Shown piece by piece: positions 1 to 64,000 of a DNA stretch of 64,000 bases. Positions within the stretch are counted from its first letter, which is position 1, and every line of letters begins with the position of its first letter. Origin of the DNA: Pseudomonadota bacterium. Lineage in GTDB: Bacteria > Pseudomonadota > Gammaproteobacteria > Burkholderiales > Burkholderiaceae_B. Below the pieces are notes generated by a model that searched no databases, had not been told where the DNA came from, and saw nothing but the letters and a program-made list of their open reading frames with translations. The stretch is taken from NCBI GenBank assembly GCA_023425645.1, contig JAFACG010000024.1, positions 1 through 64,000 on the forward strand, written 5' to 3'. Position numbers and translations under genes: made by a program.

Positions 1-103
1 GCCGCAACCATTCGCCCCGATTCGCAAGCTGGTTTTTCATGTGGCAGGTGAAGCTCAAGGGTATAGTAAAACCTGTAAGAAACTTCCGATCCGGAGATAG
101 CAG

Positions 104-1009
104 GTGGCCGTATTCGAAACCCAACACATCGTGGACAATCTGCGCGGCGCGCGCGAGGACTGGCGGCATGCGCAACAGCGCCTGAAGGAGCCCGACGGAC
201 AGGAATTCCCCTCCGTGCAGGCCCTGACCCGCGTGACCGAACAGCTCAAGGGCGTACTGTTCCCCATGCGCCTGGGCAGCCCCGACCTGCGCCGCGAACA
301 CGAAGACCACTACGTGGGCTACACCCTCGGCCAAGCCCTGAACGCCTTGCTGGAGCAGGCGCGCATCGAACTGCGCCGCTCCGCCCTGGCGTTGCGGCTG
401 AACATGGACCGCGAAGCCATCGAGCGGCACGCCCAGGCCGCCATCCAGTCTTTTGCCGACTCCCTGCCCGACATGCGCCGCACCCTGGACCTGGACGTGG
501 TGGCCGCCTACCAGGGCGACCCCGCCGCGCAGAACGTGGACGAAGTGCTGCTGTGCTATCCCGGCGTGCTGGCCATGATCCACCATCGCATCGCCCATGC
601 GCTGCACATCCTGGACCTGCCGCTGATCGCCCGCATCATCGCCGAGCTGGCCCACGGGCAGACCGGCATCGACATCCACCCGGGCGCGCGCATCGATCAG
701 GCCTGTTTCATCGACCACGGCACGGGCGTGGTCATCGGCGAGACGGCCATCATCGGCAAGCGCGTGCGTATCTACCAGGCCGTCACCCTGGGCGCCAAGC
801 GCTTCAGCAAGGACGAAAAAGGCTTTCTGCTCAAAGGCCAGCCGCGCCACCCCATCGTGGAGGACGACGTGGTGATCTACGCCGGGGCGACGATTCTCGG
901 CCGCGTCACCCTGGGCAAGGGCTGCACCATAGGCGGCAATGTGTGGATCACCGACGACGTGCCGGCCGGCGTATCCGTAACCCAGGCCAGCCTGCTGCGC
1001 GGCCAATAG
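104..1009 (+). CDS. cysE: Serine O-acetyltransferase, EpsC/CysE type
   Basis: Makes O-acetylserine from serine and acetyl-CoA, the committed step of cysteine synthesis, in the cytoplasm. The 301-residue protein has a helical N-terminal half and a C-terminal left-handed beta-helix of hexapeptide repeats from about residue 185. The conserved IDHGTG segment carries the likely catalytic His205, followed by the GETAIIGKRVRIYQAVTLG run typical of the family. I chose the GTG at 104 because GGAG lies 7 bases upstream; a TATAGT hexamer at 62-67 may be its -10 element but has no good -35. The gene stands alone and converges on the efflux operon. The long N-terminus resembles the EpsC-type serine acetyltransferases rather than the shorter E. 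coli CysE. Confidence 0.9.
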   Translation: MAVFETQHIVDNLRGAREDWRHAQQRLKEPDGQEFPSVQALTRVTEQLKGVLFPMRLGSPDLRREHEDHYVGYTLGQALNALLEQARIELRRSALALRLNMDREAIERHAQAAIQSFADSLPDMRRTLDLDVVAAYQGDPAAQNVDEVLLCYPGVLAMIHHRIAHALHILDLPLIARIIAELAHGQTGIDIHPGARIDQACFIDHGTGVVIGETAIIGKRVRIYQAVTLGAKRFSKDEKGFLLKGQPRHPIVEDDVVIYAGATILGRVTLGKGCTIGGNVWITDDVPAGVSVTQASLLRGQ

Positions 1010-1073
1010 CAATAGCGCGCGGCAACGGCAGGCCGGTCCATCGCTGGAAGCGGGCCTGGCCACGGCGGCGCAA

Positions 1074-2627
1074 TCAAGGGCGGCTGGCAGCCTGTATTGC
1101 GCCGGGCGAGATCCTTTCCGCTTCTTGCTCAGGCCCGCTGGGGATCCGCATGGCAGCAACGGCGGGCTGCACCGTCTGCTCCGACCAGCCTCCGCCCAGG
1201 GCCTTGTAGAGATCGATCAGGTTGCTTGCGCGCGCCAGGCGCGTGCGCACCAGAGTCTGCTGCGCGCCATAGAGCGTGCGTTGCGCATCCAGCAGGCTCA
1301 GATTGTCATCCTCGCCTGCCGTGAAGCGCTGCCGGGCCAGCTCATAGGCTTCCTGGCTGGCGGCCGCCAATTGCCGCCCGTACCGGATCTGATCATCCAG
1401 CGTGCGCTTGCCGGCCAGACCATCTGCCACCTCCCTGAAGGCCGTCTGGATGGCTTTTTCGTAGGCAGCAATCTGGATGCGTTTGCGCACGGTCGCCGCG
1501 TCCAGGTTGGCTTTCAGCGCACCGCCGCTGAAGATCGGCAGCGTGATCCGAGGCATGAAGCTCCATGTGCGCGAACCTGCCTCGAACAAGCCGTCCAGGC
1601 TCGCGCTGGCCGTGCCGGCCGCCCCCGTCAAGCTGATCGCAGGCAGGAAGGCCGCCCGTGCGGCGCCGATGCTGGCATTGGCGCCGCGCAGCTGATATTC
1701 GGCAGCCCGTACATCAGGCCGGCGTACCAGCAGATCGGACGGCATGCCGGCCGGCAAGTCCGCGGGCACCAGGCCGTCGGGCAGCGTCACGGCCTCATCC
1801 AGCAGGCGGGACAGGTCCGGAGTCAATGGCTGCCCCAGGAGCAGCACCAGGGCATTGCGATCATGCGCAGCCAGCCGGACATACATCGCCAGGCTTGCCT
1901 GCGCGCTGCGCAGCAACATCTCGGCGCGGCGCAGATCGATCTGACTGGCGCCGCCGGCTTCGACCAGCTGCGCGGTCAGATCGAAAGAGCGTTGTTGAGC
2001 GTTCAGTGTTTCTAGAGTCAGGCCCAGCAGTTCCTGGTCGGCTCGCAATGTCAGATAGGTGTTCGCCACTTCGGCGACCAGGCTCAACTGGGCCGCCGTA
2101 CGAGTTTCATCGAGCGCCAGATAGGATGCCAGGGCCTGTTCGCCCAGGCTGCGAATGCGCCCCCACAGATCAATCTCCCAGGACGCAATGCCCGAAACCT
2201 GGTAGCTGCGGTCTATCGTGGCGTCTGCGGCCGGGCCGAGGTCTGCCGGCGCGCGCCGGGCAGCGCCATCCGCACCCGCTCCAAGATGGGGCAGCAGGTC
2301 GGCACGCCTTATACGATACTGCGCCCGGGCGGCTTCGACGTTCAGCGCCGCCTTGCGCAGATCGCGGTTGTTGGCCAGGGAAATGGCGATCAGCTGCTGC
2401 AACAGCGGATCGCGAAAGAAATCACGCCAGCCTATGTCGGCGGCGCTCGCCTCGCCGGGGCTCCCGGACGCTGCCTGAACATAGGCCGCGCCGGATGGAT
2501 AGGCCGGATCGACAGGCGCTGCCGGGCGCTGATACGTCGGCGTCAGGGAGCATCCGGCCAGTACGGCCGTCACGGCAAGCAGCGCCGGCATCCTGGTTCT
2601 TCGGGTCAGTGCAAAAGATGTTTTCAT
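1074..2627 (-). CDS. RND efflux outer-membrane factor lipoprotein (OprM/NodT family)
   Basis: Outer-membrane channel of a tripartite efflux pump. The 517-residue protein starts with a lipoprotein signal whose lipobox LAGC puts the acylated Cys at residue 26. The rest matches the TolC/NodT family: paired outer-membrane efflux repeats with long helices, LVRRPDVRAAEYQL and FREVADGLAGKRTLDDQI. It is the last gene of the operon, 21 bases after the RND gene. The frame is intact even though the pump gene upstream is broken, so it could serve another pump or be losing its role. Substrate is unknown. Confidence 0.9.
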   Translation of the reverse strand: MKTSFALTRRTRMPALLAVTAVLAGCSLTPTYQRPAAPVDPAYPSGAAYVQAASGSPGEASAADIGWRDFFRDPLLQQLIAISLANNRDLRKAALNVEAARAQYRIRRADLLPHLGAGADGAARRAPADLGPAADATIDRSYQVSGIASWEIDLWGRIRSLGEQALASYLALDETRTAAQLSLVAEVANTYLTLRADQELLGLTLETLNAQQRSFDLTAQLVEAGGASQIDLRRAEMLLRSAQASLAMYVRLAAHDRNALVLLLGQPLTPDLSRLLDEAVTLPDGLVPADLPAGMPSDLLVRRPDVRAAEYQLRGANASIGAARAAFLPAISLTGAAGTASASLDGLFEAGSRTWSFMPRITLPIFSGGALKANLDAATVRKRIQIAAYEKAIQTAFREVADGLAGKRTLDDQIRYGRQLAAASQEAYELARQRFTAGEDDNLSLLDAQRTLYGAQQTLVRTRLARASNLIDLYKALGGGWSEQTVQPAVAAMRIPSGPEQEAERISPGAIQAASRP

Positions 2628-2648
2628 GTCGATATGTCCTCCCGGCTG

Positions 2649-4770
2649 TCATGCACTCTGATTGTTCATCCCCGTGACGGAGCCACGGGCTGCGCGACGC
2701 AGAGCCAGACGGCGCACCACCATGTAGAACACGGGCGTCAGCAGCAAGCCGAACAGCGTCACGCCCAGCATGCCGGCGAACACCGCGATGCCCATCGCAT
2801 GCCGCATTTCTGCGCCGGCGCCGGTGGCCAGCACCAGCGGAACGACACCGGCGATGAAGGCCAGCGAAGTCATCAGGATGGGACGCAGGCGCAGGCGCGC
2901 CGCCTCGAGCACGGCGCTCAGCGGGTCGGCGCCTTCGTCTTCCTTGGCGCGAGCGAACTCCACGATCAGGATGGCGTTCTTGGCCGCCAGGCCGACCAGC
3001 ACCACGAAGCCGATCTGCGTGAAGATGTTGTTGTCGCCTCCTGAGATCCAGACTCCCGCGATTGCGGACAGCAGCGCCATGGGCGCGATCAGCAGCACCG
3101 CGAATGGCAGCGACCAGCTGTTGTATTGGGCCGCCAGTATCAGGAAGGCGAGCAGCACCGCCAGCGGAAAAATGAACAACACCGAGTTGCCGGCCTGTTT
3201 CTCCTGGAAGGTCAGGTCCGTCCACTCGTACACCATGCCGGCCGGAAGCGTTTCGCGGACGAACCTCTCGATGGCGTCGGTGGCCTGGCCCGAGGAATAG
3301 CCGGGAGCCGGGCCGCCGCTGATGTCCGCCGAGGGGAAGCCGTTGTAGTGCATCACCCGGTCCGGGCCGGTGCTGCGCGTGATCGTCGCCAGGGCGGAGA
3401 GCGGAATCATCTCCCCTGCCGCATTGCGCACCTTGAGCAGGCCAATGTCTTGCGCTTGCATGCGATAGGGCGCATCGGCCTGGGCCATGACCCGGTAGGT
3501 GCGGCCGAACCGGTTGAAATCGTTGACGTAAAGCGAGCCCAGGTTCACCTGCAAAGTGTCGAACACCTCGGTCAGCGATACGCCCTGGGACTTGGCCTTC
3601 ACCCGGTCAATGTCCACCTGCAGCTGAGGCGCATTGGTTTGAAAGCTCGCCAGCATGTTCGCCAGCTCCGGCGCCTGCATGGCCTTGGCCATGATCTGGC
3701 CTTGCGCCTGCGCCAGGGCCTGGACGCCCAGCTCCGCCCTGTCCTCGATCTGGAGCTTGAAGCCGCCCATCGCCCCCAGGCCCGGCACGGGCGGCGGCGG
3801 AAAGATGCCGACGAAGCCATCCGGGATCTGGCTGAACTTGCCCATCAGCCTGCCTGCAATGGCATTGGCCGACAAGGACGGATCCTTGCGCTCGCCAAAG
3901 GGCCAGCGCCGGTTCACCATTGAGCAGGCTGCGCAGGGCGTAGGAGTCCGCGCCCATCGAGACGCGAGCGACGTCCCGCAGGCGTGTCACTTGCCCCTCG
4001 GCGCCCGTCTTCACGATGATGTCGCCGAACTGCTCCTCGCTCGTCAGGCGGCCGAGGGTATTGACGGTGACCTGGAAGGCGGCCGAGGCGTCCGGCTGCT
4101 GCCCCACCGACCCGGCGGCGACCTGGACGTTCTGCTCGCGGATGGCGGCGACCACTTCGCTCGCGGTCAGCCCGCGTGCGGCGACCCTGGCCGGGTCGAG
4201 CCAGACCCGCATGGAATATTCCCCCGCCCCCCAGACCAGGACATCGCCCACGCCGGGCAGACGCGCGAGCTCATCGCGAACCTGCCGGATGGCGAAGTTC
4301 GAAAGATAGAGGGGGTCATAGCGTTTGCCCGGCGAGACCAGGTGCACGACCATGAGCACGTCGGGCGAAGTTTTCTGCGTGACCACCCCGATGCGCTGGA
4401 CTTCCTGCGGCAGCCGGGGCAAGGCGCGCGAGACGCGGTTCTGCACCTGGATTTGCGCCATGTCGGGATCCGTTCCCTGCTTGAACGAAATCGTGAGCAC
4501 CATGCGGCCGTCGGTCGCCATCTGGGAGTTCATGTAGAGCATCCCCTCCACGCCGTTGACCGCCTGCTCCAGGGGAGAGGCAACCGTATCGGCGATCACC
4601 TGGGGGTTGGCGCCCGGATAGCTTGCCGTGACCTGTACCGTGGGCGGGGTGACCGAAGGATACTCGCTCAGCGGCAGCTGGAGGAAAGCCAGCGCGCCGG
4701 CGATCAGCATCAGCACCGACAGCACGATGGCGAAGATCGGCCGATTGATGAAAAAGCGGGGAAAGTTCAT
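2649..4770 (-). pseudogene. RND (HAE1/AcrB-type) inner-membrane pump, internally deleted and frameshifted
   Basis: Two open frames together encode parts of one AcrB/MexF-type pump. Frame one (start 4770) gives the normal N-terminus, TM1 and porter domain for about 290 residues up to the LNGEPALAL segment, then runs into out-of-frame sequence ending at 3607. Frame two resumes at PFGERKDP near 3898 and continues in good order to the C-terminus at 2649 (about 417 residues, including the NAILIVEFA and RLRPILMTSLAF motifs of the last TM bundle). The family is about 1040-1060 residues, so about 345 are missing. That span normally holds TM2 to about TM7 and the TM4 aspartate pair of the proton relay. 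Neither fragment should pump. The ATG overlaps the end of the fusion-protein gene by 4 bases. Confidence 0.88.
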
Positions 4771-6008
4771 TGGCCGCCCTCCTGCGCGCCAGCCTCGCCG
4801 CTCGGCCCCGCAAGCGCCGGCGCCGCCTGCTGCATGGGTACGATGCGGGGCGCGACGGTCATGCCGGGACGGACCAGGCCCTTGATGATGATCTTCTCGC
4901 CGGCCTGCAAGCCGCCATGAACGACGCGCAAGCCATCCACCACCGGGCCGGGTTCTATCGGCCGGTACTGGGCCTGGCTGTCCGGACCGACGACCAGCAC
5001 ATAGCTGCGTCCCTGGTCGGCGCCCACGGCCTGGTCGTCGATGAGGATGGTCTGGCGCGCGGCGCCGGTGGACAGTCTGACGCGGGCGAACAGACCCGGC
5101 GCCAGTTGGCCATCGGGGTTCGGCACGACGGCGCGCGCGCGTATCGTGCCCGTGCTGCGATCGATCCTGTTGCCCACGAAGTCGAGCACTCCCTTGTAGG
5201 GGAAGCCCTTGTCGGTGGCCAGGCCTACCTCGACGGGCATCGCCGGCGCGTTTGCCTTGGCATCAGGCCGGGCCCCTCTCACGGCGGCAAGATAGGTGGC
5301 CTCGTCGATGTCGAAATAGACGTGCAAGGGATCGATCGACACGATCGTGGTCAGCAGCGTGGCAGCGCCTGCAGCGCCGCCGCTGACCAGACTCCCCTCG
5401 GTCACCAGCACCCGGTCCACGCGTCCGGAGATCGGCGCGGTGATGCGTGCATAGGAGAGGTCGAGCCGTGCCGCAGCAACAGCCGCCTGGGCCGACTGCA
5501 CCTGCGCCTGCCGCGCCCTGCGCGCGGAGACGGCATCGTCATAGGCTTTGCGCGAGACCGCGCCGGTGGCCACCAGCCGCTCGGCACGATCGAGATCAGC
5601 CTGGGCCTGGCTGGCCAGCACCTCGGCCTGGCGCAAGTTTGCCGTGGCGGTGTCCAGCGCGACCTGGAACGGACGCGGGTCGATCTGGAACAGCAACTGC
5701 CCTTTGCGCACGAGCCCGCCTTCGGGGACGCTGACCGCCTCGACGGCCCCGCCCACTCGTGAACGCAGTTCGACGGTCCTGGGAGCGGCAAGAAAGCCCG
5801 TGAATTCGATGGCGGGCGCGATGGAACGCGTGATGACCTCGGCCACGGGCACCTGCGGCGCCGCCGGCGCGCCTGCGGGCGCTTCCTTTGGGGGCGCCGC
5901 GGCCTTGCCTTCGTCCTTGACGGCGTCGCGGGCAGCGAACGCCGTCCCCCCGAGAGCCGCGATGATGCCCGCCGCCACAGCGATTCTGAATTTTTGACGC
6001 ATGAACAT
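4767..6008 (-). CDS. RND efflux periplasmic adaptor (membrane fusion protein)
   Basis: Periplasmic adaptor linking an RND pump to its outer-membrane factor. The 413-residue protein has an N-terminal signal-like segment (RQKFRIAVAAGIIAALG) without a lipobox, a proline/alanine-rich linker, then the biotinyl-lipoyl half-motifs (SRVGGAVEAVSVPEGGLVRK and AGLDLSYARITAPISGRVDR-like), a helical hairpin and a beta-barrel. Two in-frame ATGs, 6008 and 6002, are possible. It is first in the minus-strand operon and divergent from the MerR regulator. The length and N-terminus suggest the multidrug (HAE1) class rather than the heavy-metal CusB class. Confidence 0.9.
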   Translation of the reverse strand: MFMRQKFRIAVAAGIIAALGGTAFAARDAVKDEGKAAAPPKEAPAGAPAAPQVPVAEVITRSIAPAIEFTGFLAAPRTVELRSRVGGAVEAVSVPEGGLVRKGQLLFQIDPRPFQVALDTATANLRQAEVLASQAQADLDRAERLVATGAVSRKAYDDAVSARRARQAQVQSAQAAVAAARLDLSYARITAPISGRVDRVLVTEGSLVSGGAAGAATLLTTIVSIDPLHVYFDIDEATYLAAVRGARPDAKANAPAMPVEVGLATDKGFPYKGVLDFVGNRIDRSTGTIRARAVVPNPDGQLAPGLFARVRLSTGAARQTILIDDQAVGADQGRSYVLVVGPDSQAQYRPIEPGPVVDGLRVVHGGLQAGEKIIIKGLVRPGMTVAPRIVPMQQAAPALAGPSGEAGAQEGGQ

Positions 6009-6069
6009 GCCCCTTTACATGCTGCAGGGCTTCGGCCCTTCCGAAGCGTCTCTGCAGGAATTTGAGGCA

Positions 6070-6100
6070 AGGCTGAGCGTTACAACGACGGGAAGGTCAA
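6070..6100 (-). promoter_or_regulatory. Possible MerR-type promoter of the efflux operon
   Basis: On the minus strand a TTGACC -35 (6100 to 6095) is followed by TTCC, a 19-base spacer and a weak -10 (CAGCCT, 6075 to 6070), about 60 bases before the adaptor start. The long spacer and the ACCTTCC half-site are what CueR-family promoters look like; the second half-site (GTAACGC) is poor. A 6-bp inverted repeat GGAAGG/CCTTCC also sits at 6091-6107. Regulation by the adjacent MerR protein is inferred. Confidence 0.4.
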
Positions 6101-6256
6101 GCCTTCCTTCTGCTGAAAATTGCTTCGTCGCATAATCACACGACGCACCGCTGCACAGGCAGGCCGGGCGCGCCTGCCGTCCGGCTCATGGCCGCCGGGC
6201 GCCAGGCATCCCGGCGCTGAAAGCGAGAAGCCGGGTTCCGCCGGCCAGGGACAGGG

Positions 6257-6286
6257 CTTGACCTTCCTATCATGGCAAGCCTCAAG
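6257..6286 (+). promoter_or_regulatory. CueR-type operator/promoter before the MerR gene
   Basis: CTTGA at 6257-6261 and TCAAG at 6282-6286 are exact inverted arms around ACCTTCC-N7-GCAAGCC, close to the ACCTTCC-N7-GGAAGGT dyad of copper-responsive MerR operators. TTGACC at 6258-6263 would be the -35, with the 18-19 base spacer usual for these promoters; the -10 is weak. The site lies about 95 bases before the regulator start, so autoregulation is likely. Confidence 0.5.
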
Positions 6287-6381
6287 CTGTGCCATGTCGA
6301 ATTGCAGCCATGGCAAGCAGCCACGGAGCGCACCCAGCGCCATCGACATCCACCGCTGCGCACTGAGAAAGGAGAAAGTTC

Positions 6382-6876
6382 ATGAACATCGGCGATGCGT
6401 CCAAGGCTTCCGGAATCTCTGCCAAGATGATCCGTTACTACGAGGAAATCGGCCTGATCCCCCCCGCCGGCCGGGCCGACTCAGGCTACCGTACCTACGG
6501 CCCTGCCGACATCCACCGGCTGCACTTCATTCGCCGCGCCCGCGACCTTGGATTCTCGGTGGCCGAGATCAACAACCTCTTGAACCTGTGGAACGACCAG
6601 TCGCGCCAGAGCGCGGGCGTCAAGCGCCTGGCCGAGCAGCACATCGCCGAGTTGAACCGGCGCATAGGAAACATGCGGCAGATGGCGCAATCGCTGAAAG
6701 CGCTGATCGACTCCTGCGCGGGCGACCACCGGTCCGACTGCCCGATTCTGAACGAATTGCAGCAGCCCGACCCTGGCCTCCAGGATCGGGAAGCACGTAC
6801 CGGCGCCGTTGAGCGCCGCGCCCGCGGCCATATCGCCCTGGCTGAGGAGAAATGCCAATGTGCAGGCCAGCACTGA
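6382..6876 (+). CDS. cueR: MerR-family monovalent-metal sensor (CueR/GolS type)
   Basis: Dimeric transcription activator that bends long-spacer promoters when it binds a coinage metal. The 164 residues open with the MerR winged helix-turn-helix (NIGDASKASGISAKMIRYYE), then a dimerization helix, then a metal loop with Cys112 and Cys120 (spacing C-x7-C). Ser77 replaces the Cys found in Hg/Zn/Pb sensors, the known mark of +1 metal sensors. Residue 113 is Ala; from memory GolS (gold sensor) has Ala113 and CueR Pro113, while Ser118 matches neither. The C-terminal tail from about residue 130 is longer than in E. coli CueR and carries CQC near the end. GGAG lies upstream of the ATG. It is divergent from an RND operon, like the GolS-controlled gesABC system of Salmonella. 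Confidence 0.8.
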   Translation: MNIGDASKASGISAKMIRYYEEIGLIPPAGRADSGYRTYGPADIHRLHFIRRARDLGFSVAEINNLLNLWNDQSRQSAGVKRLAEQHIAELNRRIGNMRQMAQSLKALIDSCAGDHRSDCPILNELQQPDPGLQDREARTGAVERRARGHIALAEEKCQCAGQH

Positions 6877-6994
6877 ACGTCTGAAGGACGGCGCGCCAGC
6901 CGTCGCCGTTCCGCCCCGTCTTGCCGAAACGACGTGAAGGCGCCCGCGCTGTCAGCCGCATCAGGGCGGGCGTCTGCTTTCCGGGGGAACGGAT

Positions 6995-7894
6995 CTATCC
7001 GCGCGCCGCGGCGCGCTCGGTGCGCCACCAGCGGATCCCGCCCTCCAGCGCGACCAGCAGCACTGCAATCCAGATGGGGATGTAGGTCCACCACTGGTCG
7101 GGGCTCATGGGCTCGCCCAGCAGCAGGAAAGCCACCCAGAACAGCAATATCGGCTCCACATAGCCCAGGATGCCGAACAGCGCCAGCGGAAGCTTGCGGC
7201 TGGCCGACAGATAGCTGACCAGCGCCACGGAACTGATCAGCCCCAGCACCGGCACCTGCCAGAACAGGCGCGCATGCTGGATGAATTCCCCCCACATGCC
7301 GGCATCCTGCACGAACAGAAGCCAGCAGGCGGGCGGGAACAGGAAGCTCAGGTCGAACCACAGGGAGGCGAGCGAACCCAGGCGCAGATGGCGGCGCAGC
7401 ATGAAATACGGCGGGTAGCCGAGCACGACCACGGCCGTGGCCCACGATACGCTGCCCACGCGCCAGAGCTCGTGCAGCACGCCGACCGCCGCCAGGGCCA
7501 CCGCCAGCCACTGCAGCCGCGTCAGGGTATCCTTGTAGAACAGGCGGCCCACCAGCACCATCATCAGGGGCAGCAGAAAATAGCCCAGCGACACGTCCAG
7601 CGCCATCTGGTGCAGCGGCGCCCAGACGAAGATCCACAGTTGCACGCCAACCAGGGCCGCGGCCAGGCCCAGCAAGGCGAAGTAGCGCCAGTTGCCCGGC
7701 CAATGGCGCAGCACCCAGCGCACTTCCCGCCAGCGGCGCGCCCGGGTGATGACCAAGGCCAGGGCCGGCAGGCCCAGCACGATGCGCCAGGCGAATATCT
7801 GCTCGCCGCTGAGCGGCTGCAGCACCGTCGCATAAAAATACAGCAGCGCAAACAGCGACGAGGCGAAAACGGACAGCAATACGCCCTGTTTCAT
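6995..7894 (-). CDS. rarD: EamA/DMT-superfamily transporter, RarD-like
   Basis: Inner-membrane protein of 299 residues with about ten hydrophobic segments in two EamA-like halves and the RarD-type motif ending WWTYIPIWIAVLLVALEG. The drug/metabolite transporter superfamily exports amino acids and other small molecules; the substrate here is unknown. A start at 7894 is preferred because it overlaps the PIN-gene stop by 4 bases, whereas the open frame continues upstream without transporter-like sequence. It is the last gene of the lepA operon and converges on the MerR gene. Confidence 0.82.
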   Translation of the reverse strand: MKQGVLLSVFASSLFALLYFYATVLQPLSGEQIFAWRIVLGLPALALVITRARRWREVRWVLRHWPGNWRYFALLGLAAALVGVQLWIFVWAPLHQMALDVSLGYFLLPLMMVLVGRLFYKDTLTRLQWLAVALAAVGVLHELWRVGSVSWATAVVVLGYPPYFMLRRHLRLGSLASLWFDLSFLFPPACWLLFVQDAGMWGEFIQHARLFWQVPVLGLISSVALVSYLSASRKLPLALFGILGYVEPILLFWVAFLLLGEPMSPDQWWTYIPIWIAVLLVALEGGIRWWRTERAAARG

Positions 7895-8493
7895 GGCTGC
7901 GCTCCTGCCGGCGGCATCTGGAGATGCAGCTGGCCCAGGCGGAACAGGCGATCGCGCTTGAGCAAGGTCGCGGTGTCCAGGGCCTGGGCCTCGGGCGTGA
8001 CCATCAGCCCCGGCAAGCCTTCCAGCAGGCGCCGCATCAGCTCGGGCTGCCGTTCCATGCACAGCGACAGGAACTGGTCCGGCTCCCAGAGCGTCAAGCC
8101 CAGGCGGCGCAGTTCTGAGCGGTTGAAATCCTTGATGTTGCGCGTCAGTATGCCCACTGGCTGTCCTGGATGACGCTGCTGGGCGGCGCGCGCCGTGGCG
8201 ATCACGTGCCAGTCCTTGGCGTCCGAATGGCGCAGTCCGTCCTTGAACGGCGTCGTATCGCCCAGGTCGGCCTGCGGGTAGGCCTGCTGCAGCTGCTCCC
8301 ACTGCTCCTCGATGGACAAGGGCATGACCTTCCACAGGCGCGCCGCGTTGCGGCGCCACTCATCGCCGATGACCGGACTCCAGACCGGCTGGAACGTGCC
8401 GGCGTCGGCCATGGCCAGCAACAGGCGGCGCAGCACGTTGGAGATCAGCACGCAGGTATCGAGCACCAGCACGGAAGGAAAAGCGGCGGCCAT
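7891..8493 (-). CDS. PIN-domain protein of unknown role
   Basis: A 200-residue protein with a PIN-like metal-dependent nuclease fold. The likely acidic site is Asp12 (VLVLDTCVLIS), Glu45 (GDEWRR), Asp94 (SDAKDWHVIATA) and Asp121 (LTRNIKDF). The ATG at 8493 starts two bases before the recO stop; a longer frame upstream is recO read out of frame. About 60 residues after the PIN core have no motif I recognise. No antitoxin-sized gene sits beside it and both neighbours overlap or abut it, so a housekeeping RNA-processing role is as likely as a toxin. Confidence 0.75.
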   Translation of the reverse strand: MAAAFPSVLVLDTCVLISNVLRRLLLAMADAGTFQPVWSPVIGDEWRRNAARLWKVMPLSIEEQWEQLQQAYPQADLGDTTPFKDGLRHSDAKDWHVIATARAAQQRHPGQPVGILTRNIKDFNRSELRRLGLTLWEPDQFLSLCMERQPELMRRLLEGLPGLMVTPEAQALDTATLLKRDRLFRLGQLHLQMPPAGAQP

Positions 8494-8494
8494 A

Positions 8495-9085
8495 TCAGTA
8501 GCGTTGCAATTGCATGAGCACGGTGCGCGTGTGCAAGGGGCGGCCCAACAGGCTGTTGAGCCGCTCGCGCAGGCGGATGCGCAGTTCGGGTTCGCGCTGG
8601 GGATCATCGAAATCAGGCATCTCGTCCTCGAAGCCGTAGCCGGTCTCGGTCAGCAGCACCCATTCGAAACGCCGCAAGGCGCCGGCGACCGGCGGCCGGG
8701 GCTGCTGTGCCAGATGAGCCAGGGCGGCCTCGTAGGCATCGTACAGCACCGGATGCGGATCCTCGCGCGGCAGCAGGCGGATCAGGAGCTCGTTCATGTA
8801 CCAGGCCGACATCAGCGCCCTGCCCTTCAGGGGCCGGATGCCGGCGCAGTCGGCCCGGGTCAGGGTCTTGACCTCGTTCTGGCCCGTCCAGCTGAGCAGC
8901 AGGGGCTGGAAAACCGACAAGGCGGGCCGCAGGACGGAATGCGGTCGCTTGGCCCCCTTGGCGACCAGCGGCACAAGGCCGTGGTTGCGCGTGAAGGCCT
9001 GGCAGATCAGGGACGTTTCGCGCCAGGCGCTGGTGTGCAGTATGTAGCCGGGCTCGTCCTGAAAACGCTGCCGGCGACTATTCAT
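8495..9085 (-). CDS. recO: DNA repair protein RecO, short form
   Basis: RecO loads RecA onto SSB-coated DNA in the RecFOR pathway. The N-terminal OB-fold (GYILHTSAWRETSLICQAFT, VPLVAKGAKR) and helical core (MSAWYMNELLIRLLPRED, ALRRFEWVLLTETGYG) are clear. The protein is only 196 residues against about 240 in E. coli: after GYGFEDE it jumps almost directly to the terminal helix (LRERLNSLLGRPLHTRTVL), so the segment usually in between, about 45-50 residues, is absent without loss of frame. The ATG at 9085 overlaps era by 8 bases. Confidence 0.87.
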   Translation of the reverse strand: MNSRRQRFQDEPGYILHTSAWRETSLICQAFTRNHGLVPLVAKGAKRPHSVLRPALSVFQPLLLSWTGQNEVKTLTRADCAGIRPLKGRALMSAWYMNELLIRLLPREDPHPVLYDAYEAALAHLAQQPRPPVAGALRRFEWVLLTETGYGFEDEMPDFDDPQREPELRIRLRERLNSLLGRPLHTRTVLMQLQRY

Positions 9086-9968
9086 ACCCCAGTTCGCGCA
9101 AGGCCGCTTCGCGATCGGACCAGCCCTTGCGCACCTTGATGTACACATCCAGGTAGACGGGCTTGTCGATCAGCTTGGCGATGTCCTGACGGGCTTCGGT
9201 GGCGATGCGCTTCATGTGCATGCCGCCGGCGCCCAGCAGGATGGGGCGATGGCTCTCGCGCTCCACCACCACGCAGGCGGAAATGCGCGCGCCATGGTCG
9301 TTCTCTTCCCATTGCTCGATGACGACCGTGCAGCCGTAAGGCAGTTCGTCGCCCACCAGGCGGAAGATCTTCTCGCGCAGCAGCTCCGAAGTGATGAAGC
9401 GCACCGAACGGTCGGTGATGGTCTCGGCATCGAACATGGCTTCGCCTTCGGGCAGGCGCTGGGCGATCTCGTCCAGGAGCTGGTCCAGCTGCACGCGCTT
9501 GGCGGCGCTCACGGGGATGACCGAGCCGTACTCGAATTCCTGTGAAAGGCGGGCGATGAAGGGCAGCAGCTCGTTCTTGCTCTTCAAGGCGTCCACCTTG
9601 TTGACCACCAGGATGGTCTTGCCGCCCTTGGGCAGCATGGGCAGCAGCTCGGCGTCGGCGGCCGACCATTTGCCGGCCTCGACCACGTGCACGACCACGT
9701 CCACGTCGGCCAGCGCCTGGTTGACGACGCGGTTCATCATGCGGTTCATGGCCCCGCCATGCCGGGTCTGGAAGCCGGGCGTGTCCACGAAGACGATCTG
9801 GTCGTGCTCGCGCGTCAGGACGCTGTTGATGCGGTGCCGGGTCGTCTGGGCCTTGCGCGAGACGATGGAGATCTTGCTGCCGATCAGGGCGTTGGCCAGG
9901 GTGGACTTGCCCACATTGGGGCGTCCGACGATGGCGACGAACCCGCAGCGAAAAGCTTGGTCTGTCAT
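9078..9968 (-). CDS. era: GTPase Era
   Basis: Ras-like GTPase that helps 16S rRNA processing and 30S assembly at the inner face of the membrane. The 296 residues contain the G1 loop GRPNVGKS, G3 DTPGF, G4 NKVD and a C-terminal KH RNA-binding domain (about residues 210-290, with [18 protein letters not shown]). The ATG at 9968 overlaps the rnc stop by 4 bases; the frame upstream of it belongs to rnc. Operon order rnc-era-recO is conserved in proteobacteria. Confidence 0.97.
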
Positions 9969-10723
9969 GAATTCTCCTGGGACACCGCCACAGGCAGAGT
10001 CAATTGGGACGGGCGGCGATGACGCGAAGCGCGCGTGGTCTTGGCCGGCAGCTGGGCCTGCAGCAAGGCGATGGCCTGGGTGGCGGCGGCCTGCTCGGCC
10101 GCCCGGCGGCTGCTGCCGCTGGCCTGGACATGGATGTTCAGCTTGGCGATGGTGCATTCAATGTCGAACATCTGGTCGTGGGCCGCGCCATGAGTGGCCA
10201 CCACGGTGTACACCGGCAGGTCCAGCTTGCGGCCCTGCAACAGTTCCTGCAGCAAGGTCTTGGGATCCTTGCCCAGGGTCTTGGGGTCCACATCCACCAG
10301 CATGGGTTCGTACAGCCGGGTGATAACGGCTTCGGCCTGGGCGAAGCCGGCGTCCAGGAACACCGCGCCGAAGATGGCCTCCACGGCGTCGGCCAGGATG
10401 GACGGGCGGCGAAAGCCGCCGCTCTTGAGCTCCCCTTCCCCCAGGCGCAGGTACTCGGACAGGTCCAGCTTGTGGGCGATCTGCGCCAGCGCGGCCTGCT
10501 TGACCAGATTGGCGCGCAGACGGGACAGGTCGCCCTCGTCGATGCGCTCGAAGCGGCGGTACAGCAGGGCCGCCACGGTGAAGTTCAGCACCGAGTCGCC
10601 CAGGAACTCCAGCCGCTCGTTGTGGCGGGCGCTGTGACTGCGATGCGTCAGCGCCTGCTCCAGCAGCGCGATGTCCTTGAAAGAGTGGCCGATGGCGGCC
10701 TCAAGCAAAGATAAACGTTTCAT
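9965..10723 (-). CDS. rnc: Ribonuclease III
   Basis: Double-strand-specific endonuclease that processes rRNA precursors and structured mRNAs. The 252-residue protein has the catalytic signature [13 protein letters not shown] near residue 38, the second acidic pair in [10 protein letters not shown], and a C-terminal dsRNA-binding domain from about residue 155. A tail of about 28 basic and polar residues ([13 protein letters not shown]) extends past the usual end. It overlaps lepB by one base and era by four, which suggests translational coupling. Confidence 0.97.
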
Positions 10724-11607
10724 TAGTGGAAGCGGCCGATGCGCCCCGGTTCGCGGAAATTCATCCAGATGAAGAAAGCGCGCCCGACCACGTTCTCGTC
10801 GGGCACGAAGCCCCAGTAACGGCTGTCCAGGCTGTTGTCGCGATTATCCCCCATCACGAAGTAATTGCCCTCCGGAACCACGCAGGACACGCCGTTGACG
10901 AAGTATTCGCAGGAATCGCGATGCGGAAAAGCCACGATGGGCATCAGGCCTTGCGGCAACGTCTTGTTGAGCAGGATGTTGTGCTGGGTCTTGCCCAGTT
11001 CCTCCAGGTAGCGGCCGATGTAGACCGTGCGGTCCGGCTCGTAGTAGTCGCCGTTGCGCACCTGGGCCACGGGCTCGCCATTGATGGACAGCACCTTGTC
11101 GCGGTAGTCCACGCGATCGCCCGGCAGGCCCACCACCCGCTTGATGTAGTCCACATCGGTGTCCACGGGATAGCGGAACACGATGACGTCGCCGCGTTCG
11201 GGCTGGCCCATGGGGATCACCTTGGTGCCGGTGACCGGCAGGCGGATGCCGTACTCGAACTTGTTGACCAGGATCAGGTCGCCGCTCTTGAGCGTGGGCA
11301 GCATGGAGCCCGAGGGAATGCGAAAGGGCTCGAAGATGAAGGAGCGCAGCACGAACACGAACAGGATCACGGGAAAAAAGCTGACGCCGTACTCGATCCA
11401 CCAGGGCATGCGGTTTTCACGGTCGTAGGCTTCCTGGCGCAGGCGCTGGTTGTCCTCCGGGTCCATGCCGGCCGTGACGGGCACGGCGTCCATGGCCGCC
11501 TGGGCGCGGGCCAGCCGGCGCGGGCGCAGGGAGAAACGGTCCAGAAACCAGATCACGCCGGTCACCACCAGCAGCACGAACAAAATCAGAGCGAAATCCC
11601 AGCTCAT
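10723..11607 (-). CDS. lepB: Signal peptidase I
   Basis: Inner-membrane serine protease that removes signal peptides from exported proteins. Two N-terminal membrane segments (about residues 4-22 and 75-92) precede the periplasmic catalytic domain with Ser101 in PSGSMLPTL and Lys156 in [12 protein letters not shown]. The box [14 protein letters not shown] is also present. It is 294 residues, a normal length for betaproteobacteria. It sits between lepA and rnc, the standard arrangement. Confidence 0.97.
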
Positions 11608-11678
11608 CGGTTTCCTTTAAAGAAGTTAATCCAGCCCTGCGCGCGGGGCCGGGCTCGCACCGGCCCGGTGCGCCAGGA

Positions 11679-13472
11679 TCACTTGTCCTCGACCTGCAGG
11701 ATGGCCAGGAAGGCTTCCTGCGGGATCTCGACGTTGCCCACCTGCTTCATGCGCTTCTTGCCGGCCTTCTGTTTTTCGAGCAGCTTCTTCTTGCGCGAGA
11801 TGTCGCCGCCGTAGCACTTGGCCAGCACGTTCTTGCGCAGCGCCTTGACGTTCTCGCGGGCAATGACTTCGGCGCCGATGGCCGCCTGGATGGCGATATC
11901 GAACATCTGACGAGGGATCAGGGTGCGCATCTTGGCCACGACCTCGCGGCCGCGGTAGCGGGCGTTGCTGCGGTGCACGATCATGGACAAGGCATCGACG
12001 CGATCGCCGTTGATCAGGACATCGACCTTGACCACATCGGCGGAGCGGTATTCCTTGAACTCGTAATCCATGGAGGCGTAGCCGCGGGACACCGACTTGA
12101 GGCGATCGAAGAAATCGAGCACGATCTCGGCCAGCGGCATTTCGTAGGTCAGGTTAACTTGACGACCGTGATAGGTCATATTTAACTGCAAACCGCGCTT
12201 GGCTGTACACAGCGTCATGACCGGGCCCACGTATTCCTGGGGCATTAGCAGCGAAACCACAACAATGGGCTCGCGCACATCCTCGATGTGGGCCACCTCC
12301 GGCATGCGGGACGGGCTCTCGATCATCAGCACTTCGCCGTCGCGCTTCTCGACCTCGTACACCACCGATGGCGCGGTGGTGATGATGTCCATGTCGAACT
12401 CGCGCTCCAGGCGCTCCTGCACGATCTCCATGTGCAGCAGTCCCAGGAAGCCGCAGCGAAAGCCAAAGCCCAGGGCCTGGGAGACTTCCGGCTCGAACAT
12501 CAGCGAGGCATCGTTCAGCTTGAGCTTTTCCAGGGAGTCGCGCAATTGATCGTATTCGCTGCTTTCCACGGGATACAGGCCCGCGAACACCTGCGGCTTG
12601 ACTTCCTTGAACCCGGGCAAGGCGGCCTGTGCCGGCTTGCCGGCCAGGGTGATGGTGTCGCCCACCTTGGCATGCTCCAGCTCCTTGATGCCGGCGATGA
12701 CGAAGCCCACTTCGCCGGCCGAGAGCTGCTGGCGATTTTCGGACTTGGGCGTGAACACGCCGATGTGCTCGACCAGGTGCGTGGCCCGCGTGGCCATCAG
12801 CAGCACCTTGTCCTTGGGGCGCAGCACGCCGTTGACGATGCGCACCAGCATCACCACGCCTACGTAGTTATCGAACCAGGAGTCGATGATGAGCGCCTGC
12901 AAGGGCTCGTCCGGGCTGCCCACGGGCGCGGGCACGCGCGCCACGATGGTCTCCAGGATGTCGTCGATGCCCAAGCCGGTCTTGGCGCTGGCGGCGATGG
13001 CGTCGCTGGCGTCGATGCCGATCACATCCTCGACTTCCTGGCGGGCGGCGTCCGGATCGGCCTGGGGCAGGTCCATCTTGTTGAGCACGGGAATGACTTC
13101 CACGCCCTGCTCGATGGCGGTGTAGCAGTTGGCCACGGTCTGGGCTTCCACGCCCTGGGAGGCGTCGACCACCAGCAGCGCGCCTTCGCAGGCCGACAGC
13201 GAACGGCTGACCTCGTAGGAAAAGTCCACGTGGCCGGGGGTGTCGATCAGGTTGAGGTTGTAGATCTTGCCGTTCCGGGCCTTGTACTGCAGGGCCGCCG
13301 TCTGGGCCTTGATGGTGATGCCCCGCTCTTTCTCGATGTCCATCGAATCCAGAACCTGGGTCGACATTTCGCGGTCGGCCAGGCCTCCACAACGTTGGAT
13401 CAGGCGATCAGCCAGGGTGGATTTGCCGTGATCGATGTGGGCAATGATGGAGAAATTACGGATGTGATCCAT
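11679..13472 (-). CDS. lepA: Elongation factor 4 (LepA)
   Basis: Ribosome-associated translational GTPase thought to help initiation or back-translocation under ionic stress. The 597 residues carry G1 AHIDHGKST, the switch I region with RGITIKAQ, G3 DTPGHVDF and G4 NKMD, then the EF-G-like domains and the LepA-specific C-terminal domain ([40 protein letters not shown]). It is first gene of the operon, after the mucD terminator; the 70-base gap to lepB holds a good Shine-Dalgarno for lepB (AAAGGAAA). Confidence 0.98.
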
Positions 13473-13525
13473 AGACCGTTAAAAATAAACAATAAGTTGT
13501 GGCTCGATGCCAGGAAAACGCCACG

Positions 13526-13550
13526 AAAAAGGGGCGTCCAGGACGCCCCC
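13526..13550 (-). terminator. Rho-independent terminator after mucD
   Basis: The arms GGGGCGTC and GACGCCCC (13531-13549) fold tightly and on the minus strand are followed by TTTTTC. It separates the sigma-E operon from lepA. Confidence 0.85.
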
Positions 13551-13586
13551 TTCTGACTGACGGCTATTTTAGCCGTTTTGCAGGAT

Positions 13587-15080
13587 TTATTTCGATGGCG
13601 TGATCAGAACCCATTGAGATTGGCCCGAACGCAATACCAGCAAGGCGGCCGCTTTGGATTTGTCCAATGAGGCCACCAGTTTAGCGTATTGTTCGGGAGT
13701 TCCCACGTCTTTGTCGTTCACGCGCAGGATCAGGTCGCCGGGCTGCAGCCCCGCCTCGCTGGCGGGAGCGCCGGCTTCGGTCACCTGCACGGCGCTGTCC
13801 AGACCCAGGCGCTTGAGATCGGCCTCGGGCACCGCGGTCACTTTCAGGCCGAAGGCGTCGGCGCTGGTGGCCGGCGCTTTTTCGGGCGCATTGTTCGGCG
13901 CCGAAGACGACGAGGGCACTTCTGTCACTTCGACCTTGACGGTTTGCAGCTTGCCTTTGCGCCAGATCTCCACGGTGGAGCTCTCGCCCGGCTTGGTGCC
14001 GCCCACGAAGCGTTGCAGATCAGTCACCTGATTGATCGTGCGCCCGTTGAACTTCAGGATCACATCGCCGGAGCGGATGCCGGCCTTGGCGGCCGGACCG
14101 CCCTCTTCCACGCTGCTGACCAGCGCGCCCTTGCTGTCGGACAGGCCCAGCGCCTTGGCCACGTCATCGGCCACCGGCGTGATCTGCACGCCGATGCGCC
14201 CGCGCGTCACTTTGCCGTGCGCCTTGAGCTGCTCGACGACCTGCATGGCCTCGTCGATCGGAATGGCCAGGGAGATGCCCATGAAGCCGCCGCTGCGCGA
14301 GATGATCTGGGAGTTGACCCCCACGACTTCGCCGTTCAGGTTGATCAGCGGACCGCCCGAGTTGCCGGGATTCACCGCCACGTCCGTCTGGATGAAAGGC
14401 AGGTAGTCGCCCGTATCGCGATTGATGGCGCTGACGATGCCGGAGGTCACGGTGGACTCCAGGCCGAAGGGCGAGCCGATGGCCAGCACCCACTGCCCTT
14501 TCTTGAGCTTGGCGGAATCGCCTATGGTCATCGGCTTGAGATCCTTGGCCTCGATCTTGATCAGGGCCACGTCGGTGCGCTCGTCGGTGCCGATGATCTT
14601 GGCCGGATACTCCTTGCCGTTGCTGAGCGTGACGAAGATGCCGTTGGAGTCGGCGACCACATGGTTGTTGGTCAGGATGTAGCCGTCATTGGAAATGATG
14701 AAGCCCGAGCCCACGCCGCGCGGCACGGTGCGCTCCTGGGACTGCGGCTGGTTGCCGCCGCGCGGGCGTTGCGGCGCCATGCCCGGCGGCACGAAGTCCG
14801 GGCCGAAGAACCAGCGGAACATGTCGTAGGGATCCGAACCCGGGCCCATGGCCGGCGAACGCACCTGCACGGCCTCGGTGGTGCGGATGTTCACCACCCC
14901 GTCCTCGGTCTTGGCCACGACATCGGTGAAGTCGGGCAGCCCGGCGATGCTGGCCTGGGCGACCGGCGCGCTCTGCGCCTGGGCATGGACGGCCGTCAAA
15001 GGCGCGGCTGCAGCCAGCAGCGCCGTGGCAGTCAGGGCCGACAGGACATTGAAACGCATTTTATGACTCGATTTTTCCAT
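13587..15080 (-). CDS. mucD: Periplasmic serine protease, DegP/MucD family
   Basis: Periplasmic chaperone-protease that removes misfolded envelope proteins and damps the sigma-E response. A signal peptide (cut near residues 33-35 after AVHAQA) precedes a trypsin-like domain with His in TNNHVVAD (about 139), Asp in ERTDVALIKI (about 169) and Ser in NPGNSGGPL (about 241), then two PDZ domains (about 280-375 and 400-490). At 497 residues it is full length. It ends the rpoE-rseA-rseB-mucD run, as in Bordetella and Pseudomonas, and is followed by a strong terminator. Confidence 0.95.
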   Translation of the reverse strand: MEKSSHKMRFNVLSALTATALLAAAAPLTAVHAQAQSAPVAQASIAGLPDFTDVVAKTEDGVVNIRTTEAVQVRSPAMGPGSDPYDMFRWFFGPDFVPPGMAPQRPRGGNQPQSQERTVPRGVGSGFIISNDGYILTNNHVVADSNGIFVTLSNGKEYPAKIIGTDERTDVALIKIEAKDLKPMTIGDSAKLKKGQWVLAIGSPFGLESTVTSGIVSAINRDTGDYLPFIQTDVAVNPGNSGGPLINLNGEVVGVNSQIISRSGGFMGISLAIPIDEAMQVVEQLKAHGKVTRGRIGVQITPVADDVAKALGLSDSKGALVSSVEEGGPAAKAGIRSGDVILKFNGRTINQVTDLQRFVGGTKPGESSTVEIWRKGKLQTVKVEVTEVPSSSSAPNNAPEKAPATSADAFGLKVTAVPEADLKRLGLDSAVQVTEAGAPASEAGLQPGDLILRVNDKDVGTPEQYAKLVASLDKSKAAALLVLRSGQSQWVLITPSK

Positions 15081-15104
15081 TGAAAAACTCCTGGTGGACG
15101 ATAG

Positions 15105-16130
15105 TCAATGTGTCCGGGATGGGGAAACGAACTGCGTACTTTCGGCCAGCGAGCGCAAGGTCTGCATGGGGACTTCGCCCGTGGTCGTCACGACGTGATC
15201 ATTGATGCGTGCGCGGAACATGTTCATGGAGCCGCGATGATAGGCGCCCAGGCTGTTCTCTTCGGCTTCGGGCGTGCCGACGCGTTCCAGGAACACGGAA
15301 ATGGCCGCCAGGCCGTCGGCCATGACCAGATGCGTGACCCGTCGGCCGGCGCGCATGGGCCGGAGCATTTCCGAGCGCATCGTGAATCCGGGCGGCATGG
15401 CGAACTGCCAGCCCTGCTGGCTGGAATCGAGCTTGCGCACTTCGGGTTCGACGACTTCCCATTGGCTGGGATTCCAGCTGGTGCGCAGGTCCTGCAGCGC
15501 GACCTGGTCGCCGAACGCCACCGAGGCAAAGGCGATCTGGTCCACGATGGCCTGGCGAACGTCCAGCGTCTGCATCTTGAGCAGCAGGCGGTGATCGGTA
15601 TCGGCGCACAGGCGATAGCCGTAGCGCTGCTCGTCCTTGGGCACCAGCTCGACCACGTCGCAGGGGCGGCCGGCCACGCGTTCGGCTTCGGGCAGGCGGC
15701 GCATATCGTAATGCTGGGGCAGCTGGCTGACATCGCCCACCAGAAAGCTGGGGAAGCGTTCATTCTGGCGGCGCTCGATGACCACCATCTTTTTTTCGGG
15801 CATCAGGCACTGGGTGACGTCGTTCTGGCGCAGGTATTCGCGCGGGAGCCCGTCCAGTATCTCCAGCCGTTCGCGCTCGCCGGTGCCGTCGACCACATGC
15901 ACCAGCTTCATGGACTGGCTGGATTCGCCCTGGGTATAGATGATGACTCCGGAATAGTCCAGGTCGCGGGCGGCTTTGTGCACCTGCTGCAGCCAGGGCA
16001 GGTCCAGAGGCTGGACGGGACGCTGCTCCTGGGCAAGCGCCGGGGCCGCAAGCAAGGCCAGCAGCGAGGCGGCAAGGCCCTTGCGCATGCGGGCCGCCGT
16101 CGTACGCGACGGCAAGGGAACAAGCGTCAT
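15105..16130 (-). CDS. rseB: Sigma-E regulatory protein RseB/MucB
   Basis: Periplasmic sensor that binds the anti-sigma factor RseA and shields it from cleavage until mislocalized envelope components appear. The 341-residue protein has a signal peptide (LAASLLALLAAPALAQ), the LolA/LppX-like N-terminal fold (WLQQVHKAARDLDYSGVIIYTQG) and the C-terminal MucB domain. It overlaps rseA by 4 bases. Confidence 0.93.
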   Translation of the reverse strand: MTLVPLPSRTTAARMRKGLAASLLALLAAPALAQEQRPVQPLDLPWLQQVHKAARDLDYSGVIIYTQGESSQSMKLVHVVDGTGERERLEILDGLPREYLRQNDVTQCLMPEKKMVVIERRQNERFPSFLVGDVSQLPQHYDMRRLPEAERVAGRPCDVVELVPKDEQRYGYRLCADTDHRLLLKMQTLDVRQAIVDQIAFASVAFGDQVALQDLRTSWNPSQWEVVEPEVRKLDSSQQGWQFAMPPGFTMRSEMLRPMRAGRRVTHLVMADGLAAISVFLERVGTPEAEENSLGAYHRGSMNMFRARINDHVVTTTGEVPMQTLRSLAESTQFVSPSRTH

Positions 16131-16633
16131 TGGCCCAGCGCTCCGCTTTCAAAGGACACATGGCGCACCGGACCGGCCCCGACGAAGTCGCGGTGCAGGT
16201 CGGCATAGTCGTTCCAGAGCTGTTCATCCTGGGCGCTGGCGACCAGGGAGCCGCCTTGCGGAGCGTCGGTCACGCCCAGGTAAGGCAGGCCCATCCAGAC
16301 CGCCGCCGCCACCGCGGCCAGCGCCGCCAGGCCGGGCACGGCATAGCGCTGCGCCAACGACTTCTTGAGCGCATGCGGAGCAAGAATGGTGGGTTCTTCA
16401 TCGATCGCCTTGGACAGGCGCGCATAGAAGCGGTCCGACGTGCGGATGGCCAGCGCCTCGGTGCGCATGACATCGCCGATCAGGTGATACGTATCCCAGA
16501 CCTGGCGCCCGTAGGGCGAATCCAGTTCTTCGGGACGCATCTCGGCCTCGCCGTCCACCCAGGAGGATACGGAGGCTTCCCAGGCGTTCAGCTGTTCTTC
16601 ATCGGAATGGGATTTCAGGGCTTGCATCATCAA
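16127..16633 (-). CDS. rseA: Anti-sigma-E factor RseA/MucA
   Basis: Single-pass inner-membrane anti-sigma factor. The cytoplasmic part (about residues 1-105) has the RseA N-terminal pattern (EEQLNAWEASVSSWVDGEAE, WDTYHLIGDVMR). A hydrophobic segment at about 112-130 (YAVPGLAALAAVAAAVWMGL) crosses the membrane and a short periplasmic tail would meet RseB. The protein has 168 residues, shorter in the periplasm than E. coli RseA. The start is 3 bases from the rpoE stop. Confidence 0.92.
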   Translation of the reverse strand: MMMQALKSHSDEEQLNAWEASVSSWVDGEAEMRPEELDSPYGRQVWDTYHLIGDVMRTEALAIRTSDRFYARLSKAIDEEPTILAPHALKKSLAQRYAVPGLAALAAVAAAVWMGLPYLGVTDAPQGGSLVASAQDEQLWNDYADLHRDFVGAGPVRHVSFESGALGQ

Positions 16634-16636
16634 TCC

Positions 16637-17239
16637 TTACCACCGTCGTTCACTATCTTCACCATCAAGTATGGGACGCAATTGCGCGGCAATGGCGTCG
16701 CGGGCCCGGAAGATGCGCGAGCGCACCGTTCCTATCGGGCAATCCATGGTCTGAGCGATGTCTTCGTAGCTCATGCCTTCGATTTCACGCAGCACGATGG
16801 CAGTCCGCAATTCTTCGGGCAGGGCCTGGATCGCACTATTTACGGTTTCGGCAATCTGGCGGCTGACCATCACGGACTCAGGCGTGCTTATGTCAGTTAG
16901 GTTGTCGATTTGATCAAAAGTTTCACCTTCTTCATTTTCGATTGCCTGCAGTGCGCTGGGCCGGCGTCCGGCCGAAGCCTGCCAGTTGCGAGCGGTGTTG
17001 ATTGCAATGCGGTACAGCCAGGTATAAAAGGCGCTTTCGCCCCGGAACTGGGGGAGCGCCCGATAGGCTTTGATGAAGGTTTCCTGCGCCACGTCCTCGA
17101 TCTCGGACGGGTCGCGTATCATGCGGCTGAGCAGACGCATGATCTTGCGCTGGTATTTCAGCACCAGCAAGTCAAAGGCGCGCTTGTCCCCACGCTGAAC
17201 ACGTGCAATCAGTTCGGCATCGGTATCGCGTTCACTCAT
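16637..17239 (-). CDS. rpoE: ECF sigma factor RpoE/AlgU
   Basis: Extracytoplasmic-function sigma factor that turns on envelope-stress genes. The 200 residues have region 2 (FDLLVLKYQRKIMRLLSRMI, DVAQETFIKAYRALPQFRG, FYTWLYRIAINTARNW) and region 4 (LPEELRTAIVLREIEGMSYE, then GTVRSRIFRARDAI). It heads the rpoE-rseA-rseB-mucD operon, so the inhibitor and protease are co-expressed with their target. Its start overlaps the small upstream gene by 4 bases, so it may also be read from upstream. Confidence 0.96.
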   Translation of the reverse strand: MSERDTDAELIARVQRGDKRAFDLLVLKYQRKIMRLLSRMIRDPSEIEDVAQETFIKAYRALPQFRGESAFYTWLYRIAINTARNWQASAGRRPSALQAIENEEGETFDQIDNLTDISTPESVMVSRQIAETVNSAIQALPEELRTAIVLREIEGMSYEDIAQTMDCPIGTVRSRIFRARDAIAAQLRPILDGEDSERRW

Positions 17240-17745
17240 TGAGTATCCTTATTCTGAACACGGACCTGCTGTGGCAGCCTGTTCGCACACAGGCGCAAGG
17301 CCCGCCAGGCCTGCGGGGGCTGGCCGAAGCGCCACACCGTGACCTGGCTGCGCAGCGCGTCCGGGCCGCCGGCGGCCAGCTGGAGCGTGAGCCACCATGG
17401 CGAGCGCCAGACCTGCCTGAGCTGCACGGGCTCGAACCCGGCTCCGTTGCGCTGCAACCAGTATAGCCCCGCCCTATGGCTTAGGATAGCGGTATCCCCC
17501 AGCGCGCGCCGGGCGCGAAGGCCGAGAAATATCGCCAGCAGCACGCCCAGTGTCAGGCAGATCGGCCAGGGCTGCCGCCAGGAATGCAGCACCCAGGCGG
17601 CGCCGGCCGCGGCAAGTACAGAAGCAACGACGCCCAGCCTGCGGACCGGAGCGGGAGCGCCGGTTCGCCAGGACTGGGCGTGACGAGCGGGGTGGGCCGT
17701 ATTAGCGAAGACGGCTGACCACCATGGAGCCGTTGGTGCCGCCAA
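17236..17745 (-). CDS. Small membrane protein of unknown function before rpoE
   Basis: I do not recognise this protein. It has 169 residues with two likely membrane segments (about 36-52, VVASVLAAAGAAWVLHSW, and 56-75) followed by a soluble tryptophan-rich domain (VWRSPWWLTLQLAAGGPD, VTVWRFGQPPQAWRALRL). The layout is reminiscent of YgfX/CptA-like proteins but sequence support is weak. The first ATG (17745) overlaps the 3' end of fabF by 44 bases; an in-frame GTG at 17712 would shorten the overlap. Coupling to rpoE through a 4-base overlap suggests a role linked to envelope stress, which is inference only. Confidence 0.65.
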   Translation of the reverse strand: MAAPTAPWWSAVFANTAHPARHAQSWRTGAPAPVRRLGVVASVLAAAGAAWVLHSWRQPWPICLTLGVLLAIFLGLRARRALGDTAILSHRAGLYWLQRNGAGFEPVQLRQVWRSPWWLTLQLAAGGPDALRSQVTVWRFGQPPQAWRALRLCANRLPQQVRVQNKDTQ

Positions 17746-18934
17746 AGCCGAAGGAATTGGACAGCGCCACGTCGATCTTCATCTCGCGCGCCTGGTTGGC
17801 GCAGTAGTCCAGGTCGCAGGCCGGATCCTGGTTGAAGATGTTGATGGTGGGCGGCGAGACCTGATGGTACACCGCCAGCGTGGTGAACACGGCCTCGATG
17901 CCGCCGGCCGCGCCCAGCAGGTGGCCGGTCATGGACTTGGTCGAATTGATGACCAGCTTGCGGGCATGGTCGCCGAACGCCAGCTTCAGGGCCTCGGATT
18001 CGTTGACGTCGCCCAGCGGCGTGGACGTGCCGTGCGCGTTCACGTAGTCGACCTGGTCGGGGTTGATGCCGCCGTTGCGCAGCGCATTGAGCACGCCGCG
18101 GCGCGGACCGTCGCGGTCGGGCGAGGTGATGTGGTGCGCATCCGAGCTCATGCCGTAGCCGGAGAACTCGCCATAGATGCGGGCGCCGCGCTTCTTGGCG
18201 TGCTCGTATTCTTCCAGCACCAGCACGCCGGCGCCCTCGCCCAGCACGAAGCCGTCGCGGTCCACGTCCCAGGGACGCGAGGCGGTCTGGGGATCGTCGT
18301 TGCGGGTGGACAGCGCGCGCATCGCCGCAAAGCCGCCGATGCCCAGCGGCGAGACGGTGGATTCGGCGCCGCCGGCGATCATGATGTCGGCATCGCCGTA
18401 TTCGATCAGGCGGGCTGCGTCGCCGATGGAGTGCAGGCCCGTCGTGCAGGCCGAGACCACGGCGTAGCTGGGACCTTTCAGGCCCAGGTTGATGGACAGA
18501 TGGCCCGAGATCAGGTTGACCAGGGAGCCGGGAACGAAGAACGGGGAGATGCGACGCGGGCCCCGCTCGAGATAATCTTTCTGGGTCTCTTCGATGCGGG
18601 GCAAGCCGCCGATGCCGGACCCGACGATGACGCCCACGCGCTCGGCGTTGGCTTCGGTGATTTCCAGGCCGGAATCCTTCCAGGCCTGCATGCCGGCCGC
18701 CACGCCATAATGGATGAAAGTATCCATTTGCTTGGCTTCTTTGGCCGAGATGTACTGCGTGATATCGAAATCCTTGACCTCACCCGCAATCTGGGCACTC
18801 AGGGCCGACGGATCGAAACGGGTGATACGCCCGATGCCCGAACGTCCATTGACGATGTTATCCCACGCGGTGGGGATATCGTTGCCGACCGGGGAAACAA
18901 TGCCCAGACCGGTAATCACGACACGTCGCTTCAC
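17702..18934 (-). CDS. fabF: Beta-ketoacyl-ACP synthase II
   Basis: Condensing enzyme that elongates acyl-ACP chains and controls cis-vaccenate content. The 410 residues have the Cys nucleophile in VSACTTGLHS, the first His in NAHGTSTPLGD and the second in KSMTGHLLGAAG, with the C-terminal NSFGFGGTN loop. It follows acpP across a 140-base spacer that carries a possible attenuator. Length is normal. Confidence 0.97.
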   Translation of the reverse strand: MKRRVVITGLGIVSPVGNDIPTAWDNIVNGRSGIGRITRFDPSALSAQIAGEVKDFDITQYISAKEAKQMDTFIHYGVAAGMQAWKDSGLEITEANAERVGVIVGSGIGGLPRIEETQKDYLERGPRRISPFFVPGSLVNLISGHLSINLGLKGPSYAVVSACTTGLHSIGDAARLIEYGDADIMIAGGAESTVSPLGIGGFAAMRALSTRNDDPQTASRPWDVDRDGFVLGEGAGVLVLEEYEHAKKRGARIYGEFSGYGMSSDAHHITSPDRDGPRRGVLNALRNGGINPDQVDYVNAHGTSTPLGDVNESEALKLAFGDHARKLVINSTKSMTGHLLGAAGGIEAVFTTLAVYHQVSPPTINIFNQDPACDLDYCANQAREMKIDVALSNSFGFGGTNGSMVVSRLR

Positions 18935-18951
18935 GGATGACTCCTAAACAC

Positions 18952-19028
18952 AAAAAAAGCGGTTCGATGGGAATGACTGCGTCTTGCCAGCCAAAGCTGC
19001 AGGGCGCGAGCCATTCTCTGGAAACCGC
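18952..19028 (-). terminator. Long-stem attenuator between acpP and fabF
   Basis: On the minus strand GCGGTT (19028-19023) pairs with AACCGC (18964-18959), an inner GGGAATG/CATTCTC pairing adds about 7 bp, and a CAGC/GCTG tip closes the structure; seven T residues follow at 18958-18952. It lies after acpP and before fabF and would lower fabF transcription relative to acpP. Confidence 0.5.
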
Positions 19029-19076
19029 CTTGGAGCGGGGGCATGCAGGAACGCAGGCCCACACCCTGGATTGAAC

Positions 19077-19316
19077 TTACTGCTTGCTGTGAGAATTGAT
19101 GTAGTCCACAGCTTGCTGGACCGTCGTGATCTTCTCAGCTTCTTCGTCTGGGATTTCGGTTTCGAATTCGTCTTCGAGCGCCATCACGAGCTCGACCATG
19201 TCGAGCGAGTCGGCACCGAGGTCGTCGAGAAAAGAAGATTCGTTTTTGATCTCGGCTTCGTTGACGCCAAGTTGTTCAGCGACGATCTTCTTGACGCGCT
19301 GTTCGATGCTTTCCAT
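19077..19316 (-). CDS. acpP: Acyl carrier protein
   Basis: Carries growing acyl chains on a 4'-phosphopantetheine arm. The 79-residue acidic protein has the attachment Ser37 in [10 protein letters not shown] and the expected four-helix pattern. I use the ATG at 19316 (MESIEQRV, preceded by GGAG-like TTGGAGAAT), not the upstream in-frame ATG, because the family starts here. It lies between fabG and fabF. Confidence 0.98.
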
Positions 19317-19350
19317 GCAGATTCTCCAAGTTGGGGAAAAATTCCCGCGA

Positions 19351-19356
19351 ATTATA
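19351..19356 (-). promoter_or_regulatory. Possible -10 element for acpP
   Basis: The minus strand reads TATAAT exactly, 35 bases before the acpP start. No convincing -35 lies 16-18 bases further upstream, so this is only a candidate for an internal acpP promoter within the fab cluster. Confidence 0.4.
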
Positions 19357-19502
19357 GCCAATCCAAACTGCTAAAAGATGTAGGCTATGACAAAAAACGG
19401 CGTTCTTGTATGAGGCCCAGCGTTACCCGTGCAACGCCGGCTCAAGCAATAGGCCCCAAATAATCCCGCAATTTTACCTCAGCCGGGCGCGATGCCAAGC
19501 CC

Positions 19503-20246
19503 TTACATGTGCATGCCGCCATTCACATGAATGGTGCTGCCAGTAATGTATTGCGCCTGCGGACCGGCCAGAAAGGCGACCGCGTTGGCGATATCTTCGG
19601 CCGAACCCAGGCGGCCCAAGGGAATTTGAGACAGGATGGCGGCCGACTGTTCAGGCGTCAATGAGCGCGTCATGTCGGTGTCGATGAAACCGGGCGCCAC
19701 GCAGTTGACCGTGATGTTGCGGCTGCCCAGCTCGCGCGCCAGCGCGCGGCTCATGCCGGCCACGCCGGCCTTGGCGGCGGCGTAGTTGGCCTGGCCCGGA
19801 TTGCCGCTCTCGCCCACCACGGAAGTGATGCTGATGATGCGGCCCCAGCGGGCCTTCATCATGGGGCGCACCACGGCGCGGGCCAGGCGGAACACGGCGC
19901 TCAGGTTGGTCTGGATGACCGCGTCCCAGTCCTCGTCCTTCATGCGCATGGCCAGGTTGTCGCGGGTGATGCCGGCATTGTTGACCAGGATGTGCGGGCC
20001 GCCGTCTTCCTTGCTCAGCTCCTGGATCAGGGCCTCGCAGGCCTGGGCGTCGTCCACGTTCAGCACCACGCCGCGGCTGCCGTTCTGGTCCAGCGCGGCG
20101 CTGATGGCCTGCGCGCCGGATTCGGAGGTGGCCGTGCCGATGACCTTGGCGCCGCGCGCCATCAATTCTTTTGCAATGGCCTGGCCGATGCCGCGCGAGG
20201 CGCCGGTGACCAGGGCGGTCTTGCCGCTGAGATTGAAATCTTGCAT
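19503..20246 (-). CDS. fabG: 3-oxoacyl-ACP reductase
   Basis: NADPH-dependent short-chain dehydrogenase that reduces 3-oxoacyl-ACP in each fatty-acid cycle. The 247 residues have the cofactor motif TGASRGIGQAIA, the NNAG motif, the catalytic Ser in ITSVVGESG and the Tyr/Lys pair in YAAAKAG. It starts directly after the fabD stop with no spacer. Confidence 0.97.
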   Translation of the reverse strand: MQDFNLSGKTALVTGASRGIGQAIAKELMARGAKVIGTATSESGAQAISAALDQNGSRGVVLNVDDAQACEALIQELSKEDGGPHILVNNAGITRDNLAMRMKDEDWDAVIQTNLSAVFRLARAVVRPMMKARWGRIISITSVVGESGNPGQANYAAAKAGVAGMSRALARELGSRNITVNCVAPGFIDTDMTRSLTPEQSAAILSQIPLGRLGSAEDIANAVAFLAGPQAQYITGSTIHVNGGMHM

Positions 20247-21182
20247 TTACGCTACCTTCAGGGATTCCAGGGTCGCCTGCAGCGAGGCGGGGTCGGTGAT
20301 GGACAGGGCGACCAGGTCGCGGTCGATGCGCTTGACCAAGCCGCTGAGCACCTTGCCGGGGCCGCATTCGACCACGTGCGTGACGCCCTGGGCCTTCATG
20401 GCCTGGATGGTCTCGACCCAGCGCACCGGATGCCAGGCCTGGCGCACCAGCGCGTCCTTGATCCCGGCCGGATCGGCCGGCGACTGCACGTCCACGTTGT
20501 TGATGACGGGCACGGACGGCGCCTGCAGGTCGATGTCGGCCAGGGCCTGTTGCAGCACGGCGGCGGCCGGCTCCAGCAGACTGGAGTGGAACGGCGCGGA
20601 CACGGGCAGGACCAGCGCGCGCTTGGCGCCGGCTTCCTTGGCCAGCGTGCAGGCGCGCTCCACGGCCTCGACGTGACCGGCGATCACGACCTGGGCGGGC
20701 GCATTGTAGTTGACGGCTTCGACCACCTGGCCCTGGGCGGCGCGGGCGCAGACCTCGCGCACCTGCTCGTCGTCCAGCCCCAGCACCGCGGCCATGGTCC
20801 CCAGCCCCACGGGCACGGCGGCCTGCATGGCGTCCGCGCGCACCCGCACCAGCGGCACGGCCTGCTCCAGCGTCAGCGCGCCGGCGGCGGTCAGGGCGGA
20901 ATATTCGCCCAGGCTGTGCCCGGCCATCAGATCGGGAGCCCGCCCGCCCGCCTCGATCCAGGCGCGGTACATGGCGACGGCGCTGGCCAGCATGACGGGC
21001 TGCGTGTTGGTGGTCAGGTTCAGGTCTTCGGCCGGCCCTTGCGCCATCAGCGCAGCCAGGTCCTGACCCAGTGCGGCGCTGGCCTGCTCGATGACCTGGC
21101 GCACGACGCCAGACTCAGCCCAGGCATCCAGCATGCCGACGGACTGCGAACCTTGCCCGGGAAAGACAAACGCAATTTTCAT
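20247..21182 (-). CDS. fabD: Malonyl-CoA:ACP transacylase
   Basis: Transfers malonyl from CoA to ACP. The 311-residue protein has the FPGQGSQ start, the nucleophile elbow GHSLGEYSAL, the Arg of RVRADAMQ and the catalytic His in VSAPFHSSLL. It sits between fabH and fabG in the usual order. Confidence 0.97.
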   Translation of the reverse strand: MKIAFVFPGQGSQSVGMLDAWAESGVVRQVIEQASAALGQDLAALMAQGPAEDLNLTTNTQPVMLASAVAMYRAWIEAGGRAPDLMAGHSLGEYSALTAAGALTLEQAVPLVRVRADAMQAAVPVGLGTMAAVLGLDDEQVREVCARAAQGQVVEAVNYNAPAQVVIAGHVEAVERACTLAKEAGAKRALVLPVSAPFHSSLLEPAAAVLQQALADIDLQAPSVPVINNVDVQSPADPAGIKDALVRQAWHPVRWVETIQAMKAQGVTHVVECGPGKVLSGLVKRIDRDLVALSITDPASLQATLESLKVA

Positions 21183-21228
21183 GGTAGAGAGACTCGAAGG
21201 AAGTGGACGGACGCGCGGCGCGGCAGGC

Positions 21229-22206
21229 TTAGCAGCGAACCAACACCGAGCCCCAGGTGAAGCCGCCGCCCACGCCCTGCAGCAGGGCCAGGTCGCCCGC
21301 GCGGATGCGGCCGTCGCGACGCGCCGCGTTCAACGCAAGAGGCACGCTGGCGGCGGAGGTGTTGGCGTGCTGGTCCACGGTGACGATGACTTTCTCGGAC
21401 GGGATGCCCAGCTTGCGACCCAGGAAATTGATGATGCGGATATTGGCCTGGTGGGGCACCAGCCAATTGATGTCGGAGAGCTGCACGCCGGCCTGTTCGC
21501 AGACCTGGTGCGCAGAGGCCGCCAGGGATGTGACGGCCAGCTTGAAGACGGCCTGGCCGTCCATGCGCAGGAAAGGATCGCCCACGACCAGGCCATGGGA
21601 CACATTGCCCGCGGCGCACAGGATGCCCATCTGGCTGCCGTCGGCATTGAGCTGCGCGGCCAGTATGCCGGGCTCCTCGCTGGCCTTGAGCACCACGGCG
21701 CCGGCGCCGTCGCCGAACAGCACGCAGGTGCGGCGGTCGTTCCAGTCCAGGATGCCCGAGAAGACCTCGGCGCCGATGACCAGGGCGTGGCGCGCACGAC
21801 CGGCGCGGATCATGGCCTCGGCCGTGGTCAGGGCGTACACGAAACCGCTGCAGACCGCCTGCACGTCGTAGGCGGCGGCGCCCTTGTTGCCCAATTCGGC
21901 CTGCACCAGGCAGGCGGTGCTGGGAAAGACGTAGTCGGGCGTGGAGGTGGCCACGACGATCAGGTCCAGGTCCTGGGCCTGGACGCCTGCGTCCTCCAGG
22001 GCCTGGCGGGCGGCGTGCGTGGCCAGCTGGCTGGTGCGCACGCCGGGATCGGCCAGATGACGCTGCCGTATGCCGGTGCGCTCGACAATCCACTCGTCGG
22101 AGGTCTCGATGCCCTTTTGCGCCAGTTCGGCGGCCAGGTCATCGTTGGACACGACCCGAGGTGGCAGATAGCCGCCCGTACCGATAATTTTGGCAAATAT
22201 CGTCAT
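21229..22206 (-). CDS. fabH: Beta-ketoacyl-ACP synthase III
   Basis: Starts fatty-acid synthesis by condensing acetyl-CoA with malonyl-ACP. The 325-residue protein has Cys119 ([11 protein letters not shown]), the His in [11 protein letters not shown] and the Asn in [11 protein letters not shown] chose the ATG at 22206 ([11 protein letters not shown]), since the longer frame adds a non-conserved 27-residue extension over the plsX end. A 46-base spacer separates it from fabD. Confidence 0.96.
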
Positions 22207-22231
22207 AGTTTTCTTCCCAGTCGAGCCCGGT

Positions 22232-23320
22232 TCAATGGGATGAGGGCTCTGAAGTATGGAGTGGATCCGGTTCGCCGGGCTGGGCATCGAGCGAATTCAG
22301 GCTTTGCCTGATACGCTCCACCGCCTGGCTGGTGCCGTCGAGCAGGCCATTGAGCACCGCGCCGCGAGCCCGCTGCAAAGCATACCCGAAAGAGTAGGCG
22401 TCGGCCGAGCCATGGCTCTTGATGACGATACCGCGTAATCCGAGCAGCGCCGCGCCATTGTGACGACGATTATCCACCCTGTCGCGGAAACGGTTCAAGA
22501 CGGGCCGGGCGACCAGGGCGGACGCCTTGCTCAGGGTATCGCGCGTGAACTCCTCGCGCAGCATGCCGCCCACCATCTTGGCCAGGCCTTCGATGGACTT
22601 GAGCACCACGTTGCCGACGAAGCCGTCGCAGACCACCACATTGACGGTGCCCTTGCAGATGTCGTCGCCTTCGACGTTGCCGTAGAAGTTCAGGCCGCTG
22701 GAGCGCAGCAGTTCCGCCGCCCGCTTGACGACTTCATTGCCCTTGATGACTTCTTCGCCGATGTTGAGCAGGCCCACGGTGGGACGCTCGTGGCCATCGA
22801 CGATGCTGGCCAGCGCCGTGCCCATGATGGCGAACTGCAGCAGGTGTTCGGCCGTGCAGTCGACATTGGCGCCCAGGTCCAGCATGGTGGTGGCGCCGCC
22901 CTTCTGGTTGGGAATGGACGTGGCGATGGCCGGCCGGTCTATGCCGTCCAGCGTCTTGAGCACATAGCGGGTGATCGCCATCCAGGCGCCGGTGTTGCCG
23001 GCGGAGACGCACGCGTCGGCCAGCCCGTCCTTGACGGCCTGGGCGGCCACACGCATGGAAGAATCTTTTTTGCGGCGCAGGGCCACCTCGACCGAATCGG
23101 CCATGGTGACGACTTCGGAAGCGTGAAGAATGTCGTACCAGGAGGTATCGACATTGCCTTGCGCTCGCAGTGTTTGCTCGATGGCCTGAGTATCGCCCAC
23201 CAATAAGCAGTGCACATCCGGGAACCGCTTCGCAAAAAGCAGAGCCGCAGGGACGGTGACCGGCAAACCGACATCGCCGCCCATGCAGTCGATGGCAATA
23301 CGTATTTTTTTGTTAGTCAT
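22232..23320 (-). CDS. plsX: Phosphate acyltransferase PlsX
   Basis: Converts acyl-ACP to acyl-phosphate for phospholipid synthesis. The 362 residues start with the family signature [20 protein letters not shown] and contain [10 protein letters not shown] and [20 protein letters not shown]. The open frame reaches a TTG at 23323, but the ATG at 23320 is the better start. It lies between rpmF and fabH, a layout conserved across proteobacteria. Confidence 0.96.
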
Positions 23321-23362
23321 CAAGCATGCAACCTATGTTGCTTGCAGAGACAAAGAGACTGA

Positions 23363-23545
23363 TTACTCGTCGTTCTTTGTTTTCAGCACTTTGCGGCCAC
23401 GGTAGATGCCGTTGGGGCTGATGTGGTGGCGCAGGTGCAGTTCGCCGGTCGTGGGCTCGATGGCCGTCGAAGGACCGGTAAGTGCGTCGTGCGAACGACG
23501 CATGTTGCGCCGGGACGGGCTCTTTTTATTCTGCTGAACAGCCAT
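23363..23545 (-). CDS. rpmF: 50S ribosomal protein L32
   Basis: Large-subunit protein of 60 residues starting [20 protein letters not shown], a typical L32 N-terminus, with the bL32 end [15 protein letters not shown]. The ATG at 23545 has AGGAG upstream (minus strand ACAGGAGTCATC). The cysteine pairs of zinc-binding L32 forms are absent, as is usual in proteobacteria. Confidence 0.97.
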
Positions 23546-23614
23546 GATGACTCCTGTAGATGGACCGCCCCGAATGGGGTCAGCCCGAAAAATTAACGAA
23601 TTAGCAACAAACAA

Positions 23615-24142
23615 TCAAGGCTTCTTGAGCGAACCCAGCACGGCAAACGGAGATTCCCGCTTAGGCGCCGGTTCGTCTTCAGGAGCCGGTTCCGCATCCG
23701 CCGCCTGGCTGCCGGGGCAGACATCGTGGCGCGGCACGTACGGCACGCTGAGGATCAATTCGTCCTCGACCAGACCCAGGGCATCCAGACGGCCTTCGCA
23801 AAAAATGCGATCCGGGCCTTCGACGTCGTCGTCATCCAGCTCAAGCTCGGCTTCTGTTGCCACAACTTCCACTTCGTTGGAAATATCGATGGGCCATTCG
23901 AAGGGCTTCATGCAGCGCTGGCATTCCAGCATGACGCCGCCCTTGGCCTGGACGTGCACGAAGCGCCGTCCCGCCGAATCAGCCCGGCCCGCCACGCTCC
24001 AGGCCACCGACAGGTCGCCTTGCGCGGGCAGATCCGACACCAGGCGAGACAGATCCGCTACAAGAGCCTGGCCTGCCAGATTCTGGGGACCGCGGCTCAA
24101 AGCTTGGGTATCTATGTATTGTTTCGCCATGTGTTTTGCCAT
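23615..24142 (-). CDS. yceD: YceD/DUF177 family 23S rRNA accumulation protein
   Basis: Small acidic protein of the YceD (DUF177) family, needed for 23S rRNA accumulation in E. coli and almost always encoded next to rpmF, as here. The core contains ECQRCMKPFEWPI and later CPG, and a proline/glutamate-rich C-terminus. I use the ATG at 24142 (175 residues); another ATG at 24130 is equally possible since neither has a clear Shine-Dalgarno. It is the first gene of the rpmF-plsX-fab operon. Confidence 0.88.
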   Translation of the reverse strand: MAKHMAKQYIDTQALSRGPQNLAGQALVADLSRLVSDLPAQGDLSVAWSVAGRADSAGRRFVHVQAKGGVMLECQRCMKPFEWPIDISNEVEVVATEAELELDDDDVEGPDRIFCEGRLDALGLVEDELILSVPYVPRHDVCPGSQAADAEPAPEDEPAPKRESPFAVLGSLKKP

Positions 24143-24228
24143 GCGGGCAAAAGACCCGGCCAAGGCAATCAATTGACTGCCCGCAAAGCCCTCTTGCCCA
24201 ACCATTTCAATAACGAAGAAAACATTAG

Positions 24229-24258
24229 ATAATACCGTGCTTGAAGCAAGACAGTCAA
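24229..24258 (-). promoter_or_regulatory. Sigma-70 promoter of the yceD-rpmF-plsX-fab operon
   Basis: On the minus strand TTGACT (24258-24253) and TATTAT (24234-24229) are separated by 18 bases, giving a transcript start near 24222 and a leader of about 80 bases. It is the best consensus promoter upstream of the operon and faces away from maf. Confidence 0.7.
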
Positions 24259-24282
24259 ACCTAAGCACAGCAAGAACACACC

Positions 24283-24879
24283 ATGCGTATCATCCTTGCA
24301 TCAAGCTCGGTCTATCGCCGCGACATGTTAGCGCGTTTGGGCCTGCCTTTCACCTGTCAGTCGCCGGACATCGACGAAACCCCGCAGCCGGGCGAGCATC
24401 CCGCCGACCTGAGCCTGCGGCTGGCGCGCGAGAAGGCCGCCCGGATCAGCAGCCTGAACCCGGGCGCCATCGTGATCGGCTCCGACCAGGTCGCCACCCA
24501 GGGCGCTGACGCCATCGGCAAGCCCGGCGATCATGCCGGCGCCCTGCGGCAGTTGCGCTCCTTGAGCGGTCGCAGCGTGGATTTTCACAGCGCCCTGTGC
24601 GTGACCGACGGGCATGAGTTCCTGTGCAGCGATATCATAACGAACTGTCGCTTCCGCACCCTGACCGACGCGGAAATCGAACACTACCTGGCGGTGGAGC
24701 GGCCCTACGACACGGCCGGCAGCGCCAAGGCCGAAAGCCTGGGCATCGCCCTCATGCAGAGCATGCGTTCGGATGATCCCACCGCCATCATCGGCCTGCC
24801 CCTGATCGAGCTGTGCTCCATGCTGCGCCATTTCGGCCTCAACCCCTTGCAGCCCGGCCTGCTGACCAACCCAGACTAG
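24283..24879 (+). CDS. maf: Maf-family nucleoside triphosphate pyrophosphatase
   Basis: House-cleaning enzyme that hydrolyses non-canonical nucleoside triphosphates to monophosphates. The 198-residue protein opens with IILASSSVYRRDMLARLGL, has the DIDE motif early, and the Maf signatures VIGSDQVA and YDTAGSAKAESLG. The sequence resembles the YceF group (7-methyl-GTP pyrophosphatase), which in many proteobacteria is also encoded next to yceD. It is divergent from yceD and 13 bases before the methyltransferase. Confidence 0.92.
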   Translation: MRIILASSSVYRRDMLARLGLPFTCQSPDIDETPQPGEHPADLSLRLAREKAARISSLNPGAIVIGSDQVATQGADAIGKPGDHAGALRQLRSLSGRSVDFHSALCVTDGHEFLCSDIITNCRFRTLTDAEIEHYLAVERPYDTAGSAKAESLGIALMQSMRSDDPTAIIGLPLIELCSMLRHFGLNPLQPGLLTNPD

Positions 24880-24892
24880 GAAATCCCGCCCC

Positions 24893-25615
24893 ATGCCCCA
24901 AGCCGCCTCCCTGCACCTGATTCCCGTCGGACTGGGCGAGAGCCCGATCAGCGGCTGGCTGCCCGCCGACGTCCAGGCCCTGACGCGCGAGTTGACCGTC
25001 TTCATTGCCGAAAACGCCAAGACGGCGCGCGCCTTCCTGAAGCTGGTGGGCACCGCCGCCCCCTTGCAGGAGATCACCATCCACACCCTGGACAAGCGCG
25101 GCAACAAGCCCGGCGAACTGCGCGACTGGCTCAAGCCGGCCCTGGCGGGCCAGGACATCGGCCTGGTGTCGGAAGCGGGCTGTCCCGCCGTCGCCGACCC
25201 CGGCGCAACCGTCGTTGCCATGGCGCACGACATGGGCATTGCCGTGCGGCCCCACGTAGGCCCCTCGTCCATCCTGCTGAGCCTGATGGCCAGCGGACTG
25301 GACGGACAGCAGTTCGCCTTCCACGGCTACGCGCCGGTGGACGGCGCCGCCCGGGCCAAGCAGCTCAAGCAATGGGAAAGCGTCTCGCAGTCGCTGAAGC
25401 AGACCCAGATCCTGATCGAAACCCCCTATCGCAATGCGGCCATGTTCGCCACGCTCCTGCAAACGCTCAAGCCCGGCACGCGCCTGTGTGTGGCGCGCGG
25501 GCTGACGACCTCCCAGGAATGGGTGCGCACCGCCACCATCGAGCAATGGCGCGAGCGCCGGGCGCCGGACCTGGACAAGATTCCCTGCATATTCCTGTTC
25601 CTGGCCGGCCGCTGA
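24893..25615 (+). CDS. SAM-dependent methyltransferase, tetrapyrrole-methylase fold (RsmI-like)
   Basis: A 240-residue protein with the class III methyltransferase fold shared by RsmI (16S rRNA C1402 2'-O-methyltransferase) and tetrapyrrole methylases. Visible motifs are LHLIPVGLGE at the start, GLVSEAGCPAVADPGA, RPHVGPSSILLSLMASGL and ETPYRN. It is shorter than RsmI (about 290) and is probably the distinct RsmI-like paralogue common in betaproteobacteria, so I give no gene symbol. It follows maf at 13 bases, likely one transcript. Confidence 0.85.
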   Translation: MPQAASLHLIPVGLGESPISGWLPADVQALTRELTVFIAENAKTARAFLKLVGTAAPLQEITIHTLDKRGNKPGELRDWLKPALAGQDIGLVSEAGCPAVADPGATVVAMAHDMGIAVRPHVGPSSILLSLMASGLDGQQFAFHGYAPVDGAARAKQLKQWESVSQSLKQTQILIETPYRNAAMFATLLQTLKPGTRLCVARGLTTSQEWVRTATIEQWRERRAPDLDKIPCIFLFLAGR

Positions 25616-25636
25616 GAACCTGTTCAAGGAAAGATC

Positions 25637-26437
25637 ATGACTCTGACTTCCTCCCTGCTGCGACGCGGCGCCCAGGCCGGCATTCTGTCGCTGGCCGCCC
25701 TGCTGGCCGCCTGCGGCGGCAGCGGCCCCCTGAAGATCGATGACAGCTACAGCGCCAAAGGCCAGAACAGCCGCGTGCGCTATCTGGTCGTGCATTACAC
25801 GGCCCTGAACAACATGACGTCGCTGAAAGTGCTGACCCAGCGCGACGTCAGCGCCCATTACCTGATCACCGACGAGCGCCGTCCCACCGTCTACCGCCTG
25901 GTCGACGAGAACCGGCGCGCCTGGCACGCCGGACTGGGCTCCTGGTACGGCTTCACGGACCTGAACACCGGATCCATAGGCATCGAGATCGTCAATCTGG
26001 GGCGCCTGGACGACGGCCGCTGGATGCCGTACACGCCGGAGCAGATCAAGACGCTGACCGTCCTGCTGCAGGACCTGGCGCAGCGCCACGGCGTCGCCCC
26101 GCGCAACATCATCGGCCACAGCGACCTGGCTCCGCAGCGCAAGCAGGATCCAGGCCCCTTGTTTCCCTGGAAGGAACTGGCCCAGGCCGGCATAGGCCGC
26201 TGGTACAACGAAGCGCAGGCGCGCCAATTGCAGGCGCAGTACGCCGCCTTGCCCTTGCAGCAGGCCCCCGAAGTGCAGGCCCTGCTGCGCAAGGCGGGCT
26301 ACGAGACGCCGGAGACGGGCGTCTTCGACAAAGCCACGCAGAATGTGATCGCCGCCTTCCAGATGCACTACCGGCCCTCGCGCTTTGACGGCGTGCTGGA
26401 CGCGCAGACCCTGGCCATACTGAAAAGCCTGAACTGA
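25637..26437 (+). CDS. amiD: N-acetylmuramoyl-L-alanine amidase, AmiD-like lipoprotein
   Basis: Zinc amidase that cuts the bond between MurNAc and L-Ala in peptidoglycan. The lipobox LLAAC (signal of about 25 residues) points to outer-membrane anchoring, as in E. coli AmiD. The amidase-2 domain has the zinc His of VVHYTAL, AHYLITDE, the second His in GHSDLAPQRK and the Asp of QDPGPLFPW. A C-terminal peptidoglycan-binding domain covers about residues 205-265 (LLRKAGYETPETGVFDKATQ). Full length is 266 residues. Confidence 0.9.
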   Translation: MTLTSSLLRRGAQAGILSLAALLAACGGSGPLKIDDSYSAKGQNSRVRYLVVHYTALNNMTSLKVLTQRDVSAHYLITDERRPTVYRLVDENRRAWHAGLGSWYGFTDLNTGSIGIEIVNLGRLDDGRWMPYTPEQIKTLTVLLQDLAQRHGVAPRNIIGHSDLAPQRKQDPGPLFPWKELAQAGIGRWYNEAQARQLQAQYAALPLQQAPEVQALLRKAGYETPETGVFDKATQNVIAAFQMHYRPSRFDGVLDAQTLAILKSLN

Positions 26438-26440
26438 ACG

Positions 26441-26502
26441 CCGGCGCCTGTCCGGCGGGCCAGGACCGCATCCACGAAGCCGTGATGCGCCGCAGGCGCC
26501 GG
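26441..26502. terminator. Inverted repeat between convergent amiD and msrQ
   Basis: CCGGCGCCTG (26441-26450) and CAGGCGCCGG (26493-26502) are perfect 10-base inverted arms with a 42-base loop, in the gap between two convergent genes. There is no strong T tract, so termination is only suggested. Confidence 0.35.
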
Positions 26503-26519
26503 ACCAGGCGCTTCTTAAG

Positions 26520-27131
26520 CTAGGCTGACTGGCGGGCTGCGCCCGGCCATTTGCGCAGCAGCATCAGCCCCAGGAACACCGCGCCATATACGAAGACGTC
26601 CAGCACATCGTTCTTGCCCGCCCTGACCAGATAGAAATGCACCACCGACAAGATGGCCGCGGCATAGACGCTGCGATGCAGGCTGGACCAGCGGCGGCCC
26701 AGCCGGCGCTGCCATCCATGGGTGGACGTTGCAGCCAGCACCAGCATCAGCACGGCCGCCACGGCCCCGAGCGTGATGAAGGGGCGCTGGAGGATGTCGT
26801 GCCACATAGAGAGCCAGTCGCCGGAACGGTCCCACCAGGCCCAGGCGACAGTATGCAGCGCGGTATAGAAGAAAGCGAACAGGCCCAGCATGCGTCGCAC
26901 TCGCACCAGGCCCGGCTGCCCCAGCAGACGCCGCGACGGCGTGACCGCCAGGGTCAGGAGCAGGAACACCCAGGCCCACAGGCCGCTGGAGCGCGTCAGG
27001 AATTCCGGGGGATTGGCGGTCAGGCCGCCCATGAAGCCCAGCCAGACCCAGCGCAACAAGGGATACAGGCCCAGCAGGAATACCAGCGGCTTGAACCGGT
27101 CGACTTGCGCAGCCTTCCAGGTTGCCATCAA
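26520..27131 (-). CDS. msrQ: MsrQ, heme-binding subunit of the MsrPQ repair system
   Basis: Inner-membrane heme b protein of the ferric-reductase-like family that passes electrons to MsrP. The 203-residue protein has about six hydrophobic segments and membrane-embedded His residues ([46 protein letters not shown]). It overlaps msrP by 4 bases. Length and motifs are normal for MsrQ (YedZ). Confidence 0.93.
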
Positions 27132-28081
27132 TAGTTCCGCTTCAGGTCCATGCCTGCATACAGGCTGGCCACGTCCTCGGCGTAGCCGTTGAACGGCAGG
27201 GTGGGCTTCTTGGCGGCGAAGAAACCCGAGCCGATGACGCGCTCGGTCGCCTGGCTCCAGCGAGGATGGGGCACGGCCGGATTCACGTTGGCATAGAAGC
27301 CGTACTCGTGCGGGGCGACCTGCATCCAGCTGGACACCGGCATGGAATCGGTCAGGGTGATGCGCACCAGGGACTTGGCGGACTTGAAGCCGTATTTCCA
27401 GGGCACGATCAGGCGCACGGGCGCGCCGTTCTGCTCGGGAAGGGACTTGCCATACAGGCCGGTGGCCAATAAGGTCAGCGGATGCATGGCCTCGTCCAGG
27501 CGCAGCCCCTCGGCGTAGGGCCAGTCCAGGATGCTGGAACGCAGCCCGGGCATGGCGGCCTCGTCGCGCACCGTCTCGAAGCGCACGAAGCGGGCGTCGC
27601 CCAGAGGTTCGGCGCGCTTGATCAGCTCAGACAGGGAATAGCCCACCCAGGGCACCACCATGGACCAGGCCTCCACGCAACGCAGACGATAGACGCGCTC
27701 CTCCAGGGGCGCCAGCCTGAGGATCTGATCCATGTCCAGCTTCAGGGGCTTGCCCACCAGACCGTCGACGACCAGCGTCCAGGGTTCTGTCTTCAGGGCG
27801 CCGGCGTAGCGGGAAGGGTCTTCCTTGCCGGTGCCGAATTCATAGTAATTGTTATAGGAGGTGATGTCCGATTCGCGGGTGGGCTCCTCCTGGACGGCCC
27901 AGCGCGTCGAGCGGGAAAAATTCAGGGGTTCACCCGCAGCCAGGGCATGCGCCCTGCCCGGCAGGGCCGCGGCCAGCGCCAGGGCGCCGGGCGCCTGCAG
28001 CAGCAGGCGGCGGCGGGAGCGCCAGACGGATTCATCCGTGATTTCCGAAGGACGCACAGGCACGGAGCGCGACTTGAACAT
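27128..28081 (-). CDS. msrP: MsrP, periplasmic methionine-sulfoxide reductase catalytic subunit
   Basis: Molybdopterin enzyme that repairs oxidized methionines in periplasmic proteins. The 317-residue precursor carries a Tat signal ([16 protein letters not shown]), the Mo-ligand Cys in [15 protein letters not shown] and the [16 protein letters not shown] motif. I use the ATG at 28081 (MFKSRSVPV), preceded by AGGAG (minus strand CGACAGGAGATTTTC), rather than the longer frame. Confidence 0.94.
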
Positions 28082-28144
28082 GAAAATCTCCTGTCGGGTT
28101 GCCAGCGTGAGACCGGCCGCCGGGCGCAAAGTTCCTGCAAAGGC

Positions 28145-28810
28145 CTAGAACCTGTTCGTGATGCGCGGCAAGACCCAGTCGCGCATCTGCGCCACGCTGT
28201 CCACCATGACGGTGGGCCGGGCCTGGGCCAGCGTGTGCGGATCATGGGCCCCGTAGGTGACGGCCACGCTGTCCATGCCCGCATTGGCGGCCATGTGGAT
28301 GTCGTGCACCGTATCGCCCACCATCAGCACCTGCGAGGGCTCCAGCATCAGTTCGTCCAGCAGCTGGTGCAGCATCTCGGGATCGGGCTTGCCGCGGGTT
28401 TCGTCGGCGCAGCGGGTCGCGTCGAAGAAAGCGCCGAGGCTGGCCTGCTGCAGCACCCGGTCCAGCCCCTGGCGGCTCTTGCCCGTGGCCACGCCCAGCG
28501 CCACCCGGTGGCCGCGCAGCTCGCCCAGGAACGGCAGGATGCCGTCGAACAGCTTGATGTGCGGATCACGCTGCAGGAAATGAAAGCGGTAACGCTCCAG
28601 GAACTGCGGCATCTGCTCGGCGGTCAGGTCCGGCACCGCCCGGTACAGCGCGCTTTCCAGCGACAGCCCGATCACCCAGCTGGCCTGCTGGATGGAAGGC
28701 ACGGGCAGCTCCAGGTCGGCGCAGGCCTGCTGGATGGAGCTGGCGATGGAGTAGGTCGAGTCCATGACGGTCCCGTCCCAGTCGAATACAACGGCGGCAT
28801 AGCGCTTCAT
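28145..28810 (-). CDS. HAD-superfamily phosphatase (Gph/PhoN-like, beside rluC)
   Basis: A 221-residue haloacid-dehalogenase-type hydrolase: motif I VFDWDGTVMDST (Asp10, Asp12), motif II VATGKSRQG, motif III Lys in TRGKPDPEM and motif IV VGDTVHD. The helical cap between them is of the phosphoglycolate phosphatase type. Substrate is not predictable. The ATG at 28810 overlaps rluC by 4 bases and this rluC-HAD pair is conserved in related bacteria. Confidence 0.88.
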   Translation of the reverse strand: MKRYAAVVFDWDGTVMDSTYSIASSIQQACADLELPVPSIQQASWVIGLSLESALYRAVPDLTAEQMPQFLERYRFHFLQRDPHIKLFDGILPFLGELRGHRVALGVATGKSRQGLDRVLQQASLGAFFDATRCADETRGKPDPEMLHQLLDELMLEPSQVLMVGDTVHDIHMAANAGMDSVAVTYGAHDPHTLAQARPTVMVDSVAQMRDWVLPRITNRF

Positions 28811-29760
28811 GCTTGCTTCTCCAGCATGTCGAGAACGGCCCGGCACTCCGGCGGCAGCGGCGCCTCCAGCACCAGCGGCTGCCCGGTGACGGGATGATCG
28901 AACTCCAGGCGGCCCGAATGCAGGAACATGCGCTTGAAGCCCTGGCGGGCGAATTGCTCGCGCAGGGCGTCGTCGCCATACTTCTCGTCGCCGATGATGG
29001 GGAACCCCGAATGGGCCAGATGCACCCGGATCTGGTGCGTGCGCCCGGTTTTCAGTTCCGCCTGCAGCAGGCTGAATCGGCCGAAACGGCGCTGCAGGGT
29101 GATGATGGTGTGGGCCGGCTTGCCTGCCTCGTCCACCCGCACCCGACGCTCGCCGTTGGCGGTCAGCCAGCGCAGCAGCGGAAAGCGGATGTGCTGGCGA
29201 TCGTTCACCCAGTCGCCCTGCACCAGGGCCAGGTAGAACTTGCGCGCCCGGATCTCGCGGAACATGTCGTGCAGTCCGACCAGCGCGGCGCGGCGCTTGG
29301 CGATGATCAGCAGGCCGGAGGTCTCGCGGTCCAGGCGGTGCGCCAGCTCCAGGAAACGTTCCTGCGGGCGCGCGGCGCGCAGTTGCTCGATGACGCCAAA
29401 GGATACGCCGCTGCCGCCGTGCACGGCCACGCCGGCCGGCTTGTCGATGACCATCAGGTGCTCGTCCTCGAAGACCACCGGAAACACCGCGGGCGGCGCC
29501 CGGCGAGGCTCGTCGCGCTCGGGCAGGCGCAGCGGCGGCACGCGCACCAGATCGCCGTCCTCCAGGCGGTAGTCGCTGCTGATGCGGCCCTTGTTGACCC
29601 GCACCTCGCCGCCGCGAATGGCTTTGTAGATGTGGCTTTTGGGCACCCCTTTGCACTCACGCAGCAGGAAGTTGTCGATGCGCTGACCCGCCCGGCTTTC
29701 GTCGATGCGTATCATCCGCACCTGGGGGGATGGTCTTTGTGAATCGTGAGGTTTGCACAT
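28807..29760 (-). CDS. rluC: 23S rRNA pseudouridine synthase RluC
   Basis: Makes pseudouridines 955, 2504 and 2580 in 23S rRNA. The protein has an N-terminal S4 domain (GQRIDNFLLRECKGVPKSHIYKAIRGG), the catalytic Asp in HRLDRETSGL, and the family motifs VHGGSGVSFGVIEQLRA and TGRTHQIRVH. I start at the ATG at 29760 (317 residues); 29775 would put the codon inside the rne -10 element and 29715 has a better Shine-Dalgarno, so the start is uncertain. Divergent from rne, as in E. coli. Confidence 0.94.
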   Translation of the reverse strand: MCKPHDSQRPSPQVRMIRIDESRAGQRIDNFLLRECKGVPKSHIYKAIRGGEVRVNKGRISSDYRLEDGDLVRVPPLRLPERDEPRRAPPAVFPVVFEDEHLMVIDKPAGVAVHGGSGVSFGVIEQLRAARPQERFLELAHRLDRETSGLLIIAKRRAALVGLHDMFREIRARKFYLALVQGDWVNDRQHIRFPLLRWLTANGERRVRVDEAGKPAHTIITLQRRFGRFSLLQAELKTGRTHQIRVHLAHSGFPIIGDEKYGDDALREQFARQGFKRMFLHSGRLEFDHPVTGQPLVLEAPLPPECRAVLDMLEKQA

Positions 29761-29780
29761 AACAAAAAGGGGCATATAAT
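29753..29780 (+). promoter_or_regulatory. Sigma-70 promoter of rne
   Basis: TTGCAC (29753-29758) and a perfect TATAAT (29775-29780) are 16 bases apart, predicting a start near 29787. It overlaps the 5' end of rluC on the other strand. Confidence 0.8.
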
Positions 29781-29786
29781 CGCTTC

Positions 29787-30259
29787 AGCCCAAGGGAGCT
29801 GAGACTAGGTCCGGCGTAGAGATGCAAAGGGTGCGTCTCCGTTGGATGGACAAGGTCTTATAATTGTATCCTTGAGTTCCAGCTTCCGGGTCACAAGGTC
29901 GCCGGGGTGAGCCCGAAATATAGAAAGTCGAGTCGCGATACGCCCGCTTTCCAGTAGATGCTTCCCTCCCGCGTGCGGCGCTGAATTCCTGCACAGATTG
30001 TCCCGCTCTTTTGCACCAGGCGCGTCATCAACGCGACTGCCGTTCCCAGCAACTTTGTATCCGTCAACCACACACGTGAACCTGACCCCCCTGCTGACTG
30101 AACTTCGCACTTCCGTGCGATTCGTGCCTCCCAGACTATAAGCCGGCAGGCCGTATACGCCCGCCTGCCCCGTACTGCTGCAGCAATTGCGCTACACACC
30201 GAGTGACCCGAGGTCGTGCGCCGATAAACGGTGCGCCATGACAACGGAGATCCTCACTC
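29787..30259 (+). promoter_or_regulatory. Long 5' leader of rne
   Basis: About 470 bases without a credible gene separate the predicted start from rne. GAGATGCA/TGCGTCTC (29818-29838) forms a hairpin near the 5' end, other short stems follow, and a second TATAAT (29859-29864) lacks a -35. In E. coli RNase E controls its own mRNA through a leader of similar size; the same is inferred here. The rne Shine-Dalgarno ACGGAG lies 10 bases before the ATG. Small frames in both directions in this stretch show no protein-like character. Confidence 0.55.
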
Positions 30260-33200
30260 ATGAAACGCATGTTGTTCAATGCGACGCATCAAGAAGAATT
30301 ACGCGTCGCCATTGTCGACGGTCAGAAACTCATTGACCTCGACATCGAAACAGCCGGGCGCGAACAGCGCAAAGGCAATATCTACAAAGGGGTCATCACC
30401 CGCATCGAGCCCGGCCTGGAAGCCTGCTTCGTCAGCTACGGCGAAGAGCGTCACGGCTTTCTGCCCTTCAAGGAAGTGGCCCGCAGCTACTTCAAGGAAG
30501 GCGTGGACGTGCGCACCGCCCGCATCCAGGACGCCCTGACCGAAGGCCAGGAGCTGATCATCCAGGTCGAGAAGGAAGAACGCGGCAACAAGGGCGCCGC
30601 CCTGACCACCTTCATCTCGCTCGCCGGCCGCTACCTGGTGCTGATGCCCAACAATCCCCGCGGGGGCGGGGTTTCGCGTCGCGTCGAAGGCGAGGACCGC
30701 CAGGAACTGCGCGAAGCCATGGACCAGCTGGACATCCCCCAGGGCATGAGCATCATCGCGCGCACGGCCGGCATCGGCCGCAGCGTCGAAGAACTGCAAT
30801 GGGACCTGAACTACCTGCTGCAGCTGTGGACCGCCATCGACGGCGCCGCCCGCGACAATTCCGCGCCCATCCTGATCTACCTGGAATCCAGCCTGGTCAT
30901 CCGCGCGATCCGCGACTACTTCTCGCCCGAGATCGGCGAGATCCTGATCGATACCGATGAAATCCACGAGCAGGCCGCCGCCTTCATGAGCGTGGTCATG
31001 CCGGACAATCTGCATCGGGTCAAGATGTACCGCGACGACATCCCCCTGTTCTCGCGCTTCCAGATCGAGCACCAGATCGAGACCGCCTATTCGCGCACCG
31101 TGCAGCTGCCTTCGGGCGGCGCCGTGGTCATCGACCACACCGAGGCGCTGGTGGCCATCGACGTGAACTCGGCCCGCTCCACCCGCGGCGCCGACATCGA
31201 GGAAACCGCCCTGCGCACCAACCTGGAAGCCGCCGACGAAGTGGCCCGCCAGCTGCGCCTGCGCGACCTGGGCGGCCTGATCGTCATCGACTTCATCGAC
31301 ATGGAAGACAGCAAGAATCAGCGCGCCGTGGAACAGCGCCTGCGCGATGCCTTGCACTTTGACCGCGCCCGCGTGCAGATGGGCAAGATCTCGCGTTTCG
31401 GCCTGATGGAACTGTCCCGCCAGCGCCTGCGTCCCGCCCTGAACGAAGGCTCGCACGTCACCTGCCCGCGCTGCACCGGCACCGGCGTCATCCGCGATGC
31501 CGAGTCCAGCGCCCTGCACGTGCTGCGCCTGCTGCAGGAAGAAGCCATGAAGGAAGGCACGGCGGCCCTGCATGCGCAGGTGCCCGTGGACGTGGCCACC
31601 TTCCTGCTGAACGAAAAGCGCAGCGACATCACCAAGATCGAGTCGCGCCTGAACATCGCCCTGGTCCTGATTCCCAACAAGAATCTGGAAACGCCGCACC
31701 ACGTCATCGAGCGCCTGCGCCACGACGACCCCCGCCTGGACGAACTGCGCAGCAGCTACGAGCTGGTGCAGCAGCCCGAACAGCAGGACAGCCTGGTGCC
31801 GCACCGCAGCCACGAGGTCAAGCCGCGCCCCGAAGCCCTGGTCAAGGGCATCACCCCGGCCCAGCCCGCCCCGATCAGCAAGCCCGCCCCTGCCGCCGCC
31901 GCTCCCGCGCCGGCCGCCGGTTCGCCCGGTCTGCTCAAGCGCCTGATCGGCTGGCTGACCGGCAGCCCTGCCGAGCCGGCCGCCGAAACCGCCAAGACGG
32001 AAACCGCCAAGACCGCTCCCGCACGCCGCCAGGGCCGCAACGGCCAGTCCAGCGGCAGCCGCAGCCAGGGCGAACGCACGCGCGGTCGCCGCCAGGGCAA
32101 CCGTCCCGAATCCGCCGCGGAAGACAAGCCCGCCGCTGACGCGGCCGCCAGCGGACGCGGCCGCCGCCGTTCCGCATCGGCCGCCTCCGAAGCCGTCCTG
32201 GAAACCCGCCAGAGCCCTCCAGCCGCGCCTGCCGCAACGGCTGCCGCCGAGGAAAGCGGCGCCGGCAGCAGCCGCGGCACGCGCAATCGCCGCGGCCGAG
32301 GCCGCCAGCGCCGTGAAGAAGGCAGCGTGGACACGCCCGAGCTGAACAAGGACCTCGCCGTCGAGGAACAGCAGGAACAGACGTCGGCTCCAGCCGTCGC
32401 CGCTGCTGCCGCCACGGCAGCCACGGTGGCCGGCATCGCCGCCGCCAGCCAGGCCGCTGACGCCCGCGCCGAAGCCGTCGAGGAAAGCGAAGCCGCCGAA
32501 ACCGAAAGCGAAGAAGCCGCGGACGCCGGCGTGCTGGATCCCGAACGCAAGCGCCGCCGCCGTCGCAGCCGTCGCGGCCGCCGCAGCCCGGACGCCGCCG
32601 CCGCGACTGAAAACGAAGACAGCACCGAAGAAGGCGCTGCCATCGCCTACGTGGCCCACGAAACCCCCGGCTTCAACCCCGCCGCCCTGGAAGACCAGGA
32701 CCAGGCAGGCGCCGCTTCCGGTGACGAGACGGCTCCCGCCGCCCAGGAACCAGCAGTGGCGGCCGCTCCTGTAGCCGTGGAGTCGCCCGTCGAACAGGAG
32801 CCCGCTCCTGCCGCCGAGCCCGAGCAGGACGCTCCTGTTTCGGAAGCTGAACCCGTTCCCGCCGAGGCAGCGCCTGCCGAACCGGTCCAGGAACAGCCCG
32901 CCGAACCCGTCCAGTCCCAGGAACCTGTTATGGCCCAGCCTGAAGCGCTCGCCCAGGAAGCCGCCGAAGAGCCCGTTCAGGAAGCTGCCGAACAGGTCGT
33001 CTCCGAGCAGGCCGAGCCCGCCGTCGCCCCGGCCGCTGAAGAACCAGCGCAGGAAGAAGCCACGGCTCAAGCCGAGCAGCCTGTCCAGGAAGAAGCGCCT
33101 CAGGAAGCGCCCAAGGCCTCCCCTGCCAAGGAAGTGACCGAGCAAGCTGTGGAAACGGTGCAGGAAGCGGCTCCCGCTGCCGCCCAGCCCCAGGTGAACG

Positions 33201-33391
33201 GCACTGCCGGTGCAGCTCAGCCCGCCGAGCTGAACGCCGTATTGGAAGCCGCCGGCATCGAACTGGTCGAAACCTCCCGTTCCGCGGTGCAGGATGACTA
33301 CCAGCCCGCTCCAGTGCGCATGGGCCGTCCGCGCAAGCGCGTGGTGCAGGCTGAAAGCAGCGAACCGTTGCAGCAAGTCGAAACGCACTAA
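30260..33391 (+). CDS. rne: Ribonuclease E
   Basis: Main endonuclease of mRNA decay and rRNA/tRNA processing, scaffold of the degradosome. The N-terminal catalytic half (about 510 residues) has the S1 domain (about 35-125), the metal-binding Asp301 (VAIDVNSAR) and Asp344 (VIDFIDME), and the zinc-link Cys402/Cys405 (CPRCTGTG). The remaining 530 residues are low complexity: Arg-rich patches (about 590-620, 635-640, 670-685, 765-780) that may bind RNA, then a long Ala/Pro/Glu stretch, and a short ordered end with [14 protein letters not shown]. The Shine-Dalgarno is ACGGAG. It is transcribed alone between a strong promoter and a strong terminator. Confidence 0.97.
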
Positions 33392-33403
33392 GCGCCAGAC
33401 AGA

Positions 33404-33431
33404 AACGCCGCCCTTCGGGGCGGCGTTTTTT
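33404..33431 (+). terminator. Rho-independent terminator of rne
   Basis: AACGCCGCC and GGCGGCGTT form a 9-bp stem with a 6-base loop followed by a run of T to 33431, 13 bases after the rne stop. Confidence 0.9.
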
Positions 33432-33458
33432 CATGGGCGCACGAAAAATCGCAAGAAT

Positions 33459-33490
33459 AAAAAAAACGCCGCCTGATACACAGGCGGCGC
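33459..33490 (-). terminator. Rho-independent terminator of accD
   Basis: CGCCGCCTG/CAGGCGGCG (33467-33489) is a 9-bp stem with loop ATACA; on the minus strand eight T residues follow. It sits tail to tail with the rne terminator. Confidence 0.88.
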
Positions 33491-33521
33491 TCTTTCACGC
33501 CCTTGCGGGCCAGGCACGGGG

Positions 33522-34400
33522 TCAGGACTGACGGGAAACGGCCTCGGCGGGCTGGCGGGTCAGCAGGGCCAGCAGTTCGGCCAGCTCGCGCTGCATCTCG
33601 CGACGGTCCACCACCATGTCGATGGCGCCCTTCTCCAGCAGGAACTCGGCGCGCTGGAAGCCTTCGGGCAGCTTTTCGCGCACGGTCTGCTCGATCACGC
33701 GCGGGCCGGCGAAACCGATCAGGGCATTGGGCTCGGCAATGACCACATCACCCATGAAGGCGAAGCTGGCGGACACGCCGCCCATGGTCGGATCGGTCAG
33801 GATGCTGACGAAAGGCAGCCCGGCTTCGGCCAGTTCGGCCAGGATGGCCGTGGTCTTGGCCATCTGCATCAGCGAGAACAGGCTCTCCTGCATGCGCGCG
33901 CCGCCCGAGGCAGCCACGCACACGAAGGGACTACGATTGGCGATGGCTGCCTGCACGCCGCGCGTGAAACGCTCGCCCACCACCGATCCCATGGAGCCGC
34001 CCATGTATTCGAATTCAAAGCAGGCCACCACGGCGGGCACCGACAGGATCGTGCCGCTGACCACGACCATGGCTTCGGTCTCGCCGGTTTGCTTGGTGGC
34101 TTCCGCGACGCGCTCGGTGTACTTGCGAGAATCGCGGAACTTCAAGGGGTCCATGGGACGGGTGTTGGCACCGATCTCCACCTGGCCTTCGGCATCGAGC
34201 AGCGCCTTGATGCGCGCACGCGCACCGATGCGCATGTGATGGCTGCACTTGGGGCAGACATTCAGCGTGGCCTGCAGATCTTCCTTGTAGAGCACTGACT
34301 CGCACGATGGGCATTTCACCCACAGGCCTTCGGGCACGCGACGGCTGCTCTCGGGATTGCGGTTGATTCGTGGCGGCAGTATTTTCTCGATCCAGCTCAT
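33522..34400 (-). CDS. accD: Acetyl-CoA carboxylase carboxyltransferase, beta subunit
   Basis: Zinc-containing half of the carboxyltransferase that makes malonyl-CoA. The 292-residue protein has the Cys4 zinc ribbon (Cys30, 33, 49, 52) and the crotonase-like core ([36 protein letters not shown]). It lies downstream of trpA but is separated from it by a terminator, so it probably has its own promoter. folC, often next, is not here. Confidence 0.97.
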
Positions 34401-34453
34401 TGTGAGATCCTGTGTTCGGTCAGCCGGCCCGTGGCCGCTGCCCTCTTATTCTG

Positions 34454-34485
34454 AAAAAAAGCGCCTGTTCACGCGGAACAGGCAC
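34454..34485 (-). terminator. Rho-independent terminator after trpA
   Basis: GCCTGTTC (34463-34470) pairs with GAACAGGC (34476-34483); on the minus strand seven T residues follow. It lies between trpA and accD. Confidence 0.85.
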
Positions 34486-34515
34486 ATGATTCTAAACGCT
34501 AAAAGCGCTTTTGGG

Positions 34516-35349
34516 CTAATTATCCAGCGCCTGGCGTATCTGTCCCAGCCACTGGCCCGCGGCCGCGATGGCGGCGGCGTCCACGTCCTTCTGGTCCTTG
34601 CCGGCATTGGCCTGCACGGCCTCTTCCATGGTCTCGATCAGCTTGGAGCCGATCACCACGGCGTCCGCGTTGCGCGAGATGGCCCTGGCGCTCTGGGCGT
34701 CGCGGATGCCAAAGCCCACGCCGACCGGAATCTTGACATGCTTGCGGATGCGCTGCAGGTGATGCTCGACATCAGCCACGTCGATCTGCCCCGAGCCGGT
34801 CACGCCCTTGAGCGATACGTAGTACACATAACCCTGGGCCAGGGCGGCCACCTTGGCGATGCGCTCGTCCGTGGACGTGGGCGAAAGCAGGAAGATGGTG
34901 TCCACGCCCTGTTCGGTGAGCAGCGCGGTGAATTCCTGGGATTCCTCCGGCGGATAATCCACCGTCAGCACGCCGTCCACGCCGGACTGCCCGGCCAGCC
35001 GAGCGAACTCGGCCTGACCGATGCACTCGATGGGATTGGCGTAGCCCATCAGCACCACGGGCGTTTCATCGTCCAGCTGACGGAACTGGCGCACGATGTC
35101 CAGCACCTTGCGCAGGCCCACGCCGCGACTGATGGCGCGCTCGGCGGCCCGCTGGATGACCGGACCGTCGGCGGTCGGGTCGGAGAACGGCACGCCCAGC
35201 TCGATCACGTCCGCGCCGGCCTGGCGCAGGGCATGCATCAGGGCGACGGTGGACGGCACGGAGGGGTCGCCGGCCGTGACATACGGTACAAGGGCGCAGC
35301 GCCCGTTCAAACGCTCAAACGCCGCTTTCAGGCGTACGTTACTCGACAT
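34516..35349 (-). CDS. trpA: Tryptophan synthase alpha subunit
   Basis: Cleaves indole-3-glycerol phosphate and channels indole to TrpB. The 277-residue TIM barrel has the catalytic Glu in [20 protein letters not shown] and Asp in VDYPPEE, with the phosphate-binding [10 protein letters not shown] and VVIGSKLIE loops. I use the ATG at 35349 ([11 protein letters not shown]); the frame extends further upstream only as trpB shadow. It is 17 bases after trpB. Confidence 0.97.
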
Positions 35350-35366
35350 AATGGCTTCCCGATTGA

Positions 35367-36566
<1,200 letters not shown>

Positions 36567-36595
36567 AGCTAGCTCTCTTGGTTGACAAGAACAAT

Positions 36596-36614
36596 CGCGG
36601 GCACAGCGCCCGCG
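36596..36614 (-). terminator. Possible terminator after relA
   Basis: CGCGGGC and GCCCGCG (7 bp) with a 5-base loop; on the minus strand ATTGTTCTTG follows, a weak U-rich tail. It lies 28 bases downstream of the relA stop and within the trpB leader. Confidence 0.45.
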
Positions 36615-36641
36615 ACGTTCGGATTCCACGATTTTACCAGT

Positions 36642-38891
36642 TCAAGACGAGTAACGGCGGGCGCTCACGCCCGGCAGCTCGTTCAGGGCGGTCAAGGCCT
36701 TCTGGATCTGCTCGCCGTCGCGCACTTCGATGGTGAACACCATCTGGGTCAGCGAACGGCGGCTGTGGGTGTTGATGCCGGTGACGTTCAGACGCAGCCG
36801 CGCGAAGACTTCGGAGAGATCGCGCAGCAGGTTCGGATGCTCCTGGGCGTCGATGGCCAGGTCCACGGGATACAGGGAATCGCCGGTATTGCCCCAGTCC
36901 ACGCTGATGGCCCGCTCGGGATGGCGCAGGCTCAGCTCGTGATAGGACTTGCAATCGGCGCGGTGGATGGACACGCCCCGCCCCCGGGTCACGAAGCCGG
37001 CGATCAGGTCCGGCGGCGCGGGCCGGCAGCAACGGGCCAGCTGGGTCATGAGCGAATCCACCCCCACCACCAGGACCCCGCTCTTGCCCGTCTTGGCCAC
37101 GCTGTCGTTGGCGGCGTCGAACACTCGCCGCACGGGCTCTTCCTCCTGGGGGGCGCCGCGGAACAGCGCATCCACCTGGCGCAGGCTGAATTCGTCCTTG
37201 GCCACCGCCACGTACAGGTCGTCGGCCCGGGCAAAGCCCAGTTGCTGGGCCATCTGTTCCAGGTTCACGGCCGTGCGGCCCAGGCGCTGCAGCTCTTTCT
37301 CGACCATGGCCTGCCCCTGGGAGATGCGCTGCTGCAGTTCGATGGCATTGAACCAGGCCCGCACCTTGGAGCGCGAACGGGGACTGGCCAGGAAACCCAG
37401 CTGGGTGTTGAGCCAGTCGCGCGACGGTCCGCCCGACTTGGCGGCCACGATCTCCACCGTCTGGCCCGTGGCCAGTCGTGTGGACAAGGGCACCATCTGC
37501 CCATCCACTCGCGCACCCCGGCAGCGATGGCCCAGGTCCGTGTGCAGGTAGTAGGCGAAGTCCACCGGCGTGGCCCCCACCGGCAGCTCGATCACGCGCG
37601 CCTGCGGAGTCAGCACATAGATATGGTCCTCTTCCTGCGCCTTCAATGGACGCGGGGCGGCCGGCGCCTGCGCCGCGGCGGCGGGCTCGGCCGGCGCCGC
37701 ATTGGAGACGCCCGCGTCCCGGTCCCAGGCCAGCAGCTGGCGCATCCAGGCGATCTTGCGGTCGTCCTCGCCATCGGCGGCCACCTGGCCGCCCTGCGGG
37801 CCGGCTTCCTTGTAGCGCCAGTGCGCGGCCATCCCGAATTCCGCATACTGGTGCATTTCGCGGGTGCGGATCTGGATCTCGAAAGTGCGGCCCTGCGCGT
37901 CGGCCACCACGGTATGCAGGGACCGGTAGCCATTGGGCTTGGGACGCGAGATGTAGTCGTCGAACTCGGCCGGCACCGGCGTCCACAGCGAATGCACGAC
38001 GGCCAGCGTGTTGTAGCAGCTGCGCTCGTCCTCGACGATGACCCGCAAAGCGCGAAGGTCGAACAACTGGCCGAAGTCCAGGTGCTTGTTGCGCATCTTG
38101 TTCCAGATGCTGTAGATATGCTTGGGCCGACCCGACACTTCGGCGTCGATGTGCTCGCGCTTGAGCGCCGCCAGCAGTTGGTCGCGCACCTGAGCGATCA
38201 GGGTCTCGCGTTCGATGCGCTTGTCGTCCAGTTGGCGGGCGATGTCCTTGTAGACGTCCGGATTCAGGAAACGGAAGGCCAGGTCTTCCATTTCCCACTT
38301 GACCTGCCAGATGCCCAGCCGATTGGCCAGCGGCGTGTACAGTTCCAGGGTTTCGCGCGCGAAGACAATGGGGCACGGCGCCTTGGACTGACGGAACCAG
38401 CGCAGCGACTGCAGGCGCGAGGCCAGCCGCATCAGCACGATGCGCAGGTCGGCGGCCATGGCCAGCAGCATCTTGCGCTTCATCTCCTTCTGGTCCCCGG
38501 CGCCCGGCTGCTCCTTGGCCTGGCCGGTCAGCGAACCCAGCCGGTACAGGGCGCGCGAACCGCGCACCAGGGTCATGACTTCGGAGCCGAAGGCTTTCTG
38601 GACGGGATCCTGCTTGACGTCCCGATCCGGCGCAGGCATGACGGCCAGCAAGGCGCTGGCGCGCGTCTGGGCGTCGGCCCCCAGGCCGGCCAGGATCACC
38701 GCCACTTGCGCGCAATGCTGGTCCAGCGGCTCGCCCGTGCTGCCCGGCAGCTCGCGCAGAGCCGGCTCGGCCCACTCGGCCGCGCGCTGCAGGAGCTCGC
38801 GCCCCGGTTCGTCCAGCCCGGCGCCGGCCTGCGCCAGCCACTGCGGGCTGAAGGCCGATTCGGCAAGAGGGGGGGATACTGTCTGATTCAT
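36642..38891 (-). CDS. relA: (p)ppGpp synthetase RelA
   Basis: Ribosome-associated enzyme that makes (p)ppGpp when uncharged tRNA enters the A site. The 749 residues contain a hydrolase-like N-terminus without the HDxxED metal site, so it should be synthetase only. The synthetase domain covers about 230-370 (RALRVIVEDERSCYNTLAVV, FDDYISRPKPNGYRSLHT, ETQIRT-type EIQIRTREMHQYAEFG), TGS about 420-480, the conserved-Cys region about 618 (CCRPAPPD) and ACT about 670-749. SpoT is not in this window. Confidence 0.95.
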   Translation of the reverse strand: MNQTVSPPLAESAFSPQWLAQAGAGLDEPGRELLQRAAEWAEPALRELPGSTGEPLDQHCAQVAVILAGLGADAQTRASALLAVMPAPDRDVKQDPVQKAFGSEVMTLVRGSRALYRLGSLTGQAKEQPGAGDQKEMKRKMLLAMAADLRIVLMRLASRLQSLRWFRQSKAPCPIVFARETLELYTPLANRLGIWQVKWEMEDLAFRFLNPDVYKDIARQLDDKRIERETLIAQVRDQLLAALKREHIDAEVSGRPKHIYSIWNKMRNKHLDFGQLFDLRALRVIVEDERSCYNTLAVVHSLWTPVPAEFDDYISRPKPNGYRSLHTVVADAQGRTFEIQIRTREMHQYAEFGMAAHWRYKEAGPQGGQVAADGEDDRKIAWMRQLLAWDRDAGVSNAAPAEPAAAAQAPAAPRPLKAQEEDHIYVLTPQARVIELPVGATPVDFAYYLHTDLGHRCRGARVDGQMVPLSTRLATGQTVEIVAAKSGGPSRDWLNTQLGFLASPRSRSKVRAWFNAIELQQRISQGQAMVEKELQRLGRTAVNLEQMAQQLGFARADDLYVAVAKDEFSLRQVDALFRGAPQEEEPVRRVFDAANDSVAKTGKSGVLVVGVDSLMTQLARCCRPAPPDLIAGFVTRGRGVSIHRADCKSYHELSLRHPERAISVDWGNTGDSLYPVDLAIDAQEHPNLLRDLSEVFARLRLNVTGINTHSRRSLTQMVFTIEVRDGEQIQKALTALNELPGVSARRYSS

Positions 38892-38973
38892 GTCGTTTAC
38901 TTCGGTATGGCGGCCGTTCCGGCGGCGGCTCTCTATACTATAAGTCGTAGTCTATCACCGCGAGTATTAGCAT

Positions 38974-39501
38974 ATGAGCCTTATGCCTTCGCCCGAGCAT
39001 CGCCGCCTGCTGATCGTCTGGCATTCGCGCACCGGCGCCTCCCGCCAGCTGGCCGAGCAGGCCGGTGAAGGCGCGCGCCAGGTCCTGGAGGAACTGCAGG
39101 AGCGCGAACGCATCCAGGTCCGCCTGCTGGGCTGTGAACAGACTGGCGCCGAAGACCTGCTGCAGGCCCAGGCCTATCTGTTCTGCGCGCCCGAGAACCT
39201 GGGCAGCCTGAGCGGGGCCATGAAGGAATTCTTCGACCGACTCTACTATGCGGTGCTCGACCAGCTCAACGGCCGGCCCTACGGCGCCCTGATCAGCGCC
39301 GGCAGCGACGGCCGCGGAGCCCTGACCCAGCTGGAGCGCATCTGCACGGGCTGGCGACTGGAGGCGGCCTGGCCCGGCCGCATCTTCAACTTCCAGGCGC
39401 AAACGCCCGAGGCCATTCTCGCCCCCAAGCACCTGAGCACGGAACAGAGGCAGGAGGCGCGGCAAGCCGGCGCCCACCTGGCCGCCCTGCTCTGCCTGTA
39501 A
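38974..39501 (+). CDS. Flavodoxin-like NAD(P)H-dependent reductase
   Basis: A 175-residue protein with a flavodoxin fold: the phosphate-binding loop IVWHSRTGASRQLAEQ, PENLGSLSGAMKEFFDRLYY and a C-terminal helix. These features match the flavodoxin_2/FMN-reductase families that carry FMN. Partner and substrate are unknown. It is divergent from relA (82-base gap) and converges on pncB with only 3 bases between stops. Confidence 0.78.
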   Translation: MSLMPSPEHRRLLIVWHSRTGASRQLAEQAGEGARQVLEELQERERIQVRLLGCEQTGAEDLLQAQAYLFCAPENLGSLSGAMKEFFDRLYYAVLDQLNGRPYGALISAGSDGRGALTQLERICTGWRLEAAWPGRIFNFQAQTPEAILAPKHLSTEQRQEARQAGAHLAALLCL

Positions 39502-39504
39502 TGA

Positions 39505-40680
39505 TCAAGCCGGCGGCAGCTGGAAGACCTGGCGCAGATACGCCAGGTAGGCCGGATCGTCGCACATGGTCTTTTCCGGCGCGTCCGAGACCTTGGCCAC
39601 GGGCTGACCGTTGCAGCGAACCATCTTCATGACGATCTGCAGCGGTTCATGACCCAGGTCATTGGTCAGGTTGGTGCCTATGCCGAACGACACCTTGCAG
39701 CGGCCGGCAAAACGCTGCGCCAGCTCGATGGCCTTGGGGATGGTCAGCCCGTCGGAGAACACCAGCGTCTTGGTGCGCGGATCGGTCCGGTTGGCGATGT
39801 AATGGGCCAGCAGTCGTTCTCCCCAGATGAAGGGGTCGCCCGAATCGTGCCGCGCACCGTCGAACAGTTTGCAGAAGTACATGTCGAAGTCGCGCAGGAA
39901 GGCATCCATGCCGTAGACGTCCGACAGGGCAATGCCCAGGTCGCCCCGGTATTCCTTGGCCCAGACCTCCAGCGCGAAGATCTGCGAATCGCGCAGACGC
40001 GGCCCCAGGGCCTGGCAGGCCTGCAGGTATTCATGACCCATGGTGCCCAAGGGGGTGACGCCATGCTTCATGGCCAGCCAGACATTGCTGGTGCCGGCGA
40101 AATGCGGCTGCATCTGCTGGATCATGGTGGTGACCACCTCCTCGTGCCACTTCTTGGAGAAGCGGCGGCGCGTGCCGTAGTCGGCCACCCGGAAATCGGC
40201 CAGAGCCGGATCGTCCACCACCAGGCGCATCTTGGACTGCAGCCGCTCGCGCCCCTCCTCCCAGGGAGGATTGGGGCGTTCGTTGCGGAAATACACTTCG
40301 TTCACGATGGCCAGCACCGGTATCTCGAACAGGATGGTGTGCAGCCAGGGACCCTTGACCAGGATCTCGATCTCGCCGGGCGCGGCGCCCGCCTCCACGC
40401 TGATGCAGCGCTCGGGCAGATGGAACAGTCCCAGAAAGTCGACGAAGTCGCTCTTGATGAAGCGCAGTGAGCCAAGATAGGCCAGCTCCTCGTCCGAGAA
40501 GCGCAGCTGGCACAGGCTGTGGATCTCTGCGCGGATCTCGTCCAGATACTGGCTCAGGTTGATGTTGGGGGTCCGGCATTTGTAGCGGTACTCCACCTGC
40601 GCCGCCGGGAAATGATGCAGCACGACCTGCATCATGGAAAATTTATAAAGGTCCGTATCGAGAAGAGAAGTGATGATCAT
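39505..40680 (-). CDS. pncB: Nicotinate phosphoribosyltransferase
   Basis: Makes nicotinate mononucleotide from nicotinate, PRPP and ATP in NAD salvage. The 391-residue protein starts [20 protein letters not shown], a typical PncB N-terminus, and has [15 protein letters not shown] (phosphorylated His region), [23 protein letters not shown] and [14 protein letters not shown] second ATG at 40689 is possible; the frame further upstream has no similarity. Confidence 0.96.
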
Positions 40681-40929
40681 CGCGGGCATACCGGTTTCGT
40701 TTGCGCAACCATAGCACGCCCGCCCCGCCTCGCGCACCTGGCGCAAGGGAGGGCCGGCGCGGCGGACTTGCGCCAACTCAATAAGCAGGAACCCGAATAT
40801 TCGTTAAAATTGACGGATTGAATCCAGTTTCTGTCGCCCCGCCCTGTGCGCCCGCCCGGCACTCGCGCCCGCCCACAGCCCGCCCCCTTGGTCCGACAGC
40901 CTTACCGATCCCGCAGGAGCTTTACTGAA

Positions 40930-41253
40930 ATGACCCATGTCGTCACCGAAAACTGTATCAAGTGCAAATTCACCGATTGCGTGGATGTGTGCCCCGTGGA
41001 CTGTTTTCGTGAAGGCCCGAATTTTCTGGTGATTGATCCGGACGAGTGCATCGATTGCGCCGTCTGTATTCCCGAATGCCCGGCCAACGCCATTTTCGCC
41101 GAGGAAGACGTTCCACAGGACCAGGTCCAGTTCATCGAGCTGAACGCCGAGCTTTCCCCGGTGTTCACTAGCATCAACCGCTCCAAGAAACCGCTGGAAG
41201 ACGCCGACAACTGGAACGGTGTGGAAAACAAACTACAGTATCTGGAACGCTGA
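40930..41253 (+). CDS. fdxA: 7Fe-8S ferredoxin FdxA
   Basis: Small electron carrier of 107 residues with one [3Fe-4S] and one [4Fe-4S] cluster. Cys pattern is [17 protein letters not shown] then [12 protein letters not shown], followed by the C-terminal extension usual for FdxA ([20 protein letters not shown]). The ATG at 40930 follows GGAGC. It stands alone between divergent pncB and phaZ. Confidence 0.96.
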
Positions 41254-41345
41254 TCCGCGCCCGCGCCCTCTGACCGCCGGCGCCGCGCCTGCCTTTCTTC
41301 CCTGCCGCGCTTGCGTCGGCCGCCGCACTTTTGATACAAGAAACA

Positions 41346-41443
41346 TTGCTGCAACGCAGCAACGGGATAATCCCAAGTCAAAAGCGGCGGCAAAAGCCGT
41401 ATTGTTTCAAGTAGCAAATAAGCTTATGCATTTATTTGCATAA
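41346..41443 (+). promoter_or_regulatory. Two palindromes upstream of phaZ
   Basis: TTGCTGC-AAC-GCAGCAA (41346-41362) is a perfect 7-base dyad containing CTGC-N3-GCAG, the type of site bound by the PHA regulator PhaR in some bacteria. TTATGCA-N6-TGCATAA (41424-41443), nested in GCAAATAA/TTATTTGC arms, lies closer to the gene. A GATAAT hexamer (41366-41371) sits beside the first dyad. Regulation is inferred. Confidence 0.45.
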
Positions 41444-41474
41444 GGAATCAGGCAACACCAAGGCGCAACCACCT

Positions 41475-42698
41475 ATGCTCTACGATCTGCACGAACTCCA
41501 GCGCTCCTTCCTGGCGCCGCTGGCAGCCTTCTCGGGCACCAGCTCGCAGCTGTTCTCCCATCCCTACAGCCCGCTGGCCTACACCCCCGTGTCCCGGCAA
41601 CTGGCGGCGGCGTACGAGCTCGTGCATCGCCTGGGCAAGGACTACGAAAAACCAGCCTGGGGACTAAGCCAGACGGAGATCCAGGGGCGCACGGTCGCGG
41701 TCGCCGAGCGCGTGCAGATTGCCAAGCCCTTCTGCAACCTGATCCATTTCAGCCGCGACTTTCCTGAAGCCGACCAGGACCCCAAGATCCTGCTGGTGGC
41801 GCCCCTGTCGGGCCACCACGCCACCTTGCTGCGTGAAACCGTGCGCGCCCTGCTGCCGGAGCACTCGATCTACGTCACCGACTGGGTGGACGCGCGCATG
41901 GTGCCCCAGTCGGCCGGCCCCTTCCATCTGGACGACTACGTGCTGTACATCCAGGAATTCATCCGCGCCCTGGGACCCGACGTGCACGTGATGTCCGTGT
42001 GCCAGCCCACCGTGCCGGTGCTGGCCGCCGTGTCGCTCATGGCCAGCCGCAAGGATCCCAAGATGCCGCGCAGCCTGATCATGATGGGCGGCCCCATCGA
42101 CACGCGCCAGTCGCCCACCCAGGTCAACCGCCTGGCCACCACCAAGCCCTATGCCTGGTTCGAGAACAACCTGATCCACCGGGTCCCGTCCAAATACCCC
42201 GGCGCGGGTCGGCGCGTCTACCCCGGATTTCTGCAGCACGCCGGCTTCATCGCCATGAATCCGGATCGGCACATGCATTCTCACTACGACTTCTACCAGC
42301 ACCTGATCAAGGGCGACGAGGACGACGCCGAAGCGCACCGCCGCTTCTACGATGAATACAACGCCGTGCTGGACATGCCCGCCGAGTTCTACCTGGACAC
42401 CATACGCGTGGTGTTCCAGGAGCAGCAGCTGCCCAAGGGTCAATGGCATGTGCGCGGCGAACAGGTGCGCCCGCAGGACATCCAGGGCGTGGCGCTCTTC
42501 ACCATCGAAGGCGAACTGGACGACATCTCCGGCCTGGGGCAGACGCATGCCGCCCAGGGCTTGTGCTCGGGCATTGCCCCGGAACTCAAGCAGCAGTTCA
42601 CGGCGCCGCGTTGCGGCCACTACGGGATTTTCTCGGGAAGCCGCTGGCGCACGCTGATCTGTCCTAAAATCAAGGATTTCATCCGTCAGCACGCCTGA
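41475..42698 (+). CDS. phaZ: Intracellular polyhydroxybutyrate depolymerase
   Basis: Degrades stored polyhydroxybutyrate granules inside the cell. The 407-residue alpha/beta-hydrolase has the Cys-type nucleophile found in the Ralstonia eutropha PhaZ1 group: Cys176 in MSVCQPTVPVLAA, with Asp349 (EGELDDISG) and His382 (RCGHYGIFSG) completing the triad. The start MLYDLHELQRSFLAPLA is typical. No phaC, phaA or phaR is present in the window, so it is unlinked to the synthesis genes. Confidence 0.95.
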   Translation: MLYDLHELQRSFLAPLAAFSGTSSQLFSHPYSPLAYTPVSRQLAAAYELVHRLGKDYEKPAWGLSQTEIQGRTVAVAERVQIAKPFCNLIHFSRDFPEADQDPKILLVAPLSGHHATLLRETVRALLPEHSIYVTDWVDARMVPQSAGPFHLDDYVLYIQEFIRALGPDVHVMSVCQPTVPVLAAVSLMASRKDPKMPRSLIMMGGPIDTRQSPTQVNRLATTKPYAWFENNLIHRVPSKYPGAGRRVYPGFLQHAGFIAMNPDRHMHSHYDFYQHLIKGDEDDAEAHRRFYDEYNAVLDMPAEFYLDTIRVVFQEQQLPKGQWHVRGEQVRPQDIQGVALFTIEGELDDISGLGQTHAAQGLCSGIAPELKQQFTAPRCGHYGIFSGSRWRTLICPKIKDFIRQHA

Positions 42699-42749
42699 TT
42701 TCGCCCACCGCGCATCTCCACGGGGCCGGTCGGCCCCGTTTTTGCATTC

Positions 42750-43379
42750 ATGTCCGACTCACTGATGCGGCGCATCGACGCCCTGCTTCCTCAAACCCAG
42801 TGCACGCGCTGCGGCTACGACGCCTGTCTGCCCTACGCCCAGGCCATCGCCCTGGAGGGCGAGGCCATCAACCGCTGCCCGCCCGGCGGCCAGGAAGGCG
42901 TGCGCGCCCTGGCCGCCCTGCTGGGGCGAGAGGAAACGCCCCTGGACCCGGAATGCGGGGAATTCGCCGGCCCGAGCCGCGCCGTCATCATCGAGGAACA
43001 CTGCATAGGCTGCACGCTGTGCATCCAGGCCTGCCCGGTCGATGCCATCGTCGGCGCCAACAAGCTCATGCACACCGTGCTGGCCGATCGCTGCACAGGC
43101 TGCGAACTGTGCCTGCCGCCCTGTCCGGTGGATTGCATCACCATGGTGCCCACCGATGACTGGACGCCATCGCAGGCCGAGCAGGCCAGGCGCGATACCG
43201 AACAGCGTCGCCTGCGCCTGCTGGCCCGCCACGCCGAGAGCTCGGAGCTGGCAGCGCGCACGCTGGCCAACAAGCCCGTGCTGGCCAACGACGCCGACCA
43301 GGCCGACAAGCGCCAGGCCTCCATCGCCGCCGCCCTGGCCCGCGCCCGCGCCCGCCGCGCGGGCCAGGGCGGCAACTGA
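42750..43379 (+). CDS. rsxB: RnfB/RsxB-like ferredoxin without membrane anchor
   Basis: Iron-sulfur protein of 209 residues. Residues 18-44 hold the Fe-S motif CTRCGYDAC...CPPGG seen in RnfB, followed by two [4Fe-4S] ferredoxin motifs ([16 protein letters not shown] and [16 protein letters not shown]). It lacks the N-terminal membrane helix of true RnfB and no other rnf/rsx genes are near, so it cannot form a normal Rnf complex here. It is 8 bases before nth, echoing the rsx-nth linkage of enterobacteria. It may be an independent electron carrier. Confidence 0.87.
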
Positions 43380-43387
43380 ATCACGCC

Positions 43388-44026
43388 ATGAACGCCGCCA
43401 AACGCCACGAAATCTTCAGCCGCTTCCAGGCCGCCAATCCCAAGCCCACCACGGAGCTGGAATACGACAGCACCTTCCAGCTGCTGATCGCCGTCATCCT
43501 GTCCGCCCAGGCCACCGACAAATCGGTCAACCTGGCCACGCGCCGCTTCTTCCCGGAGCACGGCACGCCCCAAGGCATCCTGGCCATGGGCGAGGACGGG
43601 TTGCGCGAGGCCATCAAGACCATAGGCCTGTACAAGACCAAGGCCGCCAACGTCATCAAGACCTGCCAGATCCTGCTGGAGCGGCACCAGGGCCAGGTGC
43701 CCTGCGACCGGGCCGCGCTGGAGGCTCTGCCCGGCGTGGGCCGCAAGACGGCCAACGTGGTGCTGAACACCGCCTTCGGCCTGCCCACCATCGCCGTGGA
43801 CACGCACATCTTCCGCGTGGCCAACCGCACCGGCATCGCTCCCGGCAAGAATGTGCTGGAAGTGGAAAAGAAGCTGGAGCGCGTCATTCCCAAGGAATTC
43901 CTGCTGGACGCCCACCACTGGCTCATCCTGCACGGCCGCTACATCTGCGTCGCCCGCACGCCCAAATGCCCCCAATGCGGCATTGCCGACCTGTGCGAGT
44001 TCAAGCCCAAGACGGTCGCCAAGTAG
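43388..44026 (+). CDS. nth: Endonuclease III
   Basis: DNA glycosylase/AP lyase for oxidized pyrimidines. The 212 residues have the helix-hairpin-helix LPGVGRKTANVV with catalytic Lys120, Asp138 in VDTHIFRV, and a C-terminal [4Fe-4S] Cys set (C-x6-C-x2-C-x5-C around CVARTPKCPQCGIADLC). It is normal length. It lies directly after the ferredoxin gene and probably shares its transcript. Confidence 0.97.
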   Translation: MNAAKRHEIFSRFQAANPKPTTELEYDSTFQLLIAVILSAQATDKSVNLATRRFFPEHGTPQGILAMGEDGLREAIKTIGLYKTKAANVIKTCQILLERHQGQVPCDRAALEALPGVGRKTANVVLNTAFGLPTIAVDTHIFRVANRTGIAPGKNVLEVEKKLERVIPKEFLLDAHHWLILHGRYICVARTPKCPQCGIADLCEFKPKTVAK

Positions 44027-44039
44027 ATCGGATCCCGCC

Positions 44040-44064
44040 GGCGGCTCCTTCGGGGAGCCGCCTT
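44040..44064 (+). terminator. Hairpin terminator after nth
   Basis: GGCGGCTCC/GGAGCCGCC, a 9-bp stem with TTCGG loop, 13 bases after the nth stop; only TT follows, so the U tail is weak. Confidence 0.6.
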
Positions 44065-44101
44065 CCCGTCCGCCACCGGAGTTTCCCTATCCTATGACAA
44101 A

Positions 44102-44126
44102 CCCGCATGGTTTTTGCCCATGCGGG
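44102..44126. terminator. Second hairpin between nth and livG
   Basis: CCCGCATGG and CCATGCGGG form a perfect 9-bp stem with a 7-base loop. It lies 48 bases before livG and may be a terminator or a leader structure for the ABC operon. Confidence 0.4.
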
Positions 44127-44174
44127 CTTCCATACTGAAACTCGACGTTAACTCCGCACAAGGGCTGGCAGGCG

Positions 44175-44948
44175 ATGACAGAGTACATTCTGCGCACCGA
44201 GAACCTGGTGAAGGAATTCCTGGGTTTCGTGGCTGTCGACAAGGTCAATCTACAGGTGAGGCGCGGGGACATACACGCGCTGATCGGTCCCAATGGAGCA
44301 GGCAAGACGACCTGCTTCAACCTGCTCACCAAGTTCATCGCCCCCACCTCCGGCCGGATCTACTTCAACGATACCGAGATCACCCGGGAGCGGCCGGCAC
44401 AGATCGCCCGGCGCGGCATCATCCGCTCTTTCCAGATCTCGGCGGTGTTTCCGCAGCTGACCGTGCTGGAGAACGTGCGCATCGGCCTGCAGCGCCGCAC
44501 CGGCGCCTCTTTTCAATTCTGGCGCAACGAGCGCTGCCTGGACGGCCTGAACGAGCGCGCCATGGATCTGCTGGAGCAGGTGGACCTGGCCGGCTTCGCC
44601 CAGGACCTGACCGTCAACCTCCCCTATGGGCGCAAGCGCGCCCTGGAGATCGCCACCACGCTGGCCATGGAGCCCGAACTGATGCTGCTGGACGAGCCTA
44701 CCCAGGGCATGGGCCACGAGGACGTGGAGCGGATCACCGAGCTGATCCGCAAGGTCAGCGCCGGGCGCAGCATCCTGATGGTCGAACACAATATGAACGT
44801 GGTCTCCTCCATTGCCGACCGCATCACGGTACTGGCGCGCGGCGCCGTCCTGGCCGAAGGCCCCTACGAGGACGTGTCCCGCAATCCGGCCGTCATGCAG
44901 GCCTATATGGGAACCACCGCAACCGAACTGCAAGGAGCGCATCCATGA
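44175..44948 (+). CDS. livG: ABC importer ATPase, LivG type
   Basis: One of two ATPases of a branched-chain/amide-type importer. The 257-residue protein has Walker A GPNGAGKTT (Lys44), the LivG-specific insert between the Q-loop and signature, a signature-like LPYGRKRALEIATTLA, and Walker B LMLLDEPTQGM. It is first gene of the livG-livF-SBP-livH-livM operon and overlaps livF by 4 bases. Confidence 0.92.
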   Translation: MTEYILRTENLVKEFLGFVAVDKVNLQVRRGDIHALIGPNGAGKTTCFNLLTKFIAPTSGRIYFNDTEITRERPAQIARRGIIRSFQISAVFPQLTVLENVRIGLQRRTGASFQFWRNERCLDGLNERAMDLLEQVDLAGFAQDLTVNLPYGRKRALEIATTLAMEPELMLLDEPTQGMGHEDVERITELIRKVSAGRSILMVEHNMNVVSSIADRITVLARGAVLAEGPYEDVSRNPAVMQAYMGTTATELQGAHP

Positions 44949-45658
44949 GCAAGGCCGCCCTGGAAATCGAGGATCTGCATGCCTGGTACGGGGAGTCCCA
45001 CATCCTGCACGGAGTCAACCTGAGCGTGGCGCAGGGCGAGGTCGTCACGCTGCTGGGGCGCAACGGCGCCGGCCGCACCAGCACGCTGCGCGCCATCCTC
45101 GGCCTGACGGACACGCGCCGCGGCTCCATCCGCATCCAGGGAGCCGAATCCATCCATCTGCCCACCTATCGCGTGGCCCACCTGGGCGTGGGCTATTGCC
45201 CCGAAGAGCGCGGCATATTCGCCGGTCTGACCTGCGAGGAGAACCTGCTGCTGCCGCCGGCCATCGGCTCCACGCCGGGAGGCGGCATGTCGCTGGCCGA
45301 GATCTACGAAATGTTCCCCAACCTGGAGGAGCGCCGCCACTCTCCGGGCACGCGCCTGTCCGGGGGCGAGCAGCAGATGCTGGCCGTGGCCCGCATCCTG
45401 CGCACCGGCGCCAACCTGCTGCTGCTCGATGAAATCTCCGAAGGCCTGGCCCCGGTCATCGTGCAGGCGCTGGCCCGCATGATCGCCACCCTGAAGGCCA
45501 AAGGCTACACCATCGTCATGGTGGAGCAGAATTTCCACTTCGCCGCTCCCCTGGCCGACCATTTCTACGTCATGGAGCACGGCCAGGTGGTCGAGAGCTT
45601 CGCGGCCAGCGAGCTCGCCCACAAGCACGAGACACTCAACACCTTGCTCGGGGTCTGA
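44945..45658 (+). CDS. livF: ABC importer ATPase, LivF type, with Arg in Walker A
   Basis: Second ATPase of the importer, 237 residues. The nucleotide-binding loop reads GRNGAGRTS, so Arg44 stands where the invariant Walker A Lys is expected. Signature LSGGEQQMLAVARIL and Walker B LLLLDEISEGLAP are normal. A Lys to Arg change usually lowers ATP hydrolysis, although I believe several LivF-like proteins of this subgroup share it. LivG keeps its Lys, so the pair could be asymmetric. Confidence 0.9.
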   Translation: MSKAALEIEDLHAWYGESHILHGVNLSVAQGEVVTLLGRNGAGRTSTLRAILGLTDTRRGSIRIQGAESIHLPTYRVAHLGVGYCPEERGIFAGLTCEENLLLPPAIGSTPGGGMSLAEIYEMFPNLEERRHSPGTRLSGGEQQMLAVARILRTGANLLLLDEISEGLAPVIVQALARMIATLKAKGYTIVMVEQNFHFAAPLADHFYVMEHGQVVESFAASELAHKHETLNTLLGV

Positions 45659-45713
45659 CCCTTTCCCGCCGGCAAGGCCAGACACGCCACTCAACACCAC
45701 GAGGAGACAGCCC

Positions 45714-46922
45714 ATGAAGCTTGCAACGATCAGCGCCGCCCTGACGACGGCCGGACTACTACTGGCCCAACCGGCAGTTGCGGCCATCTCCGATGACGTG
45801 ATCCGCATCGGGTTCATCACGGACATGTCGGGAGTCTATTCCGACATCGACGGCAAGGCCGGCGGCGACGCCATCCGCATGGCCATCGCCGATGCGGGCG
45901 GCGAGATCAACGGCAAGAAGATCGAGCTGCTGGTGGCCGACCACCAGAACAAGGCCGACATCGCGTCCGCCCGGGCCCGCGAATGGTTCGACAGCCAGAA
46001 GCTGGACGTGCTGATCGGCGGCACCAATTCGGCCACCTCGCTGGCCATGGCCGCGGTGGCGGCGGAAAAGAAGAAGCCCTTCATCGCGGTGGGCGCAGGC
46101 TCCTCCAACCTGACCAATTCCCAGTGCACGCCCTACACCGTGCACTACGCCTACGACACCATCGCCCTGGCGCGCGGCACGGGCGCCGCCGTGGTCAAGG
46201 ACGGCGGCAAGAGCTGGTATTTCCTGACGGCGGACTACGCCTTCGGCCACTCGCTGGAACGCGACACGGCCGAGGTCGTGAAGAAAGCCGGCGGCGAGGT
46301 CAAGGGCCAGGTGCGCGTGCCTCTGGGCGCCTCGGACTTCTCCTCCTTCCTATTGCAGGCGCAGTCCTCCGGGGCCAAGATCCTGGGCCTGGCCAATGCC
46401 GGCGGCGACTTCATCAACTCGGTCAAGGCCGCCAATGAATTCGGCATCACCGCCACCATGCATCTGGCCGGGCTGCTGGTATTCATCAACGACGTGCACG
46501 CCCTGGGGCTGGAAGCCACCCAGAACCTGTACCTGACCACCGCCTGGTACTGGGACCAGAGCGACGCTTCTCGAGAATGGGCGCAGCGCTTCTTCAAGGA
46601 GCAGAACCGCATGCCGTCCTTCCTGCAGGCGGGCGATTACTCCAGCGCCGCCTTCTACCTGAAGGGTGTCAAGGAAACCGGCACGGACGATGCCGACACC
46701 CTTATGAAATGGATGAAGTCCAACCCCATCAAGGACATGTTCACCGACCACGGCGTCGTGCGCGAGGACGGCCGCATGGTGCACGACATGTACCTGATGC
46801 AGGTGAAAAAGCCCGGCGAATCCAAGCAGCCCTGGGACTACTACAAGCTGGTCGAGACCTTGCCGGGAGACAAGGTCTATGCCTCGCTGCAAGAATCCAC
46901 CTGCTCGCTGGTGAAAAAATAA
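45714..46922 (+). CDS. ABC importer periplasmic substrate-binding protein (type I fold)
   Basis: Periplasmic receptor of the first importer, 402 residues with a signal peptide ending near AVAA (about residue 24). The Peripla_BP_6 fold starts IRIGFITDMSGVYSDIDGKA and holds the usual GGTNSATSLA ligand loop. Substrate cannot be told: the family covers branched-chain amino acids, amides, urea and aromatic acids. Unusually for Liv operons, it lies third, after both ATPase genes. Confidence 0.88.
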   Translation: MKLATISAALTTAGLLLAQPAVAAISDDVIRIGFITDMSGVYSDIDGKAGGDAIRMAIADAGGEINGKKIELLVADHQNKADIASARAREWFDSQKLDVLIGGTNSATSLAMAAVAAEKKKPFIAVGAGSSNLTNSQCTPYTVHYAYDTIALARGTGAAVVKDGGKSWYFLTADYAFGHSLERDTAEVVKKAGGEVKGQVRVPLGASDFSSFLLQAQSSGAKILGLANAGGDFINSVKAANEFGITATMHLAGLLVFINDVHALGLEATQNLYLTTAWYWDQSDASREWAQRFFKEQNRMPSFLQAGDYSSAAFYLKGVKETGTDDADTLMKWMKSNPIKDMFTDHGVVREDGRMVHDMYLMQVKKPGESKQPWDYYKLVETLPGDKVYASLQESTCSLVKK

Positions 46923-46995
46923 GAACCCGCCGGCCGGCCGCTGCCGCGGCCGGCCCATGCCTGAGGACTGACTACATGCACGGGTCGCGCATACT

Positions 46996-47883
46996 ATGAC
47001 GGATATTTTCGGTATTCCCCTGCAGGCTCTGCTGGGCCAGCTGCTGCTGGGCCTGGTGAACGGTTCCTTCTACGCCGTGCTGTCCCTGGGGCTGGCCATC
47101 ATCTTCGGCCTGCTCAACATCATCAACTTCGCCCACGGCGCCCTGTACATGCTGGGCGCATTCCTGGCCTGGATGGGCATGCAATACCTGGGCCTGAACT
47201 ACTGGGTCATGCTGGCGCTCGCGCCGCTGGGCGTGGCCCTGTTCGGCATCATCCTGGAACGCCTGTTCCTGCGCCACCTCTACCGGCTGGACCACCTCTA
47301 CGGCCTGCTGCTGACCTTCGGCCTGACGCTGTTGCTCGAAGGCGTGTTCCGCAGCATCTACGGCGTGTCCGGCCAGCCCTACCCCACGCCCAAGCTGCTG
47401 CAGGGCGGCTACAACCTGGGCTTCATGTTCCTGCCCATCTATCGCGCCTGGGTCGTGGCGGCCTCCGTCGTGGTGTGCCTGGCGACCTGGTTCATGATAG
47501 AGAAGACCCGGCTGGGCGCCCTGCTGAGGGCCGCCACCGAGAATCCCAAGCTGGTCGAGGCCTTCGGCGTCAACGTGCCCTTGATGATCACCCTCACCTA
47601 CGCCTTCGGCGTGGGCCTGGCGGGCTTTGCCGGCGTACTGGCCGCCCCCATCCTGCAGGTCTCCCCCCTGATGGGCAGCAACCTGATCATCGTGGTCTTC
47701 GCCGTGGTGGTCATCGGCGGCATGGGCTCCATCCTGGGCTCCATCCTGACCGGCCTGGGCCTGGGCGTCATCGAAGGCCTCACCAAGGTGTTCTGGCCCG
47801 AAGCCTCCAATACCGTCGTGTTCATCATCATGGTCATCGTCCTGCTGCTGCGTCCGGCGGGCCTGTTCGGGAAAGTCAAATGA
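46996..47883 (+). CDS. livH: ABC importer permease, LivH type
   Basis: Inner-membrane permease of 295 residues with about eight hydrophobic segments, starting with the LivH pattern LLLGLVNGSFYAVLSLGLAI and containing FAHGALYMLGA, the EAA-like GFAGVLAAP and GGMGSILGS. The gene overlaps livM by 4 bases. It partners with LivM to form the channel of the first importer. Confidence 0.92.
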   Translation: MTDIFGIPLQALLGQLLLGLVNGSFYAVLSLGLAIIFGLLNIINFAHGALYMLGAFLAWMGMQYLGLNYWVMLALAPLGVALFGIILERLFLRHLYRLDHLYGLLLTFGLTLLLEGVFRSIYGVSGQPYPTPKLLQGGYNLGFMFLPIYRAWVVAASVVVCLATWFMIEKTRLGALLRAATENPKLVEAFGVNVPLMITLTYAFGVGLAGFAGVLAAPILQVSPLMGSNLIIVVFAVVVIGGMGSILGSILTGLGLGVIEGLTKVFWPEASNTVVFIIMVIVLLLRPAGLFGKVK

Positions 47884-48851
47884 AACGAGAGATCCCTGTC
47901 TTCATCGTTCTGCTCCTGATCGTCGCGCTGCTGCCGGCCATGGGCGCCTATCCCATCTTCATCATGAAGGTCATGTGCTATGCGCTGTTCGCCTGCGCCT
48001 TCAACCTGCTGCTGGGCTACACGGGGCTGCTGTCCTTCGGGCACGCCGCCTTCCTGGGCGGGGCGGCCTACGCCACCGGCCAGTCGCTGGCGGTCTGGGG
48101 CTGGCCCACGGCGGCCGGGCTGCTCTTCGGCACGGCCTGCGCCGGCGCGCTGGGCCTGGTGATGGGCGCGCTGTCCATCCGGCGCAGCGGCATCTACTTC
48201 GCCATGATCACCCTGGCGCTGGCGCAGATGCTGTTCTTCTTCTTCCTGCAGGCGCCCTTCACGGGCGGCGAGGACGGCCTGCAGGGCATTCCGCGCGGCA
48301 GCATCCTGGGCTGGGACCTGTCCCGTGACCTGAACCTGTACTACCTGGTGCTGGGCATCTTCACCTTCGGCTTCCTGCTGATCTGGCGCTGCGTGCACTC
48401 GCCCTTCGGCCAGGTCCTCAAGGCCATACGCGAGAACGAGCCGCGCGCCATCTCGCTGGGCTACGACGTGGATCGCTTCAAGCTGCTGGCCTTCGTGCTG
48501 TCGGCCGCCCTGTCGGGGCTGGCGGGCGCCACCAAGTCGCTGGTGTTCGTGTCGGCCACGCTGACCGACGCCACCTGGCAGATGTCGGGCCTGGTCATCC
48601 TGATGACGCTGATCGGCGGACTGGGCACCCTGGCCGGCCCCGTGATCGGCGCCATCATCGTGGTCGTGCTGGAAAACAAGGTCGGCGAATGGGGCGCGCT
48701 GCTCGCCCAATGGACGGGCTGGAACGGATTCCGCACCCTGGGCGAATCCGTCACCATCGTCATCGGCCTGATCTTCATCCTGTGCGTGATGGCATTCCGG
48801 CGCGGCATCGTGGGCGAGCTGGCCTGGCGGCTGCGCCGCCGCGAGGCGTGA
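47880..48851 (+). CDS. livM: ABC importer permease, LivM type
   Basis: Second permease, 323 residues and about nine hydrophobic segments. Typical LivM motifs are LLLGYTGLLSFGHAAFLG, VMGALSIRRSGIYFAMITLA and ENEPRAISLGYDVDRFKLLAF. It overlaps livH by 4 bases and ends the operon. Confidence 0.92.
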   Translation: MKREIPVFIVLLLIVALLPAMGAYPIFIMKVMCYALFACAFNLLLGYTGLLSFGHAAFLGGAAYATGQSLAVWGWPTAAGLLFGTACAGALGLVMGALSIRRSGIYFAMITLALAQMLFFFFLQAPFTGGEDGLQGIPRGSILGWDLSRDLNLYYLVLGIFTFGFLLIWRCVHSPFGQVLKAIRENEPRAISLGYDVDRFKLLAFVLSAALSGLAGATKSLVFVSATLTDATWQMSGLVILMTLIGGLGTLAGPVIGAIIVVVLENKVGEWGALLAQWTGWNGFRTLGESVTIVIGLIFILCVMAFRRGIVGELAWRLRRREA

Positions 48852-48888
48852 GACGGACGCCAGCGCGGACGCGCATTATCGGACTTGT

Positions 48889-48902
48889 TTGATCTGGAAC
48901 AA
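48889..48902 (+). promoter_or_regulatory. FNR/CRP-type box upstream of ompW
   Basis: TTGAT-CTGG-AACAA matches the FNR half-sites TTGAT-N4-ATCAA at 9 of 10 positions. It lies 99 bases before the ompW start, with a weak -10-like stretch (TATCAAGAT) about 25 bases downstream. ompW is known to respond to oxygen through FNR in enterobacteria. Confidence 0.5.
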
Positions 48903-49001
48903 GTCCCGGCGGGTGCCTGTATCAAGATGTTGCTCTGGGTCAAACCGGGCGCCCCGGCGCTCGGGCATTCTGTAGGTCTGAATCAACCCTACGGAGTTCC
49001 C

Positions 49002-49643
49002 ATGAAAACCCGCCACCTGTTTCCAGCCCTGCACCTGTCCCTGCTCGCCGTCGGCGCGGCCGCCGTCCTCTACACGCCGGCCGGCCAGGCCCATGAAGCG
49101 GGCGACTTCCTGGTCAAAGGCGGCGTCACCCTGGTCAGCCCCAAGTCCAACAACGGCACGGTCGCGGACGGCGCCGTCAAGCTGGACGTGGGCAACAATG
49201 TGCGCCCCAGCTTCTCGCTGACCTACATGGCCACCCGCAACATCGGCGTGGAGCTGCTGGGCGCCTTCCCCTTCAAGCACAACATCGACAGCAACCTGGG
49301 ACGCATCGGCAGCACCAAGCACCTGCCTCCCACCCTCAGCCTGCAGTACCACTTCCTGCCGGACAGCGACTTCCAGCCCTATGTGGGCGTGGGCCTGAAC
49401 TACACCATGTTCTTCGACACCAAGTCCCAAGGCGCCCTGGAAGGCGCGGACCTGAAACTGAAGAACACCTGGGGCTTCGCCGCCCAGCTCGGCGTGGACT
49501 ACAAGCTGGACAAGAACTGGTTCCTGAACGCCGACGTGCGCTACATCAGCATCCGCCCCGACGTGAAGCTGAACGGCCAGTCCATCGGCAAGGCCAAGCT
49601 GGACCCCGTGGTCGCCACCATAGGCGTGGGCTACCGCTTCTAA
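49002..49643 (+). CDS. ompW: Outer-membrane protein OmpW family
   Basis: Eight-stranded outer-membrane beta-barrel of 213 residues that lets small hydrophobic molecules cross. A signal peptide ends near AGQAHE (about residue 30); the mature part has alternating strands, FLVKGGVTLVSPKSN, the LPPTLSLQYHF motif and the terminal aromatic GVGYRF. The ATG at 49002 (MKTRHLF) follows GGAG; longer frames upstream are unlikely. It lies between the two ABC importers, which face it from both sides. Confidence 0.93.
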   Translation: MKTRHLFPALHLSLLAVGAAAVLYTPAGQAHEAGDFLVKGGVTLVSPKSNNGTVADGAVKLDVGNNVRPSFSLTYMATRNIGVELLGAFPFKHNIDSNLGRIGSTKHLPPTLSLQYHFLPDSDFQPYVGVGLNYTMFFDTKSQGALEGADLKLKNTWGFAAQLGVDYKLDKNWFLNADVRYISIRPDVKLNGQSIGKAKLDPVVATIGVGYRF

Positions 49644-49659
49644 GACGCCCGAATGCAGA

Positions 49660-49690
49660 ACGGGCCGCCCCATGGGGCGGCCCGTCTTGC
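49660..49690. terminator. Bidirectional terminator between ompW and livF
   Basis: ACGGGCCGCCCC and GGGGCGGCCCGT are perfect 12-base inverted arms separated by AT, between two convergent genes. The U tail is weak on both strands. Confidence 0.65.
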
Positions 49691-49707
49691 GTTCAAGGAC
49701 GCGGCGT

Positions 49708-50478
49708 CTACGCCGCCTCGGCCTCTCGCTTGCCCAGTCCCAGGTAGCTTTCGATCACCCGCGGATTGTCGGCCAGCTCGCGCGCGGGGCCTTCCAGCAC
49801 CACGTCGCCCGTCTCCAGCACATAGCCGTAGTCGGCCACCTGCAGGGCGGCGCGCGCATTCTGCTCCACCAGCAAGATGGCCACGCCGGTACTGCGCAAG
49901 CGGGCGATGATCATGAAGATCTCGCGCACGATGCGCGGCGCCAGGCCCAGGCTGGGTTCGTCCAGCATCAGCACCTTGGGCTGCGCCATCAGGGCGCGCC
50001 CCACCGCCAGCATCTGGCGCTCGCCCCCGGACAGGGTGCCGGCCAACTGGCCGCGGCGCTCCTTCAGGCGCGGGAAAAAGGCATACACCTGCTCCAGCGT
50101 ATCGCGCCAGCCGGCCTGCCGGGCCCGGTACAGCCGGAAGCCGCCCAGAAGCAGGTTGTCCTCCACCGTCATGCTGCCGAACAGCTCGCGCCGCTCGGGC
50201 ACCAGCGAAATGCCGCCGGCCACGCGCCGCTCCACCTCCCAGTGGCTGATCTCCTCGCCCTGGTACTGGACCGATCCGGTGCTGCGGCCCACGCTGGGCA
50301 GCGCGCCCATCATGGCATTGAGCAGGGTGGACTTGCCGGCGCCGTTGGCGCCGATCACGGTGACGATGCTGCCGGCGCGCACATCCAGGCTGGCGCCCAT
50401 GACGGCGCTGACCTTGCCGTATTGCGCGGCCAGACTGGTGACTTTCAGGATCACATCCTGGGGTGTTGCCTGACTCAT
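49708..50478 (-). CDS. livF: ABC importer ATPase, LivF type (second system)
   Basis: ATPase of the second importer, 256 residues, with a normal Walker [10 protein letters not shown], signature [15 protein letters not shown] and Walker [14 protein letters not shown]. It overlaps the fused permease-ATPase gene by 4 bases and is last in the operon. Confidence 0.93.
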
Positions 50479-52307
50479 GCGGATGCTCCTGCGTGTGAGG
50501 TCGTTGCGGGTTCGTCCAGTTCCAGATCGTCGTCGATGCCGCCCAGATAGGCCTCCAGCACCGCGGGATTCTCCTGGATCTCCTTGGGCAGGCCTTCGGC
50601 CAGCTTGGTGCCGAAATCCATGACCACCAGCTTGTCCGTCAGGTTCATGACGAAGTCCATGTCGTGCTCGACCAGCAGGATGCTCATGCCTTCGCGGCGA
50701 AGCTGATCCAGCACCTTGGCCAGTTCCTGCTTTTCCTTGTAGCGCAGGCCGGCGGCGGGCTCGTCCAGCAGCAGCAGGACGGGGTCGGAGGCCAGGGCGC
50801 GGGCGATCTCCAGGATGCGCTGCTGGCCCAGAGCCAGGTTGCCGGCCTGTTCATACAGATAATCTCCCAGACCCACGCGCTGCAGCTGGATTGCCGCCTC
50901 GTGCAGCAGCTCGGCTTCGCTGCGGCGTTCGGCATGCAGCACGGCAGGCACCACGCCGACCTTGCGGCGCAGGTGCGCGCCCAGCGCCACGTTCTCCAGC
51001 ACTGTCATGGTCGGCAGCAACTGCACGTGCTGGAAGGTGCGGCCCACGCCCAGGCGGGAGATCTCGCGCGCCGGCAACTTGTCGATGCGCTGGCCCAGGA
51101 AGCTGACCTGGCCGCTGGTGGCCGACAGCACGCCGGTGATCAGGTTGAAGGTCGTGCTCTTGCCTGCGCCGTTCGGCCCGATCAGGCCCATGATCTGGCC
51201 GGCGTCGAGGGTGAAGCTGATGTCGTTGACCGCCACCAGGCCGCCGAATTCCTTGCGGATCTTGTCCACCTGCAGCACCAGCGAACCGGCCTGCGGACGG
51301 GCGCGCTGCGGCAGGGCCTGCGCCTGCGGCGGCGGCGCCTGGCGGCGCGTCTGCACGCCGAACACGCGCTCCCAGCCCTTTTGCAGGATGGGCCAGATGC
51401 CGTCGCGGGCATATTGCAGGATCAGCACCATCAGGATGCCGAACACGATCAGTTCGAAGTTGATGTCGGTGCTGAGCAGCTTGGGCAGCCAGTTCTGCAG
51501 CTGGTCCTTGAGGGTCAGCACCAGGGCCGAACCCAGCACCGCGCCCCAGACGCTGCCGGCCCCGCCCAGCACGGCCATGAACAGGTATTCGATGCCGTAG
51601 TTCAGGCCAAAGGGGCTGGGGGAAACGGCGCGCTGATAGTGCGCGTACAGCCAGCCCGACAGGCAGGCCAGCAAGGCGGCGTAGACGAAGATGATGACCT
51701 TGTAGGCCGCCATGTTCACGCCGAAGGATTCGGCCATGCCGCTGCCGTGCTTGAGCGCGCGGATGGCGCGCCCCGGGCGCGAATCGAGCAGGTTGCGCGT
51801 GCCCCACATGGCCAGCAGCGCCACGACCCAGATCAGGTAATAGATGTCCCTGCCCGAGGCCAGCGACAGCCCGAAGATGTCCAGCGGCGCAATGCCCGAG
51901 ATGCCGTCGTACTGGCCCAGGAACTGCAGGTTGCCGAACAGGTAGTACAGCGCCAGGCCCCAGGCCAGCGTGCACAGCGGCAGGAAGTGGCCGGACAGGC
52001 GCAGCGTGATGGCGCCCAGGATGTAGGACACCAGCATGGTCAGGCCCAGGCCGATCAGCAGGTTGAGCCAGGGCGACCAGCCCAGGCGGGCCGTCAGGTA
52101 GGCGGTGGTGTAGGCGCCCAGGCCCACGAAGGCGGCCTGGCCGAAGGAGGTCAGCCCGCCCACGCCGGTCAGCAGGACCAGGCCCAGCACGACCAGGCTG
52201 GTCAGGCCGATGTAGTTCAGCTGGGTGATCCAGAACTCGGGCGTGGCGCCCAGCTGCGGCAGCACGAACAGGACGGCGATGAACAATATCGTCAGCAAGC
52301 GTTTCAT
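50475..52307 (-). CDS. Fused ABC permease-ATPase (LivM-LivG)
   Basis: A single 610-residue protein holding a LivM-type permease (about residues 1-310, about nine membrane segments, [20 protein letters not shown] and [18 protein letters not shown]) and a LivG-type ATPase (about 345-595: [10 protein letters not shown], then [15 protein letters not shown] and [13 protein letters not shown]). A proline/arginine/glutamine linker lies between (about 318-340). Fusion of the two parts of Liv importers is known in Burkholderiales. With LivH and LivF it makes a complete transporter. Confidence 0.93.
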
Positions 52308-52313
52308 GTGTGT

Positions 52314-53351
52314 TTACTCCTCGTCGTCCACGTGCTTGCTACCAAAGGAGCGCCACAACAAAACCGGAATGACCATGGTGAATACGATGACCTCTTTATA
52401 GGCGCTGGCCCAGAAGGACGAGAAAGCCTCCAGCACGCCGATGAACAGCGCGCCCAGCAAAGCGACCGGGTAGCTGACCAGCCCGCCGAAGATGGCGGCC
52501 ACGAAGCCCTTCAGGCCGATCAGGAAGCCGGTGTCGTAGTAAATGGTGGTGACCGGCGCGATCAGCATGCCCGAGAAGGCGCCGATGGCGGCGGCCAGGG
52601 TGAAGGTCAGCGAGCCGGACATATTGGTGCTGATGCCCACCAGGCGCGCGCCGCGCCGGTTGACGGCGGTGGCGCGCAAGGCGCGGCCATACAGCGTCTT
52701 GCCGAAGAAGGCCCACAGCCCCAGGATCAGGGCCACGCAGGCGCCCATCACGAAGAAGGTCTGGGCGGACCAGCTGACCGCGCCCAGGGACACCTCGCCC
52801 TGCATGAAGGGCGGCGTGCGCCAGCCTTCAGGTCCGAAGAAGACTAGGCCCAGGCCGGTCAGCGCGAAGTGCACGGCCACCGACGTGATCAGCAGCACCA
52901 GCACGCTGGCTTCGGCAATGGGCTGGTAGGCCAGGCGATAGACCATGGGCCCCAGCGGGATGACCACGGCCAGCGAGAACAGCACGTCCATCCACAGCGG
53001 CAGGTCGGCGGCCACGATATGGGGCGCGGCGAAGTACACCGCCACGGGAATCAGGATATTGACGAAAAACTTGCGCGGCAGGCCGGCGGCGCTGCGGCTG
53101 CGCAAGGCGGCCAGCAGCTCCAGCAGGAACACCAGCGCGCCGGCGATCAGCAGCAGGATGACCGTGCCGGGCATGCGGCCGTTCACCACGAAGGCCAGGG
53201 TCAAGGCGCCGAAGGTGACGAATTCGCCTTGCGGGATGAAGATGACCCGGGTGACGAGAAAGACGAGGACCAGGGCGAGTCCGAGCAGAGCATAGATGGC
53301 GCCATTCAATATGCCATCCTGCAATAAGATTAAAGCGATGGTGGTATCCAT
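52314..53351 (-). CDS. livH: ABC importer permease, LivH type (second system)
   Basis: Inner-membrane permease of 345 residues, larger than typical LivH. It starts [23 protein letters not shown] and contains [15 protein letters not shown] and the [20 protein letters not shown] coupling segment. I use the ATG at 53351 ([13 protein letters not shown]). It starts 6 bases upstream of the fused gene in the direction of transcription. Confidence 0.9.
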
Positions 53352-53451
53352 GTCGGACAACATCCTGTACAACAAAAAATGGGCAAGGGGCTTACTGTAA
53401 CGCAAACCAGTCGCGGGGACGGGCCCGGCCCGCGCCGGGTCCCGCCTTCAG

Positions 53452-53477
53452 AAAAAACCGGCTGGGAAGCCGGTTTT
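53452..53477 (-). terminator. Terminator between the binding-protein gene and livH
   Basis: AAAACCGGCT/AGCCGGTTTT is a 10-bp stem with loop GGGA; on the minus strand the T run continues. It lies just after the binding-protein gene, so it likely reduces permease expression relative to the receptor. Confidence 0.8.
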
Positions 53478-53490
53478 CGCCTGTGGGAGA

Positions 53491-54660
53491 TTACAGGTCA
53501 GGCTGATAAGTCCATTTGCCGTCCACCACCTTCACGATGACGCGGGCGCGCTGGTCCAGGCCGGCGTGGTCCTTGTCGGACATGGTGAACACGCCCTGGG
53601 AGGCCGGCAGATCCTTGATCTGCTCGATGGAATCGCGCAGCGCGGCGCGGAACTCGGGCGTGCCGGGCTTGGCGCCGGTCTTCAGCGCGCCGGGAATGGC
53701 CTCGGCCACCAGCAGGCCGGCGTCCCACATGTGGCCGCCGAAGGTGTTGATGGAGCCTTCCCCGAACTTGGCCTCGTACTTGGTCTTGTAGTCCATGGCC
53801 GTCTTCTTGACGGGGTTGCTGTCGGGCAGTTGCTCGGCCACCAGCAGCGGGCCGGCCGGCAGGATCATGTCGTTGCAGTCCTTGCCGCAGACGCGCAGCA
53901 CGTCGCTGTTGGCGGCGCCGTGCGTCTGGTAGATGATGCCGGCGTAGCCGCGTCCCTTGAGTTCGCGCTGCGGCAGAGCCACGGGCGTGCCCGAGCCGGC
54001 GATCAGCACGGCGTCGGGCTTGGCGCCCAGCAGCTTCAGGGTCTGGCCCGTGACGCTGGTGTCGTTGCGGCCGTAGCGCTCGGCGGCGACCACATTGATG
54101 CCCTTGGCCTTGGCGGCTTCGGTCATGACGTTCAGCCAGCCGTCGCCGTAGGCGTCGTTGTAGCCAATGAAGCCCAGGGTCTTGACGTTCTGCTTGACCA
54201 TGGCGTCGGCCAGCGCGCCGGCCATCAGCTGGTCGTTCTGCGGCGTCTTGAACACCCAGGTGCGGGCGCCTTCCACCGGCTCGACGATCTTGGCGTTGGC
54301 CGCCACGCTGATCATGGGCGTCTTGGTTTCGCCGGCCACATCCACCATGGCCAGCGATCCGGGCGTGACCGAAGTGCCGATGACCACGTCCACCTTGTCG
54401 TCGGTGATCAGCTTGCGCATGTTGCGCACGGCCACCGTGGTGTCGGTCGCATCATCCAGCACGATGTATTCGACTTTCTGGCCGCCGACCTCGGTAGGCA
54501 GCAGGCTGACGGTGTTGCGCTCGGGAATGCCCAGCGAGGCGGCCGGCCCGGTCGCGGCAATGGTCACGCCCACTTTCACCTGAGCGGATACAGCCAGCGG
54601 CGCGCACAGCGCCAGGGCGGCCGCCAGCGTGGTCAGGCGCACGGTTGGAAAGCAGTTCAT
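53491..54660 (-). CDS. ABC importer periplasmic substrate-binding protein (second system)
   Basis: Receptor of the second importer, 389 residues, with a signal peptide (LAAALALCAPLAVSAQ) and a Peripla_BP_6 fold starting VKVGVTIAATGPAASLGIPE. Ligand-loop motif VIGTSVTPGSLAMVDVAGE is present. One pair of Cys (CGKDC, about residue 258-262) could form a disulfide. Substrate unknown. It is first in its operon and separated from livH by a terminator. Confidence 0.9.
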   Translation of the reverse strand: MNCFPTVRLTTLAAALALCAPLAVSAQVKVGVTIAATGPAASLGIPERNTVSLLPTEVGGQKVEYIVLDDATDTTVAVRNMRKLITDDKVDVVIGTSVTPGSLAMVDVAGETKTPMISVAANAKIVEPVEGARTWVFKTPQNDQLMAGALADAMVKQNVKTLGFIGYNDAYGDGWLNVMTEAAKAKGINVVAAERYGRNDTSVTGQTLKLLGAKPDAVLIAGSGTPVALPQRELKGRGYAGIIYQTHGAANSDVLRVCGKDCNDMILPAGPLLVAEQLPDSNPVKKTAMDYKTKYEAKFGEGSINTFGGHMWDAGLLVAEAIPGALKTGAKPGTPEFRAALRDSIEQIKDLPASQGVFTMSDKDHAGLDQRARVIVKVVDGKWTYQPDL

Positions 54661-55001
54661 TCTTATCTCCCAGATCTGTTCATTGTTGTTGGCCGTTTCG
54701 GCGGCCGGAAAATCGTAATACAGATAATCATCAGCACATACCGGAACCGTATCAAGTCGTGCTGAAACAAGGTATTGGTGTTTACCTTAAATATTAAAAA
54801 TTTGAATACTGCACTAAATGCGCCGCGGTCAAATCGAGCGGGGTAAGACACCGCCGCTATCATAGGGCCAACCGGTCCGCCGTGGTGCATCGCGGAACCT
54901 TGGAACGCAAATTGGCTCTAATTCTCGTTTAACATGTGGTGTTGCGCCTGCTGGAACGTGTTCATGCAGGCGTCCATCCCGTTTTTCAAAAGGCAGCTCT
55001 C
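54661..55001. other. Intergenic region between the second importer and msrB
   Basis: About 340 bases that hold the divergent promoters of the binding-protein gene and msrB. Part (54775-54830) is AT-rich compared with its surroundings. CGCCTGC/GCAGGCG (54945-54951 and 54966-54972) forms a hairpin with a 14-base loop about 30 bases before msrB. I found no clear consensus promoter or gene in it. Confidence 0.5.
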
Positions 55002-55397
55002 GTGGAAAAAGTACGGAAAACCGAGGCCGAATGGCGCGCCCTGCTCAGTCCTGAAGAATTCATCGTGACCCGGGAAAAAGGCACGGAACGCGCCTTCACC
55101 GGCCGCTACTGGAACACCACCACGCCAGGCATCTACCGCTGCGTGGGTTGCGGCACGCCGCTGTTCGCCTCGGACACCAAATTCGACGCCGGCTGCGGCT
55201 GGCCCAGCTACTTCGAGCCCCTGAATCCGGACAATGTCCGCGAGGAGGCCGACTTCAGCCACGGCATGACCCGCACCGAAGTCCTGTGCAATGTGTGCGA
55301 CTCCCACCTGGGCCACGTCTTTCCGGACGGCCCGCCGCCCACCGGCCTGCGCTACTGCATCAACTCCCTGTCGCTGAAGTTCGAACCCGAAGCATGA
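55002..55397 (+). CDS. msrB: Methionine-R-sulfoxide reductase MsrB
   Basis: Reduces the R form of methionine sulfoxide in proteins. The 131-residue protein has zinc pairs CVGC and CNVC, the catalytic Cys119 in RYCINSLSL, and the motif [10 protein letters not shown]. The family N-terminus starts at a GTG (55002); the frame goes further upstream but that part is not conserved. It overlaps yciB by 4 bases. Confidence 0.94.
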
Positions 55398-55960
55398 AGA
55401 AACTCCTGTTCGACCTGTTCCCGCTGGTCCTGTTCTTCCTGGTCTTTCGCTTCTCCGACATCTACATGGCCACCGGCGTAGCCATGCTCGCCTCGGTGCT
55501 GCAGATAGTCTGGCTCAAGCTGACCGGCAAGGCCATCGAGGCCTCGCACTGGATCAACCTGGCCGTCATCGTGGTGTTCGGCGGCGCGACCCTGATCTTC
55601 CACAACGACGTATTCATACGCTGGAAGCCCACCGTGCTGTACTGGATCTTCGCCGCGATCCTGCTGGGCGCGCGCTACCTGATGCGCCGCAACCTGATGC
55701 AAAAGCTCATGGGCGGCCAGCTGGTCCTGCCCGAAGGCGTCTGGGACAAGCTGAACCTGGCCTGGTCGCTGTTCTTTGCGGCCGCGGGCGTCGTCAACCT
55801 GTACGTGGCCTTTTCCGGACATTTCACCGAATCCCAATGGGTGAACTTCAAGGCCTTCGGGCTGCTGGGCATGATGCTGGTCTTCGTGATCGCCCAGTCC
55901 CTCTGGCTGGGCCGCTATCTGGAAGACCACTCCGACAAATCCAATCCACCCAAACCCTGA
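55394..55960 (+). CDS. yciB: Septation/envelope protein YciB (IspZ)
   Basis: Inner-membrane protein of 188 residues with about five membrane segments, starting [17 protein letters not shown], typical of the YciB/IspZ (intracellular septation protein A) family. It has been linked to cell envelope synthesis and division. The ATGA overlap with msrB and 7-base gap to bolA suggest an operon. Confidence 0.94.
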
Positions 55961-55967
55961 CGCAATC

Positions 55968-56231
55968 ATGACCGACTCTCTCGAACAGGTGCTGCGCGAG
56001 CGCCTCCAGGCGCTGGAGCCGGCCGAGCTCGACATCATCAACGAATCCCACCTGCACGCCGGCCACGCCGGAGCGCAAGGAGGCGCCAGCCACTTCCGCG
56101 TGATTATCGCCTCGAAACAATTTGATGGAATTTCAACACTGGCAAGGCACAGACTTGTGTATGATCGCGTCCACGATCTCATGCCTTACCCGATTCACGC
56201 ACTGGCTATCCAAGCCAAAACCATAGCTTAA
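55968..56231 (+). CDS. bolA: BolA-family protein
   Basis: An 87-residue BolA/IbaG fold protein: helical start, ESHLHAGHAGAQGGASHFRV and a C-terminal LMPYPIHALAIQAKT. BolA proteins pair with monothiol glutaredoxins through a [2Fe-2S] cluster bound by a conserved His. It lies between yciB and ppiC, as in Bordetella. Confidence 0.93.
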   Translation: MTDSLEQVLRERLQALEPAELDIINESHLHAGHAGAQGGASHFRVIIASKQFDGISTLARHRLVYDRVHDLMPYPIHALAIQAKTIA

Positions 56232-56239
56232 GGATGCAC

Positions 56240-57016
56240 ATGAAACGTTTTGCCGCCCTCGCCCTGACCTGCGCCCTGGCCGCGCCTGCCTACGCCCAGA
56301 CGGTTGCCACAGTCAATGGCAAGGCCATCACCCAGAAAGACATGGACCAGTTCGTCGCCCTGCTGGTCGAGCAAGGCGCAAAGGATTCGCCCGAACTGCG
56401 CGAGCAGGTCAAGCAGGAGATGGTCAACCGCATGGCTGTCGTGCAAGCCGCTGAAAAAGCCGGCCTGGACAAGAAAGCCGACGTCCAGCAGGAAATCGAA
56501 CTGGCTCGCCAGGGCATCCTGGTGCGCGCCCTGATGGCCGACTACCTGAAGAAGAACCCCGTCTCCGAAGCCGACATCAGCAAGGAATACAACACCATCA
56601 AGGGCATGGAAGAAGGCAAGCAGGAATACAAGGTGCGCCACATCCTGGTCAAGGATGAAAAGGCCGCCAAGGATCTGCTGGCCCAGATCAAGTCCAAGAA
56701 GATCAGCTTCGCCGACGCCGCCAAGAAGAACTCCATCGACACCGGCAGCGGCCAGCAAGGCGGCGACCTGGGCTGGGCGCCCAGCTCCACCTACGTGCCC
56801 GAGTTCGCCCAGGCCGTTGAAAAGCTGAAGAAAGGCGAACTGGCCGCCGCTCCCGTGCAGTCCCAGTTCGGCTGGCACATCATCCAGGTGGAAGACGCCC
56901 GTCCCGTGACCTTCCCCGCCCTGAACGACGTCAAGCCTCAGTTGGAAGAAATGCTGCGTCAGCGCAAGCTGGCCGAGTACCAGCAGAAGATCCTGAAAGA
57001 CGCCGACATCAAATAA
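56240..57016 (+). CDS. Periplasmic parvulin-type peptidyl-prolyl isomerase
   Basis: Folding helper for periplasmic and outer-membrane proteins. A signal peptide (ALALTCALAAPAYA) is followed by a SurA-like helical N-domain and one parvulin domain (about 125-225: VRHILVKDEKAAKDLLAQIK, GSGQQGGDLGWAPSSTYVPE, PVQSQFGWHIIQVED). Length is 258. I chose the ATG at 56240 because TTAAGGA lies 5 bases upstream; an ATG at 56234 is closer to it. Strong terminator follows. Confidence 0.93.
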   Translation: MKRFAALALTCALAAPAYAQTVATVNGKAITQKDMDQFVALLVEQGAKDSPELREQVKQEMVNRMAVVQAAEKAGLDKKADVQQEIELARQGILVRALMADYLKKNPVSEADISKEYNTIKGMEEGKQEYKVRHILVKDEKAAKDLLAQIKSKKISFADAAKKNSIDTGSGQQGGDLGWAPSSTYVPEFAQAVEKLKKGELAAAPVQSQFGWHIIQVEDARPVTFPALNDVKPQLEEMLRQRKLAEYQQKILKDADIK

Positions 57017-57063
57017 GGCGTCCAGGCCCGGTTTTAAACGCCGGGCCAGAAAGGCACGATCGA

Positions 57064-57095
57064 ACCGGCGCCCCTCATCAAGGCGCCGGTTTTTT
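57064..57095 (+). terminator. Rho-independent terminator after ppiC
   Basis: ACCGGCGCC and GGCGCCGGT form a 9-bp stem with a 9-base loop followed by TTTTTT, 48 bases after the stop. Confidence 0.9.
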
Positions 57096-57147
57096 GTTCT
57101 TCGGACGGATTTACCGGAGGATGAATGAAGCGCGAATGAAGCCGCAG

Positions 57148-57468
57148 CTCGAAGGTGTTCGAGTCCCTTGCAGGCTGAGGACTTGCCGGTGCTGCGCACC
57201 GGTTCCCTGGTCGCCAGCCCTCGCCGGGCGCGTCGTTAACTCCGGCGGGTCGCTCGCCCCCCAGGCGAGCGACAAGCGCCGCCGTCAAACAGAACGACGC
57301 TTGCCTCCCGGCTCGGCTTGCCGCCGACAGTCACGCGAGCCGGGAGGCAAGCGGCCTGCTGTTCGAGCGCGACGCTTGTGGTTCGGAACGAACCACCGCG
57401 TGAGTTCAGGCCGCGCCCGGCCCGCGTGACTGGCAAGGGTACAGGCGCATAGCGCCTGCAAGCCGTCA
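57148..57468. repeat. Cluster of nested perfect inverted repeats, possible structured RNA or repeat element
   Basis: No gene fits here, but at least six separate perfect hairpins occur in 320 bases. (1) CTCGAA/TTCGAG, 57148-57163. (2) CCGGTGC/GCACCGG, 57186-57202, inside GGCTG/CAGCC. (3) GTCGCTCGCC/GGCGAGCGAC, 57249-57273, inside CGGCGG/CCGCCG and then GCGTCGTT/AACGACGC (57230-57300). (4) An 18-bp stem, 57298-57315 with 57336-57353. (5) GTGGTTCG/CGAACCAC, 57378-57396, inside GCGGCCTG/CAGGCCGC (57351-57414). (6) CAGGCGC/GCGCCTG, 57442-57458. The loop of stem 4 also complements 57423-57437. It lies between a terminator and ligA. I could not match it to tmRNA, RNase P RNA or SRP RNA. Confidence 0.75.
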
Positions 57469-57597
57469 GCCGAGGCGGTTCTGGGGCCAGGCCTGAGCGG
57501 CGGCTTCCTAAATACTCCATTTAATCCCCAACGGTTAGCGAAAAAACTACTTTGGGGTCTATGACTAGTCTGTAAGAATCAGCGCGCCAAACCGCCG
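57469..57597. other. Spacer between the hairpin cluster and the ligA stop
   Basis: About 130 bases without a gene. CCCCAA and TTGGGG (around 57526-57556) can pair across an A-rich loop, and on the minus strand a T run follows the CCCCAAAG segment, so this may end the ligA transcript. Sequence from 57510 on is AT-richer than the hairpin block. Confidence 0.35.
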
Positions 57598-60695
<3,098 letters not shown>

Positions 60696-60740
60696 TGTCA
60701 GTTCCGTCGTATCAACGCTGTAACGGTTAAAAAATCAGCT

Positions 60741-63700
60741 TCAAGCATCGGCCATCTGCATGGCGGCGTCCACATCCACCGCCACGATACGGGAGACGCC
60801 CTGTTCCTGCATGGTGACCCCAACCAGCTGCTTGGCCATCTGCATGGCAATTTTATTGTGGGAAATGAACAAAAACTGCGTCTGATCGCTCATGCTGGCC
60901 ACCAGATTGGCATAACGTTCCGTATTGGCGTCGTCCAGCGGCGCATCCACCTCGTCCAGCAGGCAGAACGGCGCCGGATTCAGCTTGAAGAAGGCAAACA
61001 CCAGAGCCGTCGCCGTCAGCGCCTTTTCACCGCCCGACAACAGATGGATGGTGCTGTTGCGCTTGCCCGGCGGCTGCGCCATGACCTGTACGCCAGCCTC
61101 GAGCACTTCCTCGCCCACCATGGTCAGTTTAGCCTCTCCGCCGCCGAACAGACGCGGAAAAAGCTCGCCGAAATGTTGATTAACAATGTTGAACGTTTCC
61201 ATCAGCAACTGACGCGTCTCGCGATCGATCTTGCGGATCGCGTCTTCCAGCGTCTCGATGGCGTCGCTCAAATCCTTGTGCTGGGCGTCCAGGTAAGTCT
61301 TGCGTTCCTGCGCCGTGGTCAGCTCTTCGAGCGCCGCCAGATTCACCGGACCCAATGCCTCGATCTGGCGGGAAATGCGCTGGACTTCGGACTGCAGCCA
61401 GCCCACGCGCTGCCATTCGGGTGTCTTTTCCTGTAACAAGGCCCACAACTGGGCGCGATTCACCTGGCGCGCATCCAGCTGCTCGGCGAACTGTTCGACG
61501 GCCAGGCGCGAAGCCTGCTCCTGCAGTTGCAGCTCGGTCACCTGCTCGCGCAGAGGCTGCAGGTTCTTTTCGATCTCGACCCTGGCCTGTTCATTCTCGC
61601 GCAGTTGCGCCGCCAGCGTGTCCAGGTTGATCTTGGCCAGCCGCACGTTCTCCTCGCGCTCGGCGCGCAGCTCCAGGGCTTCCTGCAAGCCCGCCTGGGC
61701 GGCGGAGGCGTCCAGCTCCAGCAATTCGCCCTGCAGGCCCTGCAGCTCGCCGATGGCGCGCTGCGCCTGTTCCTGGGCCAGCGTCAGATTGCGTTGCAGT
61801 TCGGCCATGCGCTGCACCAGGGCGCGCTCGGCGAACTGGGCGTCCTGCACGGCGCGTTCGCGCTCGCGCAGGGCGTTGCGGGCGCGCTCGGCCTGCTCGG
61901 CCAGCGTCTCGCCCGCCATCTGGGCGTCGGCAAAGCGCGTCTGATGCTCGGCCAGTTCCTCGTCCAGGGCCTCGAAGCGCGCCTCGGCCTCCTCCCGGCC
62001 AGCCTGCAGTTCTTCGCGCTGCAGGCGCAGCTCGTCCAATTCTTCGCGGATGCGTCCGGCGCGCTCCTCCGATTGCTGGGCCTGCTGAGCCAGACGGGAA
62101 TGCTCCAGCTGCACATCATGCATGCGGCGCGTCAGCTCCCCCACGCGCGCGCGGGCCGGCGCCAGGCCGGCGCTGACCTGCTGCAAGGCGGCCTCGGCCC
62201 GGGCGCTGGCGCCCGTCAGCTCGTCCACGATCAATTGCGAGGCCTTGAGTTCGCGCTCCAGGTGAGCGATCTCCTGCTGGCGCGCCAGCATGCCCGCCTG
62301 TTCGGAATCGGGTGCGTAGAAGCGGATGCTGTGGCGATCCACCACGTGTCCGTCGCGCACCACGATCAGCGCCTGATCGGATAACCGCTCCCGCAGGCTG
62401 AGCGCCTGCTTCAGGTCCTGGCAGGCATAGACGTCCCGCAGCCAGGCGTCCATCAAGGTGCGCAGCTCCGGTTGATTCAGGCGCAGCACCGAAACCAGCA
62501 AAGGCAATTCAAAACCGCTGGCCGGCTGAGGAGCCGCCGTCGGCAACTGGTAGAACGCCAACCGCGCCGGCGGCGCGTCGGAAGCGAAAGCGGCCGACAT
62601 GTCCAGGCGACGCAGCTCCAGCGCCGTCATGCGCTCGCGCAGCACCGACTCCAGCGCCGTCTCCCAGCCTTTCTCCACATCCAGGCTCTGCCAGAGGCGC
62701 TTCATGCCATCCAGCCCGTGCTTGGCCAGCCAGGGTTCCAGCGTGCCCTTGCGCGCCACATCTTCCTGCAGCCGGCTCAAGGCCAGCAGCCGCGCTTCCA
62801 GCCGGGCCAGCTCCTGCCCGCCCTGCAAGGCCTGCTGCTGCGCCTGCTTGCGCTCCGCCTCCAGCCGCGGCAACTGGCCTTCCAGCTGCTGCATGTGCTC
62901 CTGGGCCTGGGCGAGCTGCGTCTGCAGCATGTTCAATTCGCCCTGCAGGCGCTCCAGATTGTCCGGATCGGGCGCGTTGAGCAGGCGCAGCTCCTGGGTC
63001 AGGCGCTCGTGCCTGACGTCCAGGCCCTGTATCTGCCGGTCGGCGTCGCGCTGCGACTGGGCCGCCAGCGCCAGATTCTGCTCCACGCGCGCCAGGGCCA
63101 TGCGCATCTCGTCGCGCAGTCGGGCTTCTTCACGCACGCGCAGCTCCAGGTCGGGCAGGCTGCCCTGGGCCTCTTCGGCCAGCATCTGCAATTCCTCGAC
63201 CCGGACCGCCGCTTCTTCGCGCTGTTCCTCGCTGACGGCCAGCTCTTCCTGGCAATGCTCCTGCTGCTCCTGCCAGTCGCGCTGCTGCTGCTCCAGTTGT
63301 TCACGACGCTGCTGCATGCGATTGCGCGAGTCCAGCACGTGACGGATCTCCGCCTCCAGGCTGGATACCTGCGAGCCGGCCTCGTAAAGTTGGGCCTGCG
63401 CGGCGTGCAGGGCGTCGCCCGCCTGCAGATGGGCCTGGCGCTGGGATTCCAGCGACGATTCCGTATGGCGCAGGCCGGCGATGGCCTCCTCCAGCTTGGT
63501 CTGGGCCTGCTCGATGGCCAGAAAGCGCGACTTCTGGTCGCTCTGGGCATTGGATTCCTTCACCAGCCACAACAGATTCTGCTTCAGCTCACCTTCCTGC
63601 TGCAGGTCGCGGTACTGGCGGGCCACCTCGGCCTGGGCCTGCAGCTTCTCGAGCTGGGTTTCCAGCTCGCGCTGGATGTCCTCGACGCGCAGCAGGTTCT

Positions 63701-64000
63701 CGCGCGTGTCCTTCAGCCGGTTTTCTGTCTCGCGGCGGCGTTCCTTGTAGCGCGATACGCCCGCGGCCTCCTCCAGGAAGACGCGCAGCTCTTCCGGCTT
63801 GGCCTCGATCAGGCGATTGATCATGCCCTGGCCGATGATGGCGTAGCCGCGCGCGCCCAGGCCCGTCCCCAGGAAGATGTCGTGGATGTCGCGGCGGCGC
63901 ACCGCCTGGTTGTTGATGAAATAGCTGCTGGCGCCATCGCGCGTCAGCACGCGGCGCACGGAAATTTCGGCGTAGGTGCTCCATTGGCCGGAGGCGCGGC
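60741..64000 (-). CDS. smc: Chromosome partition protein SMC (5' end outside the window)
   Basis: SMC condenses and segregates chromosomes. About 1085 residues are visible and the frame is open to the right edge; the missing N-terminus (about 90 residues) holds Walker A. Visible are GQWSTYAEISVRRVLTRDGA near the edge, two long coiled-coil arms rich in Glu, Gln and Leu around a hinge (about 470-610 of the visible part), the ABC signature HLLSGGEKALTATAL and Walker B FCLLDEVDAPLDDANTERY. A GTG at 63959 is internal, not the start. Confidence 0.96.
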   Translation of the reverse strand, partial: RASGQWSTYAEISVRRVLTRDGASSYFINNQAVRRRDIHDIFLGTGLGARGYAIIGQGMINRLIEAKPEELRVFLEEAAGVSRYKERRRETENRLKDTRENLLRVEDIQRELETQLEKLQAQAEVARQYRDLQQEGELKQNLLWLVKESNAQSDQKSRFLAIEQAQTKLEEAIAGLRHTESSLESQRQAHLQAGDALHAAQAQLYEAGSQVSSLEAEIRHVLDSRNRMQQRREQLEQQQRDWQEQQEHCQEELAVSEEQREEAAVRVEELQMLAEEAQGSLPDLELRVREEARLRDEMRMALARVEQNLALAAQSQRDADRQIQGLDVRHERLTQELRLLNAPDPDNLERLQGELNMLQTQLAQAQEHMQQLEGQLPRLEAERKQAQQQALQGGQELARLEARLLALSRLQEDVARKGTLEPWLAKHGLDGMKRLWQSLDVEKGWETALESVLRERMTALELRRLDMSAAFASDAPPARLAFYQLPTAAPQPASGFELPLLVSVLRLNQPELRTLMDAWLRDVYACQDLKQALSLRERLSDQALIVVRDGHVVDRHSIRFYAPDSEQAGMLARQQEIAHLERELKASQLIVDELTGASARAEAALQQVSAGLAPARARVGELTRRMHDVQLEHSRLAQQAQQSEERAGRIREELDELRLQREELQAGREEAEARFEALDEELAEHQTRFADAQMAGETLAEQAERARNALRERERAVQDAQFAERALVQRMAELQRNLTLAQEQAQRAIGELQGLQGELLELDASAAQAGLQEALELRAEREENVRLAKINLDTLAAQLRENEQARVEIEKNLQPLREQVTELQLQEQASRLAVEQFAEQLDARQVNRAQLWALLQEKTPEWQRVGWLQSEVQRISRQIEALGPVNLAALEELTTAQERKTYLDAQHKDLSDAIETLEDAIRKIDRETRQLLMETFNIVNQHFGELFPRLFGGGEAKLTMVGEEVLEAGVQVMAQPPGKRNSTIHLLSGGEKALTATALVFAFFKLNPAPFCLLDEVDAPLDDANTERYANLVASMSDQTQFLFISHNKIAMQMAKQLVGVTMQEQGVSRIVAVDVDAAMQMADA

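Follow-up and report, generated by a model that had tools for sequence, protein, structure and literature searches.

Positions 57096-57547 of the window, the whole 64,000-nucleotide stretch of DNA that was analysed, probably represent a decayed, gene-less MITE-like transposable element of Alcaligenaceae. The element is built from a structured unit that is absent from all libraries searched, and the dispersal of this unit family is well supported. We propose that an enzyme encoded elsewhere would cut at the inverted ends and insert the element into terminator tracts, and that the window copy may have landed in the T-run of the ppiC terminator. A later deletion would have removed the 3' half of each unit and joined what remained, giving the dense nested hairpins, and the window copy is presumably now inactive.

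The ppiC-ligA locus

The hairpins lie between two convergent genes, one encoding a PPIC-type isomerase (+ strand, ending at 57016) and the other, ligA, an NAD-dependent DNA ligase (- strand, ending at 57598). A sequence-only reading had drawn attention to this block and bounded it at 57148..57468, limits which proved too narrow, since the element spans about 57096-57547. It had counted six perfect hairpins, five of which could be placed; the sixth could not be identified. One is the mismatch-free 18-bp stem 57298-57315/57336-57353, found exactly as it had described and forming the core of a 50-nt inverted repeat (57266-57315/57336-57385, 82%); the others lie at 57186-57202, 57249-57273, 57379-57395 and 57442-57458. 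As a whole, 57173-57471 is an imperfect palindrome with 69% identity to its own reverse complement. The suspicion that the stems exceed chance was borne out by RNA folding of 57120-57520, which gave z-scores of -7.0 (+) and -8.8 (-), with 0 of 100 shuffles equally stable on either strand; folding of 57096-57547 with DNA parameters gave -7.7 (+) and -8.2 (-).

The repeated 8-mer and the recurrence of CGCGTGA that had been pointed out were also present, with CGACGCTTG at 57295 and 57370 and CCGCGTGA at 57396 and 57422. Both GACGCTTG and CGCGTGA recur since the element carries the same unit twice, in facing orientation. In agreement with the view that the block holds no gene, the three ORFs that overlap the hairpin region (84-111 aa) had no Pfam match. 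Nor did the block match a known RNA family, and the sequence-only reading had likewise been able to place it in none: Rfam 15 gave 0 window matches at the gathering threshold and, by E-value, just miRNA models and one sRNA model below threshold. In a consensus scan, neither the window region nor the G007 element L306 showed a promoter-like site, and a scan allowing loops of 3-8 nt found no terminator-like site in the window hairpin region. The ppiC terminator was missed by the latter because its loop is 9 nt.

A dispersed family of structured units

By isomerase protein, the nearest named relatives are Alcaligenes (84-87%), whose ppiC-ligA gaps contain no match to the window element. In a blastn search with 57120-57600, three Alcaligenes genomes gave 36, 36 and 15 matches, corresponding to about 24, 24 and 10 places when merged by hand (one place may give two matches). 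The same search covered six relatives in all; Parapusillimonas yielded a single weak match and the two remaining genomes nothing. A later model search found 5, 2 and 8 units, respectively, in Parapusillimonas and the two blastn-negative relatives. Across the family-level group, at least 60 of 151 genomes carried unit matches, in a scan that used strict filters and scored 18 candidates per genome, so that its counts are floors. An order-level draw outside the family group yielded matches in 0 of 249 genomes, with E values up to 1e-4 accepted and 11 candidates scored in each genome. Eight of 28 chosen named genomes had matches, including Candidimonas, Eoetvoesiella, Neopusillimonas and strain CGII-64, and there were none among these 28 in Paenalcaligenes, Oligella, Thiomonas or Hydrogenophaga. 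Plasmid and phage collections gave no match to the window or to a G007 element, and a literature search yielded no description that we recognised as this unit family.

Covariation and strand preference of the unit

Fifty Alcaligenes stretches were fetched, six of which showed no unit in a motif scan; 50 units from the rest were aligned together with the two window units, and a covariance model, R1, was built from 49 units. The unit is palindromic and ~170-230 nt long. In orientation 1, it consists of a variable outer stem (P1), a side hairpin (P2), a long variable arm (P3/P4/P5) and an apical hairpin (P6), with near-constant unpaired joints between the stems (CCCTTG, GAACTC, AAGCG, TCAAACA and GCTTGCA). 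Relatives scoring at ~100 bits have similar joints and the same part order.

Among 39 units from 31 chosen sources, both sides had changed in 47 of 52 pairs. Paired cells made up 96.2% of 1,944, compared with 61.4% in shuffled alignments and at most 43.3% when partners were slid, and cells with two-sided changes numbered 646 versus 186 in shuffles. The number of pair types did not go beyond shuffles (126 vs 121; reached in 79 of 500). Although the alignment had been fitted to the model and cell counts are not independent, owing to the shared descent of the copies, the effect lies far beyond both controls. Given that the stems co-vary while the unpaired joints stay constant, we infer that the folded unit matters for the element.

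Mismatches within the stems were unevenly distributed between the strands. With one column omitted, strand 1 showed 51 A.C (equivalent to G.U on strand 2) versus 8 G.U in 49 Alcaligenes units, and 29 versus 12 in 27 other units. Thirty-seven G007 units gave raw counts of 77 A.C versus 52 G.U, 36 of the latter coming from one fixed column, and 54 versus 15 after removal of three columns. If the fold acts on a single strand, tolerated G.U pairs are expected there; the A.C excess on strand 1 then favours strand 2 and suggests that it is this one strand, CTGTTTGAGC..GAGTTC, that may fold. Since wobbles are rare overall, the counts are also compatible with upkeep of the palindrome at the DNA level.

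We also compared 21 unit pairs with similar upstream flanks (82-97% alike) across three Alcaligenes genomes, which showed 89 two-sided and 40 one-sided pair changes. In four of these, 10, 18, 16 and 15 stem pairs had changed on both sides, with one or two one-sided changes each and with flanks alike. Such joint replacement of stem pairs looks like whole-arm exchange between copies.

Architecture of the window element

Model R1 matches the window twice, on opposite strands, and the window element is thus made up of two facing units with a common centre. Its parts are as follows.

57063..57095, + strand: ppiC intrinsic terminator, the putative insertion site (10-bp perfect stem 57063-57072/57082-57091; T6 at 57090-57095)
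57096..57114, + strand: element left end, degenerate inverted repeat GTTCTTCGGACGGATTTAC (aligns with G007 left ends; alone not significant)
57138..57150, + strand: outer stem, left arm (pairs with 57495-57507, 92%)
57176..57341, + strand: unit A, orientation 1, its 3' part entering the shared centre (model R1, 104.3 bits, E 6.5e-21)
57186..57202, + strand: unit A side hairpin P2
57237..57291, + strand: unit A apical arm (TAACTC joint, P5, P6 hairpin, AAGCG joint, P5', TCAAACA joint)
57298..57353, no strand assigned: central 18-bp hairpin, from the GCTTGCCTCCC tracts of both units at the fusion point
57310..57468, - strand: unit B, orientation 1 on this strand (model R1, 128.8 bits, E 2.5e-26)
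57360..57407, - strand: unit B apical arm (TGTTCGAGC ... P6 57379-57395 ... GAGTTC)
57442..57458, - strand: unit B side hairpin P2
57495..57507, - strand: outer stem, right arm
57523..57547, + strand: element right end, degenerate inverted repeat AATCCCCAACGGTTAGCGAAAAAAC (profile score 21.7 bits)

The element is 452 bp long (57096-57547) and opens with GTTCTTCGG directly 3' of the T-run of the ppiC terminator (57096). A right-end profile made from seven G007 copies placed 57523 best of the 127,954 window positions on both strands, with 21.7 bits versus 16.9 for the next; at this runner-up, 40796, no element was visible by eye. The window left end alone was not significant, as three other places in the window scored higher and one equally, and no duplicated flank was visible around the window element.

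The order of parts is the same as in the G007 elements. Relative to these, the window element lacks the spacer as well as the 3' half of each unit. The GCTTGCCTCCC and GGGAGGCAAGC tracts pair as its 18-bp central stem, and its nested hairpins would have arisen because the units fused after loss of those halves. By eye, the unit A apical arm differs from that of the G007 unit L308 in 4 of 55 letters; the outer letters of unit B (GAACTC..TCGAACA) are common to partner units of the first of two G007 element types described below, and its apical hairpin is closer to the second.

Element ends and flanks in related genomes

Among the seven genomes searched, G007 was closest to the window, with flanks 89% and 82% alike and 105 matches. 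Its ppiC-ligA gap holds a remnant only, one arm of which is complementary to the window's left arm over 26 of 28 letters (by eye), and the insertion is therefore probably older than the split between the window and G007. Of twenty G007 stretches fetched, 16 contained a unit pair in convergent arrangement and one a pair in tandem, while three had a single unit.

The first element type is ~730 bp long and comprises L298 and seven copies aligned to it, 79-92% alike over 727-761 nt. Inverted ends, GGTTCTTCGA../..TCGAAGAACC or close variants, are common to these eight copies. In the G007 genome, the end motif (at most two mismatches) occurred 24 times in forward and 24 times in reverse orientation and 0 times in a backwards control; by eye, nine facing pairs had spacings of 472-734 bp, and there was none at 0.8-10 kb. 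Seven of the eight copies start at a run of at least four T or A, and a terminator-like hairpin adjoins at least four of these seven, i.e., L298, L301, L305 and L306 (both by eye). The automatic left-end call was wrong for L305 and L306, and their left ends were read separately. In L299, L301 and L303, the same AT-rich letters, e.g., ATAAAAA, stand on both sides (by eye), the other flanks being homopolymer runs. The eighth copy, L310, sits not in a T/A-run but among repeats (CGGTTCATCCCCGCTTACGCGGGGAACAC) which resemble a CRISPR array.

A second G007 element type (L291-L297, seven copies) has the ends TCAGGCTGCTGACAAACCC, and its body is a convergent unit pair in 7/7. By eye, a terminator hairpin of ~20 nt is repeated on both sides in five of the seven (L291, L293, L295, L296 and L297).

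The sequence-only reading had suggested a composite, palindromic and mobile element, and this receives backing from the copies in relatives, the covariation of paired sites, and the inverted ends and repeated flanks in G007. What it had named as refuting, a single copy with unconserved pairing, does not apply: there are copies in related genomes, and two-sided changes are seen at 47 of the 52 pairs.

In strain CGII-64 (G129), 36 copies of a longer composite were aligned from 40 stretches and were near identical, which points to recent spread. These composites (L218-L257) also carry variable tandem arrays at both ends, ~38 bp on the left and ~20 bp on the right, which include the end motif itself, and their spacer reads like the tail of an ORF. 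The unit is faced at L004, L228 and further G129 loci by a simpler hairpin, CTGTYTGAGCGCAGCGAGTTC, with the same joint motif and a minimal apical stem; this companion may also occur in other Betaproteobacteria. The ppiC-ligA gap of CAII-53 (L011, about 5780-5950) contains several hairpins on GGGGTCAGACCC, a different repeat in the same place.

Across 33 diverse loci, the left-end motif was found at 21 and the right-end motif at two. The left-end motif reads nearly alike backwards, and the complement and the other strand were used as controls for it, giving 0 and 0 compared with 21/33. No clear ends were seen around the Alcaligenes units. An empty-site test at two loci gave no direct proof of movement. 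The L117/L263 site is without the unit in G137, as compared with G001 and G118, and was considered as an empty target; however, a perfect 14-bp outer-stem hairpin remains there, and since part of the outer stem is retained, this was rejected and the site was read as a deletion through the stem.

Nine genomes were searched for ISL3-type transposases, members of a group with GG-TCTTCG-like ends and 8-bp AT-rich duplications. Five matches covered the whole model, all in G118; two of these five copies were examined and lacked the element ends, one of them also lacking a clear inverted end pair. Of the weak matches in other genomes, the two that were looked at, L319 and L324, are ORFs which by eye do not resemble a transposase. 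An ISL3 parent is not supported by the copies and ORFs examined. Neither the ISL3 genes of the nine genomes nor the end-motif pairs of G007 revealed an autonomous parent sharing these ends.

Placement relative to genes

The upstream ORF had the same sense as the unit for 44 of 52 Alcaligenes units (seven opposite, one absent), while the downstream ORF was of the same sense for 22, opposite for 27 and not found for three; these counts rest on a crude choice of ORF, and orthologous loci were counted more than once. For the 33 of 35 diverse loci that were used, upstream ORFs were same-sense in 24 and opposite in nine, and downstream ORFs same-sense in ten and opposite in 23. The upstream ORFs of 37 G129 units were same-sense in 28, opposite in seven and absent in two. 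In many Alcaligenes loci (uncounted), a terminator of the upstream gene can be made out by eye ahead of the unit. The two units were convergent in 8/8 Alcaligenes loci with two accepted units.

Discussion

We consider a decayed MITE-like element the probable explanation of the window region and weighed it against several others. The unit might primarily be a structured non-coding RNA made from strand 2, i.e., a multicopy gene for which the mobile element is only a carrier. The excess of A.C over G.U on strand 1 in all three sets of units agrees with this, as do the broad covariation and, by eye, one strand-2 joint that can form tandem G.A and U.U/U.G pairs. Strand-2 wobbles nevertheless occupy about 2-4% of cells, which is few for an RNA; neither L306 nor the window region showed a promoter-like site in the consensus scan, and there is no Rfam family; the units travel as facing pairs inside elements with common ends, and the copies are related by descent, so that cell counts are not independent. 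We regard this reading as rather unlikely. A somewhat better, though still minority, case can be made that the matched stem changes reflect repair at the DNA level (palindrome template switching or gene conversion between copies) and not selection on the fold. The four of 21 orthologous pairs with many simultaneous stem changes and flanks of unchanged likeness speak for such repair; against it, the joints remain near constant at fixed places across far deeper divergence, and mismatches favour one strand.

The units might also be retained behind genes because they delimit transcription, as backup terminators or insulators, whether or not their origin was mobile. This agrees with the same-sense bias of upstream ORFs in the Alcaligenes, diverse and G129 sets (44/52, 24/33 and 28/37) and with the 21 unit pairs that have similar upstream flanks in three Alcaligenes genomes. 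Insertion of facing units into terminator tracts would produce an equal bias, however, and many units lie past an already existing terminator (by eye), while the scan of the window region showed no terminator-like site; we judge a boundary role unlikely. Least probable by a wide margin, in our estimation, is that these palindromes are of the REP/BIME type and that a Y1 (RAYT) transposase moves them in folded single-stranded form. High copy number, palindromy, location at gene ends and frequent facing dimers are shared with REPs as described in PMC3733652, but REPs are 20-40 bp long with a GTAG or CGTC tag, compared with ~170-230 nt here. Furthermore, no Y1 transposase was found in G001-G003 or G007, and Y1 genes occurred in 12 of 60 genomes with units and in 20 of 91 without them (Fisher p 0.84). 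REP/RAYT identity was accordingly rejected, the unit being too long and Y1 not associated with it.

Beyond the MITE-like element itself, we offer, as a doubtful suggestion, that the unit may be a new mobile structured nucleic acid, with a branched fold, fixed joints, freely changing stems and one acting strand (RNA or single-stranded DNA); copies would swap entire arms, and different transposable elements with different ends would have taken the unit up as their body. The two G007 element types, with different ends and the same unit, raise the question of why this is so. With their many copies and matched stem changes, the units offer a natural experiment on how a fold is kept up, be it by selection on a strand, palindrome repair or copy-to-copy exchange. 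The hairpin-rich DNA behind Alcaligenaceae genes may be explained in part by elements lying in terminator tracts, and with a unit model annotators could label intergenic stretches that are now blank.

Among known systems, the pneumococcal BOX, RUP and SPRITE sequences are reportedly small interspersed repeats, SPRITE being terminator-like. They belong to another lineage, and the likeness is one of description only. ISL3-type elements resemble the present ones in their GG-TCTTCG-like ends and AT-rich target; they differ in that no ISL3 gene carrying the element's ends was found, the two G118 copies examined lacking them. The GTAG/CGTC REPs are likewise palindromic, with many copies and facing dimers, and no dedicated transposase is known for the CGTC type (PMC3733652); however, each unit here has several joints and a side hairpin, whereas a REP has an end tag. 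There is also a likeness to bacterial MITEs which, according to PMC10969869, are short, gene-less, foldable elements with inverted ends, direct-repeat flanks (7-9 bp for QMITE2 of Coxiella) and many intergenic copies. The present elements are short and without a transposase gene, have many dispersed copies and possess terminal inverted repeats, of which the window retains a right end and a weak left end. They differ from MITEs, which are typically AT-rich, in being GC-rich and in being assembled from a single branched, co-varying unit present twice in facing orientation.
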